Origin: Halorhodospira halochloris
Lineage (GTDB): Bacteria; Pseudomonadota; Gammaproteobacteria; Nitrococcales; Halorhodospiraceae
Assembly: GCF_002356555.2 (NCBI RefSeq)
Contig: NZ_AP017372.2
Coordinates: 1,550,001 to 1,614,000 of the forward strand
Reading direction: 5' to 3'
DNA length: 64,000 bases
The translations under genes and the position numbers were made by a program. The notes under the pieces are model-generated. The model did no database searches and was not told where the DNA came from. It saw only the letters and a list, made by a program, of their open reading frames with translations. Below, piece after piece: positions 1 to 64,000 of this stretch (its first letter is position 1; every line of letters begins with the position of its first letter).

Positions 1-2879
1 AGCGAATTAGTGGCGACTTGGCAAAGCTCGCCCGTTCTTTGGAGAAGGAAGGGTATGAGGTTGAAAGAGTCTCTAGGTTCCTGATGCGGGCGATGTTCAC
101 CATGTTCGCTGAGGACATTGGCCTCATACCTAATGGCCGCTATCAGGAAATGCTTAGGGAGGTGCGTCAAAGGCCTGAGGTGTTCCCGGATGCGATGCGC
201 GCTTTGTGGGAACGTATGCGTGATGGTGGCTTTGAATCTCGCTGGTTGGTACGTATTCCGCAGTTCAACGGGAATCTTTTTGATGAGATCAATCCCATAC
301 CTCTAAATGAAGAGCAAATCGACTTACTAATCAAAGCGGCCGCCCACGATTGGACCGAGGTGGAACCGGCGATATTCGGCACATTGCTGGAGCGAGCTTT
401 AGATCCAAAGGAGAGGCACAAGCTCGGGGCACATTACACACCTCGCTCTTATGTCGAACGCCTGGTAATGCCGACCGTCATAGAACCGTTGCGTGAAGAG
501 TGGGCCGATGTGCAGGCGCAGGCTGCGATGCTCATCTCTCAGGGCAAAGAAAAGGACGCCCTTGCGGCTGTGGAACGCTTCTTCGGTAGGCTTCTAGAGG
601 TCCGAGTTCTTGATCCGGCATGCGGCTCGGGCAACTTCCTTTATGTCAGCATGGAGGCCCTTAAGCGTCTTGAGGGTGAGGTCTTAGAGATGCTCTCCGA
701 GCTTCGAGGTGGGCAAGCCTGGTTTGATGTCGAAGGTATGACAGTAGACCCTCACCAATTCCTCGGCCTCGAGATAAATCCATGGGCAGCACATATTACA
801 GAAATGGTGCTCTGGATCGGCTATGTGCAGTGGCACTACCGCATACATGGCCGTGTGGACAACCTACCTGAACCCATTCTGCGCCGGTTTCACAACATCG
901 AGCACCGAGATGCGCTGATCGAGTACGACGATGTGGAGCCCATGCTCGATGAACACGGTGAGCCGGTCACGATCTGGGACGGCAGCACCAGACCCTCGCC
1001 GGTTACGGGTGAGCCGATTCCCGACGAGACCTGCCGCAGAGCAGTCTACCGCTATATCAATCCCCGTCGCGCTGCATGGCCGGAGGCTGACTATATCGTC
1101 GGCAACCCGCCGTTCATTGGCGCTTCGACCATGCGCCGTGCCTTAGGAGATGGCTACGTGGATGCTGTACGTGTTGTCTACAAAGGTGAGGTGCCGGAGT
1201 CAGCGGATTTCGTCATGTACTGGTGGCACCTAGCAGCTGGAAAAGTGCGACAGGGGCAGGCTCAGAGATTCGGCTTTATCACCACTAACAGCTTGCGGCA
1301 GACTTTCAACCGGCGTGTGTTGGAACCGCACTTGAATGACGCCAAAAGGCCCCTGTCCCTGCTATTTGCCATTCCTGATCACCCTTGGGTCGATAGCAGT
1401 GATGGAGCGGCGGTAAGGATCGCCATGACCGTTGGTGCAGCTGGTGAGCAGGCCGGGGTGCTGCGGCAGGTGACGCAAGAGCAGGAAGCCGATGATGAGG
1501 CCCGGAACGTGAATCTGTCCCGCAGGGAAGGCCGCGTGTTTGCAGATCTAACCATTGGGGCGAATGTGGCGGGGGCAGTATTGTTGCACGCCAATCGCAA
1601 CGTGAGCCAAAGGGGATTCGAACTGGGCAACTCAGGCTTTATTGTTACACCTGAAGAAGCCAAATCATTGCAATACGACGACCATTTACCTATCGCAGAA
1701 ATCATCCGTGCATATCGAAATGGTCGAGATCTCACTCAAAGCCCACGCGGGGTCATGGTTATCGACCTGTTTGGGTGGTCTCTCGATGAAGTCCGTAAAC
1801 GATACCCCGGTGTGTATCAATGGATATTGGAGCGGGTTAAACCCGAACGTGAGCACAATCGTGATCCGAGGCTCAGAGAGCGGTGGTGGTTGCATCGTCG
1901 TTTGCGTGAGGATTTGAGAATCATGCTGAGCGGCGTTAACCGCTACATCGCAACTGTCGAAACCACCAAGCACCGCGTTTTCACGTTCCTAGATGCCAAC
2001 ATCCTGCCGGATAACATGTTGATAAATATTGCCATTGATGACGCTTGGTGCCTTGGTATTCTTTCCTCTCGGCTGCATGTGACATGGACGCTTGCTGCAG
2101 GAGGAACCCTAGAAGATCGTCCCCGTTACAATAAAACCCGCTGCTTTGAAACCTTCCCATTCCCCGATGCGAAATCGGGGGGCAGCGCTAATATCCGCGA
2201 CTTGGCAGAACGCCTAGATGGCCACCGCAAACGCCAACAGGCAGAGCATCCTGACATTACCCTGACCGGCATATACAACGTCATGGAGAAGGTTCGCGCC
2301 GGAGAGAAGCTGACCAAGAAGGAGCGCACGATACACGAGCAGGGTTTGGTCTCCGTGCTCGCAGAGCTTCACGAAGAGCTTGACCGAGCGGTATTTGCCG
2401 CCTATGGCTGGGATGATCTTGCGGACTCTCTCATTGGCCGCCCAGGTGCAACTACGCCGCGCTCGGACAAGCCCGAGGATCAGGAAAAGGCTGAGCAGGA
2501 GCTTTTGCAGCGCCTCGTGGATCTCAATGCGAAGCGGGCTGCTGAGGAGGCGCGCGGGCATGTGCGCTGGCTGCGCCCCGAGTTCCAAGCGCCGGACGAG
2601 GCGCATAAGGAGACGAGCGAGGTCGATCATAAGCCGGGTCAGGCTGAGGTAGTCGCTGAGCCTGTTGCGGAAACCAGCGGCAAAAAACATTCCTTCCCCA
2701 AAGACACCGGCAGGCGTATAAGAGCAGTTCGCAATGCCCTCGCCGAAGGACCTCAGACCACGGAGAGCATCGCTGCACGCTACAGCCACCGCCCGCGCAA
2801 GGCAGTCCGGGCGGCACTCGAAGCGCTCGAGGCCATTGGCATGGCAAGCCACGAGGGAGAGTTGTGGTGGGAAACATAG
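1..2879 (+). CDS. Class I SAM-dependent DNA methyltransferase of a type IIG/IIL-like restriction-modification system (5' end outside window)
   Basis: The reading frame is open to the first base of the window, so the N-terminus is missing. A TTG at 18 is only the first possible start inside the window. The visible part has the adenine-methyltransferase motifs DPACGSGNFL (about residue 199 counted from base 18) and GNPPF (about residue 362). An alpha-helical lead-in with FLMRAMFTMFAEDIGL resembles MmeI-like proteins. The C-terminal 65 residues look like a winged helix. Its role would be to methylate an adenine in a host recognition site. Any nuclease domain would lie upstream and cannot be seen. 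A PglX or DrmM-type methyltransferase from a defence system is the main alternative. A truncated mrr-like gene follows 42 bp downstream. Confidence 0.85.
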   Translation, partial: RISGDLAKLARSLEKEGYEVERVSRFLMRAMFTMFAEDIGLIPNGRYQEMLREVRQRPEVFPDAMRALWERMRDGGFESRWLVRIPQFNGNLFDEINPIPLNEEQIDLLIKAAAHDWTEVEPAIFGTLLERALDPKERHKLGAHYTPRSYVERLVMPTVIEPLREEWADVQAQAAMLISQGKEKDALAAVERFFGRLLEVRVLDPACGSGNFLYVSMEALKRLEGEVLEMLSELRGGQAWFDVEGMTVDPHQFLGLEINPWAAHITEMVLWIGYVQWHYRIHGRVDNLPEPILRRFHNIEHRDALIEYDDVEPMLDEHGEPVTIWDGSTRPSPVTGEPIPDETCRRAVYRYINPRRAAWPEADYIVGNPPFIGASTMRRALGDGYVDAVRVVYKGEVPESADFVMYWWHLAAGKVRQGQAQRFGFITTNSLRQTFNRRVLEPHLNDAKRPLSLLFAIPDHPWVDSSDGAAVRIAMTVGAAGEQAGVLRQVTQEQEADDEARNVNLSRREGRVFADLTIGANVAGAVLLHANRNVSQRGFELGNSGFIVTPEEAKSLQYDDHLPIAEIIRAYRNGRDLTQSPRGVMVIDLFGWSLDEVRKRYPGVYQWILERVKPEREHNRDPRLRERWWLHRRLREDLRIMLSGVNRYIATVETTKHRVFTFLDANILPDNMLINIAIDDAWCLGILSSRLHVTWTLAAGGTLEDRPRYNKTRCFETFPFPDAKSGGSANIRDLAERLDGHRKRQQAEHPDITLTGIYNVMEKVRAGEKLTKKERTIHEQGLVSVLAELHEELDRAVFAAYGWDDLADSLIGRPGATTPRSDKPEDQEKAEQELLQRLVDLNAKRAAEEARGHVRWLRPEFQAPDEAHKETSEVDHKPGQAEVVAEPVAETSGKKHSFPKDTGRRIRAVRNALAEGPQTTESIAARYSHRPRKAVRAALEALEAIGMASHEGELWWET

Positions 2880-2921
2880 GCTTGACATTTGCTTGGAAGT
2901 AAAGAGGATTTATAAATCACC

Positions 2922-3218
2922 ATGGCAGTACCCGACTACCAAAGCATTATGCTCCCATTGCTGCGCCTAGCAGAAGATGGACAAGAGCACTCCTTGCGGG
3001 CAGCTATTCAGTCCCTTGCCGATAACTTCGAGCTTCAGGATTCGGAACGCAAGGAACTTCTACCGAGCGGGCGGCAGTTCAAATTTGACAACCGTGTTGG
3101 CTGGGCACGCACGTATTTGAAAAAAGCAGGACTCTTGGATGTTGTTGGCTGCCAAAATCCGTACATATTTGGCGGAGGATTCAAGAACACGCATAACTAC
3201 TGGGTAGCTAAAAGCTAA
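2922..3218 (+). pseudogene. Truncated Mrr-type restriction protein (N-terminal winged-helix domain only)
   Basis: This 98-codon frame starts MAVPDYQSIMLPLLRLAEDG and matches the Mrr N-terminal winged-helix pattern (Mrr_N) as far as LKKAGLLDVV, about residue 75. After that it loses resemblance and stops within 25 codons. The Mrr catalytic domain (PD-(D/E)XK) is absent in all frames downstream. In the intact family this domain recognises methylated DNA and the C-terminal domain cuts it. The break lies just before an IS21-type gene set, so a deletion or insertion event probably removed the 3' part. A short standalone DNA-binding protein cannot be excluded. Confidence 0.6.
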
Positions 3219-3311
3219 GACTAACTACCACGCTCTGTGTCGATTTCTGCTTTCGCTTGTCCCTTCTTTTCCTTATAAACCAGTAGCTGGCTCTGTGGGC
3301 CCTGTGGGCGA

Positions 3312-3387
3312 GAGCCCTGAGAGTGTGGGCAGGCGGTGGGCAACCCGCAGGGTTGTCCACGGGCTGTCCACACGGCCCGTAGGGCTC
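3312..3387. repeat. Nested inverted repeat (possible structured leader or origin-like dyad)
   Basis: The outer arms are GAGCCCT (3312-3318) and AGGGCTC (3381-3387). Inner arms are TGTGG and CCACA, and CAACCC (3341-3346) with GGGTTG (3350-3355) around GCA. The stretch 3219-3636 has no credible gene. It is G+C-rich, has several TGTGG/CCACA words, and precedes the zinc-finger gene of the IS21-like set. The function is unknown. Confidence 0.5.
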
Positions 3388-3636
3388 AGGGCGGCGCGAA
3401 GCGCTCGTCCACAAGTCCACAGAGCTATTGCTTAAGCAGCTAAAAGTACTGGAGATTTGCTTATAAGAGGGTGAGAATCGGTAGGCAAGTAGTAAGGGCG
3501 ACGCGACATCAGGTAACCAGAGGCTGACAACCCTCCTGATGCCGCGCCCACCGCGTCCTGCGACACGGCACTTATCAGTATCCTCGGGTTTAGCGCCGTT
3601 GTCCAGTGTTTGCAATTTACCTGGATAAGCGCCCCG

Positions 3637-4137
3637 ATGAGCCAGCCTAAAGCATTGACCCGCCGACTTTTCTTTTGCGATTGCTGCAATCGACAGGTCA
3701 TGATCTGCAGTCAATGTGATCGCGGCAATCGCTACTGTAGCCAGCAATGCGCAACTGCTGCCCGCCGCCAGTCCCTGCGCGAGGCGGGTAGGCGTTATCA
3801 AGACTCTAGGCGAGGCAAAGCCAAGCATGCAGAGCGCCAGAGTCGTTATCGAGCCAGGGCCCGGACTCGACCCCTATCCCTATCCCTAAGCCGAGACAAA
3901 AAAGTGACGCATCAGGGTTCCACACCTGTTGATAGTGATGCTTCACTTAAGCTCTCGCAGCCAGATAACCAAGCTCGAGCACGGCCTGTTCAGCGGCCCG
4001 ATTATCAGCAAGCGCGCCGACTCACAGAGAGCGCCCCGCGCTGTGACTTCTGCGCTCGCCCGTGCTCGGTATTTGTCCGCACAAATACCCTGCGCCGCTA
4101 TTCTCGCCGCGAGCCGTTGCGCCCCTCGGGTCCCTGA
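3637..4137 (+). CDS. IS21-associated small zinc-finger protein, function unknown
   Basis: About 166 residues from the ATG at 3637. A TTG at 3610 in the same frame is a less likely start. The N-terminal part has a cysteine array: CDCC, then CSQC, then CSQQC, within 30 residues. A very basic stretch (REAGRRYQDSRRGKAKHAER) and a second CDFCARPC cluster near residue 140 follow. The arrangement suggests a zinc-binding, nucleic-acid-binding protein. I know similar unnamed proteins only as passengers beside IS21-type transposases, often misannotated as transposase. It ends 66 bp before istA on the same strand. No catalytic motif was seen. Confidence 0.6.
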   Translation: MSQPKALTRRLFFCDCCNRQVMICSQCDRGNRYCSQQCATAARRQSLREAGRRYQDSRRGKAKHAERQSRYRARARTRPLSLSLSRDKKVTHQGSTPVDSDASLKLSQPDNQARARPVQRPDYQQARRLTESAPRCDFCARPCSVFVRTNTLRRYSRREPLRPSGP

Positions 4138-4203
4138 GATCCGGCGAGAATTGCCTTGCGCTAAGCCCGAGGCGCATGTTTCTGCGCTCATCTCGCCGAG
4201 CAT

Positions 4204-5736
4204 ATGGAGTGTAAGGATATGGCTATATCCAAAGAGCTTGAGGCGCAGATCATGCGCTATCACTACGCCGAGCACTGGCGCGTCGGCACCATTTCCCGAC
4301 AACTCAATGTCCACACCGATGTCGTCCATAGGGTGCTGGCAAAGGCCGGTATCCCTAGTGCACAACGCACTAGGCGAGAATCGATCATTGATCCCTATGT
4401 ACCCTGGATCGAGCAGACCCTGGCAGATTACCCCAAAATACCAGCTAGCCGGCTCTATGACATGGCCCGCGAGCGTGGTTATTCGGGCGGCCCTGATCAC
4501 TTTCGCCACCTGATAAGCCAGTACCGGCCGAAACCGGTCGCTGAGGCGTATATGCGCCTGCGTACCCTGCCCGGGGAGCAGGCACAGGTCGATTGGGGCC
4601 ATTTCGGCAAACTGCCCATAGGTCGGGCTAAGCGCCCACTGATGGCATTTGTCATGGTCCTGAGCTATTCGCGCTGGATCTTTCTGCGCTTCTACCTCGG
4701 CTCATCGACGGCCAACTTTTTGCGTGGCCACGTCGCCGCCTTCGAGGCCTGGCAGGGGGTGTGCAGGTGCCTGCTCTACGATAACCTCAAAAGCGCGGTG
4801 CTGGAGCGCTACGCCGAACAGATCCGCTTTAATCCGCAGCTACTCGATCTTAGCGCCCACTACGGCTTTGAGCCACGGCCAGTAGCCGTAGCCCGAGGCA
4901 ACGAAAAGGGCCGTGTCGAGCGGGCAATCCGCTATGTGCGTTCCAGCTTCTGGCCCGGTAGGCAGTTTAACTGCCTTGATGATCTGAACGAGCAGGCGCA
5001 GCACTGGTGCGTAAGCATTGCCGCCGAGCGGCGCTGCGATCAGGAGCAAAAGAGCAGTGTTCGCCAGGCATTTGCCGAGGAGCAGCCTTACCTACGTGCC
5101 TTACCCAGCGAGCCATTTCCTTGCTATGAGAACGTGCCTGTAAAGGTAGGCAAAACCCCTTATGTGCGCTTTGACCTTAACGACTACTCGGTGCCGCACG
5201 AATATGTCCGCAAAACGCTCAGCGTCAGCGCAACTCTGGAGAGGATCCAGGTGCTTGATGGCGAGAATGTTATAGCCTCGCATCCACGCAGCTATGATCG
5301 CCATGCTCAAATAGAGGACCCGCGCCATATCGATAAGCTAGCCCAAGAGAAGCAAGCTGCTCGACTACATCGTGGCACCGACCGGCTTAGCAGCTCTGTA
5401 CCGCGCGCCAAGGAGTTTCTCTCGCAAGCGGCAACGCGCACCAATAGCCTCGGCAGCGTCACAGCTGCGCTACTTCGTCTGCTCGATCACTACGGCGCCA
5501 GCGAGCTCGATGCCGCCATTGAGCACGCTCTCGAGCGTGGTGTACCCCACCCACATGCCCTCAGCCAGATCCTCGAACAACGCCGCGATCAAACCCCTGG
5601 CCCGCCATCGCTGCCTCTGCGCTTACCCGAGCAGCTACGTCAACGTGAGCCAAGCATCCGGTTGCGCGGGCTCGATGGCTACGACGCCCTAACCCCTAAC
5701 TATGAGAAAGACGACAATGACCCCGAAAACACCTGA
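4204..5736 (+). CDS. istA: IS21 family transposase IstA (element A)
   Basis: This 510-residue transposase has an N-terminal helix-turn-helix (HWRVGTISRQLNVHTDVVHR, about residues 21-40) and an RNase-H-like DDE core. The acidic triad is visible as QVDWGHFG, LLYDNLKSAV and ARGNEKGRVERAIRYV. The C-terminal domain is of Mu-transposase type. An in-frame ATG at 4219 is an alternative start. Length is normal for the family and no frameshift is visible, so the enzyme is probably active. Its frame overlaps istB by 35 bp, the usual IS21 layout for translational coupling. Confidence 0.95.
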   Translation: MECKDMAISKELEAQIMRYHYAEHWRVGTISRQLNVHTDVVHRVLAKAGIPSAQRTRRESIIDPYVPWIEQTLADYPKIPASRLYDMARERGYSGGPDHFRHLISQYRPKPVAEAYMRLRTLPGEQAQVDWGHFGKLPIGRAKRPLMAFVMVLSYSRWIFLRFYLGSSTANFLRGHVAAFEAWQGVCRCLLYDNLKSAVLERYAEQIRFNPQLLDLSAHYGFEPRPVAVARGNEKGRVERAIRYVRSSFWPGRQFNCLDDLNEQAQHWCVSIAAERRCDQEQKSSVRQAFAEEQPYLRALPSEPFPCYENVPVKVGKTPYVRFDLNDYSVPHEYVRKTLSVSATLERIQVLDGENVIASHPRSYDRHAQIEDPRHIDKLAQEKQAARLHRGTDRLSSSVPRAKEFLSQAATRTNSLGSVTAALLRLLDHYGASELDAAIEHALERGVPHPHALSQILEQRRDQTPGPPSLPLRLPEQLRQREPSIRLRGLDGYDALTPNYEKDDNDPENT

Positions 5737-6496
5737 GCAGCAAATGATTGAGCGGGCCAAGGCCCTGCGCTTGCATGGCATCCTCGCCCACTGGGAAGAG
5801 ATTGAGGATAAGGAGTGGATCGAGCAGATGCTGTGCTGGGAAGAGCAAGAGCGCACCCGCCGCTCTCTCGAGCGCCGCCTGAGCGAAGCACATATAGGGC
5901 GTTTCAAGCCGATGAGCGAATTCGATTGGTCGTGGCCTACTAGCTGTGACCGCGGCGCTATCAATGCCCTGATGAGCCTGGAATTCATCCCCGAGGCCGG
6001 TAATGTCGTCCTGCTCGGCAGTAACGGCGTCGGCAAAACCATGATAGCCCGCAATATCGCCTACCAGGCGGTAATCGCCGGCTATACCGCGCTCTTTGTC
6101 AACGCCAGCACCATTCTCGCCGAGCTGGCCTCACAAGACAGTGAGAGGCTACTCCAGCAGCGCTTTAACCGATTCACTAGGCCACGCTTACTGGTCATCG
6201 ACGAGCTAGGGTATCTCTCCTACTCGACGCGTTATGCCGATCTGCTCTTCGAATTGGTCAGCCGCCGGTACGAGAAGAACTCTATTATCATCACCACCAA
6301 TCGCCCCTTTAGCGAGTGGGGCGAGGTCTTCCCGAGTGCTGCGTGTGTCGTATCCCTGATCGATAGACTGCTGCATAACGCTGAAGTGCTCGCCATAGAC
6401 GGCGAGTCATATCGCTACAAGGAAGCTCAAGAACGCAGAAACACCCGAGAAGCTAAGCGCAAGTCCCCGAGCAAAAAAGCCAAAGCAGAGAGTTAA
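5702..6496 (+). CDS. istB: IS21 helper ATPase IstB (element A)
   Basis: 264 residues with Walker A GSNGVGKT, Walker B LLVIDELGYL and sensor residues TTNRPFSEW, typical of the DnaC/IstB AAA+ group. IstB oligomerises on target DNA and hands it to the IstA transposase. The C-terminus is lysine-rich (REAKRKSPSKKAKAES). Translation may start at ATG 5702 or at the in-frame ATG 5717. Both lie inside the 3' end of istA. The frame is intact. Confidence 0.95.
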   Translation: MRKTTMTPKTPEQQMIERAKALRLHGILAHWEEIEDKEWIEQMLCWEEQERTRRSLERRLSEAHIGRFKPMSEFDWSWPTSCDRGAINALMSLEFIPEAGNVVLLGSNGVGKTMIARNIAYQAVIAGYTALFVNASTILAELASQDSERLLQQRFNRFTRPRLLVIDELGYLSYSTRYADLLFELVSRRYEKNSIIITTNRPFSEWGEVFPSAACVVSLIDRLLHNAEVLAIDGESYRYKEAQERRNTREAKRKSPSKKAKAES

Positions 6497-6690
6497 TTTA
6501 CCACCTGTAAGGAAAAGGACATGGCGGTGGATCTCAGTAACGTATTAGTATGTCTGAATCCTCCGCCAATTTCGTACGGTTTTCCAAAGCCGCTAACACC
6601 CTGGATGCAACCACGTCGGAGCAAGCCTCATGACCCTATGTTATAGCGTTGAACTACTGCCAAAGGAGACGGTTCAAATCATTAGAACGG

Positions 6691-6784
6691 GACGTTCACT
6701 TCGCTTGGAATGGGCATGTCACTTCAATTGGAATAGGACGTTCACTTCGTTTGGAATGGGGCTATCACTTGACTGGAATCTGCA
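6691..6784. repeat. Terminal multiple repeats of IS21 element A
   Basis: Four imperfect copies of a 22-25 bp unit start at about 6691, 6715, 6737 and 6762. Each holds TCACTT followed about 6-8 bases later by TGGAAT. Copies 1 and 3 are nearly identical (GACGTTCACTTCG). They probably bind IstA at the right end of the element. Bases 6497-6690 contain no gene. Confidence 0.65.
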
Positions 6785-6908
6785 TCCTTCGGCACCATGG
6801 TTGGCGTGATCCCCCGAGACATGGCCCGGGGTAAACGTGGTACAGGTAGGCTAAGGCGTGCCTATTGCCCTTACTTCTACCGAGGCGTTTCCGAATGCGC
6901 TAGGCTGG

Positions 6909-6931
6909 TTGCCCGGGGTCAATCCGGGCAA
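6909..6931. other. Perfect 8-bp hairpin ahead of the ankyrin gene
   Basis: Arms TTGCCCGG (6909-6916) and CCGGGCAA (6924-6931) enclose a 7-base loop. There is no T-run, so it is not a classic terminator. It lies 57 bp before the ankyrin gene start. The rest of 6785-6987 shows no gene. Confidence 0.35.
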
Positions 6932-6987
6932 TCAGACTCTTTGGAGGCGTCGGTGACCTTGGGAGGAGGAAGCCAAGGGAGGAGCAT

Positions 6988-8046
6988 ATGGAACGTCTGC
7001 GTTCCCTCTCTATGATCGCCTGCGTATGTAATTTCAGCCTAGTCATGCACGCGGCATCCGCGGCGGATCGGGAACCGCTTTATGTCGAAGCCGCAGTAGG
7101 CGATCCCGAAAACGCAGTGGAGTTGATTGAGGCGGGCGCCGACCCTAATGCTCGGGAAGAGGACGGCTGGACCGCTCTCATGGTTGCCGCTCAGTTGAAC
7201 AAGCCGGACATGGCCGAGACTCTCCTCGATCATGGCTCCGACCCCAATGCTCGGGGCGAGAGGGGCGAGACCGCTCTGATGATAGCCGCTCATGAAAACG
7301 ATCCGGAGATGGCCGAAACGCTGATCGAGCACGGTGCCAACCCAAATGCTCGGAGAGAGAGCGGCGTGACCGCCCTTATGTTCGCCGCTCAGCACAACGA
7401 GCCGGACATGGTCGAAACACTCCTCGATCACGGCGCCGACCCCAATGCTCGGGAAGAGGACGGCTGGACCGCCCTCATGCTTGCTGCTCAACACAACGAG
7501 CCGACCATGGCCGAGACCCTGATCAACCATGGCGCCAAAACCGATGCTCGGAACGAGATCAACGCGACCGCCCTTATGATCGCCGCTCAGTCCAACGAGC
7601 CGGACATGGCCGAGACACTCCTCGATCATGGCTCAGACGCCAATGCTCGGGACGAGGACGGCTGGACCGCCCTCATGTTCGCCGCTCAGCACAACGAGCC
7701 GGACATGGTCGAAACACTCCTCGATCACGGCGCCGACCCCAATGCTCGGGAAGAGGACGGCTGGACCGCCCTCATGCTTGCTGCTCAACACAACGAGCCG
7801 ACCATGACCGAGACCCTGATCAACCATGGCGCCAAAACCGATGCTCGGAACGAGGTGAACGCGACGGCCCTTATGATCGCCGCTACGGGAAACGATCCGG
7901 CCATGGTCGACGCCCTGCTCGACCACGGCGCCGACCCGGGGAAGCGCATCGATCAGGGAACCACGGCTGCTGACTTCGCCGAGGACAACCCGGCTGTCCG
8001 CAATTCCGACGTCTACTGGCGCCTCCACGAAGGGCGCTACGAGTAA
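6988..8046 (+). CDS. Secreted ankyrin-repeat protein
   Basis: 352 residues. The ATG at 6988 has a strong ribosome-binding site (AAGGGAGGAG, 6975-6984). An N-terminal signal peptide runs to about AASA (residue 30), then come about nine 33-residue ankyrin repeats with the core T-A-L-M-x-A-A and D-x-G-A/S-D-P-N-A-R. Ankyrin stacks bind partner proteins. With a signal peptide this one probably acts in the periplasm or outside the cell, perhaps in protein-protein contact or predation/defence, which is inference. The last repeat is degenerate and the protein ends without another domain. Three repeats are duplicated almost exactly at DNA level (see repeat). Confidence 0.85.
   Translation: MERLRSLSMIACVCNFSLVMHAASAADREPLYVEAAVGDPENAVELIEAGADPNAREEDGWTALMVAAQLNKPDMAETLLDHGSDPNARGERGETALMIAAHENDPEMAETLIEHGANPNARRESGVTALMFAAQHNEPDMVETLLDHGADPNAREEDGWTALMLAAQHNEPTMAETLINHGAKTDARNEINATALMIAAQSNEPDMAETLLDHGSDANARDEDGWTALMFAAQHNEPDMVETLLDHGADPNAREEDGWTALMLAAQHNEPTMTETLINHGAKTDARNEVNATALMIAATGNDPAMVDALLDHGADPGKRIDQGTTAADFAEDNPAVRNSDVYWRLHEGRYE
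7381..7884. repeat. 297-bp-period duplication of three ankyrin repeats
   Basis: Bases 7381-7587 recur at 7678-7884 with only a handful of mismatches. The offset of 297 bp equals exactly three 33-codon ankyrin repeats. Near identity at the DNA level, including silent positions, points to a recent internal duplication or gene conversion rather than selection on the protein alone. Confidence 0.9.
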
Positions 8047-8310
8047 AAGCCAGGGCCGACGGGGAAAGTTACCGGGGCCGCTCCGCCCGTCCCCCGCCCT
8101 GGCCACCAACCGCCCAATGCGGGCGCTAGAGGGCTCCGAGGTGAGACCCCCGACGCTACCCAAATCTGTGTAGGTGATGCCCCCGCAGGATCATGCGGCT
8201 CATGACCAGCAGGTTGTCGTGTGCGGTCGCACCGCCAACCGGACACCCCGCTAGCTCAGGCACCGGCTGGAACCCAGCCCGGCTTTTGATCAGTCGGGTC
8301 CAGAGCCGGA
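8047..8310. other. Intergenic region without recognised feature
   Basis: 264 bases between the convergent ankyrin gene and the uracil-DNA-glycosylase-like gene. Short G+C-rich dyads are present, but I see no gene, T-run terminator or clear attC site here. Confidence 0.5.
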
Positions 8311-8859
8311 CTAGCCGCTTTTTCTTACTGCACCATCTTTCATTAACTGGAACACCGCGACGTTCTCGTCCTCGGCTTCCGAGTTTGCGTTGAGCGCCTT
8401 CGCTGAAGGGTGGTGGCAGCTGAGTATTCTTTTCGCAGTGACCCGGGACAGGAACACATGCGCCTTTCGAGCTGCAGCACCTACTAATACGATGCTCTCT
8501 AGTCTCGGCATCGCTGCGATTAGCGGCCTCAGATGCTTCACGCCGGCCCGAATGTCAGCTGACTTCGCCCCGCGGATCTTCTGGCGCCCTTCACCTCCGA
8601 GGTACCAAGGCACGACGTTCCAGACTGCAATATCTTCCTTTCCTATACCCGCCTCGCGTAGCTGGCGCTGAAAATTGCGGGCCGTAGGGTCCGGGTTGTT
8701 CACGGATACATAACCAGTTTGCACGGCCTTCGGCCCGGGGGCCTCAAGCAAGAACAGGTAGTGCGCCTGCTCGTTTCCGTTCTCTGGATCAAAGCTCGGT
8801 ACCTCGCAGCTAAGCCCCTGTTCTTCTCTGATCTGATTAACAATTTCGGTAAATCTCAT
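8311..8859 (-). CDS. Uracil-DNA-glycosylase-superfamily protein (cassette gene)
   Basis: 182 residues. Motifs fit the uracil-DNA glycosylase fold: LFLLEAPGPKA (about residue 35), GYVSVNNPDPTARNF (about 49-63), WNVVPWYLG (about 79) and a late SCHHPS (about 148-153), which would supply the catalytic-loop histidine. Such enzymes remove uracil or related bases from DNA, and some members are inactive or serve in defence. The gene is the last of five minus-strand cassette-like genes and is separated from the next by an attC-like dyad. No ribosome-binding site stands out at the ATG. Confidence 0.7.
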   Translation of the reverse strand: MRFTEIVNQIREEQGLSCEVPSFDPENGNEQAHYLFLLEAPGPKAVQTGYVSVNNPDPTARNFQRQLREAGIGKEDIAVWNVVPWYLGGEGRQKIRGAKSADIRAGVKHLRPLIAAMPRLESIVLVGAAARKAHVFLSRVTAKRILSCHHPSAKALNANSEAEDENVAVFQLMKDGAVRKSG

Positions 8860-8870
8860 GTTCCTAGACA

Positions 8871-8929
8871 GTTCTAACGCGAAGCTGGGCAGCAGGCTTT
8901 AGTGCGTCGGCTCCAGCGTGTGGTTATGT
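8871..8929 (-). repeat. attC-like recombination site (after HEPN-like cassette)
   Basis: Read on the minus strand it runs from ATAAC (R''-like, RC of 8923-8927) to GCGTTAGAAC (R'-like, six of seven bases of GTTRRRY). The arms CACGCTGGAGCCGACG and CCCAGCTTCGCG pair imperfectly. GCTGGAGCCGACG is a very typical attC left arm. Length is about 59 bp, within the usual range for attC. Confidence 0.65.
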
Positions 8930-8953
8930 TCTACACGACCGTTGCTTCTTCTT

Positions 8954-9673
8954 TTATTTCGGCAATCTCATCGAAATGACCGCCGTCTCATGATGGCGAG
9001 TCATTGCCGCACTAACGGTTTCAAAATGGTGAAGAAAATACTTTGCTTCCACGGAGTCCGCGCCGACATGATCTTTCACGGCCGGAAGCAATGCGATGCC
9101 AGCATTTAGCGCCAAAGGGACGAAATTGAAAAACACGCGCTCCTTCTCGATCCCCGATGCTAGTGCTTCCGCTTCGAATGAATCCGCAGCAAGGTAGTCG
9201 CGTATGAGATCTCGCGCTCCAGCCCGGAGTCGAGATTCCGCCTTCGGAAGTGAAAGGAAGTGATCCAGGTCTGCCCAAGACAGCGGAACATCAAAGCAGT
9301 CTCCTCCCTCCTCCTCGGGGGGGGCGGGGAAGTCCACGTAGAAGTAGTTATCGGCCATCGTAGGGTCAGCCGCAACGTACCGGTGATAGTTATATAGGCT
9401 CCGTATACGATTAGCCTTGTTGTGGTGCCGAGCATTACGGATGGCGAGGATCACGCAAAGCTCGGCCGTCTCGTACCAGTTTGGGCTGTCGAGTCCCTGC
9501 TGTCGCATGAGGTCGTATAGGTTGTGGAATGCGTTCAGCTTGGCATTGATCGCGGTCTCAAGCGTTCCGATAGCCTCCGCTCTATCAACCGGCATCAGTC
9601 GTTGCAAATGGAAGTTGGATTCCAGTAACACTCGAAACGCCTGCGCTAGGTCCTCGAATGAGTATGTCAGCAT
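8954..9673 (-). CDS. Uncharacterised protein with HEPN-type RNxxxH motif (cassette gene)
   Basis: 239 residues, largely alpha-helical in composition. I do not recognise the family. Residues 79-84 read R-N-A-R-H-H in a helix (ELCVILAIRNARHHNKANRI), which fits the HEPN ribonuclease signature R-[polar]-x3-H. HEPN proteins are often RNA-cutting toxins or parts of anti-phage systems. The role here is inference from one motif. The protein also has an acidic loop (PAPPEEEGGD, about 115-124). The gene sits alone between two attC-like sites, with no antitoxin partner. Confidence 0.45.
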   Translation of the reverse strand: MLTYSFEDLAQAFRVLLESNFHLQRLMPVDRAEAIGTLETAINAKLNAFHNLYDLMRQQGLDSPNWYETAELCVILAIRNARHHNKANRIRSLYNYHRYVAADPTMADNYFYVDFPAPPEEEGGDCFDVPLSWADLDHFLSLPKAESRLRAGARDLIRDYLAADSFEAEALASGIEKERVFFNFVPLALNAGIALLPAVKDHVGADSVEAKYFLHHFETVSAAMTRHHETAVISMRLPK

Positions 9674-9693
9674 CGCCTTACGCTCCCCGTGAC

Positions 9694-9763
9694 GGACAAC
9701 GCTGAACTACGGTGCTGGCCGGAGCACAGCGTAGGCCGGTCGGCTTGAGTGCCGTGTTACGCG
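9694..9763 (-). repeat. attC-like recombination site (after nuclease-like cassette)
   Basis: On the minus strand it runs from GCGTAACAC, which contains the TAA stop of the preceding gene, to CAGCGTTGTCC. The arms ACTCAAGCCGACCGGCC and GGCCAGCACCGTAGTTC form a long imperfect stem. CTCAAGCCGAC matches the left arm of well-known attC sites. The core bases are diverged from GTTRRRY, so it may be old. A stop codon inside the site is normal for cassettes. Confidence 0.65.
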
Positions 9764-10233
9764 GATACGAGTTCACGGGCGCCCTCCCTTGAAACGAGTA
9801 CGCAACGAAGCGAAAGCTGCCCGAGGGCGTATTCAGGAATCTTACGCACTTGACGTTCCCACTTCGGCTCATCCGGGACCGCCAGGACATAGTTTTGCCC
9901 GGGACCATGCATGAGGAGCGCCGCTTGCCCAAGGGCCGAATACATGGCTTGTTCGGATTGTTTCGATGAAGTGCCTTCGACCTCCACAAGATAGACTCCG
10001 TGTGCCGGGTGCTCTGCCACAATGTCCGTACGCCCAAACTCCGTATGTGCCCCGATAGTCGCTCCAAGATCTACTAGCTCTGCCTCCGCAACCTGAACTC
10101 GCTCCTTCTTTCCCTCGGGGTGTTGGCCGCCGCGGGCCCTCTCCATCGCATCAACGTCCACTGTGACGACCCAGCCATCCTTTGGGTTAAATCGGTGCGC
10201 CACAAGCCATCTTTTCACCTCAAGCTGGTACAT
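9757..10233 (-). CDS. Putative PD-(D/E)XK nuclease-like protein (cassette gene)
   Basis: 158 residues. The central part reads FGRTDIVAE (D70), then about 14 residues on YLVEVEGTSSKQ (E84, E86, K91), then EQAMYSALGQ. This resembles the D...ExK core of restriction-like endonucleases followed by a QxxxY-like helix. The canonical ExK lysine is replaced by E in EVE, with a lysine five residues later, so activity is uncertain. The N-terminus is basic and mixed alpha/beta. The gene is a single cassette between two attC-like dyads. A regulatory or non-catalytic member of the fold is the alternative. Confidence 0.5.
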   Translation of the reverse strand: MYQLEVKRWLVAHRFNPKDGWVVTVDVDAMERARGGQHPEGKKERVQVAEAELVDLGATIGAHTEFGRTDIVAEHPAHGVYLVEVEGTSSKQSEQAMYSALGQAALLMHGPGQNYVLAVPDEPKWERQVRKIPEYALGQLSLRCVLVSREGARELVSA

Positions 10234-10248
10234 GATTCACCCTTGTCT

Positions 10249-10320
10249 GTGTAATGCTACGGCTCACCGGCGGGGCGGCCGCGTAGCCGTTGGCCCGTCT
10301 GGTGGATCCGATTGTTGGGC
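10249..10320 (-). repeat. attC-like recombination site (after HEPN cassette)
   Basis: On the minus strand it starts with a perfect R'' core GCCCAAC (RC of 10314-10320) and runs to a degenerate R' near GTAGCATTAC. The left arm CGGATCCACCAGACGGG pairs with the right arm CCCCGCCGGTGAGCCG with a few extra bases, as attC stems do. The HEPN gene reads into it, giving a C-terminal tail (PPNNRIHQTGQRLRGRP) of the kind commonly produced by translating an attC. Confidence 0.65.
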
Positions 10321-10955
10321 GGAATTATCGCCGTTCGAAGGAAGAAATGAGCCAGTGTATCGAACGCGTTCTTGACAACACGCGCATCCATTTCTGAATG
10401 CGGTGATTTCTCGCCATGGAAAAGATTGCAGCGGACTCGATAGATGGTGTTGAGGCAGTGTGGCCAATCAACAGGGACCGCACCGGCCGCATCTTGGTGA
10501 AAGAACGCACACCGGGGCTCATAAGCGATACCCTCGATCCCACGGTAGTGTTCGATCACCTCCCTTCGATCATCTGAGATATGCCCGAAATGCCCAGCGC
10601 GCCGAATGTCTTGGGCCTTAAAGATAGGCCAAAGGTCCGCGAAGCTCTGGACGGTTCTTTGGAAATCGTCATCTTCTTCTAGTAGCTTCGAAAACAGGTC
10701 GCGCGTCTTCGGGCAATTTGCGACGCGGCGAATCATATTGGCATCTCGATCCTCGCCCGTCACACATGCAGCCCACGCATTGAACGCGATCCACAGAAAG
10801 ATGAATGGCTCAAACGCTTCTTGAGCATCGCAATCGAGCTCACGATACGCGCGATTGGCCCAACCCTCTACGAGTCGCCGTCCCTCTCGGTGCGACCTCT
10901 CGAAGCGGCCGTAATCAAGTTCTTCATTGTTGGGAACTTCGTATGGACAAATCAT
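10257..10955 (-). CDS. HEPN-domain protein (cassette gene)
   Basis: 232 residues from ATG 10955. A TTG five codons upstream lies inside an attC core and is less likely. The signature is IYRVRCNLFHGEKSP near residues 172-186, an R-x4-H motif in the form typical of HEPN domains, followed by a helix (ARVVKNAFDTLAHFF). The N-terminal half has FIFLWIAFNAW, also common in these proteins. HEPN proteins with this motif are usually ribonucleases of abortive-infection or toxin-antitoxin systems. No partner nucleotidyltransferase is adjacent. The last 18 residues come from the attC site. Confidence 0.65.
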   Translation of the reverse strand: MICPYEVPNNEELDYGRFERSHREGRRLVEGWANRAYRELDCDAQEAFEPFIFLWIAFNAWAACVTGEDRDANMIRRVANCPKTRDLFSKLLEEDDDFQRTVQSFADLWPIFKAQDIRRAGHFGHISDDRREVIEHYRGIEGIAYEPRCAFFHQDAAGAVPVDWPHCLNTIYRVRCNLFHGEKSPHSEMDARVVKNAFDTLAHFFLRTAIIPPNNRIHQTGQRLRGRPAGEP

Positions 10956-10964
10956 CGGAAATCT

Positions 10965-11000
10965 GCCCAACTCTAGCGCTCAGCGGCGCTCATTTTCAGA
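10965..11000 (-). repeat. attC-like half site with perfect GTTRRRY core
   Basis: The minus strand reads GCCGCTGAGCGCTAGAGTTGGGC just before the HEPN gene, ending in GTTGGGC, a perfect core site. The opposite arm overlaps the 3' end of the upstream gene and is degenerate, so the full site cannot be drawn with confidence. Confidence 0.4.
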
Positions 11001-11582
11001 GTCCGCTGGAGGGCCTTTTTGTGCACCACCTCTTTCAAATCTTTGAAACTTGACATTGCGCTGCCCATCGAAATCGGATTTAAGGAGCGATGTACACTCC
11101 TCTATGCGATTGAATGCCAAATCTATAAATTGGGTTCCCGGAAAATCGGGACCCTCAAGCTCTGCGTCAATACAAGAAGAAGAAGCTGACTCCAATTTCT
11201 CTACAACACCAGGAGATAGAACAGCAAAGTACTTCTCCCTAAACGCTTCTAGCTGCTTTCGAGTTTCGTTAGCGGATTGAGCCATTTCCTCCAGTGCATC
11301 TCCCCATTCCATGTCGGGATAGCGCTTTTCCGGAACCATATCTTTCTTGAGCTTATAAAGCTGCAAAACCGCATGGTATTGCTCTCGAAATATGAACTCG
11401 GAGTTTTTAAGCTTTTGCTTATGAACCTCAAGGTTCTCTCGAAGACTGCCCTCTAAAGATGCAATCTGGGATTTATACAAAGCCCGCTCGTACTCGAGTT
11501 TCTTATCCAGGTAGCGCTTTCCGAGCCAGCCTGCAATGATTACTAGTAAGCTTGGAATCCCAAGTGTCTCAATCCAATCCAT
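10980..11582 (-). CDS. Membrane-anchored coiled-coil protein of unknown function (cassette gene)
   Basis: 200 residues from ATG 11582, which has GAGG six bases upstream. A GTG at 11588 is the alternative start. One N-terminal membrane segment (LGIPSLLVIIAGWLGKRYL, about residues 7-25) is followed by a long charged coiled coil (residues about 26-70) and a helical C-terminal domain. I do not recognise a family. The layout, a short anchor plus a cytoplasmic helical domain, occurs in small membrane effectors and scaffold proteins. It is the first of the five cassette-like genes, next to IS21 element B. Confidence 0.6.
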   Translation of the reverse strand: MDWIETLGIPSLLVIIAGWLGKRYLDKKLEYERALYKSQIASLEGSLRENLEVHKQKLKNSEFIFREQYHAVLQLYKLKKDMVPEKRYPDMEWGDALEEMAQSANETRKQLEAFREKYFAVLSPGVVEKLESASSSCIDAELEGPDFPGTQFIDLAFNRIEECTSLLKSDFDGQRNVKFQRFERGGAQKGPPADSENERR

Positions 11583-11654
11583 TGGCACCTCGGCCAGTTC
11601 TCATTTCTGTACAACGCCAGAATAATCCTTAGAGCCCGGAGTTGCTCATTCCGG

Positions 11655-11745
11655 TGATCGTGACCGCTGATTCCGCTGATCGTGACCGATGTCACCACCG
11701 ACACCACACTGGAGCCTATTTTTTACTCTGACCGGTCACGATCAG
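11655..11745. repeat. Left-end repeats of IS21 element B
   Basis: Two direct copies of TGATCGTGACCG (11655 and about 11677) are followed by an inverted copy, CGGTCACGATCA, near 11731-11742. They mirror the repeats at the other end of the element and are probably transposase-binding sites. Confidence 0.65.
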
Positions 11746-12061
11746 TCAACTCGGCGACGTTTTGAGTAGTATTGGTAACCTCACCTCCTTCGTTACTGCG
11801 TAACGTAATTTTCATGTCGTAGAAGTCATTTTGCTGCGCACCATCGAGGGTTTTGAGCACCTGTTCAGTAGCATCCTCAATGATCTGCTCTAGAAAGGCC
11901 CGCTGCGTTACGCCGTAATAGTGAGCTAGGCGTTTAAGGCCGATCTTGGCTCTGTGATGGATCATCATGTTGATTCTTTCGAGCATCTGCTGCTCGTCGT
12001 CAAAGCCCTTGAGATGGCGTTGACGGTAGGCTTGTTGGCGCTGAGCGTTGGTCTTGGGCAT
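11723..12061 (-). CDS. Small putative DNA-binding protein carried by IS21 element B
   Basis: 112 residues from ATG 12061, with GGAG six bases upstream. It starts MPKTNAQRQQAYRQRHLKG, a pattern I associate with small proteins of mobile DNA. The helical core RLAHYYGVTQRAFLEQIIED resembles a ribbon-helix-helix or helix-turn-helix segment. An operator-like 15-bp palindrome lies 10 bp upstream of the start (12071-12085), a second copy lies inside the gene and a third at the end of istB. This suggests a self-regulating repressor of the element. IS21 elements normally have only istA and istB. Confidence 0.6.
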   Translation of the reverse strand: MPKTNAQRQQAYRQRHLKGFDDEQQMLERINMMIHHRAKIGLKRLAHYYGVTQRAFLEQIIEDATEQVLKTLDGAQQNDFYDMKITLRSNEGGEVTNTTQNVAELTDRDRSE

Positions 12062-12070
12062 GGTTATCTC

Positions 12071-12085
12071 CGTTACGCAGTAACG
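12071..12085. promoter_or_regulatory. Operator-like palindrome upstream of the IS21 third gene
   Basis: CGTTACGCAGTAACG is a perfect CGTTAC/GTAACG inverted repeat with a 3-base spacer. The same palindrome, reverse-complemented, is at 11791-11805 inside the gene. It is probably the binding site of the small protein encoded just downstream. Confidence 0.55.
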
Positions 12086-12256
12086 CTTTATACGGACCAC
12101 ATCTGGACGACTAAGCGCCCGCGGGTCATCGTGGCCGCGTGGTAAAACCTAGTAGCGGTGCACACAAGCCCTTCTAGGCCATAGGTACGCCGCCACAGGC
12201 GGTGCTGCCGACAGGTGTGCTGAGGCTTAGTGGCAGAGCCTGGCATAGCAACCTGC

Positions 12257-12269
12257 GTTACGCAGTAAC
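12257..12269. promoter_or_regulatory. Second operator-like palindrome, overlapping the istB stop
   Basis: GTTACGCAGTAAC, identical over 13 bases to the copy at 12071-12085. It overlaps the istB stop codon. The repeat could control read-through from istB into the third gene. Bases 12086-12256 hold no other gene. Confidence 0.5.
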
Positions 12270-13031
12270 ACTATTGTGTGAGTTTGCGTCACCGCCAATA
12301 GCCTCAGAGTGCTGCTTGCGCATTGATTCACCACTGAGCTTGAGCCGATGTGCCCCGTGCAGAAGGCGATCGAGGATGGCATCAGCGAGCGTTGCCTCGC
12401 CGATGTATTCGTGCCAATGCTCAATAGGGAGCTGACTGGCGATTAGCGAGGAGCGTTGGCCGTGGCGCTGCTCAATCACCTCCATCAGATCCTGACGCTG
12501 AGAGGCAGTCATCTTTTGAAGCCCCCAATCGTCGAGGATAAGCAAATCCATTTTGAGCAGCCGGTTCATCAAGCGAGGATAGGAACCGTCGCCGTGGGCG
12601 ATGCGCAGCTGCTCAAACAGCGTCGGCAACCGCAAATAGCGTACCGAGAGCCCTTGGCGGCACGCCTGGTTGCCGAGAGCGCAGGCCAACCAGGTCTTGC
12701 CACAGCCGGTGGGGCCGGTGATGCAGAGGTTGTGAGCGTTGCGGATCCAGCCGCACTGAGCCAGTGCCGCCATGCTCGATTTCTCTAAATCCCTGGGGTG
12801 GCGGTAATCGATATCCTCGACACAGGCTTGGACTCGGAGCTTAGCCTCCTTGAGCAAGCGGTTCAGCCGCCGGTTCTCGCGGTAGAGCACCTCTTGCTCG
12901 ACTAGCATAGCGAAGCGTTGTTCGAAGGGAAGTTCGTAGGTTTCAGGCTGTGCCTGTTGCTGCTCTAGCGCGTGGAGCATGCCGACGAGCTTGAGAGCGC
13001 GTAGTTGTTCGATTGTCTGTTGATGGAGCAT
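12258..13031 (-). CDS. istB: IS21 helper ATPase IstB (element B)
   Basis: 257 residues from ATG 13031, which is preceded by GGGGGAC. A longer frame runs back into istA but has no support. Walker A GPTGCGKT and Walker B LLILDDWGLQ are present, with the sensor SQLPIEHWHEYIG. It belongs to a different IS21 subgroup from the IstB of element A (LDDWG in place of IDELG). It follows istA after 13 bp. The frame is intact. Confidence 0.95.
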   Translation of the reverse strand: MLHQQTIEQLRALKLVGMLHALEQQQAQPETYELPFEQRFAMLVEQEVLYRENRRLNRLLKEAKLRVQACVEDIDYRHPRDLEKSSMAALAQCGWIRNAHNLCITGPTGCGKTWLACALGNQACRQGLSVRYLRLPTLFEQLRIAHGDGSYPRLMNRLLKMDLLILDDWGLQKMTASQRQDLMEVIEQRHGQRSSLIASQLPIEHWHEYIGEATLADAILDRLLHGAHRLKLSGESMRKQHSEAIGGDANSHNSVTA

Positions 13032-13044
13032 GGCAAGGTCCCCC

Positions 13045-14583
13045 TCAGTGGTAGTAGTCAGCGCCGCGGACATTCGTGTGAGCCGGTAGCTCGTCTGCAG
13101 AGTCGCTTTCCGGCTCCAATGGCAGTTGGTCGAGCCCCTGCTTGATGATGGAGGCGACGCTCTTATAGCTAGCGGCACCGATTGCTAAGGCCCGCACACA
13201 AGCCGCCTCTAGGCGGGGACGACCGAAGCGTCGGGATAGATTCAGCAGCCCTAAACAGGCGCGGTAGCTATGCTCGGGGTGGGGGCGGTTGTATAGCTGC
13301 TGCTCGACGAGCTCGGCGGTAGCCGGACCAACCGCCGCTGCCCAGTGCATGAAGCGCTGCGGCGACCACTCGCGATGGGCCTGATGGGACCTCGGCATGT
13401 GCTCGATCACAGTAGAGTAGCGCCCCTGAGCGTGACGGGCATGGCTAGCGACCCGCTGACCTTTGTGTAGAATCTCCACCGCAGTAGCGCTAATGCGTAA
13501 CTCCAGCATATGACCGACTAGAGCGTGCGGGACGCTGTAAAAGCGCCCCTCATATTCAACGTGGTAGTCGATGCCTGGCTTAGCTCTGTGCCACTCGGCG
13601 TACTCGTAGGCCTCACGGGGCAGTACGCCCAGGGCTGGGCGATCCAAAGACTCAAACAAATCCCTACGGCTCTCGCTGCGACCTTGAAAGGGGCGTTCGT
13701 TGAGCACCGGTAGCAGTTCGCAGATGGCCTGATTAAGCTCCGCTAACGAGAAAAACGTATGATGACGCAGCCGCGCTAAAATCCACCGTTCGACTACCTG
13801 GACGGCCACTTCTACCTTGGCTTTGTCCTTCGGTTTGTAGGGGCGAGCGGGCAGTATGGCGGTGTTGTAGTGGGTCGCCATATCTGCATAGGTATCGTTG
13901 ACTTTGGGGGCGTAACGATCTGCCCTCGTCACAGCAGCCTTGAGATTGTCAGGAATCAGAAGCCGCGGTACACCGCCGAAAAAGCGCAGCATCCGCTGAT
14001 TTGAGGCAATCCAGTCCGGCAGAGACTGACTCCAGGTGGCTTCGGCGTAGGTATAGCTTGAAGCCCCAAGGACACCGACAAAGATCTGGGCAAGGCGCAC
14101 TGCACCGGTATCGCGTTCGTTTACCGCTACCGTCGTGCCGCAGTAGTCGAGGAACGCCTTCTCTCCAGCGCGGTGGTGTTGCCGCATACTACGCTTTTGC
14201 CGCGAGCGCCACTGGCGATAACGGTGGCAATAATAGCTGTAACGGTAAGCCCGCTCACCATAAGTGGCAGCATACTCACCCCACAGCAGCTGCAGCGTCA
14301 CCCCTTTGCGCTTGAGCTGTTGATGGATCTGGAAGCAGTCAGGCTCCACAAAGCCGCGCTGCGGCTGCTCAGAGGGGTAGAGCAGCGCCTCCAGTCGCGC
14401 CTCATCAACACCCTCGGGAAGCGGCCAATAGAGACCCTGTGCCTTGGCCAGGCTGACATACTTGCTAACTGCCCCTTTGGAGAGCTTACAGACTCGAGCA
14501 ATCTGCTCATGACTCAGACCGGCTTGGTACTTGAGGCGCAACACTTCGGTAATCTTCTTCATTCGAACCCTCTCCGTTGGCAT
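13045..14583 (-). CDS. istA: IS21 family transposase IstA (element B)
   Basis: 512 residues from ATG 14583, with GAGGGAG six bases upstream. A TTG at 14601 extends the frame but lies before the ribosome-binding site. The N-terminus has a helix-turn-helix (LSHEQIARVCKLSKGAVSKY). The DDE triad is seen in FLDYCGTT, LIPDNLKAAV and KAKVEVAVQVVERW. The C-terminal domain shows YHVEYEGRFYSVPHALVG, usual in the family. Complete and probably functional. Confidence 0.95.
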   Translation of the reverse strand: MPTERVRMKKITEVLRLKYQAGLSHEQIARVCKLSKGAVSKYVSLAKAQGLYWPLPEGVDEARLEALLYPSEQPQRGFVEPDCFQIHQQLKRKGVTLQLLWGEYAATYGERAYRYSYYCHRYRQWRSRQKRSMRQHHRAGEKAFLDYCGTTVAVNERDTGAVRLAQIFVGVLGASSYTYAEATWSQSLPDWIASNQRMLRFFGGVPRLLIPDNLKAAVTRADRYAPKVNDTYADMATHYNTAILPARPYKPKDKAKVEVAVQVVERWILARLRHHTFFSLAELNQAICELLPVLNERPFQGRSESRRDLFESLDRPALGVLPREAYEYAEWHRAKPGIDYHVEYEGRFYSVPHALVGHMLELRISATAVEILHKGQRVASHARHAQGRYSTVIEHMPRSHQAHREWSPQRFMHWAAAVGPATAELVEQQLYNRPHPEHSYRACLGLLNLSRRFGRPRLEAACVRALAIGAASYKSVASIIKQGLDQLPLEPESDSADELPAHTNVRGADYYH

Positions 14584-14680
14584 CGCCGTCTCCCTCTTCA
14601 ATAGGTAAGTAAAGACAGCGGTTATGCCGATTTAAGACTAAGGATTCCAGTGGGTTCGATGATATTCCGCACCAACGTGA

Positions 14681-14878
14681 CCGCGGTTTACGGCATCGTG
14701 ACCGCGATTTACGTGATCGTGACCGCGACTTACGTGATCGTGACCGCAGTTTGCGCGATCGTGACCGCGGTTTACGCAAAGGAGATCAAAATCGGTCACG
14801 TTCAAACGGAAAACGCGGTCACGTTGGCTCGGAATTCCCGGTCACGTTCACGCGGAAAACGCGGTCACGATCGTCCGG
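14681..14878. repeat. Right-end tandem repeats of IS21 element B
   Basis: Four to five direct repeats of about 24 bp (core ATCGTGACCGCG.TTTACG) run from about 14681 to 14780. Four inverted copies with the core GCGGTCACG follow to 14873. The outermost copy matches the left end in inverted orientation. The minus strand of this stretch gives an Arg/Ser-rich open frame that is an artefact of the repeats. Confidence 0.75.
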
Positions 14879-15013
14879 AATACGCAATCATAGCAAGTTT
14901 CTCCTTTGCGTAGTGCCACATCACGGGCAAAGGCACACATCGGCCCTTACAGGGCTAAGTGCCTGCCCGGCCATTGGCGGTTAGGATTAAGGTGTAGCGA
15001 AGGTAGGAGGGAC

Positions 15014-16807
15014 TTAGTGGCTAAGCAGCAGTTGCCCCGTTACATCGAAGAGCGAGTTCTTTAATTCACTTAGCTGATCGATGCGTATAGCTTGCGGGAA
15101 AAGGTGATCGACGCGGTGCTGGATACCGATTCCGATCATCTCAAGCTGTGCCGATTGGGCACGGCTGATCATCGACAGTGTGCTATCCGTATCGTTCGGC
15201 TCACCGTCGGTTAGAACCAGAACCACCTTACGAGGCTCAGAACGTGCGAGCAGATCTGCCGCTGCAAACCACAGCGCCCCTGTCATCGGAGTGCTGCCAC
15301 GCGCCTTTTGCACGAAGGCTCCAGTTCTAGTGCTTACCCTGTCATCGTGGGCAAGCACTTGAGTGACATAGCTGCTTTGCCCCCTTAGTCCTGGGAATAC
15401 CGAGACCGCCCTAGAGACACCGTTTATAGACTCTAGCGCCAGGGCTAGAGACATAGCCGCATCTAGGGCCAAGCGATCCGGCCCACCCTGCATCGAGAGC
15501 GAGAGATCGATGAGCAGATGCAGTGCGGTGTTAGGGGCAGGTTGCGCTCTGCTTGCCCTGAATATCCGGCTATCCGCAACACCCGCCCGGTGCAGATGTT
15601 TCGCACTTAAACGCCGGCCAGAGCGTGCGGTGCGTGAACGGGTCAATCGTTGAGACTGAACCAGCCCTTGCAGTTGGGCATTTAGGTGCGCTGAATGGAC
15701 CTTGACCCGCTCCAAGGCCTCCTTGCCTAGCTCTGCATCGCCCTGATAGGACTGCGCTGTTGGCAGTAGTTGGGTGTCATCGCTAGAGTGGCTTTGCAGG
15801 ATGTTGCCAACCGCCTCGAATAGATCCTCCGGCAGAGCGTCCTTATCGGCTTGCAGTGCTGCCTGTGCGGCTTGAGCTGCCAGACTTGAGTCTGGCCCTG
15901 AAGAGGAACCTTGCTCCGATGTCGAGCCTTGCTGTGACGTGCTGTCGGCCGACTGCTTATGATGATCCTCATCACCAGAGTCGGCATCAGTAGCGGCACT
16001 AGCTTTGGCATCAGCACCGTCATCTGCAGATGCACCGGCGCAATCCTCACCGCTTGCCTGCTGCCCCTCTTGGTAGGAGTCATCCTGAGCAGAATTATCC
16101 TTCCCTGATGCCTGATCATCCGCTGTGTGATCACCGGCGGGTTGATTATCAGGCTGATCAGCCGCGTTAGCTTGCTCAGGCGATTGTCCCTGTAAGAGAG
16201 ACTCAAGCAGGGAGATAATCCGCTGCGCTAAAGCCATCGTCTCGGCTGTACAGGTGAGTCCCGGAATCTCGGCTAGAAGCCCATGTAACTGCCTCACGAA
16301 CTGCTGACCGAATACCTGTGAGAGCACCTCTTCTGATTGCTGAGAGTGCATCTGCAGTGCGCTTTGCCGACGATAGTGATAACGGCCAATCAACAGTACC
16401 GCGTTTCCAAGCACCTGCCCCGGTGGATCTTGATCACTGGGAGGTTGCATCCGACCTGCTTCAATCAAATGCTCCAGCACCGCATCGAGGGTCTTCCTCG
16501 TCCCTGGATAAGTGGTAATCATCGCCGCCTCAATGCGGATATCCTCGATCACTCCCTCCAGAAGCTTCCCTAAGGGCTGGGGATGACGCGCCTGAGTGAA
16601 GTCGGTGAAGCGCACATGACCGGCTTCATGGGCAAGGTAACCATAAGCCAACGTCCTGCTCCTCACCTCTTCGGATAGACTCGGGATGTTAATGCTCTGC
16701 CCGTCAGTGAACGCATTCTGACCGCCAACCCGAACCTTGACGCCAAACTTACGCCCATAGGCGGCAGCCACTATCGGTAGAGCATCGTTGAGTGTACTAA
16801 GTCGCAT
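15014..16807 (-). CDS. VWA-domain, CobT-like protein of a mobile-element module
   Basis: 597 residues. The N-terminal part contains LAHEAGHVRF (about residues 58-67), a zinc-protease-like HExxH that is also seen in this element-borne family. The middle (about 215-320) is low-complexity, rich in D, S, Q and A. The C-terminal von Willebrand A domain has the metal-ion site DLSLS (about 434), then TPMTG and LTDGEPND. CobT/CobS-type pairs join a VWA protein with a MoxR-like AAA+ ATPase to remodel a target. The matching ATPase is encoded nearby at 18034-18993. This set is common on conjugative elements and large plasmids and is not evidence for cobalamin synthesis. Confidence 0.8.
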   Translation of the reverse strand: MRLSTLNDALPIVAAAYGRKFGVKVRVGGQNAFTDGQSINIPSLSEEVRSRTLAYGYLAHEAGHVRFTDFTQARHPQPLGKLLEGVIEDIRIEAAMITTYPGTRKTLDAVLEHLIEAGRMQPPSDQDPPGQVLGNAVLLIGRYHYRRQSALQMHSQQSEEVLSQVFGQQFVRQLHGLLAEIPGLTCTAETMALAQRIISLLESLLQGQSPEQANAADQPDNQPAGDHTADDQASGKDNSAQDDSYQEGQQASGEDCAGASADDGADAKASAATDADSGDEDHHKQSADSTSQQGSTSEQGSSSGPDSSLAAQAAQAALQADKDALPEDLFEAVGNILQSHSSDDTQLLPTAQSYQGDAELGKEALERVKVHSAHLNAQLQGLVQSQRLTRSRTARSGRRLSAKHLHRAGVADSRIFRASRAQPAPNTALHLLIDLSLSMQGGPDRLALDAAMSLALALESINGVSRAVSVFPGLRGQSSYVTQVLAHDDRVSTRTGAFVQKARGSTPMTGALWFAAADLLARSEPRKVVLVLTDGEPNDTDSTLSMISRAQSAQLEMIGIGIQHRVDHLFPQAIRIDQLSELKNSLFDVTGQLLLSH

Positions 16808-16819
16808 AATCGCCTCCTA

Positions 16820-16863
16820 AAAACGAAAAAGGCGCAGCAGCCGGGCTAACCGGCCACTGCGCC
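16820..16863 (-). terminator. Rho-independent terminator between DUF3150 and VWA genes
   Basis: On the minus strand GGCGCAG...CTGCGCC (with an inner GCCGG/CCGGC) is followed by TTTTTCGTTTTT. It lies between the stop of the DUF3150 gene and the start of the VWA gene, so it may attenuate rather than end the operon. Confidence 0.75.
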
Positions 16864-16896
16864 GTGGTAGAGGTTGAGCTGATTGGTATCGGCTCG

Positions 16897-17904
16897 CTAG
16901 AAAAAGAAGCTTGGCACCGGCTGAGGGTCGGTTATTACCGGCCTGTGCGAGGGAGTGCTATCGCCGCTGTTCTCGCCCTCTCGCTCAGGCGTTGTGTCGG
17001 CCCCACTTTCCTCAAGACCGGCATCCGATGAATCGATCTGCTCAGCGCTTTTGTCCGTTGGCAGCGTGGGCAGTGGCAAGCTGAGTGCATCGATCTGACC
17101 GGCACCATGACGGGCCATGCGCTCGGCATCGGATAGCAACAGGGCTAGGCCCATCCCTTCGTTGAAAAGGGAGCCCTGGATAGGGGCTGTAGCCGGCAAC
17201 CGGTGCAGCCATTGATCGACGCTACCGAGTACTGGCTCGATACGCCTGTCGATAAAGCTCAGACAGGCCAGCTTGTTACGGATCTTTCTGAAGGTGCCTA
17301 AGGCACGGCGGTTGAGCTTATCCTTGCCCTCGAAGCTATCAGTTAAATCCCGGGCCATTTGCTCGACCTCGCCAAAGACACCGTCACCGAGTTCGGCTAC
17401 CTCCTCGTCTAAGGTGCCAGGCACGATAGCCGGCTTTATCTCAACGAGCTGATAGCCAAATCGCAGCCGTGCAGCCACACTACTTGCTGGCTCCACGGCC
17501 CGGCGAATCGCCGTCTCGAAACCAGGCAGAGTTTGAATCCAATCCTCTAGGTCCCGGTCGTAAGTGGACAGAAAGTTATCACGCTCGGCATCGAACTGAG
17601 CCTTAATCTGATCGAGCTCCTCAGCCAGAGCGGTGGTCTGCTCCTTAGCAACGGCAAATCCGCCGAGAAAGCGGGTGCCAACCCGCAGACAGGAGCGTTC
17701 TGCCGATTGCTTAAGCCGATGGAAGGCCTTGAGCTGCTCCGGGTCACAGACGCGCTTGGAACCGAGAGATACCAAATCTTCGGGCGGTATCTCCCCATCA
17801 TCCAAGTGTAGATCCTCTGCGCGCAGCTTCTTACGCCCTGACCAGATCCGTATATCCAGCACTACCAAAGTTAGCTGATCGGTGATTTCAGTTATGTTTG
17901 TCAT
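16897..17904 (-). CDS. DUF3150-family protein
   Basis: 335 residues from ATG 17904, which has a perfect GGAGG six bases upstream. A longer frame to 17976 starts before that site. The N-terminus (QLTLVVLDIRIWSGRKKLRA) and the following SLGSKRVCDPEQLKAFHRLK stretch are typical of DUF3150 proteins of conjugative elements. The C-terminal 70 residues are acidic and probably disordered. The function is unknown. It sits between the MoxR-like ATPase and the VWA protein, as it commonly does in such elements, and is presumably part of the same complex or pathway. Confidence 0.75.
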   Translation of the reverse strand: MTNITEITDQLTLVVLDIRIWSGRKKLRAEDLHLDDGEIPPEDLVSLGSKRVCDPEQLKAFHRLKQSAERSCLRVGTRFLGGFAVAKEQTTALAEELDQIKAQFDAERDNFLSTYDRDLEDWIQTLPGFETAIRRAVEPASSVAARLRFGYQLVEIKPAIVPGTLDEEVAELGDGVFGEVEQMARDLTDSFEGKDKLNRRALGTFRKIRNKLACLSFIDRRIEPVLGSVDQWLHRLPATAPIQGSLFNEGMGLALLLSDAERMARHGAGQIDALSLPLPTLPTDKSAEQIDSSDAGLEESGADTTPEREGENSGDSTPSHRPVITDPQPVPSFFF

Positions 17905-18033
17905 CGCAGACCTCCATAGAGAGTAGATCGCCGCACAGCACGACACACCAACTCGCGGGGTGGCGAGTCGGTGCATGGCGGTATCGGCGGATGTGACTGG
18001 GGAAGGTGTGGTATCGGTGATGGGTGGAGCGGC

Positions 18034-18993
18034 TCAGCAATTGCTGCTTTGCCAGTAGTCGCCGAATACGTCAGCTGCTATCCGGTGAATGGCCTCGCGC
18101 TGCTCGGCCTCTGCACGTGCTGTCAGTGCCTGGTTTAACGAGTACTCGAAAACGTTAGGCGCCCCCTTAAACGTGGCGGCTAAGGTTGCCCAGCGCACCA
18201 GAGTCCTTGTGCTCATGGTCACCGTCAGCTGACCAGCCTCACTATCTGAGCCCATGAACAAGCGCCTCACCTCACCGGCGACACTTAGCATCCTGCTGAC
18301 TATCTCCTCGGGCAGGCTCGGCACGGCAGCTTGGAGCATCTCCTTCTCAGCTTCCGGATCCGGGTAATCAACGTGGATAATCCGAAAGCGGTCCATGAAT
18401 GCCAGATTTTGACGTAGAACGCCCTGATACAGCCCGGTGTTATCGCCAGAGCCGAGCGAGTTGCCGGTGGCAATGAGGCGAAACTGCGGATGCGGATGAA
18501 TAACCTCACCACCATTCTCAGCAATTACCAACGGTTGCCCCTCGATGATGTCATTAAGCCCGGCCAGTTCTGCCGGATCCATCATGTCGAGCTCGTTCAA
18601 TATGAGTATGTGACCGTCACGGGCTGCCACCGCCAAAGGCCCGTGAACGAACTCTGTTGAGCCATTAACCAGCACGAACTGCCCTATCAGTGACTGAAAC
18701 TCCAAGCGGCCATGGCATGTTACCGATTGGACGGGCCAGTTAAGCCGGGCGGCTATTTGGCTGATCAAGGTGCTCTTACCTGAGCCGGTCGGACCGCAGA
18801 GGAAAAGCCCATCACCGGCGCTGTGATGCAGAAAGGCGAGCACATCGCCTAATAGCCGGTGGCGAAATACATAGCTAGATTTCAGTGGGGGGATGTTCGG
18901 ATGTGTCGGATCCGAATAGCCCGGCACTTCAAGTCCTGGATGTGCGGGGACATTGAAGGTTTGGGATACGTTAAATTGCGTTAAAGCTGACAT
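18034..18993 (-). CDS. MoxR/CobS-like AAA+ ATPase
   Basis: 319 residues from ATG 18993, with AAGGAG seven bases upstream (the frame also extends to 19038). Walker A is GPTGSGKST (about residues 67-75). The Walker B region reads HILILNELDMMDPAEL, with N-E where D-E is usual. An arginine-rich sensor follows, and RLIATGNSLGSGD is the sensor-1 loop. MoxR-type ATPases work with VWA proteins as chaperones or in metal insertion. The VWA partner lies two genes downstream. No substrate can be named. Confidence 0.85.
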   Translation of the reverse strand: MSALTQFNVSQTFNVPAHPGLEVPGYSDPTHPNIPPLKSSYVFRHRLLGDVLAFLHHSAGDGLFLCGPTGSGKSTLISQIAARLNWPVQSVTCHGRLEFQSLIGQFVLVNGSTEFVHGPLAVAARDGHILILNELDMMDPAELAGLNDIIEGQPLVIAENGGEVIHPHPQFRLIATGNSLGSGDNTGLYQGVLRQNLAFMDRFRIIHVDYPDPEAEKEMLQAAVPSLPEEIVSRMLSVAGEVRRLFMGSDSEAGQLTVTMSTRTLVRWATLAATFKGAPNVFEYSLNQALTARAEAEQREAIHRIAADVFGDYWQSSNC

Positions 18994-19031
18994 GATAATC
19001 TCCTTTGTCATCAGTAAAGTAGACAAGAGCA

Positions 19032-19064
19032 CCACCACTACCCCAATGGCTGGGGCAGTGGTGG
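19032..19064 (-). other. Hairpin between the metal-binding-protein and ATPase genes
   Basis: CCACCACT.CCCC and GGGG.AGTGGTGG form a 12-bp near-perfect stem. No T-run follows on either strand, so it is more likely an mRNA-stabilising or regulatory hairpin than a terminator. Confidence 0.45.
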
Positions 19065-19080
19065 CAGGGTTGATTCAGGG

Positions 19081-20034
19081 TTAAGAAGACGGTGGCTGTG
19101 AGCCGTTACCACCTTGCTTAGCGGATGCTGGGTGGTTTTGCTCATTAAGGCTTGCAGGCTGTGGCTGTGGGATTTTTGAGAGCTGCTCTGAGAGTGAATT
19201 ACTCTCTTGTGGCTGAGTAGACGCACCTTGAGCCGAATAAAACTCCTCGGCAACAGCAGCACCCTCCTCCGGGGACTCCTCGAAAGCGCCATTGGCCAGG
19301 CACTGCTTCGCAGCCCTATCCAACGCCTTTTGGTCAAAGCCTATCGCCTCACGCTCTTGCTGAAACCGATCGGCTTCAGCGAGGCTCTCTTCCAGCGTCC
19401 AACCCTCGCGCAGGGTCAGATCGACGTAGAAGATCGGTCTGCCAAAGGACTGCCTAGTCGATTTGCCCCTTAGGCGCAGCTCAAGGGGAAGGTAGGCCAA
19501 TCGATTGCAGGATATCGCCTGGAAATAGCTCAATCGGGCCTCTAATGTCCTGATGGAGTTAAATCCGGTTGTCCTAAAGATAAAGCTACCGAGTGGGTCT
19601 TCCTGCTCGCCGATGAGCACACTAAGCCGGGCAAAAGGCTTACAACGCCCTCCTGCGGCCAACTCACAGCCATCCGGTGATGGGCAGGGCAACTCAACTA
19701 GCCCCTCTTTGGTCCGTCGACGACAGGTCTCCCCATCCCCCATGCAAAGGGGGCGACCCTGGTCTCGATCGAACAGGGCGTATGAGGCACGCAGGTTGAG
19801 ATTCGGCTCACTGAAGAGCATGCGCACCGGCAAACGGCGCAGCTTCGCCTCGCCCTGCTGCTCGCGCAGCTGAGTATCGAGTGGGTGGATTATCCAGTCC
19901 CCGGCAGACTGGATCTGGGAGGTGATGGTAAATTCGTCGTCCTTCTGCGGCAGACGCCTGCCATCGCGCTCTACTACTTTGCCTATGGTTATCCGCCCGA
20001 GTACCGGCGGAGTTATAGCTAAGCCTTTAATCAT
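19081..20034 (-). CDS. Element-borne 'hydrolase or metal-binding' protein
   Basis: 317 residues. ATG 20034 has GAGGAG seven bases upstream. A cysteine cluster (CMGDGETCRRR, then PCPSPDGCELAAGGRCKPFAR) near residues 98-135 suggests a zinc-binding domain. The last 100 residues are rich in Q, P, S and E and look disordered. I recognise the family from conjugative elements, where it sits beside YqaJ and MoxR/VWA genes under the vague product name used here. The enzyme activity has not been shown to my knowledge. Recombination or DNA-metabolism support is an inference from context. Confidence 0.65.
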   Translation of the reverse strand: MIKGLAITPPVLGRITIGKVVERDGRRLPQKDDEFTITSQIQSAGDWIIHPLDTQLREQQGEAKLRRLPVRMLFSEPNLNLRASYALFDRDQGRPLCMGDGETCRRRTKEGLVELPCPSPDGCELAAGGRCKPFARLSVLIGEQEDPLGSFIFRTTGFNSIRTLEARLSYFQAISCNRLAYLPLELRLRGKSTRQSFGRPIFYVDLTLREGWTLEESLAEADRFQQEREAIGFDQKALDRAAKQCLANGAFEESPEEGAAVAEEFYSAQGASTQPQESNSLSEQLSKIPQPQPASLNEQNHPASAKQGGNGSQPPSS

Positions 20035-20053
20035 CTTGGATCTCCTCTAAACG

Positions 20054-20107
20054 AAAAAACCCGCCTGAGCACGTACCCCCTGGTTACGGGGGTACGTGCT
20101 AGACGGG
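20054..20107 (-). terminator. Strong rho-independent terminator after the YqaJ gene
   Basis: On the minus strand AGCACGTACCCCC and GGGGGTACGTGCT form a 13-bp perfect stem around GTAACCA, extended by CCCG/CGGG, and followed by TTTTTT. It separates the YqaJ gene from the downstream metal-binding-protein gene. Confidence 0.85.
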
Positions 20108-20132
20108 TCTGCTGGTGGTAATTTAAGTTGAA

Positions 20133-21167
20133 CTAATCGCGGATCGTGAAGCGCCTCGAGCCTGGCACCTGCTGTTTGTAGCGTGCTACCAGCTCAGGAT
20201 AGTCGGCCTCTAGAGCCTTGGTATCGACTCTATTGCTCGGGGCGGATTGCTTCCAGGTCACGGTACCGGTGGGAAAGATAGCCTTCTCCGCCTCGCCCAT
20301 TGCCGCCTGGATGCTCTGCTTTAGCACATCCTCCCGGCGCCGGCGTTCAGCTATCTCTTCACGCACTCGCTGCAACTGAGCAAAGCTGCGGCCAAGCTCA
20401 GCATCCTCCTGAAAGTCAACAACCACACCGACATGGCTCTCCTGGTAAAGCTCGCGTAGGGCTTGAGCCGAACTCTCGGAGCCATCGGGCCGTGGCGGAG
20501 TATCCGCCTCGACACAGGACCAAAAGGCTTGCTCCAGGGCGATCAACCGCTCTATCACATCCTCATCGCGCTCGATGCGGTGTATTTCCAGGTTCTGACC
20601 ACCGATAAGAACAGCAACGTCAGCCGCCCTTTGCCCAGTCACCGCTAACTGGTGCTGAACCTGCAGCTGCACGTGTTGCGGTACTCCATTGCGCCAACGC
20701 CTCGCCTCCATTACACCCGTGGTCTTGATCTCCAAGATTTGGATATCAGGATCACCGACCACCTCACGGTCTAAGTTACATAGCATCCAAGGATGCTCGG
20801 GGTGCTGGAGGATGGCGTTGACGCGCCGCACCTTACGCCCGGTGACCTGGGCGTAAGCATCGGCTACGGTCGGCTCAAGGAGCTGCCCCCACCAGGCAGG
20901 ATTTTGCGGATCGACTGACTCTGCCGATTGCTCGACCTGCCGTCCGCTCTTATCAAGCCAAACCTCCAGTGGCGAGGAGTACGGATGCATGCCAATTACA
21001 GCCGCTGCCTCAGATGCCCCAATTCCACCACGACGGATCGACAACCACGTCGCACGATCTAGATCCCTTGTCTCGACCAGACGATGCGCCTGACCCCAGT
21101 GCTCCGGAGCACGGCTACGCTGGCCACGGCTTTCAAGACACACAACGCCTTCAGTGGCTACCGTCAT
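20133..21167 (-). CDS. YqaJ-type phage recombinase exonuclease
   Basis: 344 residues from ATG 21167, with GGAGGAGG upstream. The YqaJ signature GGIGASEAAAVIGMHPYSSP (about residues 47-66) is followed by the exonuclease core NLDREVVGDPD...LEIKTTG (D and ExK) and VQHQLAVTG. Enzymes of this lambda-exonuclease-like fold chew one strand of double-stranded ends for single-strand annealing recombination. A Bet-type annealase partner is not seen in the window. The C-terminal half has a coiled-coil segment (LQRVREEIAERRRREDVLKQ). It overlaps the upstream zinc-ribbon gene by 17 bp. Confidence 0.9.
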   Translation of the reverse strand: MTVATEGVVCLESRGQRSRAPEHWGQAHRLVETRDLDRATWLSIRRGGIGASEAAAVIGMHPYSSPLEVWLDKSGRQVEQSAESVDPQNPAWWGQLLEPTVADAYAQVTGRKVRRVNAILQHPEHPWMLCNLDREVVGDPDIQILEIKTTGVMEARRWRNGVPQHVQLQVQHQLAVTGQRAADVAVLIGGQNLEIHRIERDEDVIERLIALEQAFWSCVEADTPPRPDGSESSAQALRELYQESHVGVVVDFQEDAELGRSFAQLQRVREEIAERRRREDVLKQSIQAAMGEAEKAIFPTGTVTWKQSAPSNRVDTKALEADYPELVARYKQQVPGSRRFTIRD

Positions 21168-21510
21168 GGCGCACCTCCTCCCCACCGGCGCTAGAGCGAA
21201 TCGGCAGCGTGAATCGATATCCACAGGCCATGCAGATGTGTGTATTGAGGACCGGACCGTCGAGTTGAGCGCCGATTCTCGCCCCACTGAGCCCACCTGC
21301 TACACCACCTAACAGACCTCCAATCAAAGCTCCCGAAGCAGTGCCCGTCGGGCCACCTGCCGCAGCCGCTGTAGCTCCCATCCTGCTGCCATGTATAGCA
21401 CCAGTTATGCCGGAAGCTAATCCGGCACTTGCACCTGTGACTGCTCCTACAGTCTGACCGAGACGACGTTCTTCGACGTCTCTCGACCAGCATTTTGGAC
21501 ACGAATACAT
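21151..21510 (-). CDS. Zinc-ribbon/glycine-zipper small protein
   Basis: 119 residues. ATG 21510 has GGAGG upstream. An N-terminal CPKC (residues 4-7) and a late CMAC (about residues 92-95) could together form one split zinc ribbon. Between them is a 60-residue glycine/alanine-rich zipper (ASAGLASGITGAIHGSRMG and GGLLGGVAGGLSGARIG) that could pack into or across a membrane. No known function. It is the first gene of the minus-strand mobile-element operon and overlaps the YqaJ start. Confidence 0.65.
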   Translation of the reverse strand: MYSCPKCWSRDVEERRLGQTVGAVTGASAGLASGITGAIHGSRMGATAAAAGGPTGTASGALIGGLLGGVAGGLSGARIGAQLDGPVLNTHICMACGYRFTLPIRSSAGGEEVRHDGSH

Positions 21511-21786
21511 ACGTCACCTCCACTTTGCTTTAGAAACCGCAAACCCCTCTGGCTTGCACGGAGGTGATGTATATTTTAAATTTTGATGAGTCCAAGGTTT
21601 GAGTTAGGTCGACGTGAGTTAGGTTTTTGTCTTGATAGGATTACCTGGATGATTTAATTAGGCTGCACTTGAGTTACGTTATTATATGGACTTTTCTTAT
21701 AATTTCATCAACCTAAACATAACCTTAGGCTATTCATGGCGAGTGTTTAAAAGATATTCTAATTTAGGTAAATGTTAAGATCTATA

Positions 21787-21975
21787 TATAGCACAGCTGA
21801 TACGGCTGACACAGCTAATGCTGCTAATGCATCTTATAAAACAATTACAGAGTATGCTTCAGTTACTACAGTTTCAGCTATTACAGCTGATACTGCGGGC
21901 ACTGCGGATACGGCTAATGCAACTAACACAGCTGATACAGCTGATACAGCTAATGCAGCGGATACAGATACGCAT
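21787..21975. repeat. Degenerate 9-bp tandem repeat tract
   Basis: Units such as ACAGCTGAT, ACAGCTAAT, GCTAATGCA and ACGGCTGAC recur with a 9-bp period in two blocks (about 21787-21836 and 21884-21975). One frame translates to TADTADTANA-type repeats, but no ribosome-binding site supports a gene. Such tracts occur at replication origins (iterons) and as polymerase-slippage products. Confidence 0.6.
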
Positions 21976-22076
21976 CCATACACACAGTGCACGATATATC
22001 TAAAAAACTAAGAACATAATCAGCATTTCTGCTATATAATTAAACTTCAGCCTAGTAAACCAACCACACCCTTAAA

Positions 22077-22114
22077 GATTCCCCTCCCCAAAGGGGAATC
22101 GATTCTTATCGATT
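22077..22114. repeat. Two overlapping palindromes
   Basis: GATTCCCC (22077-22084) pairs with GGGGAATC (22093-22100). AATCGAT (22097-22103) pairs with ATCGATT (22108-22114). They share bases and so could form alternative hairpins. Otherwise 21511-22186 has no gene that I can support beyond the repeat tract. Confidence 0.5.
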
Positions 22115-22186
22115 ACGACGAATGATTACATCCCACGAAGAGTAGATCCAGCAACAACGCAATCAACTCAGACACTTGCACACTAA

Positions 22187-22232
22187 AAGCAAGCATCTGG
22201 ATCTGATCCATGCTGTATCCAGATACTTGCTT
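22187..22232. repeat. 16-bp inverted repeat ahead of the first YagK-like gene
   Basis: The arms AAGCAAGCATCTGGAT (22187-22202) and ATCCAGATACTTGCTT (22217-22232) match at 15 of 16 positions around a 14-base loop. It lies about 110 bp before a putative replication-protein gene, so it is a candidate binding or nicking site, or a strong mRNA hairpin. Confidence 0.65.
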
Positions 22233-22342
22233 TCATGCTGCCTATCGTGCCTTACAACCCTCTTAGCAACCAAGCCTCAAAGATCGGCTCTTTTAAGATA
22301 GCCGATCTATTTGTCCAATACAAACCGCAAAAGGTGAAGACG

Positions 22343-23056
22343 ATGAAAACCCAGCCCAGATACCATCCACTAAACCGAAATTGGCGCCTTCACTACGAAC
22401 CTACCTACCAAGGACTACCTGTGAAGTGTGAGAGACATAATCACAGCCCTCTTGTCGAGAATTTTTTAGAGAAAACGCTCACACTCTTTCAACGCACAAG
22501 AGAACAACACCCAAGAACTTTCGCACTAAGATTCGATCTCTACTTTCCAGCCGACTTCGACCTAGCAGCGATTAACCATGGCAGTGACATCATGAAAACC
22601 TTTTGGCGCTACCTAGACTCGCAATTTAATGCCGCCTCTTTAGCGCATTCGCCGAAAACCGAGTACATCTGGGTGCGTGAAATAGGCCCACAATCAGACA
22701 AACCCCACTTTCACGTACTTCTAATGCTCGATGCTAACGCCATCTTAACCCTTGGCAATCCAGCGCCTAGTCCTGATGGCACTTACTCCGACAACACACT
22801 CGCTCATCGGATTATCCGCTCCTGGCTGGGCGCTTTAGCTTATCCTGCTCTAGATCCTCTAGGTTCGTTGGTATATTTCCAGAAAGATCCTCACACTGGA
22901 GAGTTTATACGCTGGCTTCTTGATAGATCTGACGATTATAACTGGACAAGACTATTCTATTTAACCAGCTATTTATTCAAGGCTTACTCCAAGCCTGTCG
23001 GCCAAGGTATTCGCGCGTTCGGCTCATCTCGTCTCTACCGAAGGACTCCAGCTTAG
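22343..23056 (+). CDS. YagK/YfjJ-type, inovirus Gp2-like protein
   Basis: 237 residues from ATG 22343, which has AAGGTG upstream. The frame extends 36 codons further without support. The pattern ALRFDLYFPADFD then KPHFHVLLMLDAN fits the YagK/YfjJ C-terminal (inovirus Gp2) family. The H-x-H recalls the metal-binding histidines of HUH-type replication initiators. Such genes are found on filamentous-phage-like elements, satellites and integrative elements, and their biochemistry is poorly known. A second, diverged copy lies at 23992. Replication of the element is a plausible but unproven role. Confidence 0.7.
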   Translation: MKTQPRYHPLNRNWRLHYEPTYQGLPVKCERHNHSPLVENFLEKTLTLFQRTREQHPRTFALRFDLYFPADFDLAAINHGSDIMKTFWRYLDSQFNAASLAHSPKTEYIWVREIGPQSDKPHFHVLLMLDANAILTLGNPAPSPDGTYSDNTLAHRIIRSWLGALAYPALDPLGSLVYFQKDPHTGEFIRWLLDRSDDYNWTRLFYLTSYLFKAYSKPVGQGIRAFGSSRLYRRTPA

Positions 23057-23991
23057 ACTCATGTACTTATCGCGTTTGATATTTTTTTAGTACTTAGATA
23101 TTTACCTTTTTGACTGAATTGATAAACGGGGATAGCTGGAGTTGGTATAAGGGGTTTAAGGCTATCCCCGATTTGCCTTTTGTAAAGCCACACTAAGCCT
23201 CTCACAGATTTTAAGAGTAAAGCACTACGTATGGATTCATTTAGCCTATAAATCGCTCATATCGGCTATGCGCAGCTCTCACAGGCATTTATGTTTGCTC
23301 TTCTCGATGGTTATTTTAAAACATGGGCATGAGTCGATTATAACTGGATAGCGATTTTACCTAGACCGGGAATTAATGGTTTTATTTTAAAAGCTACACA
23401 CTGACTCTCTAAGCGATTTCTTACTTCCATCAGTAGGGTAGCATAGATGCATCCCATAAAAACACTCACAGCAGCTGTGCGTAGCTCACAGAGACATTTC
23501 TAACTGCTAAATTCGATACTTATCCACCCGAAACAAGACTTTAGCACAACCCCTTCACTAACCTACAGGATCAGACCTATCTAAAACCTAGAATCACTTC
23601 CATCGCTCTACTATAGCACCACTAGATTGACTCTAACCACCTCTCACCAGACAACCCATAGACACCTTTTAGTCACCTAACCCTTTAGCACCCGCACCTC
23701 TACTCATCACCCTTAAACGAACAGAGTAACAACCACTGCTTGGCCTACCCAGAGTCAGTCTAGCATCCCTCACCTGAGCGGATCAGCAGTGAGAACAAAT
23801 TCGACTAAATCGCATGATCACACCCTCACCAAACCCATCAACTACGATCATCTACTACGGCACTGCTAATGGTATGAGCGAAACCCTTCCCCCCTTGCCA
23901 TTGCACTGACTCAAAACCCTAAACGCTCAGGCAATGGCAGCACAGCCGGATCGCTCACTTTCACCTACATTTAACCATGAGGACAGAAACA
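23057..23991. other. Gene-poor region with a stem-loop
   Basis: 935 bases without a credible gene. One clear dyad is CGGGGATAGC (23127-23136) with GCTATCCCCG (23161-23170). Two stretches (about 23265-23300 and 23470-23505) share words like GCGCAGCTCTCACAG and GCGTAGCTCACAGAG, hinting at a degraded duplication. The tract is A+T-richer than its neighbours. Confidence 0.45.
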
Positions 23992-24672
23992 ATGTTAGCG
24001 TCTACCAAAGATCCTCTCCAGTATACTGCACTTCACTACGACAGTGAGTTCAACGGCTTGCCCGTAGACCAAGGTCAAGGGCCACTAATCGCCCGTCATC
24101 TCGGTCTACTCGAAGACTTACTCCAACGAGCTAGAAACGCGCACGATAACTCCCTAGCTGTGCGCTTCGACCTGCACTGCCCGAATACCATAGCCATCTC
24201 AGCGACTCTCAACCAAGGCAACGGTCTTGTCAGCCTTTTCTGGAGTAATCTCTACGAGCAGCTCTTTAACGCTCAACCTGCAGCGCCCTTCGATCTGCAC
24301 TTTGCCTGGACACGTGAGCACGATCCTCACACCGGACAGGCCACTTACAAAGCCCTAATCTTACTAAACGCTCGCGCCTTTCATGGGCTCTACAGTAACG
24401 AGCAGGCGCAGGATATAGGCAAAAGTGACAGCCTCGCCGGATGCATCCTGCGAGCCTGGGCTAAATCCTTACGTATCTCTGACCCACCACCGCCTGAGCT
24501 AGTCTCCTTTCCAACAGATCCGCTAAGCGGCAAGACCCAGGTTATGCTCTTGAACAGATACGATCATAACGCCTGGCGAGAGCTTTTCACTCAATCGAGC
24601 AGCCTATGCAAGTACGAAGGTAAGCCGCTCGGTCGGGTCTTCTGCGCATTTAGAACTAGCAACCGCCAATAG
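23992..24672 (+). CDS. Diverged second YagK/inovirus Gp2-like protein
   Basis: 226 residues from ATG 23992, with AGGA eight bases upstream. ATG 23977 is an alternative start. The layout matches the gene at 22343: LHYDSEFNGLPV, LAVRFDLHCPN, a central strand pair, then LFTQSSSLCKYEGKPLGR. The metal-site motif HFHVLLMLDA of the first copy is here TYKALILLNA, so both histidines are lost. It probably lacks the presumed metal-dependent activity and may be a regulator or partner of the first copy. Origin by duplication is inferred. Confidence 0.65.
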   Translation: MLASTKDPLQYTALHYDSEFNGLPVDQGQGPLIARHLGLLEDLLQRARNAHDNSLAVRFDLHCPNTIAISATLNQGNGLVSLFWSNLYEQLFNAQPAAPFDLHFAWTREHDPHTGQATYKALILLNARAFHGLYSNEQAQDIGKSDSLAGCILRAWAKSLRISDPPPPELVSFPTDPLSGKTQVMLLNRYDHNAWRELFTQSSSLCKYEGKPLGRVFCAFRTSNRQ

Positions 24673-24717
24673 CTCAAGCACAAAGACGCCCTGCGGCTCA
24701 ACCAGCCTCTAATACAA

Positions 24718-24749
24718 GGGAGGAAAGTCGAGCGAGGTACTTTCCTCCC
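24718..24749. other. 11-bp perfect hairpin after the second YagK-like gene
   Basis: GGGAGGAAAGT (24718-24728) pairs with ACTTTCCTCCC (24739-24749) around a 10-base loop. No T-run follows. It could protect or end the upstream transcript. Confidence 0.55.
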
Positions 24750-24887
24750 GCTCATGTTTAAAGGCTAACCGGGTAAAGCGCTGAGCCATACATCATGACG
24801 ATGAACTCGTTAAAAGCCACATCAACTCATCATCCTATGACAGCAGCGCCGTAGTCCTACCCACATCAAATCAAGGAGATCCCAACC

Positions 24888-25295
24888 ATGACAGATAACG
24901 ACCTGCTCGAGCGCATATACGCGCAGATGCACCAGCCTATCCCCACCACAGCAAAAGCACAGCCAAGCACCGACTTCACAAACAAGCAGACCACAAACGA
25001 TACCGCAGCACCAGGATCTACCCAAGATACGCCATACACACCGGCGCCGGTTCACACTGAACAACTACATAGCGCGAATCTCGCCAACTCACCCCGCAAC
25101 GACGATATCGATCCGACCACTTTGATACAGGCGGTTATAGAGCACCGCCAAATCCATCAACTCACCCAAGAACAACTCGCCACTGAGCTTGGGATCAGTG
25201 TGCGAACACTTCGAGATTGGGAGCAAGGCAGACGCCAGCCCAAAGGACCGTCCCAAGCCCTGCTACGTCTATTCATCACTTCATCTAGAAGCTAA
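24888..25295 (+). CDS. XRE-type helix-turn-helix regulator
   Basis: 135 residues. ATG 24888 has AAGGAG nine bases upstream. The first 75 residues are low-complexity (T, P, A, N, Q rich). The C-terminal 60 carry a clear helix-turn-helix, LTQEQLATELGISVRTLRDW, followed by EQGRRQPKGPSQALLRLF, the form seen in HigA/MqsA-like antitoxin regulators. No toxin gene lies beside it. It probably regulates the surrounding mobile element. Confidence 0.75.
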   Translation: MTDNDLLERIYAQMHQPIPTTAKAQPSTDFTNKQTTNDTAAPGSTQDTPYTPAPVHTEQLHSANLANSPRNDDIDPTTLIQAVIEHRQIHQLTQEQLATELGISVRTLRDWEQGRRQPKGPSQALLRLFITSSRS

Positions 25296-25379
25296 CCGAG
25301 CTAGAAATTTCTACTGGCTCAGCATCCAAACCAGATGCCCCTTCTCCCGTAACACCACACAACCGAGACCTCGATGATT

Positions 25380-25410
25380 GCGGCTGCCCCTGCATATGGG
25401 GCGCAGCCGC
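25380..25410. other. GC-rich hairpin
   Basis: GCGGCTGC and GCAGCCGC form a stem extended by CCC/GGG with one bulge. It lies about 85 bp after the XRE gene, with no T-run. Confidence 0.45.
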
Positions 25411-25580
25411 GACTGCCTGGAAACGCCTGTTCTTCCTAAAGAGCATCGCATAGGCCCGAAACCATGGCGACTCAACCGTTTTACGTTAACTAGAACAAAG
25501 GCACCAATATGCTATAGCCAAGAAGCGCTCACACTTTCGCATCAACTCCTCAAATTCCTTTCATCTTTGGAGAGCTCTCT

Positions 25581-25649
25581 AGCCAGCCCCCTGCTCGGTC
25601 CATTCCCAAGGACGGGGAATGGACCGGGGAACGGGGGGCTGGCTTTTTT
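25581..25649 (+). terminator. Very long two-tier rho-independent terminator
   Basis: The outer stem AGCCAGCCCCC/GGGGGCTGGCT encloses an inner perfect stem GGTCCATTCCC/GGGAATGGACC, and TTTTTT follows. More than 20 base pairs in all makes it unusually strong. It closes the YagK/XRE transcription unit on the plus strand. Confidence 0.8.
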
Positions 25650-26180
25650 ACTTTCTGCTCAATCTCAAATACTCCACCTCGCGCCTGCCACTGCTAACAC
25701 TCAGACGATCCCTTGAGCACTGCTTGAGGCTAGCACGTCGACTAAAGATCGTTCATCAATCCAAAACGCCAGACGACAGAGTACCGTGACTTAATTTCAG
25801 TTACCTAAGGAAGAGAGACAGGATCACTTCTAGTGCGAGCCGCCTGCACGCTACCTGATAGGATCACCCTGTGGGCATCTAGCCTGACGGTCCAGAGTAT
25901 CGGCTGCGTGAACCGAGGAGGCGAAAATCACAATTCTCTGGTTCACTGATAATTACCACGCTCGTAGGCACTGTAGCACTCAACCCAAAACCGCACAGTG
26001 CCTTACCCCCCTAACATATTGGGGAACTTTTTTGGGAGAATTTGGGAACAATTTTGAGGTATTGGAGATCGATACACACATAGACTGAAAGGTTGAGCCT
26101 GATATGCTGCCACCGACATTGGCAAGCAACTAATCTCAGAGGAACTTTAGACAACCAAGGAGTATGTAGGAAAAGTACCA
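25650..26180. other. Intergenic region without recognised feature
   Basis: About 530 bases. Short open frames here lack ribosome-binding sites and family resemblance. A 38-base stretch near 26020-26057 repeats TTTTGGGA/TTTGGGA/TTTTGAGG words. No gene, tRNA or strong dyad was seen. Confidence 0.45.
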
Positions 26181-27539
26181 ATGGCTCGCAAGCATCAACC
26201 GAGGTGGTATAAACGCGCCCGCAAGGTCATCCAGAACCAGCATTCCCGGTGGCAGCTGATCGATCCGCATCACCCCTCCGGACTAGAGTTTGACCCTTAC
26301 AAAGTAGAGACCGCCCGCCTAATTGCCTTAGTTGACCTCGAGGAACTTGTACACAAGCTCCTCAAAATCCCCAATGATGGGAAATCAATCTGGGACGAAT
26401 TCCAGCCAAGCAGCGCAGCCAGTTCCTCCAAAGGCTTACCATTCATGCCCCATGAGGATAGCCTAATTGCTCAGGCACAGCGCATCTTCAAAGCGCTATA
26501 CCAGCCGACTATCTGGGGCATAGAACCTCTCCTGCAAGAGTGGAAACCCCTAAATATCAACCCTCTCATTATGAAAGCTGATGACGAGCTCAGACCCCAT
26601 ACACAGCACCACGCTACAATGCAGAACCAGCGTGGCCGTTGGTTCCCCTCATCCAAGGAGAGTGTATCGGAACTGCTAGAACGCCTCCAAAAGAGCAGCC
26701 ATAGCCTACGCAAGTTTGCCGAGGACCCGTCAATACGCAACCGGTTACGCAGTGCGCGCAAGCGCAGTAAGAAAATCGACGAATACCTCCGAGATTGCTT
26801 TCGCTGCAACCCCAAGCCGCGGCTCATGATACGGGTCGACTTAGGAGCGCATGAACTCCGTCCTCACCATTTCACCCCTGAGGGCCGAATCTGGTTAAAC
26901 CCAGACAATCTGCAGCTCCATGCCGAGACTCTTGAAGAGCTGATCATGAGAAGAATTCTCGCGCGCCACAAGCCGCAACGAGATTGGCTCAACCGGTGGA
27001 CAGGCTACCTCGTAAAGCGTCAATACGATTTTGACAAGGGGTATTATTGGCACCTAATTATGTTCTTCGACCCCAATACCGTAGGTAGTCACCCTGCGAC
27101 CATGGAAAACGATCTGAGCGAGGCGTGGAAAGAAGTTACCCGCGAGCAAGATCTCACAGGATTGTGCTGGGGAGCCAATCGCGATATTAAAGCGCGCACC
27201 CCGGAAAGAGGCAGCCTATTGCTGCCGAAGAGCAAAAACCTTCCTATAAGGGAACTCGCTTTCTATCTCGGTGATCTCGACTACATCGCCCACGTCCACC
27301 GATGGGACAATCGCCATAACCTGCGCCATCCTCAATCCCCATCCAAAAAGTCTGCCCCCAAGCGCAGCCGCTCAACTGTTAAGAACTCCGCGAAACAGCC
27401 GAAAAAAACTCTGATAGAAATGGGCTCCGAGCGCTTATCGCCGCTTGACACCGGTAACGAGCAAAGCCAAGGGCAGGGCTTCGAGACAGGCTCTGAAAAG
27501 GGTGACGATTCCCCGCAGGATCCACCCGGTAACGCTTAG
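26181..27539 (+). CDS. Hypothetical protein, possible distant YagK/replication-protein relative
   Basis: 452 residues. ATG 26181 has AGGA 10 bases upstream. The N-terminus is basic (ARKHQPRWYKRARKVIQ). The centre has RLMIRVDLGAHELRPHHF and then YYWHLIMFFDPN, the same order of strands as the RFDLYFP...HFHVLLMLD pair in the YagK-like genes nearby but with only one histidine. The C-terminal 80 residues are lysine/serine-rich and then acidic, probably disordered. I do not recognise the family with certainty. Location in the same element supports a replication or control role. Confidence 0.5.
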   Translation: MARKHQPRWYKRARKVIQNQHSRWQLIDPHHPSGLEFDPYKVETARLIALVDLEELVHKLLKIPNDGKSIWDEFQPSSAASSSKGLPFMPHEDSLIAQAQRIFKALYQPTIWGIEPLLQEWKPLNINPLIMKADDELRPHTQHHATMQNQRGRWFPSSKESVSELLERLQKSSHSLRKFAEDPSIRNRLRSARKRSKKIDEYLRDCFRCNPKPRLMIRVDLGAHELRPHHFTPEGRIWLNPDNLQLHAETLEELIMRRILARHKPQRDWLNRWTGYLVKRQYDFDKGYYWHLIMFFDPNTVGSHPATMENDLSEAWKEVTREQDLTGLCWGANRDIKARTPERGSLLLPKSKNLPIRELAFYLGDLDYIAHVHRWDNRHNLRHPQSPSKKSAPKRSRSTVKNSAKQPKKTLIEMGSERLSPLDTGNEQSQGQGFETGSEKGDDSPQDPPGNA

Positions 27540-27627
27540 CTCTCCCCTCGCGACCATGCCTCCCAACTACAGTATTCATTATGCATATCCCTCACCGCCT
27601 CTCGCCAACTCTCGAATACGCGCTCTC

Positions 27628-27885
27628 TCATACCTGGTGATTAGGAATATCCGCATCTCTAATATCTATATTCCGCCTTTCCTCAACACAGTCCAAAGCC
27701 TGATCGCTTCCCGTGTAGCTGCGAACTAGCGCATCGATTACCTCGCTTCGGCTGCCAAGACCGAGTTCTTCCTTGAAATTATCCAAACTATCCCGGATCG
27801 CGGCATCCACCGTCAGCTCAAGCCGCACCTGGCCCTGCTGTTGCCTCTTTTTACGCAGCCGCTGTTGACGTTCGCTCTGACTCAT
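27628..27885 (-). CDS. Ribbon-helix-helix (CopG-like) regulator
   Basis: 85 residues from ATG 27885 (AAGGTG five bases upstream). After a basic, glutamine-rich head, QVRLELTVDAAIRDSLDNF and GLGSRSEVIDALVRSY fit the beta strand and two helices of a ribbon-helix-helix domain. Proteins of this size often repress their own operon, plasmid copy number or a toxin. No partner toxin is adjacent. It is convergent with the gene ending at 27539. Confidence 0.65.
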   Translation of the reverse strand: MSQSERQQRLRKKRQQQGQVRLELTVDAAIRDSLDNFKEELGLGSRSEVIDALVRSYTGSDQALDCVEERRNIDIRDADIPNHQV

Positions 27886-28123
27886 GCCCACCTTCTCAAT
27901 TGCGCTGATCTTCTAGCCAGAACCTAAAGAAGAAGTCGCCTATTGTCGGCCGGTGACGCCTTAAACCTCCATCCCGCGTTATTCACTAGAAGCCGAGTTT
28001 AACCCTTAGAAGATATGTTGCTTGAACAGGCTGAACAAGAGAGATTTGCCCCCAAAACCACTGACACAAAAGCGCTATTAGAGACTACCCTTAGATACAC
28101 CGGATTCACGATCGTTCAACTCT

Positions 28124-28582
28124 TCATTCCTCCGACTCCTTCGACCGGGAGCCTTTGCTCGAGTACTTCAACTTCCTAATTTCTTCCTGGGTCAGCGCGG
28201 GAGGGTCCCCGAGCCTGATATTTCTATTCAGTTCGACCATCAGGGCCACGATATCCTCTTTATCTGCCTGACTCCTACCTGACTTAATCGCCGTCATCAG
28301 GCTCTCCATTGGTAGCGAGAGAACCAACCCGCCCTCATCGAGCTGGACCTGGACACCAAGGCGGCGGAAAACCGCTAGCAATGCTTCCAGTGTGCTTGTC
28401 CTAACCTTGTCGACATCTCTAAGCGTCTCGACCCTATTGATGGTTGGTCGCGAAACCTGCGAAGCCTTGGCTAGGTCCGATTGGCTCATATTGAAAAGCG
28501 CACGGAGAGTCCGAAGCACCACCGAAACCTGTTCAGCGTAGCTTGGCAGGTGCTCTTGACCTTTTCTGTCCTTGTGATTCAT
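28124..28582 (-). CDS. XRE-family transcriptional regulator
   Basis: 152 residues from ATG 28582. An upstream TTG/ATG extension of 20 residues is not supported. The helix-turn-helix FNMSQSDLAKASQVSRPTIN (about residues 49-68) is followed by RVETLRDVDKVRTSTLEALL. The C-terminal half is charged and ends KGSRSKESEE. It is divergent from the DUF4224-integrase pair across a 266-bp gap, so it is a good candidate for the repressor of that promoter. Bases 27886-28123 show no gene. Confidence 0.75.
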   Translation of the reverse strand: MNHKDRKGQEHLPSYAEQVSVVLRTLRALFNMSQSDLAKASQVSRPTINRVETLRDVDKVRTSTLEALLAVFRRLGVQVQLDEGGLVLSLPMESLMTAIKSGRSQADKEDIVALMVELNRNIRLGDPPALTQEEIRKLKYSSKGSRSKESEE

Positions 28583-28848
28583 AATGAATACCAATTCTTG
28601 CTTATGAATTTTGATAAACCATTTTAGCACCTCATGAAACACATTATGACACCAATCGGGCGCGTTACAAACATGCTCAAGGGGCTTACCGCGATTGAGT
28701 AAGCATCATCACCATGAGTTGACCCAACAGCAGACATGAAGAGCTTGCCACCACCCAAAATGATGCGTGAACGGAGCCGCAAAGATACGCCACACGCAAA
28801 GCGCGAGATGAAGTGCTCAAGGCTCTGTGCAAACAGAACGAGCATCGT

Positions 28849-29079
28849 ATGGAGTTTGTGCCGGAGGATGAAATGCTATTAACTGACAGAGAAATCAGAC
28901 AGCTCACCGGGCGGAAGCGGTTCGCCGCACAGTGCCGCGCCCTTGGCAGGATGGGACTGCCACATGATAGAGACCCGGATGGCCGTCCGCTAGTATTGCG
29001 GGAGGTAGTTATGGAAAGATTAGGTGGAGAGAAGCCACCGCAAGAGTGGGAGCCTGATTTTTCAGTTATCCGAGGCTAG
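28849..29079 (+). CDS. DUF4224 small protein upstream of integrase (excisionase-like candidate)
   Basis: 76 residues from ATG 28849. The frame is open 12 codons further. The sequence LLTDREIRQLTGRKRFAAQC, then LGRMGLPHDRDPDGRPLVLR, is typical of DUF4224. These proteins usually lie directly before tyrosine integrases of phages and islands. Here the integrase starts 2 bp after the stop, so translation is coupled. A winged-helix excisionase-like role is commonly suspected, by context only. Confidence 0.75.
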   Translation: MEFVPEDEMLLTDREIRQLTGRKRFAAQCRALGRMGLPHDRDPDGRPLVLREVVMERLGGEKPPQEWEPDFSVIRG

Positions 29080-29081
29080 AC

Positions 29082-30059
29082 ATGGGACGCAAACGCCAAA
29101 AAGACAAGAGCCTGCCGCCACGTATGCACTGGAAGAATGGCGCTTGGTACCACGTCACATCAATGCAACCAAGGCGCTGGACACGGTTATCTGCAAACCG
29201 CGCCGAAGCAACACGCAAATGGGCAGAGATTGAGGCGCGTCAGCAGGCCGACGACGGCACTGTCGGTGATTTGCTAGCACGATATGAAAAATCTATCCTG
29301 CCAAGCAAAGCAGAAAAAACCCAGATAGAGTATAGACGACAGCTAAGCAAGCTCAAAGCAGTTTTCGGCAGCGCCAAACCTGATGATATAAAGCCCCATC
29401 ATGTAGCGCAGTATCTTGATATGCACGCCTACCCTACTACGGCTAATCGCGAGGTGGCTTTACTGTCTGCCGTCTATGCTGAGGCCATGCGCTGGGGATT
29501 AGCAGACAACAATCCGTGCCGAGGCATTAGGCGCAACAAAGAAAAGCCGAGAGACAGATACATCGAAGATGCTGAGCTTGAAGCCCTGCGCAGGGTGGCT
29601 AATGAAAGAATCAAGGCAATCATTGATATCGCTTACCTGACTGCTCTACGCAAAGGCGATCTGCTTAACCTGCGCTTATCGGATCTGTACGACGATTGGA
29701 TTCAATGCCGAGTCGGCAAGACAGGTCAGGAGGTCAGGATTGGTTGGAGTGACGCGTTGCGAGAAGCTGTTAGCCGTGCTCGTAAATTGCCGCGCCGCGC
29801 GTCTAGCATGTATCTGCTAGCTAATCGCAATGGACAGCCATACACTGTTTCAGGCTTCGACACGGAGTGGAAGAAGGTGGTAGCGAAATCAGGCATAGGG
29901 GATGTCCACTTTCACGATATTCGAGCCAAAGCGCTCACCGATATTGCTCGCGATCGTGGCAGAGATGCTGCTCAAGCTCTAGCGGCTCACCTTGTCGGGG
30001 AGACTACCGAGGCATATGTGCGAGCCAGGGAGAAGCATGTGGTAGCACCAACTCGGTAA
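29082..30059 (+). CDS. int: Tyrosine-type site-specific integrase
   Basis: 325 residues. The catalytic set is complete: ALRKGDLLNL (Arg about 189), RVGKTGQEV (Lys), HDIRAKAL (His 277, Arg 280), AHLVGE (His about 301) and EAYVR (Tyr about 311). It would integrate and excise the surrounding element at an att site. The stop codon lies about 70 bp from the CCA end of tRNA-Arg, the classical place for a tRNA-targeting integrase. It is coupled to the DUF4224 gene. Intact, probably functional. Confidence 0.92.
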   Translation: MGRKRQKDKSLPPRMHWKNGAWYHVTSMQPRRWTRLSANRAEATRKWAEIEARQQADDGTVGDLLARYEKSILPSKAEKTQIEYRRQLSKLKAVFGSAKPDDIKPHHVAQYLDMHAYPTTANREVALLSAVYAEAMRWGLADNNPCRGIRRNKEKPRDRYIEDAELEALRRVANERIKAIIDIAYLTALRKGDLLNLRLSDLYDDWIQCRVGKTGQEVRIGWSDALREAVSRARKLPRRASSMYLLANRNGQPYTVSGFDTEWKKVVAKSGIGDVHFHDIRAKALTDIARDRGRDAAQALAAHLVGETTEAYVRAREKHVVAPTR

Positions 30060-30091
30060 TTTTGTAGACAGGCGGCTTAATTTTGTAGACA
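30057..30091. repeat. 14-bp direct repeats between integrase and tRNA-Arg
   Basis: TAATTTTGTAGACA occurs exactly at 30057-30070 and 30078-30091. The first copy supplies the integrase stop codon. They are candidates for integrase arm-binding sites or for part of the element end. Confidence 0.6.
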
Positions 30092-30127
30092 ACCACCGCC
30101 GAAGTTAGCGCTAAGTATCTGATTTAG

Positions 30128-30204
30128 TGGCGCGCCGGGGAGGATTCGAACCCCCAACCTTCTGATCCGTAGTCAGATGCTCTATCCAGTTGAGCTACCG
30201 GCGC
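30128..30204 (-). tRNA. tRNA-Arg (anticodon ACG)
   Basis: A 77-base cloverleaf on the minus strand. The acceptor stem is GCGCCGG/CCGGCGC, with discriminator G and encoded CCA. The anticodon loop CTACGGA gives ACG, read as ICG for CGN codons. The T arm contains GGTTCGAATCC. Its 3' end faces the integrase gene, so it is the probable attachment site of the island to the left. Confidence 0.95.
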
Positions 30205-30253
30205 TAAAGATTCTCATTATGCAATAAATGATTGACCGGGTCAAGCACTTGCT

Positions 30254-30343
30254 TGGCGGAGAGAGAGGGATTCGAACCCTCGGTGGGCGTAAACCCACAC
30301 TCCCTTAGCAGGGGAGCGCCTTCAGCCACTCGGCCATCTCTCC
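30254..30343 (-). tRNA. tRNA-Ser (anticodon GCT)
   Basis: A 90-base class II tRNA on the minus strand, with acceptor GGAGAGA/TCTCTCC, a long variable arm (TGTGGGTTTACGCCCACC) and encoded CCA. The anticodon loop CTGCTAA gives GCT. It lies between tRNA-Arg and csrA, the usual order in gammaproteobacteria. Confidence 0.95.
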
Positions 30344-30415
30344 ACATCAGGCGCATACCTTAAGGGATTGACTTCATTTAGTAAACCCCTCAAGGCCAAT
30401 TCTCTCTAAAACTGC

Positions 30416-30646
30416 CTAGCGGCTCTCGCCCTGGTGGCCATCGCCCGCAGATTGAGATCCGTCCGCCTCACCTTCATCGTCGCGCTCATGTCGGATCCGC
30501 TCGTAGATCTCCTCCCGATGTACCGAAACATCACGAGGCGCGTTAACACCGATCCGTACCTGGTTTCCTTTTACTCCGAGCACAGTCACACTGATCTCAT
30601 CGCCAATCATCAGTGTCTCGCCCACTCGCCTTGTGAGTATTAGCAT
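30416..30646 (-). CDS. csrA: Carbon storage regulator CsrA
   Basis: 76 residues. The CsrA fold is complete: [16 protein letters not shown], then [20 protein letters not shown]. CsrA dimers bind GGA motifs in mRNA leaders and control carbon storage, motility and biofilm genes. The C-terminal 20 residues are an unstructured, charged extension beyond the usual 60-residue protein. It lies downstream of lysC, on the same strand, with GGAGGAG upstream of the start. Confidence 0.97.
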
Positions 30647-30737
30647 TGACTACAACTCCTCCTGCTTGAGATGCCAACAATCCCTGCGCGGCGCCATTCC
30701 AGCTTTGCCGCGCCTCTATCCCTGGCTTAACCCTGGG

Positions 30738-31976
30738 TTAACTCTCCTGTTCGGCCACAGGCTCCTTATTCAGCTCGAACGCCTTATGCAGCGCCCGCAC
30801 CCCTAGCTCCAGGTACTTCTCCTCCACCACCACTGAGATCTTGATCTCCGAGGTAGATATCATCTGGATGTTTATACCCTCATCTGACAACGTCTGGAAC
30901 ATTGTGTTCGCAACACCGGCATGCGATCTCATGCCGACACCGACGACCGATATCTTAACAATGTTGTCGTCACCATAAACGTCCCGCGCCCCCAGCACCT
31001 CGGCATTCGAACGAACCAAATCTAGGGTATTCTGAAAATCGCGTTTATGCACCGTGAAGGTAAAATCGGTCAGCCCCTGTTGACTGATATTCTGGATTAT
31101 CATATCCACTTCGATACTGGCATCGGCCACTGGGCCGAGGATTTTCGCTGCAATGCCGGGGGTGTCTGGTACTCCGATAACCGACACCTTCGCCTCTTCG
31201 CGATTAAATGCGATGCCCGAGATTAGCGGTTCTTCCATTCCTTCTTCCTCGTAAGTAATCAGTGTTCCAGGGCCTTCCTCGAAACTCGATAAGACGCGCA
31301 GGGGCACCCTATACTTGCCGGCAAATTCAACGGCGCGTATTTGGAGGACCTTGGAACCCAGGCTTGAGAGTTCCAGCATCTCGTCGACGGTTATCTTATC
31401 AAGCCTCCGGGCGTTAGGAACTACACGAGGATCTGAGGTATAGACACCGTCAACATCAGTGTATATTTGACACTCATCCGCCTCTAGGGCTGCTGCGAGA
31501 GCCACCGCGGTGGTATCTGAACCGCCACGGCCCAGGGTAGTTATGGCGCCATTCTCATCAACGCCCTGAAAACCAGCCACTACTACAACTCTGCCGGCAC
31601 CTAAATCTTCACGGATCGATTCGGCGTCAATATCCTGGATGCGTGCCTTACTAAATGTACTATCGGTAAGTATGCTTACCTGAGCGCCGGTGTAGCAGCG
31701 GGCCGCGCAGCCTATCTGCTCAAGCGCCATAGTCAACAGCGCTATCGTCACCTGTTCGCCTGTAGAGAGGAGTACATCGACCTCACGCGGCGGTGGATTT
31801 GAATTCACTGACTCGGCTAACGACAACAGGCGGTTTGTCTCACCGCTCATAGCGGAGACAACCACAACCACATCATCTCCCGCATCACGGCTAGCCTTGA
31901 GCTTCTCAGCGACAGCCTGAATACGCTCCGTAGTGCCGACGGAAGTACCACCAAACTTTTTAACAATTAGCCCCAT
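30738..31976 (-). CDS. lysC: Aspartate kinase
   Basis: 412 residues. It phosphorylates aspartate, the first step to lysine, methionine and threonine. Visible motifs are VKKFGGTSVG at the start, GFQGVDENGAITTLGRGGSD in the nucleotide pocket and two C-terminal ACT domains (VIGVPDTPGIAAKI and VSVVGVGMRSHAGVA) for feedback control. Length matches the single-domain LysC of pseudomonads. Gene order alaS-lysC-csrA is conserved. Confidence 0.97.
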   Translation of the reverse strand: MGLIVKKFGGTSVGTTERIQAVAEKLKASRDAGDDVVVVVSAMSGETNRLLSLAESVNSNPPPREVDVLLSTGEQVTIALLTMALEQIGCAARCYTGAQVSILTDSTFSKARIQDIDAESIREDLGAGRVVVVAGFQGVDENGAITTLGRGGSDTTAVALAAALEADECQIYTDVDGVYTSDPRVVPNARRLDKITVDEMLELSSLGSKVLQIRAVEFAGKYRVPLRVLSSFEEGPGTLITYEEEGMEEPLISGIAFNREEAKVSVIGVPDTPGIAAKILGPVADASIEVDMIIQNISQQGLTDFTFTVHKRDFQNTLDLVRSNAEVLGARDVYGDDNIVKISVVGVGMRSHAGVANTMFQTLSDEGINIQMISTSEIKISVVVEEKYLELGVRALHKAFELNKEPVAEQES

Positions 31977-32087
31977 AAAGTCCCTCGGATTAAAGTGTCC
32001 CTCATTAACGCACGGGGCCCATTTAACAACATTGAGTTTAAGATGTTAAATAGTCTCAAACAAGTCAAGCATAAATTTATCTGACTT

Positions 32088-34691
32088 TTACCCCGCGCTT
32101 TCCTTTATCCATTGATCTACTGAGGCCAACGCGTTATTAACATTGCTCGGATCACGCCCCCCGGCCTGGGCAAAGTCAGGGCGGCCGCCGCCTTTGCCGC
32201 CAAGCTGCTGAGCAACAAAATTGACCAAATCACCCGCAGAGAATTTTGCGGTTAGATCCTTAGTCACCCCTGCGACAATCTGCACTTTCTCGCCCTGCAC
32301 CGCAGCCAGCAGGATAACCCCACTACCCAGCTGATTTTTCAATTGATCTACGGTCTCACGCAGCCCTTTGCCGCCAGCCTCTACCTTACTGGCCAAGACC
32401 TTCACGCCTGCCACTTGATACGCCTCATCGACCAACGAACGCCCAGCTTGCGTGGCCAGCTTCTGCTTTAACCGCTCGAGCTCCTTTTCCAACTCGCGGG
32501 ACCGATCGGCAAGCTGTTCTACTTTATGTTCGAGATTATCCGGACTTACCCGCAACACATCGCTAAGCCGCTGGATCTGCCCCTCGATCTGCTGCGCCCA
32601 TTGGACAGCGCGCCCGCCGGTGACAGCCTCAATCCGCCGCACGCCGCCAGCTATGCCGGTTTCATGGACTATCTTAAATAAACCTATATCACCACTGCGC
32701 TGGACATGGGTTCCACCACACAGCTCACTCGAATAGTCACCGAGCGAGACCACCCGCACGGTATTGCCATACTTCTCGCCAAATAAGGCGACAGCTCCAG
32801 CCTCCAAGGCCTCGTCGAAACCCATTATCTCAGCCTGCGCGGGTAAGTTGGCTTGGACTTGAGAGTTGACCCGATACTCAATCTCCATAAGCTGATCGCG
32901 AGTGGGAGCCTCGTAGTGCGAGTAATCAAAGCGCAGGCGATCTGGGGCGACTAGTGATCCTTTCTGCTGTACATGGTCACCGAGCACCTCGCGCAAAACC
33001 GAGTGGAGCAGATGGGTAGCCGAGTGATTACGTACCGTCGCCTCGCGAGTGCCTTGATCAACCTGTGCACTGACCTGGTCGCCAACACTCAACTCCCCCC
33101 TCTCCAACCTACCGAGGTGGCCGTGGGCATCGCCCTGTTTGACCGTATCTTCCACCCGAAACCAAGCAGAGTTGGTATAGATCTCACCCCGATCACCAAC
33201 CTGACCGCCAGATTCAGCGTAAAACGGTGTCTGATCGAGGACTAGCATGCCCTCTTCGCCAGCCTCGAGCTGCTGAACAGATGAACCCTCACGATAAATG
33301 CCGATGATTCGGCCGACATCGGCGAGATTACTATAGCCGGTAAAACGGCTCTCGCCGGCATCGATCACTTCTTCACGGGGACCACCAAAGCGGCTAGCCG
33401 CCCGGGCACGCTCACGCTGCTCAGCCATACGCCGCTCAAACCCATCATGATCGACCTCTAGACCGCGCTCACGGGCAATATCGGCAGTCAAATCGACCGG
33501 GAAGCCGTGTGTATCGTAGAGCTTAAAGACCACCTCACCATCGATAATGCCGCTATCGGTACGGGCCAGATAGTCGTCGAGCATATCCAGGCCGTCCTCG
33601 AGCGTCTCCCGAAAGCGTTTCTCCTCCTGATAGAGGATCTTCTCGACAAACTCACGACGCTGGCTGAGCTCACTGTGGGAGTCGCCCATTATCGACTCGA
33701 GGGGCTCTACTAGGCGATAGAAGAAGGGTTCATCGATGCCTAACTGGTAGCCGTGACGAATAGCACGCCGGATGATGCGCCGCAGGACGTAGCCCCGGCC
33801 TTCGGTAGATGGCAACACCCCATCTACTATCAGAAAAGAACAAGCCCGAATGTGATCGGCTACGACCTTTAGCGACGGATTCTTAGGGTCACTTATTCCG
33901 GCGATATTACCTGCCGCCTCGATAAGCGGAACGAATAGATCGGTTTCGTAGTTATCGTGCACGCCCTGAACTACCGCCGCGAGACGCTCCAGTCCCATAC
34001 CGGTATCGATAGATGGACTCGGCAAGGGGTTTAGATTACCCTCGCTGTCCCGGTCATACTGCATGAAGACAAGGTTCCAGACCTCAATGTAGCGATCACC
34101 GTCTTGATCCTCGGAACCCGGTGGACCCCCGGGCACATCCGGGCCGTGGTCGTAAAAAATCTCCGAGCAGGGGCCACAGGGGCCCGTATCGCCCATCGAC
34201 CAAAAGTTATCGTGGGCCCCTATGCGCCGAAAACGCTGCGGATCGATGCCGATTTCCTCGAGCCATATCTGCGCAGCCTCATCGTCCTCTTCATAGACGG
34301 TTACCCACAAACTCTCTGCCGGCAAACCAACAACCTCGGTCAGGAAGTCCCAGGCGTAGTGGATGGCATCGCGCTTAAAGTAATCGCCAAAGGAGAAATT
34401 ACCCAGCATCTCGAAGAAGGTATGATGCCGGGCAGTATAGCCGACATTTTCCAGGTCGTTATGCTTGCCACCGGCTCGCACGCAGCGCTGACTGCTAGCT
34501 GCCCGGACGTAGCCACGATCTTCCCGACCCAAAAATACTTCCTTGAATGGCACCATGCCGGCGTTGGTGAACAACAGCGTCGGGTCGTTGGCAGGCACCA
34601 AAGCAGAACTATGCACTACCTCATGAGCGTGTTTACGGAAATACTCCAGGAACGCAGTGCGCAACTGCGCCGATGTCATCCTTTCACCCAT
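32088..34691 (-). CDS. alaS: Alanyl-tRNA synthetase
   Basis: 867 residues, normal for bacterial AlaS. The order is aminoacylation domain ([11 protein letters not shown]), editing domain with the metal site HSATHLL and CGGTHV, then a coiled coil and a C-Ala domain ending in [12 protein letters not shown]. It charges tRNA-Ala and hydrolyses Ser- and Gly-tRNA-Ala. ATG 34691 has AGGT upstream, and an ATG four codons on is also possible. It starts 14 bp after recX. Confidence 0.97.
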
Positions 34692-34705
34692 ACGGGACCT
34701 TTCCC

Positions 34706-35185
34706 CTAGTCGTTATAATACCCAAGTTCACCTATGGCGGCTCTGGTCTGCTCTGTAGTGAAGCCACGCCGCTGCAGAAACTGCGCCTGGCGCTGCATCT
34801 CCCGGCGCTGCTGCGGAGAATTATCTCCGAAGCGCTTCCTGCGAACCTGATCAGCTAACTCACGCCAATCTAGTTGGTGCTCATCAACATATTCTTCAAT
34901 GGCCTGATCAATAATCTCTTCAGGCAACCCCCGCTGCAGCATCTCGCTACGCAGGCGCAGCGGCCCCTGGCCGCGCTCGACTCTGCTGCGCACAAAGGCC
35001 TCGGCAAAACGCTGCTCATCAAGCCAACCCTGCTCGAGCGCCTCAGCTACTATTTGCTCGCGCACCGCTGAGCTAAAGCCACGTCTGGTTAACTTATCGT
35101 CAAGCTCACGCCGGGTATGTTCTCGCCTAGCGAGCAGGCGCACGGCAACCTCGCGCGCCTGCTCGATCAGACCATCGCTGCCCAT
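34706..35185 (-). CDS. recX: Regulatory protein RecX
   Basis: 159 residues made of three-helix repeats ([40 protein letters not shown] and a third). RecX caps and inhibits RecA filaments. It starts 4 bp after recA ends, so the two are co-transcribed, and alaS follows after 14 bp. Confidence 0.95.
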
Positions 35186-35189
35186 CTAA

Positions 35190-36371
35190 TTAAGAGTCGG
35201 CAGAGTCATCCGCAACTGCCTCCCCTCCAGCCTTACCCTTTCCGCCGGCAGCTTGTGCTTCGCCAGATTTGCCCTTTTTGCCGCCCTGCGAGGGTGCGGT
35301 CGTAGCTCCCTTTTCAGTTGCACCGGCTTCTACGGCTTCTCCATCTTCGCCACTCTCAGAATCCAAACTACCGAGCACCTTATCGCGGATCTTGCGTTCT
35401 AATTCAGCAGCTATATCGGGGTTACTCCGCAGATACTGTCGGGCGTTATCCTTACCCTGGCCAATGCGCGTCGAGTTGTAGCTGTACCATGCGCCCGATT
35501 TTTCGATCAGCCCCTGCGCCACCCCCATGTCGATGATCTCGCCCTCGCGCGATATACCCTCGCCATAAAGGATCTCGAATTCAGCCTGCTTAAAGGGCGG
35601 CGCCATCTTGTTTTTGACCACCTTTACGCGCGTCTCGTTGCCGAGCACCTCATCGCCCTTTTTGATCGCCCCTAACCGGCGGATATCCATACGCACTGAT
35701 GAGTAAAACTTAAGCGCATTGCCGCCAGTAGTGGTTTCGGGGCTACCGAACATGACCCCTATCTTCATGCGGATCTGGTTGATGAAGACAACCAGGGTGT
35801 TCGAGCGCTGAATGCTGCCGGTCAGCTTGCGCAACGCCTGTGACATAAGCCGGGCTTGCAGACCGACGTGCGAGTCGCCCATCTCGCCTTCTATCTCTGC
35901 CTTAGGGGTGAGCGCGGCAACCGAGTCGACGACCACCACATCCAGCCCGCCTGAGCGAACCAGCATATCGGCAATCTCCAGGGCTTGCTCGCCAGTATCC
36001 GGCTGGGAAACCAACAGGTCATTGATATCCACCCCGACAGCCTCGGCATAATCGGGGTCCAGGGCGTGTTCGGCATCAACAAACGCCGCCGCCCCTCCGG
36101 CTTTCTGTGCTTCGGCGATTATGTGCAGGGTCAGGGTGGTCTTGCCGGATGATTCCGGGCCGTAGATCTCCACCACCCTGCCGCGCGGCAAACCTCCTAT
36201 GCCGAGCGCCACATCGAGGGCAAGAGATCCGCTGGAAATCGCCCTGACATCACCGCGCACCGCACGGGCATCACCCATGCGCATCACGGCACCCTTACCG
36301 AACTGTTTCTCTATCTGGCCCAGCGCTGCACCGAGCGCCTTTTTACGGTCGTCGTCCATTGCCGTTGTCAC
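35190..36371 (-). CDS. recA: Recombinase RecA
   Basis: 393 residues. Walker [10 protein letters not shown], loop L1 around [20 protein letters not shown] and Walker [10 protein letters not shown] are intact. It drives homologous strand exchange and LexA cleavage. The C-terminal tail of about 50 residues is unusually rich in G, K, A, E and D, longer than in E. coli, as in some halophiles. A 16-bp palindrome (CCTGA-N6-TCAGG, 36391-36406) lies 20 bp upstream of the start. It does not fit the standard CTG-N10-CAG LexA box. Confidence 0.98.
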
Positions 36372-36390
36372 CCTTCTCGCGTCAATTCTA

Positions 36391-36406
36391 CCTGATGAGT
36401 TTCAGG
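36391..36406. promoter_or_regulatory. Palindrome upstream of recA (possible operator)
   Basis: CCTGATGAGTTTCAGG is a perfect 5-bp inverted repeat with a 6-base spacer just upstream of recA. The half-sites resemble LexA half-sites, but the spacing is two bases short of the enteric consensus, so assignment to LexA is uncertain. Confidence 0.3.
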
Positions 36407-36542
36407 TTGCGGCGCTAAGGGACCCGCTGTGCATCCCTGCCCCCGGAGCCGCCCCTGCATTTATGTCTAACCCACTGTCATGGGCACAGGCCACTATAAC
36501 TTAGCTGATCCATCTGAGCTAGCGGCTAATTGCCAAAAAGGG

Positions 36543-37028
36543 TCAGGCGCTGAGTAGAGCATCAATCGCAGCAGCCGCACTGCCTAACCGAATAGCCTGT
36601 CTATCCCCATTCAGTTGCAAGCGCTGTGCCATAACCCCGGCTGCACTTGCCCTCGCCACCCAGACTGTCCCTACCGGTTTGCCCATACTTCCTCCGGACG
36701 GACCAGCAACTCCGGTTATGGCAACTGTGTAATCAACCGGTGCCCGCTCCAATAAACCGGCTGCCAGGGCCTCGGCTACCGGCTGGCTGACTGCCCCGTA
36801 ATCCTCCAGCAGCTCCTCGGGTACTCCTAGTAGTTGCTGTTTAGCTGCATTGCTATAGACGATCAAACCACGTTCGAACCAGCTTGACGCTCCGGGTATA
36901 TCCGTTAGCACCTTGGATAGCAGACCGCCAGTGCATGATTCAGCTACCGCCATGCAAGCGCCACGGGATTCGAGTAGCTTACCCAGCTGCATAGCCCGCT
37001 CTTGCAAAGTGGCCTCATCGTGTACCAT
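36543..37028 (-). CDS. pncC: CinA C-terminal-family nicotinamide-nucleotide amidohydrolase
   Basis: 161 residues. The family motif AVAESCTGGLLSKVLTDIPG (about residues 28-47) and the late VDYTVAITGVAGPSGG are present. The enzyme deamidates NMN to nicotinate mononucleotide in pyridine-nucleotide recycling. This is the stand-alone form without the CinA N-terminal domain. It lies next to recA, as often in gammaproteobacteria, and is divergent from mutS. Confidence 0.92.
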   Translation of the reverse strand: MVHDEATLQERAMQLGKLLESRGACMAVAESCTGGLLSKVLTDIPGASSWFERGLIVYSNAAKQQLLGVPEELLEDYGAVSQPVAEALAAGLLERAPVDYTVAITGVAGPSGGSMGKPVGTVWVARASAAGVMAQRLQLNGDRQAIRLGSAAAAIDALLSA

Positions 37029-37109
37029 ATCGCCCTACTCCCCAACCACTAGCTATACGGGAAACACTACCTGACAGCCAACAACCCGGGAAGCAATACA
37101 CACATAAGT

Positions 37110-39746
37110 ATGGCCGCACAACCTAACACCAGTGACCCTGCCGCAAACAGCTCCGCGCACACGCCCATGATGCGCCAATATTGGCGCATTAAGGGCGATT
37201 ACCCTAATACCCTGCTCTTCTATCGCATGGGGGATTTCTACGAGCTGTTTTACGACGATGCCCAACGGGCCGCCAAGTTGCTCGATATTACCCTAACCAA
37301 GCGCGGTGAATCAGCCGGGGCGCCGATCCCCATGGCGGGAGTCCCTATCCACTCTGCAGAGAGTTACCTAGCTCGTCTCGTCCGCCTTGGCGAGTCGGTT
37401 GCCATATGTGAGCAGGTAGGCGATCCGAACACCGCGAAAGGTCCTGTTGACAGACAGGTTGTGCGGGTCGTAACCCCGGGCACCCTCACCGAGGAGGCGC
37501 TGCTTGAAGAGCGCAGCGATAACTTGCTTGCAGCCATAGCTCCAGGCCCTCGCCCGACTCGGGACGGTAATGAGTGCAGCTACGGCATTGCCACCCTAGA
37601 GCTTTCCTCGGGACGCTTCACGGTACTTGAGGTGCCCTCTGGAGAAGAACTGGAGGCCGAGTTAGAGCGCCTCAAGCCAGCCGAATTGATCTACCCTGAC
37701 GACGACCAGACGCCTATTCCGCAGGTGGATTGCGTCGTTCAACGCCGCGCGCCCTGGCACTTTGAGCTTGAACCGGCACGGCGCTTGCTGCTGCGCCAAT
37801 TCGCCACTCACGACTTGTCAGGGTTTGGTGCTGAGGGTCTCCAAGCGCCTATTGCAGCAGCTGGGGCGCTCCTGCAGTACGTCAATGAGACCCAGCAGGC
37901 AAGCCTACCCCATGTCAGCGGTCTGAGCGTGGAGTCGCGCAGCGATGCGATAACCATTGATGCGGCTAGTCGACGTAACCTGGAGATTGAGCGCAACCTC
38001 TCCGGCGGCACCGAACACACCCTGGCCGCGGTGATTGATAGCAGCATCACGGCAATGGGCGGACGGCTGCTGCGCCGCTGGCTACAGCGCCCACTTCGCC
38101 AGCGTGAGGTAGTTGCTGAGCGCCACGCAGCGGTAGAGGCGCTGCTCAACGGCGGCTATACTCGACTACGCCAACTCCTCGACGGTTGCGCCGATGTTGA
38201 GCGTATCCTCGCCCGCATCGCGCTAGCCAGCGCCCGTCCGCGCGATCTTACCGGCCTGCGCGACGCCCTCCAGCGCTTGCCAGAGCTGCAGAACCTGCTC
38301 AGCGAGCTACATGCCGAGCGCCTGCAGCAACTCGCCGAACAGGCCAGTGAGCACCCCCAAACCCTTGAACTGCTGCGCAGCGCAGTGATCGACTCGCCCC
38401 CTGCAACGATTAGGGATGGCGGGGTAATAGCCGACGGCTATGACAGTGAACTCGATGAGCTGCGTGATCTCTCCCGTAACGCCGACACCTTTCTAGCCGA
38501 TCTTGAGCTACGCGAGCGCGAACAGAGCGGCATCGCCACGCTCAAGGTCGGTTTCAACCGGGTCCACGGTTACTATATCGAGGTCAGTCGTGGTCAGAGC
38601 GACAAGGTGCCCGAGCACTTCTCCCGCCGCCAAACCCTCAAGGGCGCGGAAAGATATATCACCCCTGAGCTAAAGCGCTTTGAGGAAAAGGTTTTATCCG
38701 CTCGTGAGCGCGCCCTAGCCCGCGAAAAGGCCCTCTATGAGGCGCTGATAAGCAAGATCGGCGAAGATTTAGCGCAACTGCAAGAGTGCGCTGCGGCGCT
38801 TGCCGAACTCGACGCCCTAGGCACATTTGCCGAGCGAGCTCAGGCGCTCGCCTACGTCCGCCCAGAACTTAGCAATACCCCAGGCTTGCTGATCGAGGCG
38901 GGGCGTCACCCGGTAGTTGAACACACCCTTAACGGTCCATTTGTGCCCAATGATCTGTGCTTCGACAATCAGCGCCGCATGCTCTTGATTACCGGGCCAA
39001 ACATGGGCGGTAAGTCGACATACATGCGCCAAACCGCGCTCATTGCCTTGCTCGCTTACGCCGGGTCTTTTGTCCCCGCCAAGCGGGCTGTACTCGGCCC
39101 GATAGACCGTATCTTTACCCGCATCGGCGCCGCAGATGACCTCGCCTCAGGACGCTCAACATTCATGGTCGAGATGACCGAAACCGCCAATATCCTGCAC
39201 AACGCCACCGCCGAAAGCCTAGTGCTGATGGACGAAATCGGTCGGGGAACGAGTACCTTTGATGGGCTCGCCCTGGCTTGGGCGTGCGCTGAACGCCTAG
39301 CTAAAGAGATACGCGCCTTTACTCTCTTTGCGACCCACTATTTCGAGATGACTACGCTCGAGCAGACCCATCCCGGGGTAGTCAACGTCCACCTTGATGC
39401 CACCGAACACGGTGATAGCATCGTCTTTCTCCACTCGGTGCGCGAAGGGCCGGCCAACCAAAGTTACGGCCTGCAGGTTGCAGCACTCGCCGGTGTTCCT
39501 CAGGGGGTTCTGAAGGCCGCACGCGAGAAGCTGCAGGGACTGGAACAGAATGCTGCAATAACTCCCCAGGGCGATAGCCTGCAGTTATCGCTGTTTGACC
39601 CCTTCACGCCTGCCGCCCCCCCGCCGCAGACGGAGCCTAAGCCTGACCCTGTTAGGCAGAAGATCGAGCAAATAGATCCGGATGAGTTGACCCCTCGTCA
39701 GGCCCTAGAGAAGCTTTATGAATTGAAACAGGAGTGCAAAGATTAG
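37110..39746 (+). CDS. mutS: DNA mismatch repair protein MutS
   Basis: 878 residues, complete. The mismatch-binding F-x-E loop is visible as [17 protein letters not shown]. The ATPase domain carries Walker [29 protein letters not shown] and [11 protein letters not shown]-terminal dimerisation segment ([18 protein letters not shown]) matches E. coli MutS. It recognises base mismatches and recruits MutL. The gene is divergent from pncC, with 81 bp between the starts. Confidence 0.98.
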
Positions 39747-39876
39747 GACATAAACGCAGATAGGCGGTAGAATAGCCAGCCTCAGGGGTTTAGGCTGACC
39801 GGTTCAGTCCACGTTTGGCCTGGTCAATTCCCTGATTAATAAATAGCGGAGATACCAACGGCAACGGAGCCTTTCC

Positions 39877-40200
39877 ATGAGTTACGTCGTCACTGACAAC
39901 TGCATTAAGTGCAAATACACCGATTGTGTAGAGGTATGCCCGGTGGACTGTTTCCACGAAGGGCCCAACTTCCTGGTCATCGACCCGGAAGAGTGCATTG
40001 ATTGCACGCTTTGCGAACCGGAGTGCCCTGCTGAGGCAATATACTCCGAAGATGACTTGCCACCGGAAATGGAGCAGTTCCTGCAGCTTAATGCTGAGCT
40101 TGCTCAGCAGTGGCCGCTGATAACCGAGAAAAAGGATCCGCCGCCGGATGCCGAGGACTGGAACGGGGTGCCTGATAAGCTGCAGTATCTGGAGCGCTGA
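39877..40200 (+). CDS. fdxA: Ferredoxin FdxA (7Fe type)
   Basis: 107 residues. The N-terminal pattern [18 protein letters not shown], then [12 protein letters not shown], is that of ferredoxins with one 3Fe-4S and one 4Fe-4S cluster. It transfers low-potential electrons, with the partner unknown. The gene follows mutS by 130 bp and is convergent with xerD, a common arrangement in this group. Confidence 0.95.
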
Positions 40201-40215
40201 GCGGCGCCTCGGCAG

Positions 40216-41187
40216 TTAACCGCGCGGGTGATGCTCTGAGTGCAAACGCTGCAGACGATGCCGGGCTACATGCGTGTAGATCTGGGTTGTGGAAAGGTCA
40301 GCGTGGCCGAGGAGCATCTGCACCGCGCGCAGGTCGGCCCCATGGTTGAGCAGGTGGGTCGCGAAGGAGTGGCGCAAGGTGTGGGGGGATATCTCCCGCT
40401 CAATCCCGGCCACACGGGCATGATGCTTGATGCGATACCAGAAGGCCTGTCGGGTTAATCCCTCGCCGCGCTTGGTTACAAAGACCTTCTCGGCCGGCTG
40501 CACCCCGATGAGGGCGGGGCGCGCCTCGCGCATGTAGATCTTCAACCAGTCTTGAGCCTCCTCACCAAGTGGCACAAGGCGCTCTTTGTTGCCCTTACCC
40601 AGCACCCGCACTAGACCTTGGCGGGTGTTAACCGAACTGACCGCCAAACTGACCAGTTCCGAAACCCGCAACCCGGTGGCATAAAGCACTTCAAGCAGTG
40701 ACTTATCACGGATGCCCAGCGGATCGTCGGTATCTGGGGCCGCTAACAGCCTCTCCACCTGATCCTCAGTTAAAGCCCCCGGGAGAGGCTGGCCGAGTCG
40801 CGGCGGCTCGATATCTACACTCGGGTCATCCTCTCTAGCCCCCTGCCTGACAAGCCACCGATAAAACCGGCGCATACTACTGACCAGGCGCGCGGTAGTC
40901 CGCGGCCGAGCACCCTGACTAACCCGCCAGGCCAAGAACCCGAGCAGATTTGCCCGACTGGCATCAGCTAGACCCTCGGAACAGGAGTTAAGGTGTAAAG
41001 CTACCGCTTCGAGATCTGATCTATAGGCGGCAAGCGTCGCCTCTGATAGTCCCTGCTCACTCCAGAGCGAGTCTAGAAACCCCTCCAGCAGCTCGATATC
41101 GCCATCGCTAGGCAGTGGTCGGCTGCGCGGCCGACCACGGCGCTCAGGCTGGGAATGCCGTTTGAGGCGCAACCGACGCTCTGCCAT
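40216..41187 (-). CDS. xerD: Tyrosine recombinase XerD
   Basis: 323 residues. The catalytic residues are in place: ATGLRVSELVSL (Arg), GKGNKERLVPL (Lys), HTLRHSFATHLL (His, Arg), LGHADLSTTQIYTHV (His, Tyr). With XerC it resolves chromosome dimers at dif. The N-terminus has a 25-residue basic extension (LRLKRHSQPERRGRPRSR) before the core-binding domain. This is a housekeeping recombinase, distinct from the island integrase. Confidence 0.92.
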   Translation of the reverse strand: MAERRLRLKRHSQPERRGRPRSRPLPSDGDIELLEGFLDSLWSEQGLSEATLAAYRSDLEAVALHLNSCSEGLADASRANLLGFLAWRVSQGARPRTTARLVSSMRRFYRWLVRQGAREDDPSVDIEPPRLGQPLPGALTEDQVERLLAAPDTDDPLGIRDKSLLEVLYATGLRVSELVSLAVSSVNTRQGLVRVLGKGNKERLVPLGEEAQDWLKIYMREARPALIGVQPAEKVFVTKRGEGLTRQAFWYRIKHHARVAGIEREISPHTLRHSFATHLLNHGADLRAVQMLLGHADLSTTQIYTHVARHRLQRLHSEHHPRG

Positions 41188-41224
41188 CTAAGCAGCCTAC
41201 AGCCTTACTCTCTGAAGGTTGCCA

Positions 41225-42046
41225 TCAGGTGCTACCGCTAGCCCCGCTTGAACTACTCGCCGGCGACGCCACACCGCCCCCGGCCCCAGCTGCCGGCGCG
41301 CTGCTGCTATCACCGAAGGCACGTAAAAACTCCAACGGCAGCGGGAAGATAATCGATGAGCTCTCGTTTTCGTTGGCGACCGTAACCAGAGTCTGCATAT
41401 AGCGCAATTGCACCGATGCAGGGCTCTGGCCGAGTATTTCGGCAGCATCGCGGAGCTTTTCCGCCGCCTGCATCTCACCATCAGCATGGATGACCTTGGC
41501 CCGCCGCGCCCTTTCAGCTTCGGCCTGCTGCGCTATCGCACGCACCATCGATTCATCTATATCGACGTGCTTGATCTCAACATTGGCTACCTTCACGCCC
41601 CAGTTGTCGGTCTGCTGATCGAGAATCTCCTGAATATGGGCATTCAATTTATCCCGCTCGGCAAGCATCTCATCGAGTTCGTGTTGTCCCAGCACTGAGC
41701 GTAGGGTGGTCTGAGCGAGTTGACTCACTGCGGAGTAAAAGTCTTCGACGTTTATAATCGCTCGCTCGGGATCGACTACCCGAAAATAGAGCACCGCATT
41801 AACACCAACCGAGACGTTATCGCGTGAAATAACATCCTGGCTCGGCACATCCATGACTACGGTGCGCAGATCAACCCTGACCATCTGCTGGATGACCGGG
41901 ATTACGATGATCAGGCCAGGGCCTTTGACCCGCCAAAAGCGGCCAAGCTGGAAGATTACCCCACGCTCATACTCGCGCAAGATCCTGATGGCCGAGGCAA
42001 GAATAGAGATCAGTATCGCCAAAACTATAATTAGAGCGGTTTCCAT
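41225..42046 (-). CDS. Slipin (stomatin/SPFH-family membrane protein)
   Basis: 273 residues from ATG 42046, with GAGGAG upstream. An N-terminal membrane anchor ([20 protein letters not shown]) precedes an SPFH domain ([20 protein letters not shown]) and a helical stretch rich in A, E and R. The tail is serine/alanine/glycine-rich. Slipins form ring-like scaffolds in the membrane and affect protease and lipid-domain function. The NfeD-type partner that often accompanies it is not adjacent. Confidence 0.9.
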
Positions 42047-42132
42047 AATCGGTCTCCTCGTTGTCTGGCTCTTCACCCAGCATACTGCCTGCTACTGTGA
42101 CTTTACCAGCCCATTTAGTAACATCCCCTGCC

Positions 42133-43137
42133 ATGCAAACTAAAGGATGGCTTTTTCACTGCCGCAGCGGCTATGAGTCGACCCTTGCCAGCGAAGTCAG
42201 TGCTGCTGCTGACAGCTTGGGGGTACACGGTTTTTGCCGCGCTCGCAAGGGCGATGGCTTTGTGGTATTTGAGGTGCTGAGCACAGATGTGCCGCCACCG
42301 CCGCAGTTGATCTTTGCCCGCAGCGGGTCAACCCTGCTAACCGAGCTGGACAATTTACCGAAGGGCCAAAGGGCCGAACACATCGCCGCATCACTGCAGC
42401 AAAACCTTGGCAGCGCAACCCCTTGGGTTGAATATCCGGATAGCCCCGAGGGACGTCACCTAGCGCGTTTCTGTCGCCGCTTTAGCGGCGCTGCTAAACG
42501 CACATTAGAAGCCAGTAAGGTTATTGCCGGAGACCCACGTCAACGGCTGCACTTGCTATTCACTGACTCAAGCCGAGTGATAATCAGTGTCAGCACCGAC
42601 AGCACCTGGCCGATGGGAATACCCCGACTACGCATCCCCAAAACCGCCCCTAGCCGTTCGGCGCTAAAGCTCGAGGAGGCGCTGCTACGCCTCGTGCCCG
42701 GGGACGAAACTCCCAGCCCCGGAGAGCATGCTATAGATTTAGGAGCTGCCCCTGGCGGCTGGAGCTGGATAATGCGTCAACGCGGTGCTAAAGTAACTGC
42801 CGTCGACAACGGGCCACTAGCCAGGCAATTGGCAGATGACCCCGGTGTTGTCCACCTCGAACAGGACGCATTCCGTTATCGCCCTGCCCAGCCTGCCGAC
42901 TGGTTGTTGTGTGATGTTGTTGACCGCCCCCATGGGGTTGCTAAACTTATCTACAGGTGGTTTGAAAAAAGACTTTGCAAAGCGGCGGTTTTCAATCTTA
43001 AACTGCCGATGCGCGAGCCGTTAAATACGGTAAAAAGTTGCCTCAAGGTAGTGTCAGCAAGCGGAGTTCGCGTGCACGCAGCACAGCTCTACCATGACCG
43101 CGAAGAGATTACAGTTTACGCGAGATTGGTTGAGTGA
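42133..43137 (+). CDS. rlmM: 23S rRNA 2'-O-ribose methyltransferase RlmM
   Basis: 334 residues from ATG 42133, where homology begins (MQTKGWLFHCRSGYE). The frame is open 24 codons upstream without support. A THUMP-like N-terminal part is followed by a Rossmann methyltransferase with motif I AIDLGAAPGGWSW and the K-D-K-E type residues (LLCDVVD, FNLKLPMR). It methylates C2498 of 23S rRNA in E. coli. Divergent from the slipin gene. Confidence 0.93.
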   Translation: MQTKGWLFHCRSGYESTLASEVSAAADSLGVHGFCRARKGDGFVVFEVLSTDVPPPPQLIFARSGSTLLTELDNLPKGQRAEHIAASLQQNLGSATPWVEYPDSPEGRHLARFCRRFSGAAKRTLEASKVIAGDPRQRLHLLFTDSSRVIISVSTDSTWPMGIPRLRIPKTAPSRSALKLEEALLRLVPGDETPSPGEHAIDLGAAPGGWSWIMRQRGAKVTAVDNGPLARQLADDPGVVHLEQDAFRYRPAQPADWLLCDVVDRPHGVAKLIYRWFEKRLCKAAVFNLKLPMREPLNTVKSCLKVVSASGVRVHAAQLYHDREEITVYARLVE

Positions 43138-43174
43138 TTTTATACCTTCGGTTAACGGGTGATTGTAAAAAGAA

Positions 43175-43603
43175 ATGACACTGGACGAGTTGAAAGAGAG
43201 CTTTGAACTGATCGATGACTGGGAAGAACGCTATAGGATTTTGATAGAGCTAGGCAATAACCTTCCCCATTTTCCCGAAGAGCAACGCATAGAAGCCAAT
43301 CGTGTAGAGGGCTGCACCAGCAACGTCTGGCTTATCAGTAAGCGAGATGAGGAGGATCCGCAGCGCCTTATTTTCCTTGCCGATAGTGACGCGTATATTG
43401 TCAAAGGGCTTATCTCTCTGGTATTGATGGCCTATTCTGGGGCGACACCAGAGCAGATCAGAAAAACCGATATTCGCGATATATTCCAAACTCTCGGCTT
43501 AGAAAAGAACCTAAGCCCCAACCGTCGTGATGGTTTCTACTCGATGGTTGATCGGATTCACGAGTTAGCAGCGCAGGCAGAAGCCGCGGAAACACGAGCC
43601 TAG
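43175..43603 (+). CDS. sufE: SufE-family sulfur-acceptor protein
   Basis: 142 residues. The acceptor cysteine is in NRVEGCTSNVWL (about residue 46), and YSGATPEQIRKTDI follows, as in SufE/CsdE. It takes persulfide sulfur from a cysteine desulfurase for Fe-S cluster assembly. No suf or csd gene lies next to it in this window. Confidence 0.93.
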   Translation: MTLDELKESFELIDDWEERYRILIELGNNLPHFPEEQRIEANRVEGCTSNVWLISKRDEEDPQRLIFLADSDAYIVKGLISLVLMAYSGATPEQIRKTDIRDIFQTLGLEKNLSPNRRDGFYSMVDRIHELAAQAEAAETRA

Positions 43604-43690
43604 GGCTTAATCCGGCTAGTACAATCACCTAGACTAAACAGTAAAATGCTAAACAATCAGAGAGCAACAGATAATCGACAGGGCGTGTTG

Positions 43691-43864
43691 ATGAACAGTG
43701 AATCGACTCAATCCAAGAACAAACTACAGGAAACACTAAGCAATTACTCCTTAACAGAACTGCAGGAATTGCTTGCAGCCATAGACAGAGAGATTGAAGT
43801 GCGCTCATTCGCGGAAAGCATAGAAGCGCAGATGAGACTATTTATGCGCCGACGTGAACAATAA
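43691..43864 (+). CDS. Small hypothetical helical protein
   Basis: 57 residues from ATG 43691 (GGGCG upstream). An ATG at 43646 in frame is possible. The sequence is helical and charged (LSNYSLTELQELLAAIDREI), ending in MRLFMRRREQ. No family was recognised. It could be a small regulatory or structural protein, or a chance open frame. It lies between sufE and a secreted hydrolase on the same strand. Confidence 0.4.
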   Translation: MNSESTQSKNKLQETLSNYSLTELQELLAAIDREIEVRSFAESIEAQMRLFMRRREQ

Positions 43865-43968
43865 TGAAGCCATCTGGTCAAACAAAGGCCTTTCATGTGT
43901 CCGATAGATAGATTGTTTGACCGAATGTTGATGGCATTAGGGAGTTCCCCTAGAGCTACTCGGAGCGG

Positions 43969-45027
43969 GTGAATCATTATTTAATGCAGCGCATAACAGC
44001 CATAAAAACACTGCTGTTTTGTTCTCTATGCTGCGCCAGCTTAGCTAGCGCGGCAGATCAGAGGCATAGTGACCAACTCCCTGCTGTAGAGGACCTAGCG
44101 GAACAGCAATCGCCAGGCTGGAGCGCAACCCATATCGTTACCGCGGATGACTATGGCCTCCCCTACCGCTACTGGTATCCGCAGGATCATGAGCCTGAAG
44201 CCATAGTACTCGGTCTCCACGGACTCAATGACTATAGCGCCGGCCTGAGCACGTTGGCCGAATACCTGGCCGAAAACCATAACGTCGCGACATACTCATA
44301 CGATCAGCGTGGGTTTGGGGCTACAGCTGACCGCGGCTCATGGGCCGGGAAGGAAAAATTGCTTAGCGACGCTGAGTTGGTCTCTGAGCTTCTTGCCGAG
44401 CGCTATCCGGATAAGCCTCTGTTCATAGTCGGGCACAGCATGGGCGGCGGTATAGCTATCCGCTTAGCGGCTGAGCGTCAACCCGAGCATGTCGATGGAT
44501 TAGTCTTGATCGCACCAGCAGTCTGGGGCCGTGATGAAATGCCGTGGTACCAACGCTCAGGGCTGTGGCTCGCTACCCATTTAATACCACAACTGGAACT
44601 GCGGGGCGATTGGGTTGGAGTGGAGCCTACAGACAACCCGCAAGAGCTGGAAAAATGGCACAACGACCCGCTTATCCAACAAAGCGTTAAAGCTGAAACA
44701 CTGGAGAAGGTTACTGAACTTATGGGTAAGGCGTTAGAGGCCACTAAAAAGCTGCGTCTACCGGCACTAATCCTCTACGGCGAGAGAGATGAAGTGGTCC
44801 CTGCTGAGCCTATCTGCGCAATGCTCGAACGCCTCCCAGAGCCGCCTACCGGGAAGTGGCGATTTGCCCTCTACCCAGATGGATATCACATGCTTACCAG
44901 AGACTTGCAGCGCCAACTAGTGCTACAGGATATAGGCGCCTGGATCAGCCATGGTCACCGCGATGCAGACTTACCCTCTGAACACGAAAAAGACCGCCAA
45001 GAGGCACTGCAAGCCCTTTGCCGATAG
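43969..45027 (+). CDS. Exported alpha/beta hydrolase (monoacylglycerol-lipase type)
   Basis: 352 residues. A signal peptide ends near ASLASA (residue 28). The catalytic triad is clear: GHSMGGG (nucleophile Ser, about residue 165), YGERDEVV (Asp) and DGYHMLTRD (His). The HGLNDYSAG oxyanion segment fits the monoacylglycerol lipase/lysophospholipase group. It would act on ester lipids in the periplasm or at the cell surface. A copy of the palindromic repeat lies directly after its stop. Confidence 0.85.
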   Translation: MNHYLMQRITAIKTLLFCSLCCASLASAADQRHSDQLPAVEDLAEQQSPGWSATHIVTADDYGLPYRYWYPQDHEPEAIVLGLHGLNDYSAGLSTLAEYLAENHNVATYSYDQRGFGATADRGSWAGKEKLLSDAELVSELLAERYPDKPLFIVGHSMGGGIAIRLAAERQPEHVDGLVLIAPAVWGRDEMPWYQRSGLWLATHLIPQLELRGDWVGVEPTDNPQELEKWHNDPLIQQSVKAETLEKVTELMGKALEATKKLRLPALILYGERDEVVPAEPICAMLERLPEPPTGKWRFALYPDGYHMLTRDLQRQLVLQDIGAWISHGHRDADLPSEHEKDRQEALQALCR

Positions 45028-45029
45028 GG

Positions 45030-45198
45030 AGCTTCACAAATCTCACCCTGGAGCCACTCAGCTATCCCGGTGCGGAGGGCGCCGTGAATCCATCCCTGGA
45101 GGCTTCATGGCGCCATCCGAGGCTTCATGGCGCTATCCCTGGCGCCAAGACCTCCGCACCGGGGCAGTTGAGTGACTCCAGGGGAGTTTTTGAAGTAC
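45030..45198. repeat. Palindromic MITE-like repeat, copy A (full length)
   Basis: The two ends are near-perfect inverted copies of about 50 bases. The left contains CCTGGAGCCACTCAGCT, the right CAGTTGAGTGACTCCAGG, and the inner arms are CCCGGTGCGGAGG and CCTCCGCACCGGGG. The centre holds ATCCATCCCTGGAGGCTTC and GGCGCCA dyads. It sits between the hydrolase and SQR genes. Confidence 0.85.
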
Positions 45199-45323
45199 CC
45201 AGTAGGTAGTAATTTTATATATGACTCGATACCTAAGTTTCGATCTGCTAGATTCTATAGTGCGTTTTGAGGCTCCCCCAGCAGAGCTGCAACATATAAT
45301 AATACGCCCAGGAGGAACCGAGT

Positions 45324-46709
45324 ATGTCCAGAGACCATCCGTCACAACCCCCCCGAGAGGGGCAGAGTAACTTGATTGAGGTAGCCAGTCGCCGAGATTT
45401 TCTCAAACTCTCCGGAGTTGGAGGCGGAGCATTGGCGGCTGGTGCCATGGGTGCCCCAGGCTTGCTCTACAGCGCCCCGAGCCGTGCTGTATCAACCAAT
45501 GCCCGCATTGTCATAGTAGGTGCCGGTGCTGCGGGGCTAGCCGCTGCTAACCGATTCAGCCGGCGCCTGGATGGCGCCGAGATTACAGTAATCGACCGAC
45601 GCGAGCCGCACTACTATCAACCTGGTCTGACCCTGGTTGCTACCGGCATCTGGGAGAAAGGCAAAACCGAGGATAGCAACGATCGCTACATGCCCAACGA
45701 TGTGCGCTGGGTAAAGGCGATGGTCGAGGAGTACGACCCGGAAAACAACCGCCTGGTCACTGACGAAGGCGATACCATCGAATATGACTACCTGGTTGTA
45801 GCGACTGGCCTTGAGTTACGCTTCGATCGTATAGAGGGGATGAGCGCCGATCTGATTGGAACCAACGGCATCGGCTGCGTTTATGACACCCCCGACAACG
45901 CCCAACGGACTTGGGATGCGCTGGAGCCATTTACCCGTGAAGGCGGCAAAGCCCTCTTTGTTCGCCCACCCGGAGGGATAAAGTGTGCCGGGGCGCCGCT
46001 GAAGATGATGATGATCACCGAACACCGGCTTCGTCAGCAGCAAACCCGCGAGAACAGCGATATAAAATATTTCGTTCCCGGTGATGGCTTGTTCTCGCAG
46101 CCGGACATAGAAGATTATCTGCGCGATCATCTACCCAATGAGCGGGGTATCGATATCAACTGGCACCACCAGGTCAAGGCCATTGACCCGGAAAACCGCC
46201 GCATAACCTTTGACTCCGATGAGGAGGGCGAGTATACCGAGGACTACGACTTTATCCACCTGCCACCGCCGATGAGCGCGCCCAAACCGATTCGCGAGAG
46301 TGATCTAGCAGCCAAAGAAGGTCCCTATGCCGACGGCGGATGGCTCGAGGTAGACAAATACACCCTGCGCCATAAACGTTACAGCAACGTCTTTGGGGCG
46401 GGCGACGTATGCGGAGTGCCGATTAGCAAGACCTCTGCTTCGGCTAAAAACATGAATCCGGTTGTCGTTCAGAACATCATTGATGACATAGAGGGGCGCG
46501 AGTGCAGCGCTGAGTACGACGGCTACACCTCATGCCCGTTGATAACAGAGATTGGCAGAGCGATTCTGCTCGAATTTAACTACGACCTTGATATGGTACC
46601 GACAGTCCCGCTGATAAACCCATACCGGCCGCACTGGGTTGGCTGGGTCATGAAGGTGGAGTTTCTCCAACCGATGTACAATGCCGTGCTGCGCGGCCGT
46701 TTTGCCTAA
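45324..46709 (+). CDS. Tat-exported sulfide:quinone oxidoreductase-like flavoprotein
   Basis: 461 residues. A twin-arginine signal (SRRDFLKLSGVGGGALAAG) lies near residues 28-46. The FAD-binding fold follows (RIVIVGAGAAGLAAANRF), then HYYQPGLTLVATGIW, typical of SQR. Redox cysteines are in GIKCAGAPLK and GDVCGVPISK, with a further YTSCPL. The enzyme oxidises sulfide and passes electrons to quinone or cytochrome c, feeding sulfide-dependent photosynthesis or respiration. A flavocytochrome c flavoprotein subunit is the alternative, but no cytochrome subunit is adjacent. AGGAGG precedes the start. Confidence 0.88.
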   Translation: MSRDHPSQPPREGQSNLIEVASRRDFLKLSGVGGGALAAGAMGAPGLLYSAPSRAVSTNARIVIVGAGAAGLAAANRFSRRLDGAEITVIDRREPHYYQPGLTLVATGIWEKGKTEDSNDRYMPNDVRWVKAMVEEYDPENNRLVTDEGDTIEYDYLVVATGLELRFDRIEGMSADLIGTNGIGCVYDTPDNAQRTWDALEPFTREGGKALFVRPPGGIKCAGAPLKMMMITEHRLRQQQTRENSDIKYFVPGDGLFSQPDIEDYLRDHLPNERGIDINWHHQVKAIDPENRRITFDSDEEGEYTEDYDFIHLPPPMSAPKPIRESDLAAKEGPYADGGWLEVDKYTLRHKRYSNVFGAGDVCGVPISKTSASAKNMNPVVVQNIIDDIEGRECSAEYDGYTSCPLITEIGRAILLEFNYDLDMVPTVPLINPYRPHWVGWVMKVEFLQPMYNAVLRGRFA

Positions 46710-46727
46710 ATCAACGGAGGGATAGTC

Positions 46728-47114
46728 ATGGAGTTACCAGTTTCTCCACTCGAAGTATTAGCCTTGGGACTGGAGTACGTGCGGCCGGTACTCGGGGCCT
46801 TGATCACCGTCATCAGCATCGATGTAGCGCTGCTCTTACTCGCTCTGCTCGGCTTTGGCGGCGGATTCCGTAATGCCGGCAAGGCCATCAAGAGTTCGCT
46901 TATGCTCGGCGGTGTAGTCGGGGTTATTGCCCTGGTTCTTGCCGTACCGGCCACCGGCGCTGGCTTTAACGATCTGCTCGGCTGGATAGATTACGCTACC
47001 CTGCTGGGGGCTGGAGTCGGTTTCGGCCTGGCAGCGGCAGTTATCAGCTACCCGCCGATCCAGTTGCTAGTGGCAAGCAATAGCCGCCATCAAGCCAGGC
47101 ACTTTACCCGCTGA
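46728..47114 (+). CDS. Small membrane protein downstream of SQR
   Basis: 128 residues with three likely membrane segments (GALITVISIDVALLLLALLG, SLMLGGVVGVIALVLAVPAT and YATLLGAGVGFGLAAAVISY). GGAGG precedes the ATG. It starts 18 bp after the SQR-like gene and is very probably co-transcribed. I do not recognise the family. Anchoring or electron-transfer support for the SQR is a guess from context. Confidence 0.7.
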   Translation: MELPVSPLEVLALGLEYVRPVLGALITVISIDVALLLLALLGFGGGFRNAGKAIKSSLMLGGVVGVIALVLAVPATGAGFNDLLGWIDYATLLGAGVGFGLAAAVISYPPIQLLVASNSRHQARHFTR

Positions 47115-47145
47115 AGCGGCAATCAATCTAGGGGGCGTAATCATT

Positions 47146-47271
47146 GCCAGCAGACCTCATGGCGCCAGAGCTAGCCGGCTCTGGCGCCATGAAGCATCCA
47201 GGGATGGATTCACGGCGTCCCCCACACCGGGGCGGATGGTGGCTCCGGCGAAGTTTTTAGAGGTTCCCCTT
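47146..47271. repeat. Palindromic MITE-like repeat, copy B (left arm degraded)
   Basis: The centre GGCGCCAGAGCTAGCC and GGCTCTGGCGCC is a fresh dyad. ATCCAGGGATGGATTCACGG, CCACACCGGGGC and the end GTTTTTAGAGGTTCCC match the other copies. The left half of the element is reduced. Confidence 0.75.
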
Positions 47272-47288
47272 AGCCACTTCTAGCATTT

Positions 47289-47735
47289 TCAGTAAAGGAA
47301 ATCCGGCAAGTGCTGGCGGATTTGTTCCGGCTTGGTCAGATTGCAGATGTCTTTTGATATCTCACAGCTTATTACTTGGTGCAGCGATTTGGACATGTTC
47401 TGCCTCAACAGCCCGAGAAAGTGAGGCGCTGCAGCGATAACTAAATGGTTGAAGCGCTGCTCATGGTAAGAGTGTTCCAACCACTTGACTAGTTCACGGG
47501 CAAAACGCTCCGACTCAACCTCTTTGACATCACTTGACTCTGCCAGTGCATGGCGCCCCTCGCCGCCGGAATCAAAGCTACGCCCAGGACGATCAGATGT
47601 CAGATCATGGGCAGGCTGGCGCAACTCGGGGTTTACCCAGGTTTCAAGTTCATGCATATCCTTGGCACTACGCTGCTCAGACTCAAACAACCTGGCTTTG
47701 GCAGCATCGGCGGCGACCACCCAAACTTTCGCCAT
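47289..47735 (-). CDS. Host attachment protein family member
   Basis: 148 residues. The start MAKVWVVAADAAKARLFE and the middle HALAESSDVKEVESERFARE are typical of the 'host attachment protein' family (named from a plant-associated bacterium). The end is LTKPEQIRQHLPDFLY. The fold is related to eRF1-type/RNase-H-like domains, and the function in free-living bacteria is unknown. It is flanked on both sides by palindromic repeats. Confidence 0.85.
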   Translation of the reverse strand: MAKVWVVAADAAKARLFESEQRSAKDMHELETWVNPELRQPAHDLTSDRPGRSFDSGGEGRHALAESSDVKEVESERFARELVKWLEHSYHEQRFNHLVIAAAPHFLGLLRQNMSKSLHQVISCEISKDICNLTKPEQIRQHLPDFLY

Positions 47736-47778
47736 GATTTGGCCTCCTTTTATTGGCTTACTATTACCCTTACTCTAT

Positions 47779-47855
47779 AGGGAACATCTAAATACACCCC
47801 CGGGCCAATTGGCTGCCCCGGTGTGGAGGTATTGGCGCCAGGGATGGCGACGCCT
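47779..47855. repeat. Palindromic MITE-like repeat, copy C (left half)
   Basis: It begins GGGAACATCTAAATACACCC and continues through CCAATTGGCTGCCCCGGTG and TGGAGG to GGCGCCAGGGATGGCG, then stops. Only the left half of the family is present. It lies upstream of nfo. Confidence 0.75.
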
Positions 47856-47966
47856 TTTCTAAGCCCACCGCAGGCAGTCTTTTTAGCTGCCCTCTACTCC
47901 ATAATGGGGATTATTGCTCGCTACAACAAGCCAAGCTTCTCACCGGGAAATAAAGAGGATACCTTT

Positions 47967-48860
47967 ATGCTTCAAATCGGCGCTCACGTCTCTGCTGCTG
48001 GAGGAACACCCAACGCCCTGGGCAGAGGCGAGGAGATTGGTTGTAACTGCATTCAGATATTTACCCGTAACCAACGCACCTGGAAAGCTAAGCCGGTAAG
48101 TAGTACGGAGGCTGAGGAGTTCCATACCAAGCGCGGCGAGCACCCGATGCAGACGGTGATGAGTCATGCCTCTTACTTGATTAACTTGGCCGCCCCGGAT
48201 GAGGAGAAGCACCAGAAATCGAGTGCTGTATTCGCCGAGGAGCTAACCCGCTGCCAACAATTGGGCATTGAACTGCTCAATTTCCACCCCGGGGCCCACA
48301 TAGAGGCAGGTCTTGAACAGGGCATAGAAAAAATCGCCACCACTCTCAATGCAATATGTCATGAGCATGCCGACAAGCAAGATGTCACCCTAGTACTGGA
48401 GAATGTCGCCGGACAGGGCACAACCATAGGCGCCGACTTCGCTGAGTTGGCTGCAATCATAGATCTTCTCGATCAACCTGAACGCTTTGGGGTATGTGTC
48501 GACACAGCACACGCCTTCGCCGCCGGCTACGAGCTGCACCATGAACAGGGCTGGGAGGATATGTGGCAGGATTTCGACACCAAGATCGGCCTGCACCGCT
48601 TGTGCGCCTTACATATTAACGACTCCAAAGTCGGTTTGGGATCGCGCAAAGACCGCCACGCCCTGATCGGACGCGGCGAAATCGGCCCCGATGCCTTCAT
48701 TCGTGCGCTCACTGACCAGCGTACCCGCGATATCCCGCAGTTCTTGGAGACACCGGCCGGACCCGAGGGCTGGGCAGAGGAGATAAAGTGGCTGCGCGCC
48801 AGTGCCGCCGGTGATAGACCTGAGCTTCCCGAAATAGCAGATAGCGGAGTAAGCTTATGA
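47967..48860 (+). CDS. nfo: Deoxyribonuclease IV (AP endonuclease)
   Basis: 297 residues from ATG 47967, with AGAGGA eight bases upstream. An open frame back to 47823 runs through the palindromic repeat and is not coding. Metal-binding motifs of endonuclease IV are seen in NFHPGAHIEAGLEQG, VLENVAGQGTTIG, CVDTAHAFAAGY and LHINDSKVGLGSRKDRH. It cuts DNA at abasic sites and trims damaged 3' ends. The C-terminus carries a short acidic extension. Confidence 0.95.
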   Translation: MLQIGAHVSAAGGTPNALGRGEEIGCNCIQIFTRNQRTWKAKPVSSTEAEEFHTKRGEHPMQTVMSHASYLINLAAPDEEKHQKSSAVFAEELTRCQQLGIELLNFHPGAHIEAGLEQGIEKIATTLNAICHEHADKQDVTLVLENVAGQGTTIGADFAELAAIIDLLDQPERFGVCVDTAHAFAAGYELHHEQGWEDMWQDFDTKIGLHRLCALHINDSKVGLGSRKDRHALIGRGEIGPDAFIRALTDQRTRDIPQFLETPAGPEGWAEEIKWLRASAAGDRPELPEIADSGVSL

Positions 48861-48887
48861 TCGTTTCCTTATCGACTTGAGCTCAGC

Positions 48888-49625
48888 ATGACCAAACCCT
48901 TAACCGCTATTGCCCATGAGCGGATAGCTGACAGTCTCCCGCCTGCCTGCAGCGCTATAGACGCCACCGCCGGCAACGGCCACGATACCCTCTTCCTAGC
49001 CCATGGCGTGGGCCCTCACGGCAGGGTGTTATCTATAGACATCCAAAGCACGGCACTCGAGCAGACCCGGCGGCGTTTGCAGCAACATGGCCTGCTGGAG
49101 AGAGTAACCCTCATTCAGGGTGATCACCGCAATATGCGAGATTTTGTTGAACAACAAGGGCTTGATAACATCCGAGCAGTGATGTTCAACCTTGGTTACC
49201 ATCCCGGCGGCAACAAAGAGATAACCACTCAAGTGCCGAGTACGCTATCGGCCTTGGCTGCTGCGCTTGATATACTCAGTGCAAACGGAGGCACTTTAAG
49301 TGTCATGGCTTACCGTGGCCATGAAGGTGGCGCGCATGAGGCCGATGAGGTAAAACGATTCCTTGAGAGAAGCTCTAAAAACCTCCCCGGTGTCGAGGAC
49401 GCCATGAATCAATCCCTGGAGGCTTCATGGCGCCACCCTTGGCGCCATGACCTCCACAATGGGGCAGATTATGGCGCCGGGGAATTTTTTAGAGGTACCC
49501 TTGAGAGGGAAATAGCTACTCCGCAAAATGAGTGCAAACTTGATGTTTTAGAGACTCAAAGCCTTAACGGCCCGGTGCTTTATCTATTCAGCCTGAACAG
49601 CAATGAGGAGCGGGACAATGAGTAA
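48888..49625 (+). CDS. Class I SAM-dependent methyltransferase (rRNA-methylase-like) with an in-frame repeat insertion
   Basis: 245 residues. The SAM site reads AIDATAGNGHDTLFLA (about residues 23-38), with IRAVMFNLGYHPGGNK and VMAYRGHEGGAHEADEV following, the pattern of small YtqB-like putative rRNA methylases of about 190-200 residues. Residues about 161-206 are foreign. They are encoded by a palindromic repeat (49370-49498) plus one copy of the flanking 9-bp direct repeat, 138 bp or 46 codons in total, so the frame is kept. Removing it restores RFLEREIATPQ. Whether the enzyme still works is unknown. It overlaps the next gene by 8 bp. Confidence 0.85.
   Translation: MTKPLTAIAHERIADSLPPACSAIDATAGNGHDTLFLAHGVGPHGRVLSIDIQSTALEQTRRRLQQHGLLERVTLIQGDHRNMRDFVEQQGLDNIRAVMFNLGYHPGGNKEITTQVPSTLSALAAALDILSANGGTLSVMAYRGHEGGAHEADEVKRFLERSSKNLPGVEDAMNQSLEASWRHPWRHDLHNGADYGAGEFFRGTLEREIATPQNECKLDVLETQSLNGPVLYLFSLNSNEERDNE
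49361..49507. repeat. Palindromic MITE-like repeat, copy D, inserted in frame with flanking duplication
   Basis: CCTTGAGAG occurs at 49361-49369 and again at 49499-49507, flanking a 129-bp palindromic copy. The inner ends AGCTCTAAAAACCTCCCCGG and CCGGGGAATTTTTTAGAG are inverted repeats. The net insertion is 138 bp, a multiple of three. This is the best evidence in the window that the family moves by transposition. Confidence 0.88.
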
Positions 49626-50292
49626 ACTAATCATTGGAGCTAGTCGCGGAATCGGACTAGAGGTGGTCAAGCAGCTGCGTGAACGTGGCGACGAGGTCCT
49701 AGCTACTGTCCGCTCTACTCCACCTAGTGAATTGCACTCATGCGCTGCTAAGGTCTTTGAAGGTGTTGATATAACCGCTCATGATACTCTGCGTGAACTG
49801 GCCAGCAAGATAGGCTCTCAAGAACTGGAGTGGGTCTTAGTAGTTTCCGGCCTGATGCGAGTTCAGCATCTCGGCAGGCTTGATGAAGATGCGGTAAAGG
49901 GTATACGCGAGCAGTTTGAGATTAACTCGCTTGGGCCGCTGATGGCTGCAGAGTTTCTTAGCCCACTAATCGGCAACGGCGGCAAGTTCGGTATCGTAAC
50001 CAGCCGCATGGGTTCAATTGCCGACAATACCTCGGGGAATAGCTACGGTTACCGCATGTCTAAAGCAGCAGTAAACATGGCGGCTGTATCACTTGCGCAC
50101 GACCTACAGCCGAAGGGAATTAGTGTTGCCCTGCTCCATCCAGGCTGGGTGCGCACCGATATGACCGGGCATAACGGCCTTATTGACCCGCCGGAATCTG
50201 CAGCGGCCCTAATAGAGCGGATGGACAATATCGGTCCTGAGGAGTCTGGCTGTTTCTGGCACGCACCCAACCGCGAGATACTGCCGTGGTAA
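49618..50292 (+). CDS. Short-chain dehydrogenase/reductase
   Basis: 224 residues from ATG 49618, preceded by GAGGAGCGGG. The frame opens five codons earlier. The NAD(P) site is LIIGASRGIGLEVV, and the catalytic Tyr/Lys are in SYGYRMSKAAVNMA, with Ser in VTSRMGS. LLHPGWVRTDM follows the C-factor/CsgA-like branch. The substrate cannot be told. Its start overlaps the end of the methyltransferase gene, so the two are translationally coupled. Confidence 0.9.
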   Translation: MSKLIIGASRGIGLEVVKQLRERGDEVLATVRSTPPSELHSCAAKVFEGVDITAHDTLRELASKIGSQELEWVLVVSGLMRVQHLGRLDEDAVKGIREQFEINSLGPLMAAEFLSPLIGNGGKFGIVTSRMGSIADNTSGNSYGYRMSKAAVNMAAVSLAHDLQPKGISVALLHPGWVRTDMTGHNGLIDPPESAAALIERMDNIGPEESGCFWHAPNREILPW

Positions 50293-50307
50293 CGTGATCC
50301 TCTAAAA

Positions 50308-50447
50308 GGAACCTCTAGAAACTTTCCCAGAGCCACTTATCGGTTCCGTTATGGAGGACGCCGTGAATCCATCCCCGAAGCCTTCATGGCGCCAACACCT
50401 CCACCCCGCGGCAGTTCTAGGCTCAGGAGGAGGTTCTCAGAGGCGCC
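50308..50447. repeat. Palindromic MITE-like repeat, copy E
   Basis: The start is GGAACCTCTAGAAACTTTCC and the end AGGAGGTTCTCAGAGGCGCC. Inner parts GGACGCCGTGAATCCATCCC and CTTCATGGCGCC match other copies. It lies between the SDR gene and the convergent higA-like gene. Confidence 0.75.
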
Positions 50448-50456
50448 TTAACCGAC

Positions 50457-50488
50457 CTAGATGGTTCCGGGGTAGTTTTCTGAGGCTC
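50457..50488. repeat. End fragment of the palindromic repeat forming the 3' end of higA
   Basis: On the minus strand GGAGCCTCAGAAAACTACCC matches the outer end of the repeat family. It encodes the last residues and stop codon of the HigA-like protein. Confidence 0.6.
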
Positions 50489-50792
50489 CATTTGCAGGCT
50501 CAATAGCCATTAGCTCAGTCTCGATTGAGGCCGCGGTTATTTCAAGGTCGTATTGATTTTGCAGATGCAACCACAACTCAGGCGCTGTACCCAAAAAACG
50601 CGCTAAACGTAATGCGGTATCGGCGCATATGCTGCGTGTACCGGCAAAAATCTCGGCAATATCTTCTGCCGGCAACCCAATCTCATCTGCCAACCGCTGC
50701 CCATCAATGCCGGCTGGCTCAAGAAACTGTTCAAGAAGAATCTCACCGGGGTGGATGGCCCCGGCAGGCTTATGCATGGAATCGTTACTCAT
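50457..50792 (-). CDS. HigA-family antitoxin-like protein (no toxin partner)
   Basis: 111 residues. The VapI/HigA pattern is clear: AGAIHPGEILLEQFLEPAGI, a helix-turn-helix (QRLADEIGLPAEDIAEIFAG) and ALRLARFLGTAPELWLHLQN. These proteins bind DNA and usually neutralise a HigB ribosome-dependent RNase. No higB lies on either side, so it is an orphan antitoxin or a plain regulator. The C-terminal ASENYPGTI comes from the end of a palindromic repeat, a rebuilt C-terminus. Confidence 0.85.
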   Translation of the reverse strand: MSNDSMHKPAGAIHPGEILLEQFLEPAGIDGQRLADEIGLPAEDIAEIFAGTRSICADTALRLARFLGTAPELWLHLQNQYDLEITAASIETELMAIEPANGASENYPGTI

Positions 50793-50915
50793 AAAAAAAT
50801 GGCCAGCGTAGGTATAAGAAGAAGCGGACCCTTACGAAATTTATGTTAAGGTTTAGGTATATATAAATCTATAGCTTATTTTAAGCAAACCAGCAGGTCT
50901 CGCGCAGGAGGAAAA

Positions 50916-52697
50916 ATGACCAATCACCAAGCTCTAATCCAGTGGGTAGAGGAGACTGCCGCCCTATGCAAGCCTGACCAAGTTCACTGGTGCGATGGCT
51001 CGAACGAAGAGTACCAGGCAATGTGTCAGCTCATGGTCGATAGCGGCACGGCACAACAGCTCAACCCAGATTTGCGCCCGAATAGCTTTCTGGTCCGCTC
51101 CGAGCCAGCAGATGTGGCCCGGGTTGAGGATAGGACATTCATTTGCTCCTCCGACGCCGCTGACGCCGGCCCAACCAACAACTGGGCCGACCCGCAGCAG
51201 ATGCGCGAGAAGCTGCGCAGCCTTTTTGATGGCGCCATGCGCGGGCGCACCCTCTATGTTATCCCCTTCTCTATGGGACCGGTAGGCTCGCCCATAGCCC
51301 ATATCGGCATCCAGATTACCGACTCCCCCTATGTTGTCGCCAACATGCACATAATGACCCGAGTCGGCACCAAGGTTCTCGAAGCACTAGGCGATTCCGG
51401 GCGCTTCGTCCCCTGTCTGCACTCGGTCGGCTATCCGCTGCCGGATGGCAAGCCCGACGTAGCCTGGCCCTGCGATCCTGATAACCGCTACATCGTCCAC
51501 TTCCCGGAGACCTACGAAATCTGGTCGTACGGATCAGGGTATGGCGGCAACGCCCTGCTCGGCAAGAAGTGCCTGGCCCTACGTATCGCCTCGGTAATCG
51601 CCCGCGATGACGGCTGGCTCGCCGAGCACATGCTGATCCTCAAGCTCACCAGCCCCGAGGGCGAGGTCAAGTACATTGCTGGGGCCTTCCCGTCAGCTTG
51701 CGGCAAGACCAACCTAGCCATGCTAACCCCTCCCCTAGAGGGGTGGAAGGTCGAGACCATCGGCGACGACATAGCGTGGATGAAGGTCGGCAGCGATGGC
51801 CGACTCTACGCCATAAACCCCGAGGCCGGATTCTTCGGCGTGGCCCCCGGCACCTCCTATAAGTCGAATGCCAACGCCATGGAGTCGCTCAAGGAGAACT
51901 GCTTTTTCACCAACTGCGCCCTAACTAAGGAAGGTGACGTCTGGTGGGAGGAGATGACCGAGCAACCGCCCGCCGAAGCTATCGACTGGAAGGGACGTAA
52001 GTGGACGCCGGATAGCAGTGAGCCTGCGGCACACCCTAACGCCCGATTTACTGCCCCAGCCCGGCAGTGTCCCTCTATAGCCGCGGAGTGGGATGATCCG
52101 CGCGGCGTGCCTATTGATGCCATAATCTTCGGCGGTCGGCGGGCTGACACCATTCCGCTTGTCCAAGAGGCCCGTGACTGGCGCCATGGTGTCTTTCTCG
52201 GCTCGATAATGGGCAGTGAAAAGACGGCTGCAGCGTTCGGCGATCTCGGTACCCTGCGTCGTGACCCGATGGCGATGCTGCCCTTCTGCGGCTACAACAT
52301 GGCCGACTATTTTGGCCACTGGCTCGGATTTGCTGACAGAGAAGGTTTGCAGCTGCCTCGCATCTACCACGTCAACTGGTTCCGCAAAGACGCCAATGGC
52401 CGCTTTGTCTGGCCCGGCTTCTCAGATAACGTCCGCGTGCTGAAGTGGATATTCCAGCGCTGCAGTGGTGATGTAGGCGCCGAACAGACGCCTATAGGCC
52501 AGCTACCACATGCCGAGGACATCGACCTATCCGGTCTAGATCTCGACCATGCAACCCTAAAGGGCCTAATTGAGTTTGATCGACAGGGCTGGCAGCGCGA
52601 AATCGAGCTTATCCGTGAGCACTATGAGCGCTTTGCTGATCGTTTGCCGCAGCAGCTCTATGACGAGTTAGATGTGCTCAAGGATAACCTTAACTAG
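50916..52697 (+). CDS. pckG: Phosphoenolpyruvate carboxykinase (GTP)
   Basis: 593 residues, the length of GTP-type PEPCK. The kinase motif [15 protein letters not shown] (P-loop with the active cysteine) and the guanine-binding and metal-site region [18 protein letters not shown] are present. It interconverts oxaloacetate and PEP at the start of gluconeogenesis. AGGAGG is seven bases upstream of the ATG. Most proteobacteria use the ATP-type enzyme (pckA), so this is the less common form. Confidence 0.97.
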
Positions 52698-52753
52698 CTT
52701 GATACGGCGCACTAGCCACAAACCGCTATTTTGATAGCTTCAAACTGTAATTG

Positions 52754-52905
52754 CGGGGAAGCTCGCCCCCCCCCTGAGCCACTTGGCTGGCCCGGTGTGG
52801 AGGTCTTGGCGCCAGGGATGGCGCCATGAAGCCTCCAGGGATGGATTCACGGCGTCCTCCACACCGGGCGGCCAATTGGCTCAAGTGGGGAGTTCGATGT
52901 CCTCG
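52754..52905. repeat. Palindromic MITE-like repeat, copy F
   Basis: TGAGCCACTTGGCTGGCCCG and GGCCAATTGGCTCA are the outer arms, CCGGTGTGGAGG and CCTCCACACCGG the inner ones, with GGCGCCAGGGATGGCGCC at the centre. It lies between pckG and metF and reaches into the 3' end of metF, providing its stop codon. Confidence 0.8.
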
Positions 52906-53789
52906 GGACGCCTTTGCTCCCCGCCCGTCTCCTGTGACAGCCCCAGGTTATGCCAGATGCGCTCCACCACTGGTGCTTTATTCAAGGCGTAGAAGTGGAT
53001 TCCTGGTGCTCCGGCATCGAGCAATTCCTCACAGAGGTTGGTAATTACATCAATGCCGTACTCCAGCCGCCCCTGTGGGTCGTCTTTCATCCCCTCCATG
53101 CGCTTAGCCAGCCAACGCGGAATATCGGCCTTACAGGCCTCAGAAAAGCGTGCCTGCTGCTCGAAGTTCATCAGCGGCATGATCCCAGGGATTATAGGGA
53201 TATCAACACCACGTTTCTCACAATCCTCGACAAACCTGTAATAGGCCTGAGCATTGTAAAAGAACTGGGTTATTGCCGAATCGGCACCGGCGTTGACCTT
53301 ACGTACAAAGTTATCGATGTCAGCAAAAGCCCCCGGGGCCTCGGGGTGAAACTCCGGATAGGCGCCGACCTCGATGGTAAAGTGGTCACCGGTAATCTCA
53401 CGGATAAACTCAACTAGTTCATTGGCATAGCGGAAATCACCTTCGCCACCAGATCCCGACCCTGACGGCCTATCGCCGCGCAAGGCAACGATGTATTTAA
53501 CGCCCTCCTCACGGTAGGCGAGGATCATCTCCTTGAGGCGCTCGCGACTTGAGTCGATACACGAGAGGTGGGGAGCGGCCTCGGCGCTGCTTTGGCGCTG
53601 GATATCGACTACCGTCTCGAAGGTACGGTCTTGGGTAGATCCGCCGGCACCAAAGGTTACTGAGAAGTAGGCCGGATTTAACTTCTCCAGACGCTGCCGC
53701 GTAGTACGCAGGGTCGCTGCACCTTCATCTGTTTTGGGCGGGAAAAACTCGAAACTGAAAACGCGGGGATGTTTCTTTTGGCTCTCCAT
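52881..53789 (-). CDS. metF: 5,10-methylenetetrahydrofolate reductase
   Basis: 302 residues from ATG 53789 (GAGAGG upstream). The fold is marked by FSFEFFPPKTDEGAATL, YIVALRGDRPSG, YPEFHPEA and FYALNKAPVV. It reduces methylene-THF to methyl-THF, the methyl donor for homocysteine remethylation. It follows ahcY and metK on the same strand and completes the methyl cycle. The last residues before the stop (IELPT) are encoded by a palindromic repeat, so the natural C-terminus has been replaced. Confidence 0.95.
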   Translation of the reverse strand: MESQKKHPRVFSFEFFPPKTDEGAATLRTTRQRLEKLNPAYFSVTFGAGGSTQDRTFETVVDIQRQSSAEAAPHLSCIDSSRERLKEMILAYREEGVKYIVALRGDRPSGSGSGGEGDFRYANELVEFIREITGDHFTIEVGAYPEFHPEAPGAFADIDNFVRKVNAGADSAITQFFYNAQAYYRFVEDCEKRGVDIPIIPGIMPLMNFEQQARFSEACKADIPRWLAKRMEGMKDDPQGRLEYGIDVITNLCEELLDAGAPGIHFYALNKAPVVERIWHNLGLSQETGGEQRRPEDIELPT

Positions 53790-53842
53790 GGCACCTCTCC
53801 AATTCTGCTCAACATAAATTTGCGGGGGGAACACTCAGAGAT

Positions 53843-53899
53843 CAGCGTTCAGAGCTCAGCATGAGGGGAGTTGGCTAATTGCTACAGCGCTGAACGCTG
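53843..53899. repeat. 10-bp inverted repeat in the ahcY-metF gap
   Basis: CAGCGTTCAG (53843-53852) and CTGAACGCTG (53890-53899) are exact inverted copies around a 37-base loop, within the leader of metF. Confidence 0.5.
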
Positions 53900-53920
53900 C
53901 AAGCTGAATGTTGTTCACCT

Positions 53921-53965
53921 TGCAATTCGAGCCTGAGGGGAATCACCTCCCCCCAGGCTCGTGCA
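53921..53965 (-). terminator. Strong hairpin between ahcY and metF
   Basis: CGAGCCTG and CAGGCTCG, extended by GGGG/CCCC inside and TGCA/TGCA outside, form a long stem 42 bp after the ahcY stop. There is no clear T-run, so it may be a processing or attenuation hairpin. It does not fit the SAH riboswitch pattern I know. Confidence 0.5.
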
Positions 53966-54006
53966 ATAGAGCCACAGTAGTGTAGCTACTGGCCCAATGA
54001 TGGGCC

Positions 54007-55299
54007 TTAGTAGCGATACCACTCCGGCTTGTACGGACCATCGACCGAAACCCCGATGTATTCGGCCTGCTCCTCGGTCATCCGAGTCAGCTTAGCACCG
54101 ACACGGCCTAAGTGCAGTGCAGCGACCTTCTCATCGAGGTGCTTGGGCAGCACATAGACGTCGATCTCGTACTTGCCAGGATTGTTGTAGAGCTCCATCT
54201 GAGCCATTACCTGGTTGGTGAATGAGTTCGACATCACAAACGATGGGTGGCCAGTACCACAACCTAGGTTTACCAGACGACCCTCGGCAAGCAGGATGAT
54301 CTTCTTGCCGTCGGGGAACTCGATATGGTCAACCTGAGGCTTGATCTCATCCCACTTATACTGCTTCAGGCTAGCAACGTCGATCTCATTATCGAAGTGG
54401 CCTATGTTGCAGACGATGGCCTCATCTTTCATAGCCTTCATGTGATCGTGGGTAATGACATTGTAATTACCCGTAGCGGTGACAAAGATGTCAGCGACCG
54501 GGGCCGCATCTTCCATGGTGACTACCTTGTAGCCTTCCATGGAGGCCTGCAGGGCGCAGATCGGGTCGACTTCAGTTACCCAGACCTGGGCACCGAGACC
54601 GCGCAGCGATTGCGCCGATCCCTTACCGACATCACCGAAGCCGGCTACGACGGCCACCTTACCGGCGACCATGACGTCAGTCGCACGCTTGATGCTATCA
54701 ACCAACGACTCGCGGCAGCCGTAGAGGTTGTCGAACTTCGACTTGGTCACCGAGTCGTTGACGTTAAACGCCGGCATGCCGAGTTCGCCCTTACGGCTCA
54801 TCTCATAGAGACGATGCACACCGGTAGTGGTCTCCTCAGAGACGCCGTAGATATCTTTCATCATCTCCGGGTACTGCTGATGGATAACGGCCGTCAGATC
54901 GCCGCCGTCATCGAGCAGCATGTTCGGTTTCCAGCCATCAGGACCGTTGATGGTCTGCTCGATGCACCACCAGTACTCCTCCTCGGTCTCACCCTTCCAA
55001 GCAAAGACCGGGGTACCGTTAGCGGCGACTGCCGCTGCCGCTTGGTCCTGGGTGGAGAAGATGTTACAGGAAGACCAACGCACCTCAGCACCGAGCTCTT
55101 GCAGGGTCTCGATAAGCACCGCGGTCTGGATGGTCATGTGCAGGCAGCCGGCGATGCGCGCACCTTTGAGCGGCTTTTGTGCGGCAAACTCGCGCCGGGT
55201 CTCCATCAGACCCGGCATCTCGTTTTCGGCAATTTTGATCTCTTTGCGGCCCCAATCGGCCAGTGAGATGTCGGCTACTTTGTAATCTTGGTTACTCAT
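54007..55299 (-). CDS. ahcY: S-adenosylhomocysteine hydrolase
   Basis: 430 residues. NAD-binding [20 protein letters not shown] (about 221), catalytic [12 protein letters not shown]-type residues (here [19 protein letters not shown]) and the end [10 protein letters not shown] are complete. It splits SAH, a strong inhibitor of methyltransferases, into adenosine and homocysteine. It follows metK by 33 bp. Together with the betaine-forming methyltransferases it makes a local methyl-cycle operon. Confidence 0.98.
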
Positions 55300-55332
55300 G
55301 CTAATCGGTTACTCCTTCGGAAAATTCTGCTG

Positions 55333-56499
<1,167 letters not shown>

Positions 56500-56628
56500 A
56501 GTTTCTCCTTTGCTATAGTTTATTCGAGCGCTAAACCAGAATTCACTCTTTTCTATGTGCAAATCCACTGGGCTAAAACATATGCGCCCGAAGCGCGGCA
56601 CAATTACCGCGCCTGCGATTTAGCGCTC
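56500..56628 (-). promoter_or_regulatory. Possible structured 5' leader of metK
   Basis: Read on the minus strand, GAGCGCTAAA (RC of 56619-56628) and TTTAGCGCTC (RC of 56526-56535) can close a long stem. A second hairpin, GCGCGG/CCGCGC (56593-56612), lies inside it. The closing stem is about 20 bases upstream of the metK ribosome-binding site. The arrangement recalls riboswitch leaders but matches none of the SAM or SAH classes I know. Confidence 0.35.
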
Positions 56629-56634
56629 TAGTGA

Positions 56635-57474
56635 TCACCCTTTGCGGAAGTAAAAGATACCCCAGGTGAGATAACCCTTGTTACCGCCATTGACCCAGTG
56701 GTCAAGGCCATTTTTCATGCGTTCGATGTACTCTGCCGAGACATGCCCCTGCAGTTCACCTTCTCGACGATCTAGCTCACGGCGCACGCGCCCGTAATGG
56801 CGCGGCAACTGATGGGTGTGGTCTTCGAAGGTGATTTCCTCAAAGCCCAGATCCCTAAGGGTCTGGCGATAGAAATTAGGCGTGCCCATCGTCTCGAGGT
56901 GGATCCTATCGAGGATCGGTTGAATAACCCCCTCGGGGCAATCATCCGCCTGCATTGGATCGGTGAAGATAAACTCGCCCCCAGAACGCAGAACTCTACT
57001 AGCCTCCCGCAGTACGCGTTCCCTATCCGGACTATGGAGGAAGGAGTCCTGCGACCAGACCAGGTCAAACACCCCATCATCATAGGGGACATCTTCAAAG
57101 GCAGCATCGACAACCTCAATCAGGTGATCGACTCCTTGCTCCTTATTCATCTGCCGATCACGCTCATTCTCACGTTCGGAGAGATTGAGCGCCGCCACCT
57201 TACAGCCATACTTATGCGCAAGGTAACGGGCAGACCCTCCGTAACCAGCCCCCATGTCGAGGACATAGCTATCTGGGCCAAGCTGCCGGGACAGTGACGA
57301 CATGCGCTCTACAGTACGCCTGCTGGCATCTGCTATCGGCTCTTCATCATCGTTGTACAAACCGATATGGATATCCTCACCACCCCATATTATGGCGTAG
57401 AAGTTATCGGCATCCTCACTGTTATAGTACTGCCTCGCCGTTTCTATGGCTTGATCGTCGTAGCGCGTCGCCAT
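56635..57474 (-). CDS. Sarcosine/dimethylglycine N-methyltransferase
   Basis: 279 residues, the length of the characterised Halorhodospira enzyme. The SAM site is VLDMGAGYGGSARYLA (about residues 70-85), and WSQDSFLHSPDRERVLRE follows. It carries out the second and third methylations, sarcosine to dimethylglycine to betaine, each using one SAM. It starts 3 bp after the stop of the partner gene, with its ribosome-binding site (GGAGGAGG) inside that gene. The protein is acidic, as expected for a salt-adapted cytoplasm. Confidence 0.95.
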   Translation of the reverse strand: MATRYDDQAIETARQYYNSEDADNFYAIIWGGEDIHIGLYNDDEEPIADASRRTVERMSSLSRQLGPDSYVLDMGAGYGGSARYLAHKYGCKVAALNLSERENERDRQMNKEQGVDHLIEVVDAAFEDVPYDDGVFDLVWSQDSFLHSPDRERVLREASRVLRSGGEFIFTDPMQADDCPEGVIQPILDRIHLETMGTPNFYRQTLRDLGFEEITFEDHTHQLPRHYGRVRRELDRREGELQGHVSAEYIERMKNGLDHWVNGGNKGYLTWGIFYFRKG

Positions 57475-57477
57475 ATA

Positions 57478-58284
57478 TCAGTCCTCCTCCCGATATTCCT
57501 TCTCGGCGACATGAATAAAGAAATCCGGATCTGCATCGCGGTAGGTTGCCTTGAAGTCGCCGTAGGTATCGATTTTTTGGAAACCCACCTCATGCATTAG
57601 GCGGCGCGTGTAATCCTTGCGCAGCGGGAACATGTTCAGGAAGTAAGTTGAACCGTCGTTGAATTCATACTTGAAGCGGGCTAGGCCATCATCAACGTGC
57701 TCAGGATAGACAGAGACGCCCTCACCGCAATAGTAGTAGGAGTGGCTTGAGTCATAGCCGTGATCGAGGATGCCGTCGTAATTGCGCTGATCCAATATCA
57801 GCACCCCTTCCGGGTTCAGCGCGGAATAGAACTCTGCCAGGGTCTTGCGCCGATCTTTTTCATTAAACAGGTGGGTAAACGAGTTGCCAAGGCAGATAAT
57901 GGCGTCATAACGACCGTGGATATCGCGATTCAGCCACCGCCAGTCGACCTGAACCGTGCGTAGGATATGGCCACGCTTACGCCCATTCTCGAAGGCTTTG
58001 GCGAGCATCTCGGCACTGCCATCAGCACTGACGACATCAAAACCCGCCTCGAGCAAACGCACTGAGTGGAAGCCGGTACCTGTTGCGGCATCGAGGATGC
58101 GTGTGGCACCACGCTTCTTCAACTCTTGAATAAAGAAATCACCTTCACTCTTCGCGCGGCTATCCCAATCAATCAAGTCGTCCCATTTGTCGACAAACCC
58201 GTCAACATACTCTTCCGTGTAGTGGTCGGTATCTCGGACTTTTGTTGGGTCCGCTCCGAAGTCCTGCTCAGTAGTCGTATTCAT
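57478..58284 (-). CDS. Glycine/sarcosine N-methyltransferase
   Basis: 268 residues, equal in length to the H. halochloris enzyme and, from memory, nearly the same in sequence (for example MNTTTEQDFGADPTKVRDTD). The SAM site is ILDAATGTGFHSVRLLEAGF. It methylates glycine to sarcosine and on to dimethylglycine, starting de novo synthesis of the osmoprotectant betaine. GAGGTGA precedes the ATG. It heads the block gsmt-sdmt-metK-ahcY-metF. Confidence 0.97.
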   Translation of the reverse strand: MNTTTEQDFGADPTKVRDTDHYTEEYVDGFVDKWDDLIDWDSRAKSEGDFFIQELKKRGATRILDAATGTGFHSVRLLEAGFDVVSADGSAEMLAKAFENGRKRGHILRTVQVDWRWLNRDIHGRYDAIICLGNSFTHLFNEKDRRKTLAEFYSALNPEGVLILDQRNYDGILDHGYDSSHSYYYCGEGVSVYPEHVDDGLARFKYEFNDGSTYFLNMFPLRKDYTRRLMHEVGFQKIDTYGDFKATYRDADPDFFIHVAEKEYREED

Positions 58285-58636
58285 ATATCACCTCAGCTTG
58301 GCGAATGGTTGGTGTAGCGAACGCGCGCTACGGTATACCCATACGCTGTGAATTCAGATCGTGTGCTTGATCGCCGGCGCCGCTTGGACAACTGAATGTC
58401 AAGTGCCTCTTGTAGCAAGTTCATTATCTATGGCATGCGCCTCCGTAACTACGGGGCGTGTTTCTGGCCAGGGGGCTGCCCTGTATTGGTGGCACCGAGC
58501 CTGCCACGGCTCGTCAGGCGATCCGGGTCCCGGTACCTTCTTTCGCATGCCTTCACGACCGCATCACGATCGTTAGCGTGGGTATACTGTGCGTGAGTTG
58601 GCCGGGGATTTCAAGCCCCGGCGCCCAAACGTACTG
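58285..58636. other. Intergenic region upstream of the betaine operon
   Basis: 352 bases that should contain the betaine-operon promoter (minus strand) and the end of the DnaE-like transcript. A hairpin GCCGGGG/CCCCGGC (58601-58622) lies just after the DnaE-like stop and may be its terminator, without a T-run. No gene is supported. I cannot assign a promoter with confidence. Confidence 0.45.
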
Positions 58637-60436
58637 TTAAGAGCATACTGAGATGGTATTATCTCCCCGTTTATAAGGGAAATATCCAGATGACGGCACA
58701 CATCCCAAAACATCCATTTCACGCTGAAAAGCCCAACTCTCCTCACTGCGAGCACCACCCCAAGCCTCCTCCCCCGGCAACTGCTCATTTGCCCAGTTAC
58801 TAACTTCTTGTGCTGTGGCGCTATTACCCACGTCGGTTCCACCGGATATAGCCGCAAGCTCCCGGCACAAGGCAGAGCGCGGTCGCCGGACCCCATCCAT
58901 GGCACCGGACAATATCAGCGGCTCAATGAGGTGCACATTAAGATCGCCACCATAAGCTCTGGTGATTAAATCTATAATAGAACTGTATGAACCCTTCGAA
59001 CGCCCCCCAACTATGCGCCGAGCTGACGCCCTATCAATACAGGCAATTGCCCCTAACCCGAAGAGAATGCGGTCGTGATCTATGGCCGTAAACCCCCATT
59101 CACTTCGATTAATATCGGGCGGCAACACGGTAATGCCATCCTGCGCGGCGTTTCGACACACTTCTAGTAAGGCATCTCGATGCTCGCTGCCTTGCGAAGT
59201 GCCGCTCGGCTGGGTATATCTGACCCCCTCCCATGCCCCAAACAGTTCCAAGAGCATGTTCATCTGAGCGGCATAGAATACCGCCGGAAAGCGCGCTCGG
59301 ATATAGGCTTGACGGTATGCCTCTAACACCTCCGGGAGCAGTGCACTGCGCTCAATGGATTGCGCTAACGCCTGACGCAACATGCGAAGCAGATAAACCC
59401 CCCTCGCTTCAGGCAGGGCGCAGGATTCGGCTATGGCCTTGGCTGCTCGTGCACTCGCCTCTCCCTCAAGGGCGGTTTCACTCTCAGCCGCCAGCTCACG
59501 ACTAACCCTCAGTGCCTCCTCCCAGCTTAACCTCATCAGCCTCGCCAACGCTGCTACTATCTGCTCGGAAAAAAGCCAAACGTTCGCCGTAGGTGCGAGT
59601 ACCTTTTCTAGCTCAGGATGTGGTAAAGCCGGTATATCTTGGCCCTCGCAGGCTGCAAGATACTTGTTCTTCTGCCCACCATGGGCACCGTGACGGCAGG
59701 CAGCCACAAGCCTAACCAGTTCGTCCAAGCTTTGCGGCGGCTTGCGCAGGAGACATTCGCGTAGCTGCGGATCATCGAGCAAGTGGATACCAGATGTCTG
59801 CCCCCGGGCAATAAGAGCGAATGGTTTGCGGTCGTTATCTGACCATGTCCAGATGCACTCGGCGGGATCATAACCACTGTGGCCCTGCATTCTAGCGAGC
59901 ATGTCTATCATCTCACGCGACAGCCCAGCGGCTCGCTCCCGCCCGATGACAACGTAAACCGCCTTTTCATCTACCTCGTCAATCGGCGAGAGACGGGCGT
60001 AGTGGCGCAGCATGGACGCCGTTTCTGCCTGTTCAGCGCGGCTCGGAACACGCAAATGCAGTCGCTGCGCTTCTAACTCGCTACCAAACCCGGTAAATGG
60101 CAGTTCGTGCTGGTGCGGATCGACCCCATGCAGTCCCAGCAAATAGAGCAGCAGTGAACCGCACTGCGGGCCGTAACCGAGCCCAAAAACCACCCCGCGC
60201 GAGCGCAGATCTCGCACCACCCATGAGAGCTCCAGAATTACACCGGGATCTATGCTCAGCTCATCAAAGGCCGCCAGCTCAATCTCGAGACGCTGCATAT
60301 AGCGATCGAGCTGAGGGCCAAGGGCCAGGCTCGCCGCCTGACTACGGCATAAATCACGTAGCCGACCCTTAGCGGCTCGCTCTAAGGCGCCCCCACGAAA
60401 TGGGACTATACTCAAGGAGTCGTCTTGCATTGGCAT
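58637..60436 (-). CDS. Truncated, probably inactive paralogue of DNA polymerase III alpha (DnaE-like)
   Basis: 599 residues that follow the order of the DnaE core. GLGYGPQCGSLLLYLLGLHG (about 85-104) matches the palm segment. QTSGIHLLDDPQLRECL corresponds to T-x-GVFQLES. YIRARFPAVFYAAQMNMLL and ITVLPPDINRSEWGF with ILFGLGAIACID match the finger domain, and LEPLILSGAMD its end. The PHP domain, the catalytic P-D-x-D-x-D-F motif (replaced around residues 118-132) and the C-terminal OB/tau regions are absent. It cannot be a normal polymerase. A regulatory or scaffolding role, or a decaying gene with an intact frame, are both possible. Confidence 0.75.
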   Translation of the reverse strand: MPMQDDSLSIVPFRGGALERAAKGRLRDLCRSQAASLALGPQLDRYMQRLEIELAAFDELSIDPGVILELSWVVRDLRSRGVVFGLGYGPQCGSLLLYLLGLHGVDPHQHELPFTGFGSELEAQRLHLRVPSRAEQAETASMLRHYARLSPIDEVDEKAVYVVIGRERAAGLSREMIDMLARMQGHSGYDPAECIWTWSDNDRKPFALIARGQTSGIHLLDDPQLRECLLRKPPQSLDELVRLVAACRHGAHGGQKNKYLAACEGQDIPALPHPELEKVLAPTANVWLFSEQIVAALARLMRLSWEEALRVSRELAAESETALEGEASARAAKAIAESCALPEARGVYLLRMLRQALAQSIERSALLPEVLEAYRQAYIRARFPAVFYAAQMNMLLELFGAWEGVRYTQPSGTSQGSEHRDALLEVCRNAAQDGITVLPPDINRSEWGFTAIDHDRILFGLGAIACIDRASARRIVGGRSKGSYSSIIDLITRAYGGDLNVHLIEPLILSGAMDGVRRPRSALCRELAAISGGTDVGNSATAQEVSNWANEQLPGEEAWGGARSEESWAFQREMDVLGCVPSSGYFPYKRGDNTISVCS

Positions 60437-60457
60437 ATATTACAAACATTAGCGTCC

Positions 60458-60541
60458 ACCATGAAGCCTCCAGGGATGGGTTCACGGCGTCCTCCACACC
60501 GGGGCAGCTGAGTGGATCAGGGGGAGTTATAGAGGTTCCCT
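60458..60541. repeat. Palindromic MITE-like repeat, copy G (right half)
   Basis: The core GCCTCCAGGGATGGGTTCAC, then CCTCCACACCGGGGC, and the end GAGTTATAGAGGTTCCCT match the right half of the family. It lies between the DnaE-like gene start and tadA. Confidence 0.75.
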
Positions 60542-60581
60542 ACGGGGCTCATCATGGGGCTGCCAGTCAAGCGTGAACAGT

Positions 60582-61043
60582 TTAGCCACGACGCTGACGG
60601 AAGAAATTACGCAGCAAATCGCCGCACTCCTGCGCCAAAAGACCACCAACGACCTGCGGATAGTGGTTGTGGCCGGACAAGCCAAGCAAGTCAAATTGAC
60701 CACCACAGGCCCCCGTTTTAGTATCGGGAGCGCCATAGACAATACGACTCAGGCGGGCGTGGATAATAGCCCCTAGGCACATAAAACAGGGCTCCAAGGT
60801 CACATAGAGCGTGGTATCCGGCAGCCGATACGCCGCTGTTCTTTGCCCCGCCTGACGCAAGGCCACTATTTCAGCATGGGCACTAGGGTCATTGTTGCTG
60901 ATCGGGCTGTTCCAACCCTCCCCGAGCGGCTCATTATCGCGCACCAAGACAGCCCCTACCGGCACCTCTCCTGCGTCTGCCGCCCGCCGCGCCAGCTCCA
61001 GGGCGTAGCCCATCCAGTAAAAGTCGTTGTGCTCAGCGCCCAT
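60582..61043 (-). CDS. tadA: tRNA-specific adenosine deaminase
   Basis: 153 residues from ATG 61043, with GCGAGG just upstream. The open frame to 61100 overlaps guaA. Zinc and catalytic residues are in PSAHAEIVALR and LEPCFMCLGAIIHARL. It deaminates A34 to inosine in tRNA-Arg(ACG), the very tRNA encoded at 30128-30204. A downstream DLLRNFFRQRRG tail is normal for TadA. Confidence 0.95.
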   Translation of the reverse strand: MGAEHNDFYWMGYALELARRAADAGEVPVGAVLVRDNEPLGEGWNSPISNNDPSAHAEIVALRQAGQRTAAYRLPDTTLYVTLEPCFMCLGAIIHARLSRIVYGAPDTKTGACGGQFDLLGLSGHNHYPQVVGGLLAQECGDLLRNFFRQRRG

Positions 61044-61090
61044 CCTCGCTGCCGCCCGGGGGGGTAATCGACCACAATTTGAGCTCGCCC

Positions 61091-62707
61091 TCACTCCCAC
61101 TCTATGGTTGCCGGGGGTTTGCCTGATATATCGTAAACAACCCGAGAAATACCCTCTATCTCATTGATTATCCGGCGTGAGACATGGTCGAGAAAGTCAT
61201 AAGGCAGATGCGCCCAGCGTGCCGTCATGAAATCGACCGTCTCAACGGCACGTAGCGCAACAACATGCTCATAGCGACGCCCATCGCCGGTAACCCCTAC
61301 CGAGCGCACCGGCAAAAAGACCGCAAAGGCCTGACTAGTCCGCTCATACCAACCCGCTTGACGCAACTCTTGAATAAATATGGCATCTGCCCGGCGTAAC
61401 AGGTCAGCATACTCCTTGCGCACCTCACCAAGTATCCGCACCCCCAGACCGGGCCCAGGGAACGGATGACGATGGATCATATCCGCCGGCAAGCCCAGCT
61501 CCAACCCAATGCGCCTCACCTCATCCTTGAACAGTTCACGCAACGGCTCGACGAGCTCAAGCTGCATATAATCGGGTAATCCACCAACATTGTGGTGTGA
61601 CTTGATGACATGAGCCTTGCCGCCAGAGCTATCCGCCGACTCAACCACATCGGGATAGATCGTGCCTTGAGCAAGGAACGCCACATCATCAAGCTTAGCC
61701 GCCTGTTCATCAAATACTTCGACAAACAGCCGGCCAATTATTCGCCGTTTCTCCTCTGGATCCTCAACCCCACGCAAGGCATCGAGAAACCGCTCTGCGG
61801 CATCAATGTGCAGCACATTAACGCCCATGTGCCGATCAAACGTAGCTACCACCTGCTCAGCCTCGCCTAAGCGCAGCAGGCCGTTATCGACAAAAACACA
61901 GGTGAGCTGATCGCCGATAGCCCGATGCAGCAAGGCTGCGGTCACCGAGGAGTCCACCCCGCCCGATAGGCCCAAAACCACTCTCTTGGTGCCTACTTGC
62001 TGGCGAATGCGGGCGACGCTGTCTTCTATGATGTTGCTCGCTGTCCAATCCCCCGGGCAGCCACATATATCGCGCACAAATCGCGCCAATATCCGCGCCC
62101 CTTGCGGGGTGTGAGTGACCTCTGGATGAAACTGCAGCCCGTACCAGCCGCGCTCATCGTCTCCAATGCCGGCCACCGGCGAGGTTGGGGTTGTGGCGAT
62201 GGTTTTAAATCCAGCCGGCGGCTCAGTAACCCTATCGCCGTGACTCATCCAGACATCCAGCCAGGCATAACCTTCAGCGTCGGCGTGATCCTCGATATTG
62301 CTCAGCAGCCTTGAGTGGCCGCGGATGCAGACCTGCGCGTAGCCAAACTCTTTGCTCTGAGCGGGCTCGACGCGCCCGCCAAGCTGTGCGCTGAGTGCCT
62401 GCATGCCATAGCAGATACCTAGTATCGGCACCTCCAGATCGAATATCGGGGCGGGGATAAGTGGGGCATCATCAGCAGTGACCGACTCCGGTCCGCCGGA
62501 TAGTATAACCCCAACCGGATTGAATGCCTGGAGACGCTGTGGCTCGCAGTCGTAGGGCAATATCTCGCAATAGACACCATTCTCCCTAACCCGGCGGGCT
62601 ATAAGCTGAGTGTACTGCGAGCCAAAGTCGAGGATCAGGACTCGATGAGCGTGGATATCAGCAGCACCGGCACCTTGGCTGTCCGCGGTCGAATTGGGTA
62701 GAGACAT
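61091..62707 (-). CDS. guaA: GMP synthase (glutamine-hydrolysing)
   Basis: 538 residues. The glutamine amidotransferase domain has [14 protein letters not shown] (nucleophile Cys) and [10 protein letters not shown]. The ATP-pyrophosphatase P-loop is [16 protein letters not shown], and the C-terminal dimerisation domain ends KPPATIEWE. It converts XMP to GMP. It follows guaB by 9 bp on the same strand. Confidence 0.98.
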
Positions 62708-62716
62708 TGCGTTTTC

Positions 62717-64000
62717 TCACTCGACTCGGTAGTTAGGGGCTTCTTTGGTGATAGTTACATCGTGAACATGACTCTCGCGCATACCGGCTCCAGTAACTCG
62801 AACAAATTGCGGTTTGCTACGCATCTGAGCCAGATCGCCACAGCCAACATAACCCATGCTGGCCCGAATGCCACCGATCAGTTGATTGACTATCGTCACC
62901 ATGCTGCCCTTATAGGGAACCCGCCCCTCGATTCCCTCAGGAACAAGCTTATCGACTGACTGGCCTTCTTCTTGGAAGTAACGATCGGCACTGCCTTGAC
63001 TACCTGACATGGCACCTAACGAACCCATACCGCGGTAAGACTTGTATGAGCGGCCTTGGTAAAGCTCGACCTCTCCGGGGGCCTCTTCGGTGCCGGCCAG
63101 CAGACTGCCGATCATCAACGAGTGGGCCCCGCTGGCCAGGGCCTTGGCTGCATCACCGGAGAAACGGATACCGCCATCGGCAATCAGCGGCACATCACTA
63201 CCCTGAAGCTCCTTAGCGACATTGGAGATGGCACTAACCTGCGGCACCCCGACACCGGCGATGATCCGTGTGGTACATATAGACCCTGGACCAATGCCGA
63301 CTTTAACCCCATCAGCGCCGATCCGGCACAGATCACGGGCCGCCTCGGCTGTAGCTATATTGCCGGCGATTACATCAATCTGCGGGAAATTGCTCTTGAG
63401 CCAACCCACGCGCTCACTAACCCCAGCGGAGTGACCGTGAGCAGTGTCCACTACCAAGACATCAACTCCGGCATCAATGAGAGCCTCAGCCCGCTCCTCG
63501 GTGCCGTGACCGACACCAACTGCAGCACCAACCCGCAAGCGCGCGAACTCATCTTTGCAGGCATTCGGATAGTCGCGGCTTTTCTGGATATCTTTTACCG
63601 TAATCATGCCGCGCAGATGAAACCCTTCATCCACAACCAGCACCTTCTCGATTCGATGCTGATGGAGCTTGCTTAACACCTCATCGCGCGTAGCACCTTC
63701 GCTGACAGTCACCAAGCGCTCTTGTGGTGTCATAGCCACCGAGACCGGCTCATTGACCCGGGTTTCAAAGCGCAGATCACGGCCGGTAACTATCCCCACC
63801 AACTGTTCGCCGTCAACTACCGGCACCCCGGATATACCCTGGCTGCGGGTCACCTCAAGCACTTCGCCGATGCTAGTGCGCGGCGATACGGTAATAGGCT
63901 CCTTAATTATGCCACTCTCGAACTTCTTAACCCGGCGCACCTCGCTCGCTTGCACCTCGGCCGACATGTTCTTATGGATGATTCCTAAGCCGCCCTGCTC
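62717..64000 (-). CDS. guaB: IMP dehydrogenase (5' end outside window)
   Basis: The frame continues to the last base. Before the in-frame ATG at 63967 the sequence reads [11 protein letters not shown], which belongs to the enzyme, so about 60-70 N-terminal residues lie beyond the window. Two CBS domains ([20 protein letters not shown] onward), the active-site loop [13 protein letters not shown] with the catalytic Cys, and the flap [18 protein letters not shown] are present. It oxidises IMP to XMP, the first step to GMP, and is co-transcribed with guaA. Confidence 0.97.

Follow-up and report, generated by a model that had tools for sequence, protein, structure and literature searches.

An in-frame palindromic insertion in mnmM of Halorhodospira halochloris belongs to a mobile repeat whose conserved two-hairpin core may bind CsrA

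Introduction

The mnmM gene of Halorhodospira halochloris encodes 46 residues that its relatives lack, and the locus raises the question of how a palindromic stretch of DNA came to lie inside a conserved gene and what, if anything, keeps it recognisable. A sequence-only reading of the window, by which we mean the whole stretch of 64,000 nucleotides that was analysed (NZ_AP017372.2, forward-strand positions 1,550,001 to 1,614,000; GC content 55.5%), had proposed that a mobile palindromic repeat was inserted in frame in a methyltransferase gene, and had correctly placed it in a halophilic gammaproteobacterium. We have followed the element from this gene to the rest of the genome, and its central segment to other members of the Gammaproteobacteria.

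Results

The host gene (48888-49625, plus strand) encodes a protein of 245 amino acids, 46 of them foreign. It had been described as a YtqB-like methylase; the family assignment is sound (PF06962, 5e-35), and the NCBIfam equivalog NF053511 (169.6 bits, against a cut-off of 135) narrows it to MnmM, the tRNA 5-aminomethyl-2-thiouridine (U34) methyltransferase. Relatives of known structure include PDB entries 3eey and 8h0s; the best alignment stops at residue 161, at about the start of the insert. Alignment with other copies delimits an element of 134 bp in mnmM (49367-49500, plus strand), which lacks 18 bp of its left arm in comparison with copies of 152 bp; the strand at 49350-49520 folds 8 standard deviations better than shuffled sequence (z = -8). 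The element is flanked by TTGA on the left (49363-49366) and on the right (49501-49504). The nine bases CCTTGAGAG do recur at 49361-49369 and 49499-49507, 138 bp apart, and had been read as a 9-bp flanking duplication; the true target duplication is the 4-bp TTGA, and the matching bases beyond it reflect the fit to a preferred target, CYNNRG, and to the element ends. Element and duplication together make 138 bp (134 + 4), or 46 codons, a multiple of three, and the reading frame is uninterrupted. As predicted, the flanks rejoin to a continuous protein, in which EVKRFLER is followed by EIATPQ.

The claim that the peptide is foreign and missing from orthologues was borne out by protein alignment: the 46 residues are absent from all 19 of the relatives' proteins compared. 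This set (L002-L020) came from a protein search that matched 26 of 40 genomes, including that of H. halochloris itself, and it leaves out six weak matches to part of the methyltransferase core only. The residues could in principle be an old native insertion that was lost elsewhere, with an incidental resemblance to the repeat, and the MnmM of H. abdelmalekii (G002) is also longer at this position. That stretch differs in sequence, and it indicates instead that the insertion lies in a region tolerant of additions. Given the absence in 19 of 19 relatives, the target duplication and the 85-89% DNA identity, over about 105-126 bp, between the mnmM copy and its best 39 other genomic matches, we give a native origin almost no credence.

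A mobile palindromic repeat implies copies elsewhere, and these were found throughout the genome. A sequence model detected at least 158 matches, tblastn with the MnmM protein found 71 in the same genome and blastn at least 58; nhmmer, run on the window and on 118 stretches taken around the 150 matches listed, gave 216 that do not overlap. The window alone holds seven copies (eight matches), and extrapolation from this density would give about 300 copies genome-wide. Besides the one in mnmM, these are a rearranged copy in two partial matches (45031-45199, plus strand), copies at 47153-47267 (minus) and 50308-50446 (plus), partial copies at 47780-47851 and 60457-60539 (both minus), and a copy with an intact core (R2, 85.3 bits) at 52772-52892 (minus). 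The partial copy in the region 47780-47860 supplies an upstream GTG and first residues to ORF 47823-48860, which is endonuclease IV-like by eye; its real start is probably at MLQIGAHVSAAGG, and automatic annotation of the start may be misled by the element.

Where the ends are clear, most copies are of similar length: 13 of the first 30 measure 152 bp and 26 of those 30 measure 150-153 bp, as do 73 of the 92 copies with a duplication. Their ends are of the GGGNNCCTCTAAA type, with terminal inverted repeats of the GGGNNCCTCT type on both sides, and the end motif GGNNNCCTCTAAA matches the genome 172 times, compared with six times for a reversed control. An exact 4-bp duplication stands at the predicted ends of 47 of 154 two-ended copies, where 0.6 would be expected. 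When the ends were moved, shifts that keep the spacing gave 3-37 duplications, shifts one base shorter gave 11-29 (reflecting 151-bp copies), and the remaining 36 of the 49 shifts gave 0-5. If any of the 49 shifts (ends moved by up to 3 bp) is accepted, 92 of 154 copies are duplicated, of which up to about 29 may be due to chance; the mnmM copy lies outside the 92, its model match beginning at position 24. Terminal inverted repeats and a target duplication of fixed size (4 bp) are features of a MITE; the preferred target is CYNNRG. Element and duplication add up to a length divisible by three in just 39 of the 92 copies (as in 152 + 4 = 156), so the element shows no tuning of its length to the reading frame.

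No partner transposase could be paired with the element in the sequence searched. The genome has six PF01609 loci, and none has paired element ends alongside, there being just unpaired look-alikes of the ends at up to three mismatches; a PF01609 transposase was therefore rejected as the partner. The fetched fifth of the genome likewise has no pair of ends 400-4000 bp apart. As neither the six loci nor this fifth contains an autonomous partner, we describe the element as MITE-like and assign it to no IS family. Copies are mostly intergenic: 23 of 211 lie inside a called ORF, and some of these ORFs are surely spurious (a crude caller, with a coding density of about 0.86). A placement like that of terminators or REP sequences was considered and rejected, since 43 copies lie between convergent and 42 between divergent genes.

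In 21 of the 182 copies examined (from the 216) the element is spanned by an ORF that has 20 or more codons before it and 15 or more after it; in nine there are at least 40 on either side. Six recognisable proteins are found among those nine: MnmM, ComEC, YgiQ, CobB and LhgO, all named by NCBIfam, and an epimerase that matches general families only and that we take to be YeeZ-like. The spanning ORFs at 1069513, 1697387 and 2677900 were left out of this count; the first two match no NCBIfam family, and the one at 1697387 has a sub-threshold Pfam match away from the insert. Empty sites are visible in relatives for several of the six. The insert in the YeeZ-like protein is absent from five of five relatives' genomes. 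LhgO has a counterpart in one of five relatives, where the two flanking matches abut exactly. CobB lacks the insert in G006 and G007, which belong to the same genus, while G002 and G016 match at 35-43% and G010 has no match. YgiQ has 353 residues over 301 Pfam profile positions (52 extra amino acids); its insert is absent in G006 and G007, G010 and G016 give no match, and the YgiQ of H. abdelmalekii (G002, L231) has an unrelated longer linker exactly where the element sits. The ComEC insert lies outside the family match.

The consensus is open in two of six frames, and this was also the commonest outcome in palindromic shuffles (2251 of 5000), so selection for stop-free frames was rejected. 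By eye, MnmM, the epimerase and ComEC share one open frame, LhgO uses the other, and CobB and YgiQ contain diverged copies that are read in further frames. With openness at the level of chance and several frames in use there is no sign of coding design; the simplest assumption is that copies are filtered by selection on the host gene. Gene disruption was examined in the 92 duplicated copies: joining the flanks gives nine ORFs that extend 40 codons or more to either side, of which just the YeeZ-like and ComEC genes are recognisable, both of them in frame, and the remaining seven are spurious or intergenic by eye (one is also open through the element). Disruption of genes was rejected.

Aligned copies carry private changes on both arms with pairing kept. 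Among 2809 pair cells from 71 young copies there are 28 rare double-change Watson-Crick pairs (25 types). Independent change of the arms would give about 0.6, by a hand calculation based on the 143 one-change cells; four other cells are not Watson-Crick. Shared ancestry inflates the double-change count somewhat, and some of these changes may be inherited. We infer that the arms are kept palindromic by template switching in the hairpin, one arm being copied onto the other, and the maintenance of hairpins by template switching is, from the part of it available, the subject of PMC8794818. Selection on RNA structure could also keep the arms matched, and such selection may operate in the core helices if nowhere else, since these covary strongly (below). 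In the young arms the one-change cells outnumber the two-change cells by 143 to 28; broken pairs are tolerated, so the paired changes are better explained by copying; we consider selection along the arms a doubtful explanation of their symmetry.

Matches to the element in relatives are confined to its middle. A fixed-loop pattern for the middle matched 44 contig stretches in the genome collection, including Thioalkalivibrio paradoxus, Pseudidiomarina terrestris, Sedimenticola, Chromatiales MAGs and H. abdelmalekii. We built a 59-nt structure model from 18 cores (13 pattern stretches, one from G010 and four from H. halochloris); six of the 24 cores collected were left out, four as near-duplicates or own copies and two as degenerate own copies. 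At E <= 1e-5 the model finds this core in 64 genomes, from 57 genera, in a sample of 369 gammaproteobacterial genomes that covers 272 genera; 17 of the positive genomes have at least 15 matches and the others range down to one. On plasmids and phages, one query per collection gave no match at E <= 0.01. The core of the mnmM copy, whose GGA orientation is on the minus strand, lies at 49395-49453 (R2, 64.7 bits).

In other genomes too the core is flanked by inverted repeats, and these differ from genome to genome. We compared 54 of a further 60 copies fetched (12 genomes), having set aside six, three of which were truncated at contig ends. Within a copy the arms are on average 0.80 identical to each other. 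Between copies of one genome the arms are 0.65 identical, falling to 0.48-0.54 in five genomes, where random sequence gives 0.42; the core is 0.90 identical. The arms may drift under constant re-matching, as those of G121 and G346 appear by eye to do, or the core may enter palindromes that already exist. In Halorhodospira sp. CSSed162cmA_122 several copies are bounded, by eye, by TA, compared with the 4 bp of H. halochloris. A shared core with nearly unrelated arms, mostly in well matched palindromes, was also seen in G276, G346, G359 and G084 (L318-L329, L347-L350, L371-L372).

The core consists of two hairpins, each with a six-base ANGGAN loop closed by a C-G pair, and there are 20 nt between the two GGAs. 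In an alignment of 78 distinct cores the closing C-G pair is present in both hairpins of all 78 and 99.7% of pair cells are standard. Double-change cells number 226, against 68 in shuffled alignments and 9-23 in slid controls, and the covariation score is 0.524, against 0.143 and 0.046-0.082 respectively. This alignment was fitted to the model and leans towards it; the 18-row alignment, made without the model, agrees.

Changes in the loops are concentrated at two positions. Across 151 six-base loops (five loops of other length are outside this count) there were 33 changes at N2, 31 at N6, one each at A1 and A5 and none at G3 or G4; 64 of 66 changes thus fall where ANGGAN allows them, and the A and the GGA are kept in 149 of 151 loops. 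The probability of such a concentration is about 3e-28 on the assumption of independent sequences, which these are not. Having been trained with a single, fixed loop sequence, the model penalises all six positions alike, and without the training rows 62 of 64 changes, in 127 loops, are still at N2 or N6. In H. halochloris both loops read CANGGANG in 144 of 182 copies, with 38 changes at N2 and 27 at N6 against 8-14 at each other position. In the mnmM copy one loop, AGGGAT (49412-49417, minus strand), is intact, and the other, AAGGGT (49435-49440, minus strand), has lost the GGA.

This pattern recalls the binding sites of CsrA and its relatives. The accessible part of PMC7652899 gives the CsrA SELEX consensus as RUACARGGAUGU and the RsmE loop as ANGGAN, and states that one CsrA dimer bridges sites 10-63 nt apart, with an optimum above 18. 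Of the 78 distinct cores, 16 contain UACAGGGAUGU and two the full CsrA consensus. A csrA gene (30416-30646, minus strand; 76 amino acids; PF02599, 91.4 bits), the proposed partner of the core, lies in the window. We infer from sequence that the core is a pair of predicted CsrA/RsmA-binding sites carried by mobile palindromes. The wider proposition, that palindromes with genome-variable, hairpin-copied arms move through the Gammaproteobacteria with one conserved cargo, a predicted twin CsrA-binding RNA module, we put forward tentatively, as quite possible and a little short of probable.

Co-occurrence carries little weight here, as csrA is nearly universal: it was matched in 75 of 80 genomes searched, and a match was absent in four of 66 core-positive genomes and one of 14 others. 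One of the four, G234, is 98% complete and has nine core matches. G335 and G379 have eight and seven CsrA-family matches. Nor does orientation favour a role in mRNA, since the GGA strand shows no preference for the sense strand: it is sense in 39 of 96 tandem contexts in H. halochloris and in 6 of 19 among 68 other loci (one of them from H. halochloris), or 45 of 115 combined (p = 0.025 towards antisense). The 68 other loci are distributed as 12 convergent, four divergent, 19 tandem, 20 inside an ORF and 20 at an edge, and outside H. halochloris the core may prefer the 3' ends of genes.

An orientation that is unbiased, or slightly antisense, is what would be expected if the core acted as DNA. 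The loops might be conserved for a transposase or other DNA-binding protein that reads single-stranded or cruciform hairpins, as RAYTs do with REP sequences, and the presence of the core in palindromes with hardly related arms also fits such a signal. Against it, the changes allowed are those of ANGGAN with a fixed C-G closing pair, which is the known CsrA/RsmE rule, and no core-linked transposase was seen in a comparison covering PF01609 in H. halochloris; we think a DNA-level signal rather unlikely. Alternatively the other strand may be the conserved one, its NUCCNU loops providing small RNAs, like Ysr224, with anti-Shine-Dalgarno seeds. That RNA is modelled in the corresponding orientation, and this strand is in slight excess as the sense strand; the fixed base opposite A1 beside a variable neighbour and the fixed C-G closing pair would nevertheless be left unexplained, and we regard the proposal as improbable. 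CsrA/RsmA binding remains our preferred reading of the core.

Discussion

Among the systems compared by sequence, the closest relative seen is YPAL/RU-2 of Yersinia. RU-2 (about 168 bp), as printed in the accessible part of PMC2759123, holds by eye both GGA hairpins with the same flanking bases. The Rfam family Ysr224 (RF02770), modelled on the non-GGA strand, is the only described RNA family that we matched with the core motif: it aligns to the window copy at 52772-52892 with 28.1 bits (E 8e-5 for 181 bases; gathering score 70) and, below the gathering score, to copies in Thioalkalivibrio, and gave nothing at E <= 0.01 in five other loci. YPAL/RU-2 is described, in the portions available, as a dispersed palindrome with an open frame through the element and in-frame fusions, all of which apply here. 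It differs in that its inverted repeats are reported as internal and its duplications as ranging from 3 to 26 bp (PMC2229807, in part), whereas our element has inverted repeats at its ends and a duplication fixed at 4 bp, and the fusions described are at protein ends (PMC2759123), whereas several here are inside conserved proteins. With terminal repeats and a fixed duplication, the element is related to YPAL and is no member of it.

The likeness to rickettsial palindromic elements that the sequence-only reading had seen is one of behaviour, and by sequence the element groups with YPAL/RU-2. Set beside the descriptions in PMC10969869, as far as available, it shares with the Rickettsia elements a size of about 150 bp, a palindromic form and in-frame insertion inside several unrelated conserved proteins; nearly half of those elements lie in ORFs, compared with six recognisable genes per 182 copies here. 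QMITE1 and QMITE2 of Coxiella, and bacterial MITEs generally, share terminal repeats, duplications, high copy number and occasional in-frame insertion (PMC5896051, in part); on this comparison by description QMITE2 has duplications of 7-11 nt, against 4 bp. REP sequences of the GTAG and CGTC types are also small palindromes, some inside genes and some within larger palindromes, but are 20-40 bp long with tag motifs (PMC3733652, in part); ours measures about 150 bp and duplicates 4 bp of its target. CGTC-REP membership was rejected, the core failing by eye to match the description given there.

A joint explanation that we consider highly probable combines a MITE-like palindrome of the YPAL/RU-2 kind, copying between its arms, a predicted CsrA-binding core and mobilisation of the DDE type. 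The element, presumably non-autonomous, inserts with a 4-bp target duplication, preferably at CYNNRG, and now stands at well over a hundred positions in this genome, most of them intergenic. If its length together with the duplication is divisible by three and it is read in an open frame, a gene can remain open with about 50 additional residues, as mnmM does. Template switching in the hairpin would copy one arm onto the other, and the core would be kept because its RNA binds a CsrA/RsmA dimer at both loops. From the ends and the duplication, the mobilising enzyme would be a DDE-type transposase that recognises the GGGNNCCTCT ends.

CsrA sponges of the CsrB/RsmY type also present repeated GGA hairpins; they are encoded by dedicated small RNA genes, whereas the candidate sites described here are dispersed in a mobile element. 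If the core does bind CsrA, there would be up to hundreds of docking sites scattered over a chromosome, with about 50 residues occasionally added to conserved proteins, and mobile elements would be dispersing the binding site of a global regulator across a bacterial class. Mobile DNA would then be linked to post-transcriptional control, and surveys of CsrA targets could be re-read for repeats. Among the titles and opening lines of abstracts searched, a set that excludes most subscription papers, none links such repeats to CsrA and none describes a class-wide core; a search of literature text for the letters of the core returned nothing related. A 2026 preprint with a class-wide model of CsrA targets lists, in its accessible part, transposase activity as enriched among the predicted targets and makes no mention of palindromes or YPAL.

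Independently of CsrA, these findings show that palindromes also insert in frame in the genes of a free-living halophile. Such insertion is known best from Rickettsia and has been reported for enterobacteria and Coxiella; here, for several of the conserved enzymes concerned, relatives have empty sites. The element also offers a natural system for studying how arms are matched in hairpins while their sequence drifts.

The window contains other repetitive and mobile DNA. Two IS21-like pairs (IstA/IstB-like ORFs, by eye) lie at 4204-6496 and 12258-14601, adjoined by arrays of 21-23-bp repeats at 6681-6779 and 14676-14881. A 352-amino-acid ORF at 6988-8046 encodes about eight ankyrin-like repeats of 33 residues (by eye), corresponding to a 99-bp tandem array in the DNA.
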